Below are positions 1 through 32,816 of a stretch of 32,816 bases of DNA, piece after piece. This stretch comes from Verrucomicrobiota bacterium. GTDB lineage: Bacteria > Verrucomicrobiota > Verrucomicrobiia > Limisphaerales > JAKPVM01. A program made the position numbers and the translations under genes. Under the pieces are notes generated by a model. That model saw only the letters and a program-made list of their open reading frames with translations, searched no databases and was not told the DNA's origin. The stretch's first letter is position 1. Each line of letters starts with the position of its first letter. Where the stretch lies: contig JAKPVM010000022.1 of assembly GCA_029572555.1 (NCBI GenBank), positions 1-32,816 on the forward strand, given 5' to 3'.

Positions 1-1784
1 CAAAGGTTGCAAATGTTGTTGGTCAATGTATGCAATATCACCCCCACGGCGACGCCTCAATTGCAGAAGCCTTGATTGGTTTAGTGAACAAACGATATTT
101 AATCGAAGGTCAAGGGAACTTTGGAAATATATATACTGGAGACCTCGCTGCTGCCCCACGATATATTGAATGCCGTTTAACTGAACTTGCAAAAACTGAA
201 CTTTTTAATGACGATTTGACCGAGTTTGTCCCAAGTTATGATGGTCGCAACAAAGAACCTGTGCAATTACCTTCAAAACTGCCGCTACTGTTAATGCTTG
301 GCGCAGAAGGTATTGCCGTTGGCCTTTCAACGCGAATTTTACCACACAATTTTATTGAACTATTAGAGGCTGAAATCGCTATTTTGAAAAAACAACCATT
401 TAAAATATTGCCTGATTTTCTAACAGGCGGGCTGATGGATGCGCGTGAATATAAAGATGGAAATGGTTCTGTAAAAGTCAGGGCAAAAATTAAAATCAAA
501 GATGATTCAACCGTTGTCATTAAAGAAATTCCACCTACCTCAACAACACAAACCTTGATTGGCTCAATTGAAGATGCCGCAAGAAAAGGAAAATTGAAAA
601 TCAAAAGCATTAACGACTTTACATCCGAAGAAGTCGAGATTGAAGTTAAATGCCCTCAGGGCGTCAATTCTGAACAATTAGTGGATGCCTTGTACGCCTT
701 CACAGAGTGTGAAGCAACAATATCAAGCCGAATTATTGCAATTAAAAATAATCGCCCAGTTCAACTGAAAGTGTCCGAAATACTTAAAGAAAATACCGAC
801 CAATTGCTTGATATTCTAAAACGCGAACTTGAACTTAAAAAATTAAAACTTGAGGGAGAACTTTCTTTTAAAACACTTGAACGAATTTTTATTGAAAAAC
901 GAATCTATAAACGAATTGAACAATGCAAAACAAGCGAATCAGTATTTAACGCTGTTCGCGAAGGATTTGAACCATACAAAGATTTGATACCAAAAGAAAT
1001 TACCAATGAAGATATTCAAAGATTGCTCGAAATACGAATACGACGTATTTCACTCTTTGACATCAATAAACATCGGGAAGAAATGGAGAAATTAAAAACC
1101 GAATTAAACGAGACAAACAAGAACCTTAAAAATATTGTAAAATATACGGTTTCTCATCTGGAAAGTTTAATAGAAAAGTACAAAGAAACTTACCCAAGAC
1201 TTACAAGAATTACACGATTTGACGAAGTTGACGCCCGTGAAGCTGCATTTAAAGCATTTAAGGTTGCTTATGACCGCGAATCAGGTTACGTTGGATACAA
1301 AGTAAGCGGTGATGAATTTAAATCCGACTGCACGAAATATGAGAAAATAATACTTGTTTTTAAAGATGGTCATTATCAAGTGGTTGAATTGCCGGAGAAA
1401 CTTTTCGTAGGACAGGACCTTGTATATTGCGGGATTTATCAGCGCGACCAAATAATGACGGTTGTTTATTCAAACAAAGACGCTGCTTATATCAAACGAT
1501 TCACGTTCGGCGGTGTAATTATGAACAAGATTTATTATTGCATTCCGCCAAAATCAAAGGTGTTGTTCTTTTCTTCTGAACCTGTTGAAAAACTGTATTT
1601 CAAATATAAGCCCGCACCATATCAAAAAATAAATCAACAGATATGCAACCCGATGGAATTAGAGGTTAAAAGCGCAAAGGCAAGAGGTAATCAGGTTTCA
1701 ATCAAAGAAATTGCTTCTGTTAATATAAAACCACCACGCGGCTGGGACGAATCAGCGCCAACAACGCAACTAAAATTTATCTAA
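1..1784 (+). CDS. parC: DNA topoisomerase IV subunit A / gyrase A family (ParC-like), 5' truncated by window start
   Basis: Reading frame is open upstream of the first ATG (KVANVVGQCMQYHPHGDASIAEAL...). YHPHGD, QGNFGN, AAPRYIECRLT motifs; 'LYAFTECE' and C-terminal layout look more ParC than GyrA. Confidence 0.85.
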   Translation, partial: KVANVVGQCMQYHPHGDASIAEALIGLVNKRYLIEGQGNFGNIYTGDLAAAPRYIECRLTELAKTELFNDDLTEFVPSYDGRNKEPVQLPSKLPLLLMLGAEGIAVGLSTRILPHNFIELLEAEIAILKKQPFKILPDFLTGGLMDAREYKDGNGSVKVRAKIKIKDDSTVVIKEIPPTSTTQTLIGSIEDAARKGKLKIKSINDFTSEEVEIEVKCPQGVNSEQLVDALYAFTECEATISSRIIAIKNNRPVQLKVSEILKENTDQLLDILKRELELKKLKLEGELSFKTLERIFIEKRIYKRIEQCKTSESVFNAVREGFEPYKDLIPKEITNEDIQRLLEIRIRRISLFDINKHREEMEKLKTELNETNKNLKNIVKYTVSHLESLIEKYKETYPRLTRITRFDEVDAREAAFKAFKVAYDRESGYVGYKVSGDEFKSDCTKYEKIILVFKDGHYQVVELPEKLFVGQDLVYCGIYQRDQIMTVVYSNKDAAYIKRFTFGGVIMNKIYYCIPPKSKVLFFSSEPVEKLYFKYKPAPYQKINQQICNPMELEVKSAKARGNQVSIKEIASVNIKPPRGWDESAPTTQLKFI

Positions 1785-1792
1785 CAAGGGAT

Positions 1793-3538
1793 TTATTTCT
1801 TCAATTGTATAGAATCCAATGTCAACAGAAACTCCACATTATTGTGCGTCTTTTTGAGTTTTCCAAGTAGAAGTTCCATCGCTTCTACTGCTGGGACGCC
1901 GGTGAGAGCCCTACGCAAGACAACTATTCTCTGATACTCATCGGGATGATAAAGCAATTCTTCTTTTCTTGTACCGGATAATTCAATATTAATTGATGGG
2001 AATATTCTGCGGTCAACAAGATGTCTATCAAGATGAATTTCCATATTACCCGTGCCTTTAAATTCCTCAAAAATAACTTCATCCATTCGCGAACCGGTAT
2101 CAATCAACGCAGTTGCAATAATTGTCAAAGAGCCACCCTCTTCAATATTACGAGCAGCACCAAAGAACCGTTTTGGCTTATGCAATGCGCTTGCATCAAC
2201 ACCGCCAGACAGGATTTTTCCAGAATGCGGTTGTATAGTATTGTATGCGCGGGCAAGCCTTGTGATAGAATCAAGTAATATGACAACATCCCTTTTCCGT
2301 TCAACCATTCGCCTTGCTTTTTCAATAACCATTTCGGCAACAGCAACATGGCGGTCAGGCGGTTCATCAAATGTAGAACTTATAACTTCCGCGCCTTTGC
2401 AAGTCCGTTCCATATCGGTGACCTCTTCTGGACGCTCATCAATCAATAGAATAAATAGGTAAACTTCCGGATTATTTTTCAAAATTGCATTTGCAATATT
2501 TTGTAAAAGGACAGTTTTACCAGTACGCGGAGGGGCAACTATCAAACCACGCGTTCCTTTACCAATCGGACAAACTAAATCAACCACGCGTGTCGATAAT
2601 TCATCAGCCGTTGTTTCAAGTATAAAACGTTTATTCGGAAAAAGTGGCGTTAAATTGTCAAAATGTGTTTTATCCTTTGCTTTTTCGGGGTCTTCGCGAT
2701 CAACGGCTTCTACTTTTAACAAGGCAAAGAACCGCTCCTTTTCTTTTGGCGGTCTTATTTGCCCCGCGACTATGTTGCCGGTTTGTAAATCAAATTTTCT
2801 AATTTGAGACGGCGACACATAAATATCTTCTGGACAGGGCAAGTAATTAAAACTACGGGATCTTAAAAAACCAAAACCGTCCGGCAAAACTTCAAGAACC
2901 CCTTCTGAAAATAATACGCCGATTCGTTCAGCGTTCTTGCTTAATATTTGATAAATCAGCTCGTGTTTCCGCATTGTCCCAAAGTTTTCAATACACATTT
3001 CACGAGCAATTTGATTAAGTTCGCTCATTGCCATTGACTGAAGCTGCGTAATATTAATAGGTTTTTGCGGCTCCTTATTAACTTCCATTTCTGGTTCAGA
3101 AGGTTTTACTGATTCTTCTTTTGCAACTGGAACTTCGTCAATTGGCGGTTCAGTTTTTGCAGTTTCTTCAACCTGTTCTTTTATTTCAGCAATAGATGGT
3201 TGTGTATCTTTCGCTGGTTCTTGAACAGGCGGTTGTATCACTTTTAATTCTAATTCAGAAGACTTTGCAGTTTGTTCAATCGGTTCGGGTTCTTGTTTCT
3301 GAGAGGATTTGGTCTTCTTTGTCTTTGCACCCTTTTTCTTCGGCTTCGGTTTCTCTTCAACTTCAGCGGAATCAGAGTTAGGCTTATCTACTTCAGAAAT
3401 GGTCTCCTGATTCTTCGGTTCAGATGAAACGGCGCTCTCACTCTGTTGTTCAGTGGAAGTTAATTCCAATTGAGAAGAACCATCTTTTAACTGTTCATTA
3501 ACAGTTTTTGACTTTTGAGATTTTGACACTCTTGGCAT
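1793..3538 (-). CDS. rho: Transcription termination factor Rho with long low-complexity N-terminal extension
   Basis: Rho core: [29 protein letters not shown]-like region, Walker A '[15 protein letters not shown]', '[13 protein letters not shown]', '[62 protein letters not shown]'. Confidence 0.95.
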
Positions 3539-3623
3539 AAACTAATTTGTTAAAATTTATATTGGATAAAATCAGTGTGACATAACTAACTATATCAATA
3601 AGGCAAGTTTAATTGCTCACTGT

Positions 3624-3651
3624 AGCCGCTTTTGTTTTGAAACAAAACGGC
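3624..3651. terminator. Hairpin between rho and the upstream fusion gene (AGCCG-c-TTTTGTTT tg AAACAAAA-CGGCT)
   Basis: 13-bp stem with one bulged C read directly in sequence; T-run follows on the + strand only, so function for the minus-strand operon is uncertain. Confidence 0.45.
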
Positions 3652-3660
3652 TTTTACCTA

Positions 3661-5814
3661 CTAATATGGCAGTGGGAATTTACTTGTCAACTCTTTAACA
3701 TTAATACGCACTTTATTCTGAATGTCAAGATTTTTTATATCAGATAAAACTTCGGTTATCATATTAGCGATAAGAACCATCTCGGCTTCTTTCATACCGC
3801 GGGTTGTAACCGCAGGCGTCCCTATCCTGATGCCACTCGCCTGGAATGGTGAGCGCGTTTCAAATGGTATAGTGTTTTTATTGACCGTGATTCCTGCTCC
3901 GTCTAATGCCAATTGACAATCTTTTCCAGTCAATCCACGCATACCGACGTCCACAAGCATTAGGTGATTGTCCGTCCCACCGCTTACTAAACGGAATCCA
4001 TTTTCCATCAGCCTATTAGCAAGAGTTTTGGCGTTCTTAACAATTTGTTCTTGATAAACTTTAAATTCCGGTTGCATCGCTTCATTAAAACAAACCGCCT
4101 TTGCTGCAATAACATGCATCAGCGGTCCGCCTTGAATTCCGGGAAATGTTTGCGAGTCAATTTCTTTTGCATATTTTTCCTTGCATAAAATTAATCCGCC
4201 GCGTGGTCCGCGTAAGGTCTTGTGGGTAGTAGTTGTTACAAAATCGGCAAACGGCACAGGGCTTGGATGCAATCCTGCCACGACTAAACCGGCTATATGT
4301 GCGATATCTGCAAGGAGATATGCGCCAACTTCTTGGGCAATTTGCGACATTTTTTCAAAATCAATAATTCTTGGATACGCGCTTGCGCCAACGGTAATCA
4401 TCTTTGGTTTATGTTCTCGGGCTAATTTTGCCAGTTGTTCATAATCAATCCGTTCGTCTTCTTTGCTAACTCCATAATGAACCACATCAAAAAACCTGCC
4501 TGAAAAGTTCGCCTTATTACCGTGGGTAAGATGTCCACCGTGCGTTAAATCCATTGTCAACAATTTATCGCCCGGCTTTAAAACAGCGAAATAAACAGCC
4601 ATATTTGCGCCACTGCCTGAGTGTGGCTGTACATTTGCGTGTTCAGCGTTGAACAATCTTTTTGCCCTATCTATTGCAAGTTGCTCAGCTACATCGACAT
4701 TTTCACAGCCACCATACCAACGTTTTTTAGGGTAGCCTTCTGCATATTTATTGGTCAAAACTGAACCTTGCGCCTGCATTACGGCTGGGCTTGTGAAATT
4801 TTCGCTGGCTATAAGTTCAATATTTTCTTGCTGTCGTTTTATCTCGTTTTGAATTGCTTTACTAATTTCTGGGTCAATCGCTTCAAGCGATAAATCAGGC
4901 TGCAAAGCTGACGGAATTTTTTCAATTCGTCTTAAATGCCTCCCGCCTTCGAACTTTGTGTTTAAAAAAGCCTCTATCATTTTAATCGCTGTCGCTGCAT
5001 CGGTATATTTGCCTGCAAAACAAAGAACATTTGCATTATTATGAGACCTTGCTTTAGCGGCCATTTCTTCGTTCAAAACAAGAGCAGCTCTGACAGCGGG
5101 AATTTTATTTGCTGTAATGCTCATTCCGATACCGGTGGTACACACCAAAATACCCAGACCATAATCCTTCCTTGCGATAGCTCGTGATAATGCGATTGCG
5201 ATATCAGGATAATCGCAAGAGACATCAGAATTTGTGCCAAAATCGGCAACTTCGATTCCATTGCCCCGCAAATACGCTTTAATTTTTTCCTTAAGTTCAA
5301 AACCGCCGTGGTCGGCGCCAATAGCTATTGAGTTATTATTCATTGCCTCGATAAGTTTAATATTTGATTGTTGTTCAATAAATTCCACAATTGATTCAAT
5401 CCCTTTCAAAATTGTATCTCTGCATTCTTCATAAACTTCTAATGATGAACCAATTGGATCGGGTATATCATTGTCTTTATCATCAGTAAATTCCATCAAT
5501 AAAAATGTCTTTTCCACAACCTCCGGATACATAGAAACTACTGTTTCTAAATGCCCACGCGTCATACAAAATATATAGTCTGCTTTTTTTACTAAATCTT
5601 TCGTAAGAGACTGACTGCGAAAGCTCGTGATATCAATTCCCATCTCTTTCATCGCATCAACAGCATTCTGGCTTGGTGGTTGACCATCCGCAGTGCAAAT
5701 CCCTGCGGACATCGCCTTATAGTCTTCCCTACCTTGTGTAATGTGTCTGAACAGGGCTTCAGCCATCGGGCTTCTACACACATTACCAGTGCATATAAAA
5801 AGCAGAGTCTTCAT
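3661..5814 (-). CDS. glyA: Three-domain fusion: low-molecular-weight protein phosphatase (YwlE/arginine phosphatase-like) + ribose-5-phosphate isomerase B + serine hydroxymethyltransferase
   Basis: N-terminus [15 protein letters not shown] and [15 protein letters not shown] (LMW-PTP); middle [40 protein letters not shown] (RpiB); C-terminus [58 protein letters not shown] (SHMT). ORF track is open to 5832; [11 protein letters not shown] start at 5814 preferred because promoter-like boxes overlap 5832. Confidence 0.93.
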
Positions 5815-5832
5815 TAAATAAACCCGTGTCAA

Positions 5833-5859
5833 ATTGTAATTTTATTATCATTATGTCAA
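5833..5859 (-). promoter_or_regulatory. Candidate sigma70-like promoter for the fusion gene (TTGACA - 15 nt - TACAAT)
   Basis: On + strand tgtcaa at 5854-5859 and attgta at 5833-5838; spacing slightly short. Confidence 0.35.
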
Positions 5860-5882
5860 CTTTTAATTTTTTTTGCTTGTTA

Positions 5883-5910
5883 TTGACATTTAAATAACTT
5901 ATGAGAAAAT
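5883..5910 (+). promoter_or_regulatory. Candidate promoter for SUMF1/FG-GAP gene (TTGACA - 16 nt - GAAAAT)
   Basis: Perfect TTGACA at 5883-5888, weak -10; would place true start at ATG 5952 rather than 5901. Confidence 0.3.
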
Positions 5911-5951
5911 CTTTCTCCAATTTGAAAATTAATAGCGTCAAATATATTAAT

Positions 5952-8108
5952 ATGAAATATTTAAAGATAATATCGGCTACAATTGCAATAGGAATTAATA
6001 TTGCGAGTGGGGCAAATCTTATTCCATTTGTCTATGATACTGAAAAAGAATTAACTGCGACTGGCGGGGATTTTGATGGAAATGGTCTGGCAGATTTGCT
6101 TCTTGTGGATAAAGGAAGCGGTAAATACAGGATTGCTTACCAATTCACTCAAGGAGAATTTACATGGGTTAACCACAGAGTAAGCGGGGTAAAAGATGTC
6201 TCCGGTGTTGGTTTAGGAAAACTTTTTTCCACCGACAAAGATGGCATCGCAATGACAGCCGCTGATGCTAATCAAATTGTTGTTGTCTCGGCTGAAAGCA
6301 CAACCTCTGCATCAACACCGATACCCATTCCACCACCTGTTTTAGGCCCAAATGTAATTCTTCCTGTTAGTATCGGTGGTGAGGGTAAAAGCCAGTTATA
6401 TGACCTTTATCTTGGAAGTATCTATAATGACCCAGATCCTTATAAAGTAACGTGTTTCCGAAATAAAAATGGGAAATTTGAAAAATTTTATGAGACAAAA
6501 GTCCCCGGTGCACCAGGTAAACCAAATAGAATTCAACTTAAAAAAAGCGGAAAAGAATTCGTTTCTGTTCTTTCGTCGGATGACAAAGGCGACACATTAC
6601 GAGTGGAAAACCTTGATTCAGGCAAGATTGTTGTCATAGGACAATTAACCGGGTTAACAGCAGGAAGCGACTATACGGCAGGATATTTTAGCGGCGGCGA
6701 AAATTGCGAATTCATCTTCTACAACCCCGGTTCCAATTTTATCAAATATGTCCAATTGAGCGACGTTCAAAACGACCGGGTTAAATTTGCTAATCCCGTT
6801 ACATATCAATTAGATTCGCCAATATTTAAGGTATATACTGTTCAGGCTGACAACACTGCAAAACTCCTTGTTATCTCTGGAAAAGGCGAGAAGGCTGGTA
6901 TTTATGATTTTAATGGGAAACAAGCGCCATCTTTAATTAGTTCAATTACTCCGCCTGAAAAAATGTTTTATATGGGCGCAATACCTTTCACTGGCGGATT
7001 CCACATATTACTCTCATCGGGCGTAGGTAAATTCTCAATGGAATTCAAAGATTATCGTATAAGCGGCAATAAAGTAACGGATTTCAAATCAGGTCAACTC
7101 CCGAGTATGGATGACACTGATGAATTTACAATACCACTTATTCATAAACAGATACTTGCCAGCCTTGCCGAAAAAGCCGAAACCGATATGAAGCCTTATA
7201 CAAACACAATCCCCGGTTCAGGCGTAACCTATGCTATGGTACCAATACCCGGTGGAGAATTTTTAATGGGTAGTCCTACAACTGAAAAAGGGCACAAACC
7301 GGATGAAGAACCACAACATCGCGTTAAAATTTCACCGTTCTGGATGGGTAGGTTTGAAGTTACCTGGAATGAATATGAATTATTTATGTACCCGGATGAC
7401 GAAAAGAAATTGCGCACACAATATCCTTCAAATCCTGAGGTAGATAAACTTTCAGATGCTATTACCAGACCTTCAAAACCTTATGTTGAAATGAGCTTTG
7501 GTATGGGCAAAGATGGTTATCCAGCTATCGCTATGACACAGCATGCCGCAAATAAATATTGTCAATGGCTCAGTGCAAAAACAGGTCATTTCTACAGATT
7601 ACCAACAGAAGCAGAATGGGAATATGCCTGCAGAGCAGGAACAAAAACCGCTTACTTCTTTGGTGAAGACCCCACACAACTCAATGATTGTGCATGGACT
7701 GGGCAGAACAGCGACTTCAAATACCATAAAGTCGGCGAGAAAAAACCAAATCCATGGGGGCTTTACGATATATTAGGCAATGTTCTTGAATTTTGTTTAG
7801 ACCAGTATGACCCAAATTATTACAAGACTTGCGGTGAATTTATTGTTGACCCCTGGAATAAAGCCACTAAACCATACCCACATTCAGTCAGAGGCGGTTC
7901 GTGGGACGATGAAGATGTCGCATTATTTAGAAGCGCTGCAAGACGGTTCTCTGATAGATCATGGAAAGCAACCGACCCACAATTGCCAAAAAGCCACTGG
8001 TATTTCTCTGATGTTCAGTGGTGCGGTTTCCGTTTGGTAAGACCGCTTAAAGTTCCACCACCAGAAGACCTCGCTAAATATTGGATTAGCGGCGTCGAAA
8101 AAGATTAA
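5952..8108 (+). CDS. Secreted protein: N-terminal FG-GAP/VCBS-like region + C-terminal SUMF1 (formylglycine-generating-enzyme-like) domain
   Basis: Signal peptide MKYLKIISATIAIGINIASGA; 'GGDFDGNGLADLLLVDKGSGKY' FG-GAP motif; 'MVPIPGGEFLMGSP...EEPQHRVKISPFWMGRFEVTWNEY', 'YRLPTEAEWEYACRAGT', 'NPWGLYDILGNVLEFCLDQY', 'SVRGGSWDDE', 'CGFRLVRP' SUMF1 motifs. ORF track starts at 5901. Confidence 0.88.
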   Translation: MKYLKIISATIAIGINIASGANLIPFVYDTEKELTATGGDFDGNGLADLLLVDKGSGKYRIAYQFTQGEFTWVNHRVSGVKDVSGVGLGKLFSTDKDGIAMTAADANQIVVVSAESTTSASTPIPIPPPVLGPNVILPVSIGGEGKSQLYDLYLGSIYNDPDPYKVTCFRNKNGKFEKFYETKVPGAPGKPNRIQLKKSGKEFVSVLSSDDKGDTLRVENLDSGKIVVIGQLTGLTAGSDYTAGYFSGGENCEFIFYNPGSNFIKYVQLSDVQNDRVKFANPVTYQLDSPIFKVYTVQADNTAKLLVISGKGEKAGIYDFNGKQAPSLISSITPPEKMFYMGAIPFTGGFHILLSSGVGKFSMEFKDYRISGNKVTDFKSGQLPSMDDTDEFTIPLIHKQILASLAEKAETDMKPYTNTIPGSGVTYAMVPIPGGEFLMGSPTTEKGHKPDEEPQHRVKISPFWMGRFEVTWNEYELFMYPDDEKKLRTQYPSNPEVDKLSDAITRPSKPYVEMSFGMGKDGYPAIAMTQHAANKYCQWLSAKTGHFYRLPTEAEWEYACRAGTKTAYFFGEDPTQLNDCAWTGQNSDFKYHKVGEKKPNPWGLYDILGNVLEFCLDQYDPNYYKTCGEFIVDPWNKATKPYPHSVRGGSWDDEDVALFRSAARRFSDRSWKATDPQLPKSHWYFSDVQWCGFRLVRPLKVPPPEDLAKYWISGVEKD

Positions 8109-8130
8109 TTAGTCTGGTTTATTTTGAAGT

Positions 8131-8165
8131 GCAGGTGTTAAATATCAAATAACACCCGCATTTTT
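8131..8165 (+). terminator. Intrinsic terminator downstream of the SUMF1 gene (GCaGGTGTTA ... TAACACCcGC + ATTTTTA)
   Basis: 10-nt arms with one A/C mismatch, followed by a T-run. Confidence 0.6.
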
Positions 8166-8172
8166 ACTATAT

Positions 8173-9210
8173 ATGCATAAATTCGCTAAAATTATAGTAA
8201 GTGTAACCATAACTATTACTTTTGTCTTTTTAATCATTATTAGCTATGGATGCAAAACAGAGCCGAAAGCACAATTACAAAGATTTGAATTCGGTGAGCC
8301 TTATATGGGGACATGGTGGCGCATCGTTCTCTATGCGCCAAACAAGGAAATAGCCGAAACCGCAGCGAAATCAGCTTTTAAAAGGATTGGTGAACTTGAT
8401 AATAAATTTTCCGATTATTATGCCGAAACCGAGTTGATGCAGCTATGTTATAAATCAGGCAAGGGTGAAGTTAAAGTCAGCAAAGATTTATACGATATAA
8501 TTCAAAAATCAATTGCCGTTTCAAAAAGGACAGATAGCGCCTTTGACATCACAGCCGGACCGTGCGTCCAGTTATGGCGATGGTCAGGAAGACATAACCA
8601 ACTCCCATCGGAAGAAAAACTGAAAGCAGCTTTAAAACTTGTCGGTTATGAGAAGATTAAATTAAATCCGAAAAACCAGAGTATAAATCTTTTAATGGAG
8701 GGAATGCGACTTGACCTCGGTGGAATAGCAAAAGGCTACTGTGCGGATACAGCGCTAAAAATCCTTAAAGAACACGGAATAACAAGGGCTCTTGTTGCCG
8801 CAAGTGGCGATATTGCCATCGGCGATCCTCCCCCTGATAAACAAGGCTGGATAATTGATATCGGAACCGGCGAAGACAAAACAAATACGTTAGGATTAAA
8901 ATTATGTCTGAAAAATGTCGGAATCTCCACATCTGGCGACATTGAACAATATATTGAAATAAACGACGTAAGATACTCGCATATTTTAAATCCGAAAACA
9001 GGGCTTGGTTTGACAAATAGTATACAAGTTACTGTAATTTCATACGAGGCATCAATAAGCGACCCCCTTGCTACGGCTGCCTGTGTGGTCGGTTTGGAAA
9101 AAGGCTTAAAAATGATAGAACCACACAAGAAAACTTCGGCGCTGTTTATAATTCAAGACGGGACAAATAAAACAATAAAAGCCTCATCTCGTTTCCCTAT
9201 AAAGATTTAA
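8173..9210 (+). CDS. apbE: ApbE-family FAD:protein FMN transferase lipoprotein
   Basis: Lipobox-like ISYGC, 'MGTWWRIVLYA', 'FDITAGPCVQLWRWSG', 'MRLDLGGIAKGYCAD', 'GDIAIGDPPP', 'YSHILNPKTG', 'SDPLATAACVVG'. Confidence 0.92.
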   Translation: MHKFAKIIVSVTITITFVFLIIISYGCKTEPKAQLQRFEFGEPYMGTWWRIVLYAPNKEIAETAAKSAFKRIGELDNKFSDYYAETELMQLCYKSGKGEVKVSKDLYDIIQKSIAVSKRTDSAFDITAGPCVQLWRWSGRHNQLPSEEKLKAALKLVGYEKIKLNPKNQSINLLMEGMRLDLGGIAKGYCADTALKILKEHGITRALVAASGDIAIGDPPPDKQGWIIDIGTGEDKTNTLGLKLCLKNVGISTSGDIEQYIEINDVRYSHILNPKTGLGLTNSIQVTVISYEASISDPLATAACVVGLEKGLKMIEPHKKTSALFIIQDGTNKTIKASSRFPIKI

Positions 9211-9256
9211 ATTAAAAATCTTTTTATTCTGCCTAAAATTGGTGGTAAATTAAATT

Positions 9257-9595
9257 ATGCTTAAAATAGGCCAACACTGGCGACGATGGTCTGCTGTTTT
9301 TTCATTAATAATAACAATCTTTTTATTAATCAGCGGGCTAACGTTTTTTAAACCAAAACTTTTTGGTAAATCTTTTATTATCTTCTGGTTGATATGTTTT
9401 TTCTTTACTGTGCTGTCAATTTTGCTCGCGCTTGTAGAATTAAGATTTATTAATTACCAATCAAAAAGAGAACAAAAGGCATTGATTGAAAAAACCATCG
9501 ACGAACTCAACGAGATTTTCAATTTAAGTAAGGATAAAAAAAAAGACACATTTGAAAGTGAAAAACTTAAAGATAAAGGAAACGATGATATTTGA
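9257..9595 (+). CDS. Small membrane protein, two predicted TM segments with charged C-terminal tail
   Basis: 112 aa ORF with two hydrophobic stretches, co-directional with downstream genes. Confidence 0.6.
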   Translation: MLKIGQHWRRWSAVFSLIITIFLLISGLTFFKPKLFGKSFIIFWLICFFFTVLSILLALVELRFINYQSKREQKALIEKTIDELNEIFNLSKDKKKDTFESEKLKDKGNDDI

Positions 9596-9688
9596 AACCA
9601 CTTCGGTCTATGATTAGATTTTTGCAACGGCAAATCGCTTGATTATAGTGTTTCAATATATTAGTATATTGAGATATAAATTTAGTTG

Positions 9689-10312
9689 ATGAACGAGTGG
9701 AAAATTCAATCAAGGTCGCATATATGTCAGGCTTGCGGAAAATCATTTGAAGATAAGCAGGTCTATCACACACTTTTATTTGAACAAAAAAATGAACTAA
9801 CACGGCACGATTTGTGTGATACTTGTTGGCAATCCCAATATAACAAAAAGACGGACGGGAAGAGAGAATTTGTATCTTACTGGCAGGGCATATACGAAGC
9901 ACCTCCCCCTGCCCCTCCTGAACCCATCAAAAGAGAAACCGCAGAAACCTTACTCAGAAAACTAATTGAACTAAACGACCCCAAATATACTACGCCAGCA
10001 TTTATCCTTGCGGTAATGCTTGAACGTAAAAGAATTTTGAAGGTTAAACAGGAAATAAACACAGATGGTAAAAGAATTTTTATATATGAACATCCCAAGA
10101 CCGGGGAAGTCTTTAGCATAACCGATCCCCGTATTGACGATAGCCAGATTGAAGAAGTGCAAAAAACGGTGGCGAACTTGCTTGAATCTGGCGTTCCTGA
10201 AGCACAAGACCAAACAAACGAAAACAAACAACCGATGGAACGTGAAAAAAACGACGAACCTAATTTAGAAAAACAGACATCAGTAAGCGCTGAACAAATT
10301 CAACAGGGTTAG
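9689..10312 (+). CDS. Conserved zinc-ribbon-like protein of unknown function upstream of rnc
   Basis: CxxC...CxxC ('CQACGKSF...CDTCWQ') with central helical region; ORF track begins with TTG at 9686, ATG at 9689. Confidence 0.65.
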   Translation: MNEWKIQSRSHICQACGKSFEDKQVYHTLLFEQKNELTRHDLCDTCWQSQYNKKTDGKREFVSYWQGIYEAPPPAPPEPIKRETAETLLRKLIELNDPKYTTPAFILAVMLERKRILKVKQEINTDGKRIFIYEHPKTGEVFSITDPRIDDSQIEEVQKTVANLLESGVPEAQDQTNENKQPMEREKNDEPNLEKQTSVSAEQIQQG

Positions 10313-10316
10313 ATAT

Positions 10317-11054
10317 GTGAGTGTTAATTTAGAAAGCTTTCAACATACAATAGGTTATAAAATAAAGATGCCGGAATTATTCCGACTTGCTTTGACGCAT
10401 CCTTCCTCTTGCCAAACGCCAAACAGCGTTGAAAACAATCAACGATTAGAATTTCTTGGTGATGCCGTTTTAGGCTTGATAATGGCGCTTGAACTTTATA
10501 ATAGCTTTCCAGAAATGGACGAAGGAGAACTAACAAAAGCCCGAGCCAGATATGTAAATGGTTATATTCTCGCCTGTTGTTCAAGAAAAATTAATCTTGG
10601 CGAATATTTAATCCTTTCGCAGGCGGATGAACAAAACGGCGGCAGAGATAGAGATTCAACCCTTGCAGATGCTTTTGAGGCTCTAATTGGAGCAATTTTT
10701 CTTGATGGAGGTTTTGAAGTAGCGCGGGAGTTCGTCCTGAACTGCTTTGAAAAAGCAGAGGTAGAATTGAAAAAAACATACATTGATAATCCAAAAGGAC
10801 AGTTACAAGAAATTCTTCAAGCAACTTCCCACGAACCTCCGAAGTATAAAGTTATAAAATCATCCGGGCCAGACCATGCAAAACAATTCGAATGCGCCGT
10901 ATTCCACCAGGGCAAACAACTCGGATATGGGATCGGAGGTAGTAAAAAAGCGGCAGAGGTAAATGCTGCGATGGCTGCCCTTGATACTATTGATAAAACA
11001 CAAAATAAAAACAGTAAAAGGGACGTCAAACCAACTAAATCAGCAACTTCATAA
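10317..11054 (+). CDS. rnc: Ribonuclease III
   Basis: 'NNQRLEFLGDAVLGL', 'TLADAFEALIGAIFLDGG' RNase III motifs and C-terminal dsRBD 'DNPKGQLQEILQA...GGSKKAAEVNAAMAAL'; GTG start. Confidence 0.95.
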   Translation: MSVNLESFQHTIGYKIKMPELFRLALTHPSSCQTPNSVENNQRLEFLGDAVLGLIMALELYNSFPEMDEGELTKARARYVNGYILACCSRKINLGEYLILSQADEQNGGRDRDSTLADAFEALIGAIFLDGGFEVAREFVLNCFEKAEVELKKTYIDNPKGQLQEILQATSHEPPKYKVIKSSGPDHAKQFECAVFHQGKQLGYGIGGSKKAAEVNAAMAALDTIDKTQNKNSKRDVKPTKSATS

Positions 11055-11069
11055 ACAAAATAAAAATTT

Positions 11070-11720
11070 GTGTTTGGTTTAAACAAAAAACTTAATTGTG
11101 TTTCTGCCAATTCAAGGTGGATAATATTAATTATCTCCGTTATTATAACCGTAATAGACCAGCTGAGTAAATATGCCGTTATTAAATATCTCCCACTTCA
11201 AGAAGATAAAATATTAATTGATGGTTTTTTTAAACTTGTCTACTGGGGCAACACGGGAGCAGCGTGGAGTCTATTTAAAGATAACAACGAGATTTTAACC
11301 GTAATTTCCCTCATTGCCTTGTTCTTATTGTTTTTGATACAGGATAAATTTGAGACGAAAAAGTTTGAGGGAAAGATTGCAATGGGGCTTATATATGGCG
11401 GTATAATAGGAAATCTCGCAGATAGAATAGTGAGGGGTCATGTGGTCGATTTTCTATATTTCTACATAATACAACGAAGCGGTAAAGAACTCGGATTTCC
11501 CGCGTTCAATATCGCCGACCTCTCAATCTGTATAGGCGTTGGATTAATGTTTTTGTTGATTTTAAATAAGCAAGACGAACCGAAAATGAAAATTGATTCT
11601 CACAAAAATCATTCCAACTCAGTTTATAATAAAGAAGATAAGGATTTGAACAATGGCAGCGATGCTACCTCTAAAGTAAATAAAGCCATTGTTGACTTAA
11701 CCCAGAAAAATGAACGGTGA
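11070..11720 (+). CDS. lspA: Lipoprotein signal peptidase II with C-terminal hydrophilic extension
   Basis: 'DQLSKYAVI', 'VYWGNTGAAWSLF', 'GGIIGNLADRIVRGHVVDFL', 'FNIADLSICIGVGLM'; GTG start. Confidence 0.92.
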   Translation: MFGLNKKLNCVSANSRWIILIISVIITVIDQLSKYAVIKYLPLQEDKILIDGFFKLVYWGNTGAAWSLFKDNNEILTVISLIALFLLFLIQDKFETKKFEGKIAMGLIYGGIIGNLADRIVRGHVVDFLYFYIIQRSGKELGFPAFNIADLSICIGVGLMFLLILNKQDEPKMKIDSHKNHSNSVYNKEDKDLNNGSDATSKVNKAIVDLTQKNER

Positions 11721-12675
11721 AAAGATAGAACAATTTGTTGTTCAGGAATCTTTACCATTAGAACGATTGGATAAATACATTGCTGATCAACACCCGGATG
11801 TTTCTCGCGTTTCTATAAAGCGGCTAATAGAAGAAGGGTATATAAAAGTTAACGGCATAGTTGTAAAACCTGCATATCATCCGCGTAAAGGCGACATTGT
11901 TGAAATAACCTGGCCTATAGTTAGAACATCTGATATTTTGCCACAGGAAATTCCGCTTAAAATAATCTATGAAGATGATGATTTGTTGGTGATAAATAAA
12001 CAACCCGGTCTTGTAGTCCACCCCGGGGCAGGCGTTTCCAATAACACACTGGTGAACGCACTTCTCAAACATTGCGGAAGTAGTCTTAGCGGCATCGGAG
12101 GAGTAGCAAGACCCGGTATTGTCCATCGTTTAGATAAGGATACCAGCGGGATTATGGTGATTGCTAAAAATGATTTCACACATATCGCACTAACCACCCA
12201 ATTTTCTCAACGCAAGATTCATAAAATTTACACTGCTATAATCTGCGGTCATCTTAACAAAAAGACTGGTGAAATTAAATCATATATTGCCCGAGATCCC
12301 ATTCATCGTCATAGAATGGCAGTTGCGACTATTGTAAATAAAGGGGCGCGACTTGCACACACAACATACACCGTTATTGAAGAAATGGAATACACATCTC
12401 TTGTGGACGTCGTAATACACACAGGAAGGACACATCAAATTCGCGTTCATTTTAGTAATCTCGGACATCCTGTTTTTGGTGACCCCATCTATGGAGTCAA
12501 AACAAACAAAAATATTTATGATGCTATCGGCTACACGCCACCAAGATTACTTCTTCATGCAAGAAGACTTGATTTTGTTCATCCAAGAACTATGGAACAG
12601 GAATCTTATGAGGCTGATTTGCCAAATGATTTCAGAGCAGCATTACGGATGCTGCGAAACATTGAGCGGCATTAA
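11710..12675 (+). CDS. rluD: RluA/RluD-family 23S rRNA pseudouridine synthase
   Basis: S4 domain followed by 'DDLLVINKQPGLVVHPGAG', 'GIVHRLDKDTSGIMVIAK', 'GRTHQIRVHFSNLGHPVFGDPIYG'. Confidence 0.93.
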   Translation: MNGEKIEQFVVQESLPLERLDKYIADQHPDVSRVSIKRLIEEGYIKVNGIVVKPAYHPRKGDIVEITWPIVRTSDILPQEIPLKIIYEDDDLLVINKQPGLVVHPGAGVSNNTLVNALLKHCGSSLSGIGGVARPGIVHRLDKDTSGIMVIAKNDFTHIALTTQFSQRKIHKIYTAIICGHLNKKTGEIKSYIARDPIHRHRMAVATIVNKGARLAHTTYTVIEEMEYTSLVDVVIHTGRTHQIRVHFSNLGHPVFGDPIYGVKTNKNIYDAIGYTPPRLLLHARRLDFVHPRTMEQESYEADLPNDFRAALRMLRNIERH

Positions 12676-13962
12676 ATTATCACTTGTCTTTCTCAATCTA
12701 AAAAACAGAAGAGGCGCATTATTTGCAATAGGATGGGAATAGCGATACAAGGCACCATCAGTTATAAAATTGCCATTTACTACAGTCCAGTTTGAATTGG
12801 CTGAAAGTGAACTGCTTGCTTCAAGAACATATTCACCCGAGTTTGTCTTCCATGATAAAACAACAAATCCATTGATTATTTCATATTTAATTACTGCAGG
12901 AGGTTGACCAAAAATTGGTATCATATATGAACCCGGTATGGGATTTAACCCGAGCAAACTCAATGCAATATTTGAGGAATCACCGTTGCGTAAGGGCTGA
13001 TATCTATAACCATAATCCGGTCTTGAATGTTGAGGGTCAAGACGATTTGAAAAGTAATCATATAAATCACTACCCGGTGTAAAACCTGCTCCCCATACTA
13101 ATAACGGAATTGTATAATTTAGTTCATATTCAGGATAAACATGCGTTGTAGGCGGGTAACCTCCCCCATGGTCTGCTGTTAAAATAATTGCAGTTTTACC
13201 AGCAAATTCCTCATCATTGTCAATAACATCAAAAATCAAGCCAAGGCATTGGTCAACAACAACTAATTGTTCATACCATATTTCTGTTCCCCAACCATAA
13301 TAATGTCCCGCATAATCCATATCTGCAATATGAACAAAAGAATAGTTAAAATGATTACTCTGTATTTCTTCAGCAAATGATAGAACCACGGCTGGATTAT
13401 TCCAAGTATCAATGATCGATGAAAAATCAATCTTATTTCGTCCGTTGTCTTCGCCTACTAAATCCATGCCACCATTGACTTCATTGTAGCTAACTACAAT
13501 CATTTGAAACTTATCTTTTTCAGAGAAAAAACCTGTGGTCATTCCTGAATCGTGAACAACATCAAACACACTGGAAATATAACCTTTATTTGTATCCCCA
13601 TAAGAGTGAATTGTAACATACGGATTCCAATAATTAAAATTAATTAAATGCTTGGCTGAAGGAGGCATATCAGGAGTTCCAATAACAGGTCTGGCGGTCA
13701 AAGTTGTAACTGTATCAGGCAAAGTCTCGGTATAATCATAATCTGTCCGGGCATTGAATGTACAAGCGCCTTCTCTAACAAACCTGCCAAAATTTGGAAA
13801 CCCTGATGGATTTTCGTCAATCCCTTTTTTGAGATAAATGCCAGATAAACCATCTACAAGAATATGAATTACGTGGGTTACATTTGTAATACAAAAAGCG
13901 GAATTCAGCGAAAAAGCTAAAAAAACAATTACAAAAAATCTTCTTAAAACCATAATTTCCAT
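12643..13962 (-). CDS. Secreted alkaline phosphatase/phosphodiesterase-superfamily protein with C-terminal verrucomicrobial-type beta domain
   Basis: Signal peptide, 'THVIHILVDGLSG', 'DTVTTLTARPVIG', 'HIADMDYAGHYYGWG', 'ILTADHGGGYPPTTH'; C-terminal 'FVVLSWKTNSGEYVLEASSSLSANSNWTVV...LFFRLRK'. Confidence 0.85.
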   Translation of the reverse strand: MEIMVLRRFFVIVFLAFSLNSAFCITNVTHVIHILVDGLSGIYLKKGIDENPSGFPNFGRFVREGACTFNARTDYDYTETLPDTVTTLTARPVIGTPDMPPSAKHLINFNYWNPYVTIHSYGDTNKGYISSVFDVVHDSGMTTGFFSEKDKFQMIVVSYNEVNGGMDLVGEDNGRNKIDFSSIIDTWNNPAVVLSFAEEIQSNHFNYSFVHIADMDYAGHYYGWGTEIWYEQLVVVDQCLGLIFDVIDNDEEFAGKTAIILTADHGGGYPPTTHVYPEYELNYTIPLLVWGAGFTPGSDLYDYFSNRLDPQHSRPDYGYRYQPLRNGDSSNIALSLLGLNPIPGSYMIPIFGQPPAVIKYEIINGFVVLSWKTNSGEYVLEASSSLSANSNWTVVNGNFITDGALYRYSHPIANNAPLLFFRLRKTSDNLMPLNVSQHP

Positions 13963-14172
13963 ATACGCTTAAAAATTAAAAATTCAAGGAAAATCAAAAT
14001 TAACTTGTAATAATAACATTTATAAGAAATCACAGCCATCCCATAACAAAAATAAAAAGTGCTGGCTTTATTTGAACCATTAGTACAGATATTGCATTAG
14101 CATACAATAAATATATATCCATAACTCTGACAATTAAAATTGCGAAAAATATTTTGTCCGTAAAATATCAAT

Positions 14173-14366
14173 CAGCCGAAGGCTGACATTATGAAACTCC
14201 ATAAGGAGTGGCAGGATTATAGCACAGACATTAACACAGAGGAAAACCCCGTTAGGGGTGACAGAGCAATAATTGAGAATCTAATAATGGCTCTGACACC
14301 GCTTTCGGCGGTTTATGATGTTTTTGTATTGCTATTGCTATAATCCTGTCACCTGCTTTCGCAGGT
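14173..14366. repeat. Nested inverted-repeat core of repeat copy 1 with hairpin tips
   Basis: GTGGCAGGATTATAGCA (14208-14224) pairs with TGCTATAATCCTGTCAC (14336-14352), 16/17; GGTGACAGAGC (14257-14267) pairs with GCTCTGACACC (within 14289-14300), 10/11; tips CAGCCgaaGGCTG, ACTCCataaGGAGT, ACCCCgttaGGGGT, ACCGCtttcgGCGGT, ACCTGCtttcGCAGGT. Confidence 0.9.
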
Positions 14367-14434
14367 TTTGAATTGTGTTCATTTCATTTTACAACCCTAA
14401 AAAAGATTCACATAAGATATATCAAAGGATTAAA

Positions 14435-14541
14435 TTAACAGGGATAGACAGGATAGACAGGATTTTTTACAAGATGAACAAGATACAAAAGATAAAAAAG
14501 ATACAATTGTTTATCCTGTATATCCTGTATATCCCTGTTAA
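14435..14541. repeat. Terminal ~107 bp palindrome of repeat copy 1 with 9-nt periodic motif
   Basis: TTAACAGGGATAGACAGGATAGACAGGAT (14435-14463) vs ATCCTGTATATCCTGTATATCCCTGTTAA (14513-14541): 27/29 complementary; GAT recurs every 9 nt in the arms and in two phased blocks. Confidence 0.9.
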
Positions 14542-14598
14542 ATAAAAAATCCCTGTAAATCTTATGTTTTTCTTTTGTTTCCATATAAAAAAATCCCT

Positions 14599-14620
14599 GT
14601 GATAAATACGCGTTTATCAC
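14599..14620. repeat. Perfect 8-bp inverted repeat GTGATAAA tacgcg TTTATCAC
   Basis: Read directly; adjacent to 'aaaaaaatccctg' downstream of repeat copy 1. Confidence 0.7.
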
Positions 14621-14866
14621 TGTTTTAAACATTTGCGAGAAATTTTTATACTAACTGCTTTCGCAGCTTAACAAAGCTGTTTATATTATTGTGTCAATTC
14701 AACAAATATCCATCCATATATCCAATTGTTATTTGTGTGCGAATGATTGAGGAAAAAAGGGATAAAATTTCCAAAAGTGAAAAATACGAAAAACCCCTGA
14801 AAAATCAGAGGTCAAAATTTGATTTTTATCAGTTATGGGATGATAGTGATAAGATATCATAAATTT

Positions 14867-15166
14867 ATGTTCTCGCACGTTGTAATATTATGGACAAAAC
14901 CGGAACTGCCAAACGCCTCCGATGTTTTGATTGAAGGAGCTAACAAGTATCTGAAAAACATACCCGGCATACTACATTTCCACATAGGAAAGATGGTGCC
15001 ATATAATGGCACTATAGTTGATAAATCATATCAGGTTGGATTAAACGTTATTTTTATTGATAAACAAGCAAGGGACACTTATGAAAAACACCCATCGCAC
15101 ATTGAGTTTATAGAAAGGGTTTTTAAACCTAATGGCGATAAAATCCTGATTTACGATTTTCAATAA
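14867..15166 (+). CDS. Dabb (stress-responsive A/B barrel) domain protein
   Basis: 'MFSHVVILWTK...GILHFHIGKMVP...SYQVGLNVIFIDKQARDTYEKHPSHIEFIE' is a typical Dabb layout; ORF track starts at 14819. Confidence 0.82.
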   Translation: MFSHVVILWTKPELPNASDVLIEGANKYLKNIPGILHFHIGKMVPYNGTIVDKSYQVGLNVIFIDKQARDTYEKHPSHIEFIERVFKPNGDKILIYDFQ

Positions 15167-15179
15167 AACCGATAACGGT

Positions 15180-15809
15180 TCAAAATTCAACCAACGCCAG
15201 TTTTGCCGCTTTAATAAAAGCCTTTAATTTTTGATGATCTTTCTTGCCGGGAGATTTTTCTATCCCGCTTGAAACATCAACAGCCATCGGTCTAACTTTC
15301 TGAATTGCGTCGGCAACATTTTCTGGTGTTAAGCCACCTGATAAGATAATTCTGGGATTTAGCAATCGGGCTTTCAAAGCAATCTGCCAGTCAAAAACCT
15401 TCCCGGTTCCACCTATCAAATCGGGATTGAAAGCATCAAGAAGCCACGAAATATTTAAGTAATTTTTACAAACCTCTAAGGTTTCTGCATTTTGAATACG
15501 AAAAGCCTTTATTATTTTGCAATCAAACATCTTGCAAAAATCAGGCGATTCATTTCCGTGTAACTGGACTACATCAATATCAACCTTGTTGATTACCTCT
15601 TTTATGAATTCAAAAGACGCATCTACAAATATGCCAACAACACTAACAAATGGCGGCATTATTGCGGTAATTTGTGCAGCCTTATCTGGCGAAATATAAC
15701 GCGAACTTTGGGGATAAAAAACAAAACCAATCGCATCAGCACCATAATCTACTGATATTGATGCATCTTCAACATTTGTTATCCCGCAAATTTTTATTTT
15801 AACAAACAT
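15180..15809 (-). CDS. trpF: Phosphoribosylanthranilate isomerase
   Basis: 'VKIKICGITNVEDA', 'GADAIGFVFYPQSSRYISPDKA', 'VDVVQLHGNES', 'LLDAF...GGTGKVFDW', 'ILSGGLTPENVADAI', 'AVDVSSGIEKSPGKKD'. Confidence 0.95.
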   Translation of the reverse strand: MFVKIKICGITNVEDASISVDYGADAIGFVFYPQSSRYISPDKAAQITAIMPPFVSVVGIFVDASFEFIKEVINKVDIDVVQLHGNESPDFCKMFDCKIIKAFRIQNAETLEVCKNYLNISWLLDAFNPDLIGGTGKVFDWQIALKARLLNPRIILSGGLTPENVADAIQKVRPMAVDVSSGIEKSPGKKDHQKLKAFIKAAKLALVEF

Positions 15810-15907
15810 ACAGGCAAATCCCAACTATAAGTATTTCTAAAAACGCCTGATTATTTTACAACATTTAAATGAGGCAAAACTTTCTCTACGTAATTAGTTA
15901 CAAAATG

Positions 15908-16483
15908 TTATAGCCGTTTAGCAAGTTCATTGGAACTCATTTCATATATTTCCTTATGGAGTGAGTTGCCATGTGAATCCATTGTTACTACTACAGGAAA
16001 ATTCTCTACTTCGAACTCCCATATTGCCTCCGGTGAACCAAATTTCTCCATCAAATATACACCATTAACTTTTTTAATACACTCGGCAAGAACCTGAGCT
16101 GCACCACCAACACCGTGAAGATAAACACAACCAAACTCCTTACAAGCCCGAAGTGTTTTATCACACATACCGCCCTTTCCAATAATCCCGCGAATATTGA
16201 ATTCTTTAATGATTTGAGCCTGATATGGTTCTTCCCGTGCCGATGTTGTCGGACCTGCAGCCATAACTTTCCATTCGCCCTTTTCATCTTTTATGACAAC
16301 CGGACCACAATGATAAATAATGCCATCTTTTAAATTCACTTCTGGCGGCAACTTTCCACCTTCATAAAGATATTTATGCACCGCATCGCGACCAGTAAAT
16401 ATTTTACCGGTTATCAAAACTTCGTCGCCAACTTTCAGGGCGCGAATTTTTTCTTCTGTAAATGGAGCGATTAGTTTTATCAT
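15908..16483 (-). CDS. Fe-S class fumarate hydratase, beta (C-terminal) subunit
   Basis: 'LKVGDEVLITGKIFTGRDAVHKYL', 'YHCGPVVI', 'AAGPTTSAREEPY', 'GIIGKGGM', 'VYLHGVGGAAQV', 'WEFEVENFPVVVTMDSHGNSLH'. Confidence 0.92.
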   Translation of the reverse strand: MIKLIAPFTEEKIRALKVGDEVLITGKIFTGRDAVHKYLYEGGKLPPEVNLKDGIIYHCGPVVIKDEKGEWKVMAAGPTTSAREEPYQAQIIKEFNIRGIIGKGGMCDKTLRACKEFGCVYLHGVGGAAQVLAECIKKVNGVYLMEKFGSPEAIWEFEVENFPVVVTMDSHGNSLHKEIYEMSSNELAKRL

Positions 16484-16493
16484 AAAATACACC

Positions 16494-17372
16494 TTAATAT
16501 AACCATTCTTTAATGTTGTAATTGCCATCAAGGACAAAACCTTGCCTTCTGAATGCCCAGCACATATAGCTTACGCTAACAAAAAACGACGCAGGAACTC
16601 TATTAAGGGCACAAATTTTAACCCCAAGGAGTGTGGTTTTACCACCAAATCCCATTGGTCCAATGCCAAGTTCATTTGCAGTTTTCAAAATATCCTGTTC
16701 AAGGTCATCTAATTTCGGGTCTGGATTTCTATCGTCCAATTTCCTCAATAATTGCCGTTTAGAAGCCTCATAACCAGTGGCTCTATCGCCGCCAATACAT
16801 ACCCCTAAAACACCCGGACCACAGCCCTTTCCTTGCGCCTGCAGGACTGCATCCAAAATAACCTTTCTGCAACCGGTTAAATCGCGACTTGCCTTTAATT
16901 TTTCAAAAGGCAACGAATATTGCGCCCCGACGTTCTCGCATCCCCCACCCTTTAAAACTAATCTGACAACAATACTATCTGACTTATGTTGATGAAAATG
17001 CAGGACAGGCGAACCCGGTCCAACATTTGTTCCATCATTTTTTCCAGTAATCGAATCAACAGAGTTTTGTCGCAAATACCCTTTTGATGTGGCTTCCTTT
17101 ACTGCTATTTTTGCGGTTTCTTCAAAATCAATTTGATTCATACCAATAGGGCAATCGACATAAAACAAGACGCTTCCTGTATCCTGACAAAGCGGTTGAG
17201 ATTTTCGTTTTGCAAGTTCAATATTTTTGTCAATAATCTTTAAAGCCGATTCAGCGATTGTCCCTTTTTTTTCATTTTCAAGGGCATTAATAATGCTCCT
17301 ATAAACGTCTTCTGGAACTTCTACCGAGGTCCTTCGTATAAGATCTACTAAAACTTGTTTTAAACTATTCAT
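16494..17372 (-). CDS. Fe-S class fumarate hydratase, alpha (N-terminal) subunit
   Basis: 'PLCQDTGSVLFYVDCPIG', 'VGPGSPVLHFHQH', 'LKGGGCENVGAQYSLP', 'GKGCGPGVLGVCIGGDRATGYEASKRQLLRK', 'GIGPMGFGGKTTLLGVKI'. Confidence 0.93.
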   Translation of the reverse strand: MNSLKQVLVDLIRRTSVEVPEDVYRSIINALENEKKGTIAESALKIIDKNIELAKRKSQPLCQDTGSVLFYVDCPIGMNQIDFEETAKIAVKEATSKGYLRQNSVDSITGKNDGTNVGPGSPVLHFHQHKSDSIVVRLVLKGGGCENVGAQYSLPFEKLKASRDLTGCRKVILDAVLQAQGKGCGPGVLGVCIGGDRATGYEASKRQLLRKLDDRNPDPKLDDLEQDILKTANELGIGPMGFGGKTTLLGVKICALNRVPASFFVSVSYMCWAFRRQGFVLDGNYNIKEWLY

Positions 17373-17435
17373 CGTGCGAAATAATTAGCAAAGTTAATTT
17401 TCAAGTCAACAAAACGATCGGAAAAATGTGTTTTG

Positions 17436-18239
17436 CTATACCAATTCCATCTTTTTGCGTTTTCGAGAAGCAAAGACATAATAATTTTTATAACCACACT
17501 TTTTAGCCAATTCAATTGCCTCTTTAAAATTCATACCGACTTCTTCTGGTGAATGTGCATCAGAACCGAATGTTATTTCTACTCCCTCCTGATATGCCAT
17601 AGATAAAATCTGTTTACTCGGATAAATTTCTTTGCACTCTTTTCTCAATCCCGCTGTATTTATTTCAATTAGAACATTATTCTGATGCGCAGTTTTCAAA
17701 AATTCTCTGAACAAATCCGAACAATCATCTTCGGGGAAAAACCCGAATTTTTTTGCAAGGTCAATATGCCCTATTGTATCAAAAAAACCATATTTAGCGG
17801 TCTGGATTAATCTATGAATGTAACACATCCAAACTTCCGTTACATTATGCCGTTTCCATTCATCAAGTTTTTTAGGGTTATCTATATCCCATCTATTATC
17901 CACATAATGAACTGAACCGATTAAATAATCCCATTGATACAAAGAGGCGATTTTTTTAATCCACGCTTCATAACCGGGGATAAAATCTATTTCCAGACCA
18001 AGTCTAATATTTAGTTCAGGAAACTTTTTGCGTGTATTGATGACAGATTCAATGTAACCTTCAACTTCTGAAAAACGCATTCGCCAGTCATCAAAATCAT
18101 CTTCTGGCATTGGTGAGTGGTCGGAAAATCCGATTTCATTTAGACCAATTGAAATAGCCTTCTGTGCATACTCTTCTGGTTCTCCAACAGCGTGTCTGCA
18201 CAGCGGTGTATGAATATGATAATCCGCGGGCAAAATCAT
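17436..18239 (-). CDS. PHP-family histidinol-phosphatase-like protein
   Basis: 'ADYHIHTPLCRHAVGEPEEYAQKAISIGLNEIGFSDHSPMP', 'LIGSVHYVD', 'TIGHIDLAKKFG', 'IEINTAGLRKE', 'FGSDAHSPEEVG'. Confidence 0.9.
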   Translation of the reverse strand: MILPADYHIHTPLCRHAVGEPEEYAQKAISIGLNEIGFSDHSPMPEDDFDDWRMRFSEVEGYIESVINTRKKFPELNIRLGLEIDFIPGYEAWIKKIASLYQWDYLIGSVHYVDNRWDIDNPKKLDEWKRHNVTEVWMCYIHRLIQTAKYGFFDTIGHIDLAKKFGFFPEDDCSDLFREFLKTAHQNNVLIEINTAGLRKECKEIYPSKQILSMAYQEGVEITFGSDAHSPEEVGMNFKEAIELAKKCGYKNYYVFASRKRKKMELV

Positions 18240-18312
18240 AATACTCTATTATCAATTCAATTTATCAAAATGGCAAATTTAAAGAAATAAAACGAGAATC
18301 TCAATGTATAGA

Positions 18313-19611
18313 TTATAAAATATTGGCTGCTAGTTCTGCTAATTCTGAACGTTCACCGTGTTGCAATTCAATATGAGCGGAAATTGCCTCTTTTCTAAAC
18401 TTACTTACAAGGTAGTTAAATCCGTTAGAGGAAGAATCCACATAAGGATTGTCTATTTGATAAGGGTCGCCAGTGAATACAATCTTTGTCCCGTTTCCAA
18501 CCCTTGTAATGATGGTTTTTACTTCAAGCGGTGTAAGGTTTTGAGCCTCATCAATTATCATATATTGACTTGCGATGCTTCTTCCTCTTATGTAACTAAG
18601 GGCTTCAACCACAATTGTACCGGAACGCATTAATTCAGATGGATGACGAAAATCTTTACCCATATTTAAATCAGCCAACAGTTCAAGTGCATCGTGGATA
18701 GGCTGCATCCAAGGGTCAAGTTTCTCCTCCAATGTACCGGGCAAAAATCCAATCTCTTTGCCAACAGAAATAGTAGGACGGGCAACAATAAGCCTGCGAT
18801 ATTGTCTGTCCTGGACGGTGCATTTTAAACCTGCTGCAATTGCAAGCAATGTCTTACCGGTACCTGCTTTTCCCATCAATGTTACAAGTTTAATTTTATC
18901 GTCCAACAGGGCATCCAGAGCAAAATGCTGCTCTCTGTTTTTAGGCTTTATACCCCATACGCCCTCTTTACAGTCATAAATAGCGATAAACTTTTTCAAA
19001 CTCTGGTCGACTTTTGCAAGGGAAACTCGTTTTGGATTTGATTTATCAATTAATGTGCAATATTCGTTTGAACAACAAATAACATCTTTCTTGATTTCCA
19101 ACTCGCCATAATTGCGAAAAGCAGTTAATTCTTGCGGCGTGACTTCCAGTTCAAATGTACCAGTGTAAAGATCCTGAATTCTAACACGGTCAGTTTCATA
19201 ATCTTCGGCTTGAACTCCAAGAGCGTCGGCCTTAATCCTCAAGTTAATGTCTTTTGAGACAACTACGGTTGGTATATTTGGATTTTCTTTCTTTAAGGCA
19301 AGGGCAAGAGAAAGGATTCGGTTATCGGTGTTTTCTTTGATTAATGGGGGTGTGCCATTGTTTAAAAAAATAATTTTTAAACACCCTTTATCAGGCAATG
19401 GAACACCCTCGCTCAATCTACCGCGTGCTCGCAATTCATCTAACGTCCGGGATACAGTTCGCGCATTCTGTCCAAGTTCAGAAGACTCGCGTTTGAACTT
19501 ATCAATTTCCTCAATGACTTCAATCGGGATAAGGACATTATTTTCTCTGAAACTCATCAATGAGTCAGGGTTGTGTAACAACACATTAGTATCAAGGATA
19601 TAATTTTTCAT
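18313..19611 (-). CDS. PIN domain + PhoH-like ATPase
   Basis: N-terminal PIN 'YILDTNVLLHNPDSL'; PhoH 'LVTLMGKAGTGKTLLAIAAGL', 'RLIVARPTISVGKEIGFLPGTLEEKLDPWMQPI', 'MIIDEAQNLTPLEVKTIITRVGNGTKIVFTGDPYQID'. Confidence 0.95.
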   Translation of the reverse strand: MKNYILDTNVLLHNPDSLMSFRENNVLIPIEVIEEIDKFKRESSELGQNARTVSRTLDELRARGRLSEGVPLPDKGCLKIIFLNNGTPPLIKENTDNRILSLALALKKENPNIPTVVVSKDINLRIKADALGVQAEDYETDRVRIQDLYTGTFELEVTPQELTAFRNYGELEIKKDVICCSNEYCTLIDKSNPKRVSLAKVDQSLKKFIAIYDCKEGVWGIKPKNREQHFALDALLDDKIKLVTLMGKAGTGKTLLAIAAGLKCTVQDRQYRRLIVARPTISVGKEIGFLPGTLEEKLDPWMQPIHDALELLADLNMGKDFRHPSELMRSGTIVVEALSYIRGRSIASQYMIIDEAQNLTPLEVKTIITRVGNGTKIVFTGDPYQIDNPYVDSSSNGFNYLVSKFRKEAISAHIELQHGERSELAELAANIL

Positions 19612-19662
19612 TGCTCAATTTTTGAAGTAAGTGAAGTTTTGCTATTAATTCCACTTTATATT

Positions 19663-20343
19663 CTAAACAAATTTTACTGTTTCCATTCTTTTGTGCCATT
19701 CAATCAATCTGTTATAGGCTGACGGTAATTTATAATGATTGGTATATAAAAACATTCCGAGCATACCATACAGGTCAAAATCGATGAAAACAGGTTTTTC
19801 ACCGAGTAAAAAATCTTTTTCAAAAAGCATTTGTTCATAATACCAGAGCCATTTTTCAAGTTCCATCAGCAAGGCTTGCTGTTCCATCTTCCACTCTTCG
19901 ATACATCCGATGCCGTATTTACGTTCTTTGTGTCTTAAATATAAAAGGCTTTCATTTTTTGGGACAAACTCCTCGAAATAAATGTCATTTAATTTCGCGC
20001 AAATAATCTCAACGTCATTTTCAATATGTCTCCAAATTAAATTTTGCAAGCCACCAAACTTTCTTGGAAATAAGCCGAGATTGAATTTTACATCAATATA
20101 CTTTGCAATAATCTGGGATTCGTTGCTTGTTTCAAAAATAACATTTTTACCATCCTTGATTACAGGTACCTGATGATACCTATTTCTTGTAATTTTCCAG
20201 ATATAAGACCTATCTGTAGTAGGAATGTTTTTAATTTTAAACGGCTTACCCGAGTATTCCAGAATTTTTCTTTGAACAACGCAAAATCCGCACCACTCAA
20301 TCTGAATTAATTCAACCATTTCGTTTTTAATTATTTTTAGCAA
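19663..20343 (-). CDS. Glutathione S-transferase-like protein with thioredoxin-fold N-terminus
   Basis: 'IEWCGFCVVQRKILEYSGKPFKIKNI...HQVPVIKDGKNVIFETSNESQIIAKYID' N-terminal GST/glutaredoxin-like fold, helical C-terminus. Confidence 0.75.
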   Translation of the reverse strand: MLKIIKNEMVELIQIEWCGFCVVQRKILEYSGKPFKIKNIPTTDRSYIWKITRNRYHQVPVIKDGKNVIFETSNESQIIAKYIDVKFNLGLFPRKFGGLQNLIWRHIENDVEIICAKLNDIYFEEFVPKNESLLYLRHKERKYGIGCIEEWKMEQQALLMELEKWLWYYEQMLFEKDFLLGEKPVFIDFDLYGMLGMFLYTNHYKLPSAYNRLIEWHKRMETVKFV

Positions 20344-20370
20344 AATTATTATACATTGTAAAACATTTAA

Positions 20371-21375
20371 TTACTGATTTAGTTCTATTCCAATTTGCTG
20401 GTAATAATTATAATAAAACAAAATTATTTTAAGTCCAATAGCAAGAGCTATTAAAATAAATATCAGATGCCCTGCCCATTGGGAAGCTGACCGAAGTTTT
20501 CTTGTGGCTTCTTCTAAATAATAAGAGTGCAATCTTTTGAGAGTATCATCTAATTTTCCACTCACTTCGCCAGTTGAATACTGAGAAGCAAACATCTCTG
20601 GAAACTCCCTGCAATGATTTATTTCTTCGGATGGTGTAGTAATACCATTTGTTAATCGTTCCCCCCATAATTTTACATTGCCCTTTAATATTACTGAACC
20701 GCTTGCTTCTGCTGCTAATTCAATGGCATTTATAATCGGCACTCCTGCGCTAAGAAGCGACTCTAAAGCAAAGGCAAATCTTGATAGAACAAGACTGTGT
20801 CTTCCAGTGCCAAATAGCGGGATTTTTCTTATAAACCTTTCGACAATCCACCGCCAGTGTTCGTCCCTGTAAGGTTGTATCGCGTAAATTAAAACGAAAG
20901 TTATGATGTATAATGGAAGTAATAAGCCAATCGTTTTCGCAGCATAAACCAGCAGATTTCCTGTCGTAAAAAATTCCGCAAACGGGAAAATAAAAACAGC
21001 AAAATGCAGCAGAAATACCGGATAGGCTAAATTGGCAATGAACTGGTTTATTAATTGAGCCTTTTGCTGGTAATGGTCAGATAAGATTTTAAAACAAGCC
21101 TCAAGTTTACCGCTCTTTTCCGAAGCCTCGATAAGGGCAATATCAAAATCCGGAACTGGGATATTAGAATGCTTGATTGTTTCTGTGAATGTCTCTCCGC
21201 CTTTAATCCCCTCTAAAAGGCAATAAGATAATCTGTAAATTCTACGGTTTTTTGCATTTTTGATGATGTGATTTAATGCAGATAAAACCGGCACGCCGGC
21301 GGTTATCAATGTTCCTAACTGATAATAAAAATCTGAAAGGCTTTTATAATAACCGGGTGTATTAATAAATAGCAT
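20371..21375 (-). CDS. Type II secretion/type IV pilus inner-membrane protein, GspF/PilC family
   Basis: Two GspF-like halves: 'FYYQLGTLITAGVPVLSALNHII...GGETFTETI' and 'RFAFALESLLSAGVPIINAIELAAEASGS...FPEMFASQYSTGEVSGKLDDTLKRLHSYY'. Confidence 0.82.
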   Translation of the reverse strand: MLFINTPGYYKSLSDFYYQLGTLITAGVPVLSALNHIIKNAKNRRIYRLSYCLLEGIKGGETFTETIKHSNIPVPDFDIALIEASEKSGKLEACFKILSDHYQQKAQLINQFIANLAYPVFLLHFAVFIFPFAEFFTTGNLLVYAAKTIGLLLPLYIITFVLIYAIQPYRDEHWRWIVERFIRKIPLFGTGRHSLVLSRFAFALESLLSAGVPIINAIELAAEASGSVILKGNVKLWGERLTNGITTPSEEINHCREFPEMFASQYSTGEVSGKLDDTLKRLHSYYLEEATRKLRSASQWAGHLIFILIALAIGLKIILFYYNYYQQIGIELNQ

Positions 21376-21422
21376 TTAAAAGCTTTATCTATTAAAATGA
21401 AAACAGAACATCAGACCTCGTA

Positions 21423-21767
21423 TTAAATAAATTTATCCAGACTGGATTTCAAAACTGTTTTTGGCTTAACACCGACACTCTGCCCTACTACATTGCCCTC
21501 TTTAAAAAACAGGAGTGTCGGAATTGAACTTATACCATAATTGTTCGCAATTTCAGGACAATCATCTACATTAAGTTTACAGACTTTCACCTTACCAACA
21601 TATTCATTTGCAATCTCATCAAGAACTGGTGTAAGCATCTTGCAAGGCCCGCACCAATTAGCCCAAAAATCGACTATCACAGGTATATTTGACTTAATGA
21701 CCTCTGCCTCAAAGTTATCCGATGTAAGATTAACTATATTATTTGATGCCATAGTTTTAACCCCCAA
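21423..21767 (-). CDS. trxA: Thioredoxin
   Basis: 'IPVIVDFWANWCGPCKMLTPVLDEIANEY...VDDCPEIANNYGISSIPTLLFFKEG'. Confidence 0.96.
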   Translation of the reverse strand: MGVKTMASNNIVNLTSDNFEAEVIKSNIPVIVDFWANWCGPCKMLTPVLDEIANEYVGKVKVCKLNVDDCPEIANNYGISSIPTLLFFKEGNVVGQSVGVKPKTVLKSSLDKFI

Positions 21768-21783
21768 TAAAATCCAATTAATT

Positions 21784-22311
21784 TTAACCCCCGCTTTGTA
21801 ATGCGCTCTGCAACAAAGTCATAAGGTAAACCACGCAAATCACTGCTGATAAACTTGCCACCATAGCGACTATCGCAAGAACCCTGTCAAGAACAGCAAT
21901 AGTGGGCGCCGCTGATGGCGCCTTTGGTCTCTGAGGAGCAGATGCCTTTCCCTGTTCTTTCTGTTCAGTCGCAGGAGCGGCTTTTGGACCGGGTGTGCTT
22001 GCAAGTTTTGCCCCAGAAGCCCCTGTCGCAGGAGGCATTGTACCTGGCGGCTTTGCTGCACCAGCCACAGGCGCTTTAGGTACCGAAGACGGCGGTGCCC
22101 CTTGAGGTGGCACCGTGGGCTTAGGTGGTGTCATAGTCGGCATTGAAGGCACAGGTGCAGATTGTGGAATAGTCGGCAATTTTATTGTTGGCGCAGATGT
22201 TGGTTTCGGCGGCAATTGAATCCGAACAGTTTCTTTTTTTACTTGCGCCTTATTCTGGTCTGGGTTGGGTGGAACCGACCCAGATGGCAAATTTGGTATA
22301 TTTTCAGCCAT
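21784..22311 (-). CDS. Proline/alanine-rich protein with single C-terminal TM segment
   Basis: Low-complexity P/A-rich cytoplasmic region, C-terminal 'VLAIVAMVASLSAVICVVYLMTLL' TM helix. Confidence 0.65.
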   Translation of the reverse strand: MAENIPNLPSGSVPPNPDQNKAQVKKETVRIQLPPKPTSAPTIKLPTIPQSAPVPSMPTMTPPKPTVPPQGAPPSSVPKAPVAGAAKPPGTMPPATGASGAKLASTPGPKAAPATEQKEQGKASAPQRPKAPSAAPTIAVLDRVLAIVAMVASLSAVICVVYLMTLLQSALQSGG

Positions 22312-22402
22312 ACTTTAATCTAAATTAAAATTTTATAACCGTATTGTCAAACTATTTGTAAAATTATTAGAATTAAAAATATTTTATGTTAAAATAAACC
22401 CT

Positions 22403-23671
22403 ATGAAAGTCCATATCGCTTATGGTGAAAGCAGTCTTGAAATTAAATTGCCTGAAAATATAACGACTGTAATTGAGCCGAAATACAAACAGGGAATTGA
22501 AGACGAAAAAGCCGTTCTGTGGCATTCTCTTAATAAACCGATTGAAGCACTAACTTTAAGGAATTGGTTTAATGGTAAATCTAAAATATGTATAACATTC
22601 ACGGATATAACCCGCCCAACCCCTAACATCAGACTTATTCCTTGGCTCCTTGAATACTTATCTTTTGTTCCTAAAAAAAATATAACACTATTAAATTCTT
22701 TAGGTTCTCACAGACCAAACAGTCTAAAAGAATTAGAAAAAATGTTAACCTCAGAAGTTACAAAACAATACAGAATAGTCCACAATGACCCGGAAAATAA
22801 AGAGTCTCATATAAAGGTAGGTTCTCTTAAAGATAATACACCAGCGTTGATTTCACACCATCTTGTTGAAGCAGATGTAAAGATTATTACTGGATTTATT
22901 GAACCACACTTTTTCGCCGGATTCAGCGGAGGTCCCAAAGGCATACTGCCCGGCACAGCATATCTTGATTCAATAATGGCAAATCATCGCTCTGAGAATA
23001 TCGCTCATCCAAATGCCACATTTGGAATTACTGAAGGTAATCCAATCTGGGAAGAGATGAGAGATATTGCATTGAAAATTGGGCCAGCGTTTTTAATTAA
23101 TGTTACTCTCAACAATGAAAGAAAAATTACCGGCGTCTTTGCCGGCGATATAATTAAGGCTCATAAAAAAGGGACTGAATTTGTTAAAGCCAATGCTATG
23201 CAACAGGTGAAGGAAAAGTTTGATATCGTGATAACAACGAACAGCGGATACCCGTTAGATTTGAACTTGTATCAAGGCGTAAAGGGAATGAGCGCAGCAG
23301 CAAAAATTGTCAAAAAAGGCGGTGTAATAATTCTTGCTTGTGAATGCAGAGAGGGCATCCCATTTAATAGTTCTTATGAAAAATTGCTCCATAGCGGAAA
23401 TAGTCCGGATAATTTGCTTCAAAAGATTTCAGAATCAGGACGCGTAGTCCCCGACCAATGGCAAGTTCAAATTCAGGCGCAAATACAAAAAAACGCCACT
23501 GTTTATCTTTACAGTGCTTTGCCAGACGACGCAGTAAAATCTGCGCACCTTATTCCAACCAAAAATATTGAAAAGACTGTTTCAGAAATAATTTCAGAGC
23601 GAGGTGGTAATGCAAAAATAGCCGTTTTACCGCAAGGACCTCTCACAATTCCATACCTTGCAGAATCTTAA
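22403..23671 (+). CDS. larA: Nickel-dependent lactate racemase (LarA-like)
   Basis: 'ITFTDITRPTPN', 'LNSLGSHRPNS', 'IVHNDPEN', 'GFIEPHFFAGFSGGPKGILPG', 'ITTNSGYPLDLNLYQGVKGMSAAAKIVKKGGVIILACECREG'. Confidence 0.88.
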   Translation: MKVHIAYGESSLEIKLPENITTVIEPKYKQGIEDEKAVLWHSLNKPIEALTLRNWFNGKSKICITFTDITRPTPNIRLIPWLLEYLSFVPKKNITLLNSLGSHRPNSLKELEKMLTSEVTKQYRIVHNDPENKESHIKVGSLKDNTPALISHHLVEADVKIITGFIEPHFFAGFSGGPKGILPGTAYLDSIMANHRSENIAHPNATFGITEGNPIWEEMRDIALKIGPAFLINVTLNNERKITGVFAGDIIKAHKKGTEFVKANAMQQVKEKFDIVITTNSGYPLDLNLYQGVKGMSAAAKIVKKGGVIILACECREGIPFNSSYEKLLHSGNSPDNLLQKISESGRVVPDQWQVQIQAQIQKNATVYLYSALPDDAVKSAHLIPTKNIEKTVSEIISERGGNAKIAVLPQGPLTIPYLAES

Positions 23672-23713
23672 AGGTTATTTGACCAGTTCAAAAATATTTA
23701 ATAAAATCCATTT

Positions 23714-24811
23714 ATGGGTAATACTTTTGGACATCTTTTTCGGGTTACAACGTGGGGTGAATCTCACGGTGGAGTAATCGGTGTTGTAGTTGACGGCTGT
23801 CCACCCGGAATCCTCCTTACAGAAACGGATATTCAACCCGAATTGGATAGAAGACGTCCCGGTCAGTCAAGTATTGTAACCACGCGAAAAGAGTCAGATA
23901 CCGTAAAAATAGTTTCTGGCATATTTCAAGGAAAGACACTCGGAACTCCAATATGCATGCTTGTAAAAAACGAAGATGCAAGACCGGAGGCATATTCAGA
24001 AATTGCAGAAAAATTTCGTCCGTCGCATGCCGATTATACTTACTTTGCAAAATATGGTCTCCGAAACTGGCAAGGCGGAGGAAGAAGTAGCGCCAGAGAG
24101 ACAATCGGACGCGTTGCAGCAGGGGCAATAGCAAAGAAGATTTTAAAAACACGTTATAATGTCCAAATCCTGGCTTATGTAAAACAGGTGCATAAAATAA
24201 AAGCAAAAGTTGATATTAACAAAATTAATAATGAAATAATTGAATCCAATCCTGTTCGCTGTCCTGATGCCGAAGCCGCAAAACGAATGATTAAATTGAT
24301 TGAACGGATTAGGTCAGAAGGTGATAGTGTCGGTGGAATAATAGAATGCATCGCTCTTGGCGTGCCAGCAGGTTGGGGAGATCCCGTATTTGATAAACTT
24401 GACGCAGATTTATCAAAGGCAATGCTCAGTATCCCTGCGGTTAAAGGATTTGACATCGGTTCAGGATTTGACTGCATAACTATGAAAGGCAGCCAACACA
24501 ATGACCCGTTCAGGATGAAAAATGGTAAAGTGGTTACATCAACAAACTACTCGGGCGGTATTCAGGGTGGGATTAGCAATGGACAGCCAATTTACTTTAG
24601 AGTGGCGTTCAAACCGGTTGCCACAATTATGCAGGAACAACAGACCGTTAATATTAATTTTCAAAACACAACATTAAAAGCGCGCGGCAGACACGACGCC
24701 TGCGTTCTTCCAAGGGCTGTGCCGATTGTTGAAGCAATGACTGCATTGGTTCTTGTTGACCATAGCTTGAGGCATAAAGCACAATGTGAAGATTTACAAG
24801 CCCCTCTTTAA
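23714..24811 (+). CDS. aroC: Chorismate synthase
   Basis: '[31 protein letters not shown]', '[18 protein letters not shown]', '[35 protein letters not shown]', '[18 protein letters not shown]'. Confidence 0.97.
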
Positions 24812-25914
24812 TATAACCAAATCCTTACTATTTCCTCCCCAATAAATATCCATATTATTGCGGCGAGTGAAATGAAAGGACCATAAGGAAGCCTGCTTGA
24901 GCGTTCTCTTAAACCAGCAATAATCAATAAGCCTCCAACTATTGCGCCAATTATGGAACTGACACAAAGGGTGAAAACAACCCCTTTCCAGCCAGTAAAT
25001 GCGCCGATTGCAGCCATAAATTTAACATCGCCAAATCCCATTGCCTCTCGCGGAATCGTTATTTCATCAGCGACAATCTCCATAAACGAAATTGTGTCAG
25101 GAGGAAATTCCTCTTTGCCAATAAGTAATTTTTCAGGTGTCAAAACAACTTGAGTCTGCCAGAAGCATCTATCGGCAAGTTCTACCCTTTTCGCTATTAT
25201 TTTTATTGCATCAGTTTTTCTGCTAAATATGTCGCAATAAGGGATTATTTGGTCGGGTAAGATTAATTCTTCTTCTGTAAAAACTATTTTTGTATCAGGA
25301 GAAATTTGCACTTTAAGTTTACCAAAAATTAGTTTTCCTGCCTGCACAATAATGTAAATGAGCGCTGTCCCAAGTATCAATCCAAGTACGCTCTGTTTTA
25401 ATGAAGACGACCACGATGAAGATTGATGAAGCGATGGCAAAACGATTGAAACCACAAGCCCGAAAACAATCCCGCCGATTGTGATTTCATCGGGGATTAT
25501 GAAATGTTCAAAATCGATAAATGAAGCCACAATTAGCGCGGCTGTAAAAATGGCAACAACAATGGCAAGATACGGATTGAAATTCCCGTATTTTAACCAG
25601 CTGCAAAGAAAGAAAACACCGGTGATAAACTCCACAATTACATATCTCGGCGAAATTTTCTTGCCGCAATTGTGGCATTTTCCTTTAAGCCAGATATAAG
25701 AAATAATCGGGATATTAAAATACCATGGTATTTGCCAGTTGCAGTTTGGACAGTGCGAAGGTGGTTTTACTATACTTTCTCCTCTTGGAAGTCTATAAAT
25801 GCAAACGTTTAAAAAACTGCCCACTATGCAGCCAAAGACAAGAAAAACAACCGCCCAGTATAAAAACGATGCGCCTTTTATTGGTTCAATAATGCACTGT
25901 TCAAGTATTTCCAT
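24808..25914 (-). CDS. pilD: Prepilin peptidase (type 4 prepilin leader peptidase/methyltransferase) with central insertion
   Basis: '[61 protein letters not shown]', '[17 protein letters not shown]', '[19 protein letters not shown]'. Confidence 0.92.
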
Positions 25915-26827
25915 AGATGTTTTTAATTAAAGCCTTACGCATAATTTCAATCGGGGCTGGTTTTTGCGTCCAGATTTCAAGAGCCTTAATCCCCTGCCAC
26001 AATAACATACTCAATCCATTTGCCGTTTTACACCCGCTTTCACGCGCAGTTTTTAAAAACAAAGTTTCAGATGGTCGGTAAATCAAATCGTAAGCAAAGC
26101 CTGACTTTTTCAATTCAAATTTAGTTAAATCAACCGGTATTGGGTCAGAATTTTTTAACCCAAGCGAAGTTGCATTAATCACTAAATCTACATTACCCGA
26201 CGGATAATCTAATTTTACAGAAACATCAGGATATTTTTTTCTAATCTCATCGGAAAGTTCAACGGCTTTGGAAAGTGTTCGATTTATAATGTAAAGTTGT
26301 TTTACGCCACAGGAGGCAAGTTTTAAAGCAGCAACCCGCCCTGCCCCACCAGCGCCAAGAATTAATACTGTTGTATTGTCCGGTGTATATTTAAATTCCT
26401 CATAAAGGGCTGAAGTAATTGCGTCTGCATCAGTATTAAAACCATTGCTGCGAAGTTCAGTCGGCATTTCAGATTCAAACTGGCTAAGCGGCTGCCAGTT
26501 TCCAGCAACATCTTTTCCCTCAAATCTAATTGTATTAACTGCGCCCCAATTTTTCGCTGAATTATCTATTACATCTACGATTTCAAAAGCAAATATTTTA
26601 TGTGGGACTGTGAGGTTCAGACCAATGAATTTCATCTGCTGGGCGCCAGAAATAGCGCTGTTTAATTTTTGAGGCAAAACATCAAAAGCAAGATAGACCC
26701 AGTTCAATTTTAAGTGTCTAAAAGCCGCATTATGCATTGCAGGAGAAGCGGAATGACTTACCGGATGCCCATACACTGCACAACAACGTGTCAATGCGTT
26801 AATTTTCAATTGATTCTGATGCGCCAC
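25901..26827 (-). CDS. aroE: Shikimate dehydrogenase
   Basis: 'AVYGHPVSHSASPAMHNAAF', 'GLNLTVPHKIFAFE', 'GAVNTI', 'GFNTDADAI', 'VLILGAGGAGRVAALKLASCGVKQLYIINRT', 'INATSLGL', 'GLSMLLWQGIKALEIWT'. Confidence 0.96.
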   Translation of the reverse strand: MAHQNQLKINALTRCCAVYGHPVSHSASPAMHNAAFRHLKLNWVYLAFDVLPQKLNSAISGAQQMKFIGLNLTVPHKIFAFEIVDVIDNSAKNWGAVNTIRFEGKDVAGNWQPLSQFESEMPTELRSNGFNTDADAITSALYEEFKYTPDNTTVLILGAGGAGRVAALKLASCGVKQLYIINRTLSKAVELSDEIRKKYPDVSVKLDYPSGNVDLVINATSLGLKNSDPIPVDLTKFELKKSGFAYDLIYRPSETLFLKTARESGCKTANGLSMLLWQGIKALEIWTQKPAPIEIMRKALIKNIYGNT

Positions 26828-26874
26828 GAAAGAATTTATAAAAACAGGATTTTAAAAAAGCAATGATAACTTTG

Positions 26875-27945
26875 CTATTTCGTTATCGGACCTTTAATGT
26901 CTTTCAATCTTTCACGAATAATATCAGCCCTGACAATGTCCCTTTCTTCTGGTTCGTTTGTATTTGGATACAATTTTTGCAAATGAGCTGGTTGGCAAAT
27001 CAAAAATAATTCATCGGACAGTGCTCGTATCGTATTAGGAAAAAAACCATAATCAATTCCAAGTCTGAACAATGATAATAAGTTCATTGCCTCTTTTGAA
27101 GACATACTATATGCATTTGCAAGGATACCGTAAGCCCTGCCGATGTGGTTCAACACTGCTGTCTTTTGTTTTTCCAATAAAAGTGTCCTTGCGTTACTTT
27201 CATGTTCAACAATTTGAGCGACTACTTTTTGAAGCCTCTCCAAAATTTGCAGTTCTTCCTCACCAAGAGTTTGTTGGTTTGAAACCTGAAAAAAATTTCC
27301 TAAGGCGTCCGTTCCTTCACCATAAAGTCCTCTTACAGCAAGCCCAAGTTTATTAACAGCCTGTATTATTTGATTAATTTGCTCTGCTAAAACAATGCCG
27401 GGTAAATGCAACATTGCGCTAACCCTTATACCAGTTCCCACATTTGTTGGACAAGCAGTTAAATAACCGAGTTTTGATGAAAACGCATAATCAAGTTGTT
27501 TTTCTAAAAGGGTATCAACCTCATCAATTTTATTAAAAGCACTTTCAAGCTGAAAACCGGGCAACAATGCCTGCATTCTGAGATGATCTTCTTCATTAAT
27601 CATTATACTAAAAATCTCACCTTTGCTCATCACAACGGCACTTCCAGCAGATTTTACAGCATGCTCTCGACTAATAAGATGCCGTTCAATAAGTAATTGT
27701 TTATCAAGCGGACTCAACTCATCCATTATTGTGGAAAATCCATCTTTCATTTGAGGAAGATTTTCAACAGCAGGCCTCATCAAATCCATAGCCCTTATTC
27801 TGTCCTGTTTTGTCGCCCAACCGGGGAATGAAATATTTTTCAAATTCCTCGCTAACCTAACCCTGCTTGATATAACAATGGTGTCGTCCGGACCTTCTCG
27901 TTTTGCAATCTCAGGAGATGGCGTAAGAAAATCTAATAAATTCAT
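26875..27945 (-). CDS. mcsB: Protein arginine kinase McsB (ATP:guanido phosphotransferase family)
   Basis: 'TIVISSRVRLARNLKNISFPGWA', 'IMINEEDHLRMQALLPGFQLESAF', 'GYLTACPTNVGTGIRVSAMLHLPG', 'VRGLYGEGTDALGNFFQVSNQQTLG', C-terminal 'RDIVRADIIRERL'. Confidence 0.95.
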   Translation of the reverse strand: MNLLDFLTPSPEIAKREGPDDTIVISSRVRLARNLKNISFPGWATKQDRIRAMDLMRPAVENLPQMKDGFSTIMDELSPLDKQLLIERHLISREHAVKSAGSAVVMSKGEIFSIMINEEDHLRMQALLPGFQLESAFNKIDEVDTLLEKQLDYAFSSKLGYLTACPTNVGTGIRVSAMLHLPGIVLAEQINQIIQAVNKLGLAVRGLYGEGTDALGNFFQVSNQQTLGEEELQILERLQKVVAQIVEHESNARTLLLEKQKTAVLNHIGRAYGILANAYSMSSKEAMNLLSLFRLGIDYGFFPNTIRALSDELFLICQPAHLQKLYPNTNEPEERDIVRADIIRERLKDIKGPITK

Positions 27946-28451
27946 AATTTTTTATCTTCAGATTCATTTAACTTTACCCTGATCCTTTTTATTTCATCGC
28001 GTAGAACTGCGGCGCGTTCAAAGTCTTCTATTGCCACGGCGTGTTCTAATTCCTCTTGCAATTTTCTAATTTTTTCTGCCACTGTTTTGCCACTGTGCTG
28101 AGCATTCGGGATTTTTCCTACATGACGAACCCCTTTGTGCATAGATTTTAAGATACCTTCAAGCATATCAGCGAATGTATTATAACATTCAGGGCAACCC
28201 AATCTTCCGGATTTTTTCAAATGTGATAGTGTATAACCACAGACAGGACACTTTAACTCTTCAACCTCTGGTTCGTCAGAAGGTTGAGAAACATCAAGAC
28301 CGAGCAAAAAATCAGTAACATCAATTGAACCATCAGCCAACCCTTGTTTTTTTGCGCAATCTTCGCAAAGGTCAATTTTATGAACCTTTTCACCTACAAT
28401 TTTTGTAAAATGTAAAGTTGCCCGTTTCTGCTTACATATATTACAAAGCAT
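27942..28451 (-). CDS. mcsA: McsA-type zinc-finger / UVR-motif activator of McsB
   Basis: Two CxxC pairs ('MLCNICKQKRATLHF...LCEDCAKKQG', 'LKCPVCGYTLSHLKKSGRLGCPECYNTF') and C-terminal UVR motif; 4-nt overlap with mcsB. Confidence 0.93.
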   Translation of the reverse strand: MLCNICKQKRATLHFTKIVGEKVHKIDLCEDCAKKQGLADGSIDVTDFLLGLDVSQPSDEPEVEELKCPVCGYTLSHLKKSGRLGCPECYNTFADMLEGILKSMHKGVRHVGKIPNAQHSGKTVAEKIRKLQEELEHAVAIEDFERAAVLRDEIKRIRVKLNESEDKKL

Positions 28452-28462
28452 AAATCATCTGA

Positions 28463-29332
28463 TTAATATATCGGCTCACCTGACTGTTTAGTCAAGATAT
28501 GGAATTGCTCTAATAATTTTTTAGTAATAGGACCGCATTTACCTTCGCCGATTATTCTGCCATCTATTGCATTAACCGGTACAATCTCTGCCGCTGTGCC
28601 TGTTAAAAAAGATTCATCTGCATTATATAAATCATATCGGGTTAAATTAGTTTCTATAATGTTAAGACCGATTTGCTTTCCAACTTCTATCACAGCAAGA
28701 CGGGTTACGCCCCGCAATGCCCCTGCATAAAGGGGTGGTGTTAATAAGTCGTTATTTTTGATGATAAAGATATTGTCTCCGGTGCATTCAGCCACAAAAC
28801 CTTCGCTGTTGAGCATAATTGCCTCTTCAGCGCCTGCATTTGTGGCTTCAATCTTTGCAAGAATATTATTCAAATAATTAAGCGACTTAATAGCTGGATT
28901 AAGTGAATTGTGAAAATTTCTTGTTGTAGGAACTGTTACAATCTTCATCCCTTCTTCATATACTGTTTGTGGATAAAGTTGTATCTTATCAGCAATAATA
29001 ATTACGGAAGGCTTGCTACATTTAACCGGATCAAGCCCAAGTGTGCCAATACCGCGCGTAACAACCAGTCTGATATAACCATCTATTATATTGTTCTGCC
29101 GACAGGTATCAATGACTGCTTCTGTCATCTCGGCGGGGGTCATCGGGATTGTCAATAATATTGCTTTTGCGGAATAGTAAAGACGTTCAATATGCTCTTT
29201 TAATTTAAAAACGCGCCCAACATACGCTCTAATCCCTTCAAATACACCATCTCCGTATAACAACCCATGGTCAAACACAGACACCGTAGCATTGTTCTCA
29301 TCATAATATTTGCCATTTATGTATATTTTCAT
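28463..29332 (-). CDS. ilvE: Branched-chain amino acid aminotransferase
   Basis: 'VSVFDHGLLYGDGVFEGIRAYVGRVFKLKEHIERL', 'RLVVTRGIGTLGLDP', 'IKSLNYLNNILAKIEA', 'EEAIMLNSEGFVAECTGDNIFIIKN', 'SFLTGTAAEIVPV'. Confidence 0.94.
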   Translation of the reverse strand: MKIYINGKYYDENNATVSVFDHGLLYGDGVFEGIRAYVGRVFKLKEHIERLYYSAKAILLTIPMTPAEMTEAVIDTCRQNNIIDGYIRLVVTRGIGTLGLDPVKCSKPSVIIIADKIQLYPQTVYEEGMKIVTVPTTRNFHNSLNPAIKSLNYLNNILAKIEATNAGAEEAIMLNSEGFVAECTGDNIFIIKNNDLLTPPLYAGALRGVTRLAVIEVGKQIGLNIIETNLTRYDLYNADESFLTGTAAEIVPVNAIDGRIIGEGKCGPITKKLLEQFHILTKQSGEPIY

Positions 29333-29665
29333 TTTTCTTATTAATTAAAATTATAATAAAAATATCAAATACAAACTTTTATTAGAATCCAAAAAAATAA
29401 ACAATCCTGCAACAAAAATTATTTCAGATTCAGTAAATGTTTATCAATGGAAAAATACGAAAGGCCGAACAAAATCGTTCTAATTTTGACCCTTCAATTT
29501 TCTAATGTAATAGACAATTATTAAAAAATTTATGTTTATTATAGCCGATTGATTAAAAAATTATTGCATATTTACCCAATAACAATTTAATATCGGTATT
29601 GTTGACCACCGGTTGAAATCAATTGTATATATTAGGTTTATAAAATTTATTAGCTATTACTGATT

Positions 29666-32209
29666 ATGAAAACTAAACAGTTTCTGATTATATTTGTTGC
29701 GAGCATTATCATAGTTTTTCAAATCTGCGCCCAAAATGTTGCTGAAATTGAAAAACTCCTCAATGAATCTGTAAATTACAGCTATGGGAAAAACCGACAA
29801 AATCTTAACACAATAGAAGAGTTAATACGAAAGACTCAAAATAATAGTGAAAGACGCCAAATAGAACAGGTTCTCGCCAAAGTGCTTTTAAATGAAAAAG
29901 CGACAATTGAATTTAAAGAATTTATCTGCAGACAACTCTGGTATTTAGGGACATCTCAATCTGTCAATGCCGTATCCACACTCTTCACAAACGAAAACAC
30001 AGTCGGATGGGCTTGTTATGCGCTTACAAGAAATCCATCTAAAGATGCAGAAGTGGCTCTGGTTAATGCCCTAAAAATTGTTTCTCTCTCATCACGCCCA
30101 GCAGTAATAGCTGCCCTTGGACAAAGACGCAGTGAACTGGCTGTAGATGAACTTTACAAATTATGCAATGAAAACGACAATCGCATTTCCGATGCTGCTA
30201 TCAAGGCTTTGGATCAAATAGGAAACGAACAGTGCGCAACTTATTTACTTAAATTGTATGAATCTAACAATTCTCGGATAAAAGAAAAATCATCTTATGC
30301 GCTTATTGCCTGCGCAAATTCCCTATCAAAAAGCGGAAAACAATCATTCGCTCTTGATATTTATAATAAACTTTTTGCCACAAGTTCTGAACTCTCAATC
30401 AGAGAGGCGTCGCTCAGGGGAATTGTTGAAAATTCAGGTGCGAAAGCCACTGATTTTTTGGTAAAAATATTAAAATCTAATGAGGCTAATCTTTATACTG
30501 CTGCTATCGGCGCAATTAATTTATTGAAAGAAAAACAAGTGTTTAAAAAAATTGCGGATTCACTGGGCGATTTTCCGCAAACAGTTCAACCCCCTGTAAT
30601 AAATATGCTTGCAGAAAAGAAGGAAAAAGGTCTCCTGGCAGTAGCAAAAAAACTGGTGGATAGCCAAAATCAAGAAATAAGAATTGCTTCAATAAAGGCT
30701 CTTGGGACGATAGGCGACGAATCAGTTGTTGGAATTCTTACCAAGGTGATATCTAAAAATGTTCAGCCAGAAAAAAATTTAGCTATTAATAGTTTGAAAA
30801 TGCTACAGGGAACAAAAGTAGATAATGAAATTGTTAGCCATCTTAGAAAAGCATCACCACCAGCGCTCCTTGATTTAATAAATATTGCAGTGGATAGAAA
30901 CATAACCGCTTCCATTCCCGAACTACTAAAAATTTGTGCATCTAAGGAACCGGATATCAAAAAGAAGGCTTTTAGTGCCATAGGACAACTTGGCGAACCC
31001 TCAATTATTAAGGATGTGGTATCTATTGTTATTAAGATGGAAAATGATGCAGCGCAAGATAAAGCAGTTGCTGCGGTTGTATCGCTTGCCGAAAAAATCA
31101 AAGATACAAAAACGCGGTCAAGTGTGGTTTTAGATCAATGGGAAAATGCAAAAACTGATTCAGCAAAAGCATCGTTGCTACGAATCGCTGGGGGTATAGG
31201 AGATGAAACGGCATTGCAATTTTTGTCTAAAATTGTGCAACAAGATGATCAGCCTAAGTTTCAAGAGATCGCAATCCGAGAACTTGCGCAGTGGCAAGAT
31301 GAATCTGCAATCCCAGTTTTAAAAGGTATTTATCAAAAAACCAAAAATCAGACTTATAGAACGCTTGCATTAAGGGGATATGTAAGATTGTTATCATCTG
31401 CCACAAAACTTAATACCGAAGATATAATTAAGCACTATGAACAGTCGCTCAACTATAGCCAAACCCCTGATGAAAAGAAGCAAATCCTTGCCGGATTAGG
31501 CAATGTTCCTGATGAAAAGGCGCTGGCACTTGCGCTGCCGCTAATTGAGGACAATTCAGTGAAATCAGAAGCAGCACAATCTATACTCCAAATCTCAGCG
31601 TCAATATACGGTTCAAATCCTAATCTTGCAAAAACGGCAATTAACAAAGTATTGGCATCTAATATAGATGAAAATTTAACCAAACAGGCAAAGATAATTT
31701 TAAAACAGATAGAAGCAAACATTGCCTATATAACATTGTGGGAGGTTGCCGGACCGTATTTCAAGGAAGGTAACAATTACGATGCATTGTTTAATATAGT
31801 TTTTCCACCTGAAGAAGGAAAAACAGAAGTGAACTGGCGACCCATACCAGCAGGCACAAATCCCAAACAACCTTACATTATTGATTTGTTAAAATTCTTT
31901 GGTGGAGAACAAAGAGTGGCTTATGCCCGCACATACATCTATTCGCCAACTGACCAGAACGCCCGTCTTGAACTTGGCAGCGATGATGGGGCAAAAGTCT
32001 GGCTAAATGGCGAACTTGTTCACTCAATCAATGCCGCAAGACCAATTACACCCGATTCAGATAAGGTTAATATTAAGTTGAAAAAAGGATGGAATAGTTT
32101 GCTTTTAAAAATCACTCAAAACAATCTTGGTTGGGAATTTTGTGTCAAAATAGTTAAACAAGATGGTGCGCCATTAGAGAACCTCCGTTACGCTACAAAA
32201 CCTAATTAA
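29666..32209 (+). CDS. Secreted HEAT-repeat protein with C-terminal beta-sandwich domain
   Basis: Signal peptide; many ~30-aa HEAT repeats ('KLVDSQNQEIRIASIKALGTIGDESVVGILTKVIS...'); C-terminal 'WEVAGPYF...ARTYIYSPTDQNARLELGSDDGAKVWLNGELVH...LKKGWNSLLLKITQN'. Confidence 0.88.
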   Translation: MKTKQFLIIFVASIIIVFQICAQNVAEIEKLLNESVNYSYGKNRQNLNTIEELIRKTQNNSERRQIEQVLAKVLLNEKATIEFKEFICRQLWYLGTSQSVNAVSTLFTNENTVGWACYALTRNPSKDAEVALVNALKIVSLSSRPAVIAALGQRRSELAVDELYKLCNENDNRISDAAIKALDQIGNEQCATYLLKLYESNNSRIKEKSSYALIACANSLSKSGKQSFALDIYNKLFATSSELSIREASLRGIVENSGAKATDFLVKILKSNEANLYTAAIGAINLLKEKQVFKKIADSLGDFPQTVQPPVINMLAEKKEKGLLAVAKKLVDSQNQEIRIASIKALGTIGDESVVGILTKVISKNVQPEKNLAINSLKMLQGTKVDNEIVSHLRKASPPALLDLINIAVDRNITASIPELLKICASKEPDIKKKAFSAIGQLGEPSIIKDVVSIVIKMENDAAQDKAVAAVVSLAEKIKDTKTRSSVVLDQWENAKTDSAKASLLRIAGGIGDETALQFLSKIVQQDDQPKFQEIAIRELAQWQDESAIPVLKGIYQKTKNQTYRTLALRGYVRLLSSATKLNTEDIIKHYEQSLNYSQTPDEKKQILAGLGNVPDEKALALALPLIEDNSVKSEAAQSILQISASIYGSNPNLAKTAINKVLASNIDENLTKQAKIILKQIEANIAYITLWEVAGPYFKEGNNYDALFNIVFPPEEGKTEVNWRPIPAGTNPKQPYIIDLLKFFGGEQRVAYARTYIYSPTDQNARLELGSDDGAKVWLNGELVHSINAARPITPDSDKVNIKLKKGWNSLLLKITQNNLGWEFCVKIVKQDGAPLENLRYATKPN

Positions 32210-32247
32210 CGGTCAGACAATTTTTACCAATCAAGTGCTTGTGCAGT

Positions 32248-32269
32248 CATTGAGTTATGAAACTCAATG
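32248..32269. repeat. Perfect 9-bp hairpin CATTGAGTT atga AACTCAATG
   Basis: Read directly downstream of the HEAT gene, just ahead of repeat copy 2; no T-run, so terminator role uncertain. Confidence 0.7.
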
Positions 32270-32302
32270 TAACTATCATCAAAATAAACTATATTATCCG
32301 CG

Positions 32303-32816
32303 CACAGCCATCCCACAACAAAATAAAAAGTGCTGGCTTTATTTTTTATTTGAATCATTAGCACAGATATTTCATTAGCATACAATAAATATATATCCAT
32401 AATTCTGACAATTAATATTGCGAAAAACATTTTGTCCGTAAAATATCAATCAGCCGAAGGCTGACATTATGAAACTCCGCCAAGAGTGGCAGGATTATAG
32501 CATTGAAATTAACATAAGGTAAAACCACGCCAGTGGTGATAGTGCGATAATTAATCATCAAAATTCAATGGCTCTGACACCTCCAGGTTAGCTTCGGTGT
32601 CATATCGTTTTTGCTATAATCTACTGCTTTCGCAGGTTTTGAATTGTGTTCATTTCATTTTACAACCCTAAAAAACATTCACATAAGATATATCAAAGGA
32701 TTAAATTAACAGGGATAGACAGGATAGACAGGATTTTTTACAAGATGAACAAGATACAAAAGATAAAAAAGATACAATTGTTTATCCTGTATATCCTGTA
32801 TATCCCTGTTAAATAA
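32303..32816. repeat. Dispersed structured repeat, copy 2 (to window end)
   Basis: Same order and orientation of modules as 14031-14545; last 193 nt (32624-32816) differ from 14353-14545 at one position by eye. Confidence 0.95.

Follow-up and report, generated by a model that had tools for sequence, protein, structure and literature searches.

The minus-strand frame at 3661-5832 of the window, the whole 32,816-nucleotide stretch of DNA that was analysed, encodes an LMW phosphatase (L), an RpiB (R) and an SHMT (S) domain within one open frame. The protein probably represents an LMW phosphatase-rpiB-glyA housekeeping operon that was collapsed by fusion, leaving three independently acting enzymes on one polypeptide. 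As judged from related loci, the fusion turns out to be an inherited trait of much of Verrucomicrobiota. The triple architecture itself is not new and has been known since 2008, when the three-domain protein Minf_1669 was described in Methylacidiphilum infernorum V4, a member of the same phylum (PMC2474590). What is new concerns the fused RpiB: 29 of the 42 genomes in which it is intact showed no other ribose-5-phosphate isomerase, so that it is often the sole one found; in several lineages it has lost its catalytic residues, and in others it has been deleted. Below, a hyphen joins fused domains and a bar (/) divides separate genes.

The uninterrupted three-enzyme frame of 723 codons described in the initial annotation was confirmed, that number counting from the in-frame TTG at 5832 which opens the frame. 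The ATG at 5814 is the more likely start, as it fits the homologues better, and gives a protein of 717 residues ending at the stop at 3661 (3661-5814, minus strand, as delimited by ORF, Pfam and relatives). Residue numbers count from this ATG, and all features below lie on the minus strand. The L domain occupies residues 5-138 (5401-5802; Pfam LMWPc, E 2.7e-33) and displays the C(X)4CR(S/T) P-loop and DP general acid of the LMW protein-tyrosine-phosphatase superfamily. The P-loop itself, CTGNVCRS, spans residues 8-15 (5770-5793) and places Val12 at position PX5. The R domain covers residues 163-300 (4915-5328; Pfam LacAB_rpiB, E 3.2e-54), scores 159 bits against a cut-off of 138.65 for the RpiB equivalog TIGR01120, and carries the Cys66-type active site together with all ten checked active-site residues. 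The S domain, residues 310-686 (3757-4887; Pfam SHMT, E 5.4e-169), reaches 650 bits in its NCBIfam match against a cut-off of 335; it belongs to PF00464 by score, by its PLP lysine, Lys532, and by its Asp, His and Arg active-site residues. Thus, L, R and S follow one another in a single open frame, as in Minf_1669, and the catalytic residues originally assigned to all three enzymes are present. Among 138 aligned fusion proteins, the P-loop Cys and Arg, the DP acid and the SHMT catalytic residues are near-invariant, and the RpiB catalytic residues are kept in about 128. Linker lengths are fairly constant among the fusion proteins. In the predicted structure L and R are confident and S is moderately confident, while the L-R linker, residues 151-160 (5335-5364), is disordered and flexible (pLDDT about 38). 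A fold search with the whole predicted model returned SHMT structures in all of its best 50 matches and added nothing to the sequence result.

The linker includes the methionine at 5343 from which internal initiation of an RpiB-GlyA product had been contemplated. This methionine is present but is residue 158 from the ATG rather than 164. Initiation there is unsupported and was rejected, since Met158 is unconserved and the preceding GAGG stands too near to it (about 2 nt). Consensus promoters and terminators flanking the fusion gene were not above chance.

Proteins combining the three domains were found throughout the order and across the phylum. The titles of the best 80 matches of a contig scan are mostly Verrucomicrobiota, with some MAGs under other names; among the matches listed, one MAG labelled Kiritimatiellia has all three domains fused, and another, labelled Lentisphaerae, has L/R-S. 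Across class and phylum the locus takes the forms L-R-S, L/R-S, L/R/S, L-S, L/S, R-S and S alone, and wherever the parts adjoin in Verrucomicrobiota the order L, R, S is constant. This constant order, together with unfused, partly fused and fully fused states, fits a stepwise fusion of an operon with losses in places. The proposal that a syntenic block had merged into a single polypeptide was accordingly upheld by relatives with three genes, with L/R-S and with L-R-S in the same order. The R-S and L-S double fusions of other Verrucomicrobiota have homologous domains and usually occupy the same locus, but in contrast to the window protein they lack one of the three domains. Direct L-S fusions without RpiB occur at loci L171, L172, L203, L207, L208, L211-L215, L217 and L219, and in such fusions R is fully removable, with only a short linker remaining between L and S. 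The same enzymes in the same order make up the Bacillus subtilis block, which we take to run ywlE - rpiB (ywlF) - ywlG - glyA; there they are separate genes, whereas here they are fused without ywlG.

Downstream on the same strand the fusion gene is followed by the gene for the Rho transcription terminator (1793-3538, minus strand, profile match), which adjoins the fusion in 80 of the loci compared. About 160 residues precede the recognised N-terminal domain of this Rho. Elsewhere in the window, 5901-8108 encodes a large protein whose C-terminal domain belongs to the FGE-sulfatase (formylglycine-generating enzyme-like) type, and 22403-23671 encodes a LarA-like nickel-dependent lactate racemase scoring above the family cut-off. 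One SHMT was found in 72 of the 73 genomes searched. No second SHMT and no other RpiB or RpiA was found in the window's genome, whose 83% completeness means that such missing copies are not proof of absence.

Among solved structures, the L domain is best matched by 4egs and by those of YwlE (4pic and 4kk3). At PX5 of the P-loop, Thr confers phosphoarginine activity and Ile phosphotyrosine activity (PMC8001253). The YwlE/PtpB arginine phosphatases are thus among the closest solved relatives of L, and McsB is also encoded in this genome; they carry Thr at PX5, however, whereas the window L has Val12 and is fused to metabolic enzymes. The designation YwlE-like therefore holds by overall sequence but fails at the arginine-specificity residue. 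Among the loci compared, PX5 is mostly Ile or Val and rarely Thr in fused L copies, and mostly Thr in separate L genes; this association of fusion with loss of Thr is strong in the raw counts (Fisher 4e-9) but not significant after correction for descent, few contrasts being independent. In a pattern search the Thr-type P-loop usually lay in the L gene of the locus, and elsewhere in the genome in G090, G301 and G206. As a second LMW-PTP in the window's genome (G000), the sole other match was rejected as ArsC-like (CTGNSCRS).

The window itself contains a candidate cognate kinase. McsB, a protein-arginine kinase and possible partner of the L domain, is encoded at 26875-27945, directly preceded by an McsA-like protein with a UVR motif at 27942-28451 (both minus strand, profile matches). 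Of 80 Verrucomicrobiota genomes searched, 79 have exactly one McsB; the search (PF00217) gave no match in any control genome, even B. subtilis, and is possibly insensitive, although its positives are strong. McsB might phosphorylate arginines of SHMT or RpiB and the fused L reverse this in cis, so that one-carbon and pentose metabolism would respond to protein stress. The near-universal kinase, the presence of McsB and McsA in the window, the status of L as the only LMW-PTP found in G000 and the retention of the L-S fusion in lineages whose R has decayed or disappeared speak for such regulation. It is nevertheless unlikely, as the Thr that marks arginine phosphatases is replaced by Val here, most fused copies having either Ile or Val, and fusion by itself is no demonstration of regulation. 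A bolder form, which we consider distinctly improbable, holds that an arginine quality-control phosphatase has been built into SHMT and RpiB phylum-wide, controlling or sensing them in cis, with its specificity residue changed along with the fusion.

The three domains differ in how well they are kept. All ten checked active-site residues are retained in 202 of 225 RpiB sequences, and several are lost in about 20. In the degenerate members, identity of R falls to 29%, against 61% for L and 71% for S, although the degenerate R domain still folds according to structure prediction; in some lineages R is deleted and L is joined straight to S. The tie that had been suggested between a regulatory phosphatase and pentose-phosphate and one-carbon enzymes is weakened by this decay and deletion of RpiB in several lineages while L and S remain fused. 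The persistence of the L-S pair after R loss (L-S and L-r-S lineages) hints at a functional link between L and S.

RpiB and RpiA were searched in 75 genomes, and the locus was scored in 71 of them. Where R was intact, 29 genomes, the window's genome among them, showed no further Rpi and 13 had another; degenerate or absent R occurred without another Rpi in none and with another RpiB or RpiA in 29. This association (Fisher 4e-10, raw) rests on three well-supported independent tree contrasts, and is therefore not a phylogenetically corrected result, nor is it significant phylogenetically. Within the order, none of 18 genomes searched has an RpiA and 15 of the 18 have a single RpiB. The separate RpiBs that were read in genomes with degenerate R or L-S mostly display a GGSGNGE active site, the rest being variants, and G526 and G315 have an RpiA in place of a separate RpiB.

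The decayed copies also bear on a possible scaffold role, in which RpiB would be retained in part for spacing or dimerisation and so place the phosphatase beside SHMT, whatever its isomerase activity. Such a role would account for the roughly 20 loci in which R has lost catalytic residues but persists in the gene and retains a predicted fold, and for its divergence relative to L and S in these members. It is very doubtful, because most lineages keep every R active-site residue, R is often the only Rpi found, and the domain can vanish entirely and leave a short linker; its retention may be merely slow decay.

The same comparison alters the interpretation of Minf_1669, for which a link between the serine and pentose-phosphate pathways was proposed in 2008 (PMC2474590). 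In the M. infernorum copy (taken as G473) eight of the ten RpiB active-site residues are lost, the signature reading DRSGDELPSN against the intact DHCGGHNRHR, whereas the window RpiB is intact. G473 has a second, separate RpiB, and in the closely related G099 and G129 the active site of the separate RpiB is intact. Since all 29 genomes scored with a degenerate or absent R carry another RpiB or RpiA, a serine/pentose-phosphate link through the fused RpiB domain of the Methylacidiphilum protein appears unlikely. The 2008 inference is thus corrected: the fused RpiB is degenerate in the very organism where the fusion was first reported. In the single-contig genome G209, which is closely related to the Methylacidiphilum-like genomes, the degenerate RpiB is split by a frame change (locus L206), yielding two overlapping ORFs, L-r' and r''-S.

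The fusion is found in one frame in 54 of 58 same-order genomes (one genome per family), with about 65-71% identity, which bears out the expected single-frame continuity in related genomes. Three of the exceptions, G036, G024 and G010, are truncated by contig ends, and in G010 and G024 the SHMT part is also interrupted by a stop codon; in G032, the sole non-truncated exception, the phosphatase is encoded by an overlapping gene of its own. An assembly or frameshift artefact uniting separate genes, which a fragmented draft source genome in 356 contigs might suggest, is refuted by the conservation of the frame across these independently assembled genomes and by its presence in genomes assembled as a single contig, for example G323.

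The reading that best accommodates these observations is that of a fused housekeeping operon. Gene fusion in Verrucomicrobiota would have turned the LMW phosphatase/rpiB/glyA operon into one three-enzyme chain whose flexibly linked domains fold and function independently of one another, with co-expression and stoichiometry presumably fixed by the fusion. S would supply glycine and one-carbon units, R would interconvert ribose-5-phosphate and ribulose-5-phosphate, and L would dephosphorylate proteins; most likely it opposes the arginine kinase McsB or, in view of the Val at PX5, it may instead act on phosphotyrosine. Substrate channelling is not expected, since the three reactions have no common intermediate. 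The fairly constant linker lengths and the persistence of the fusion across many families could, on the other hand, mean that the domains do interact. The locus offers a clear series from gene fusion through domain decay to domain loss, and annotation of such proteins as plain SHMT or RpiB misses what may be the cell's only isomerase or phosphatase.
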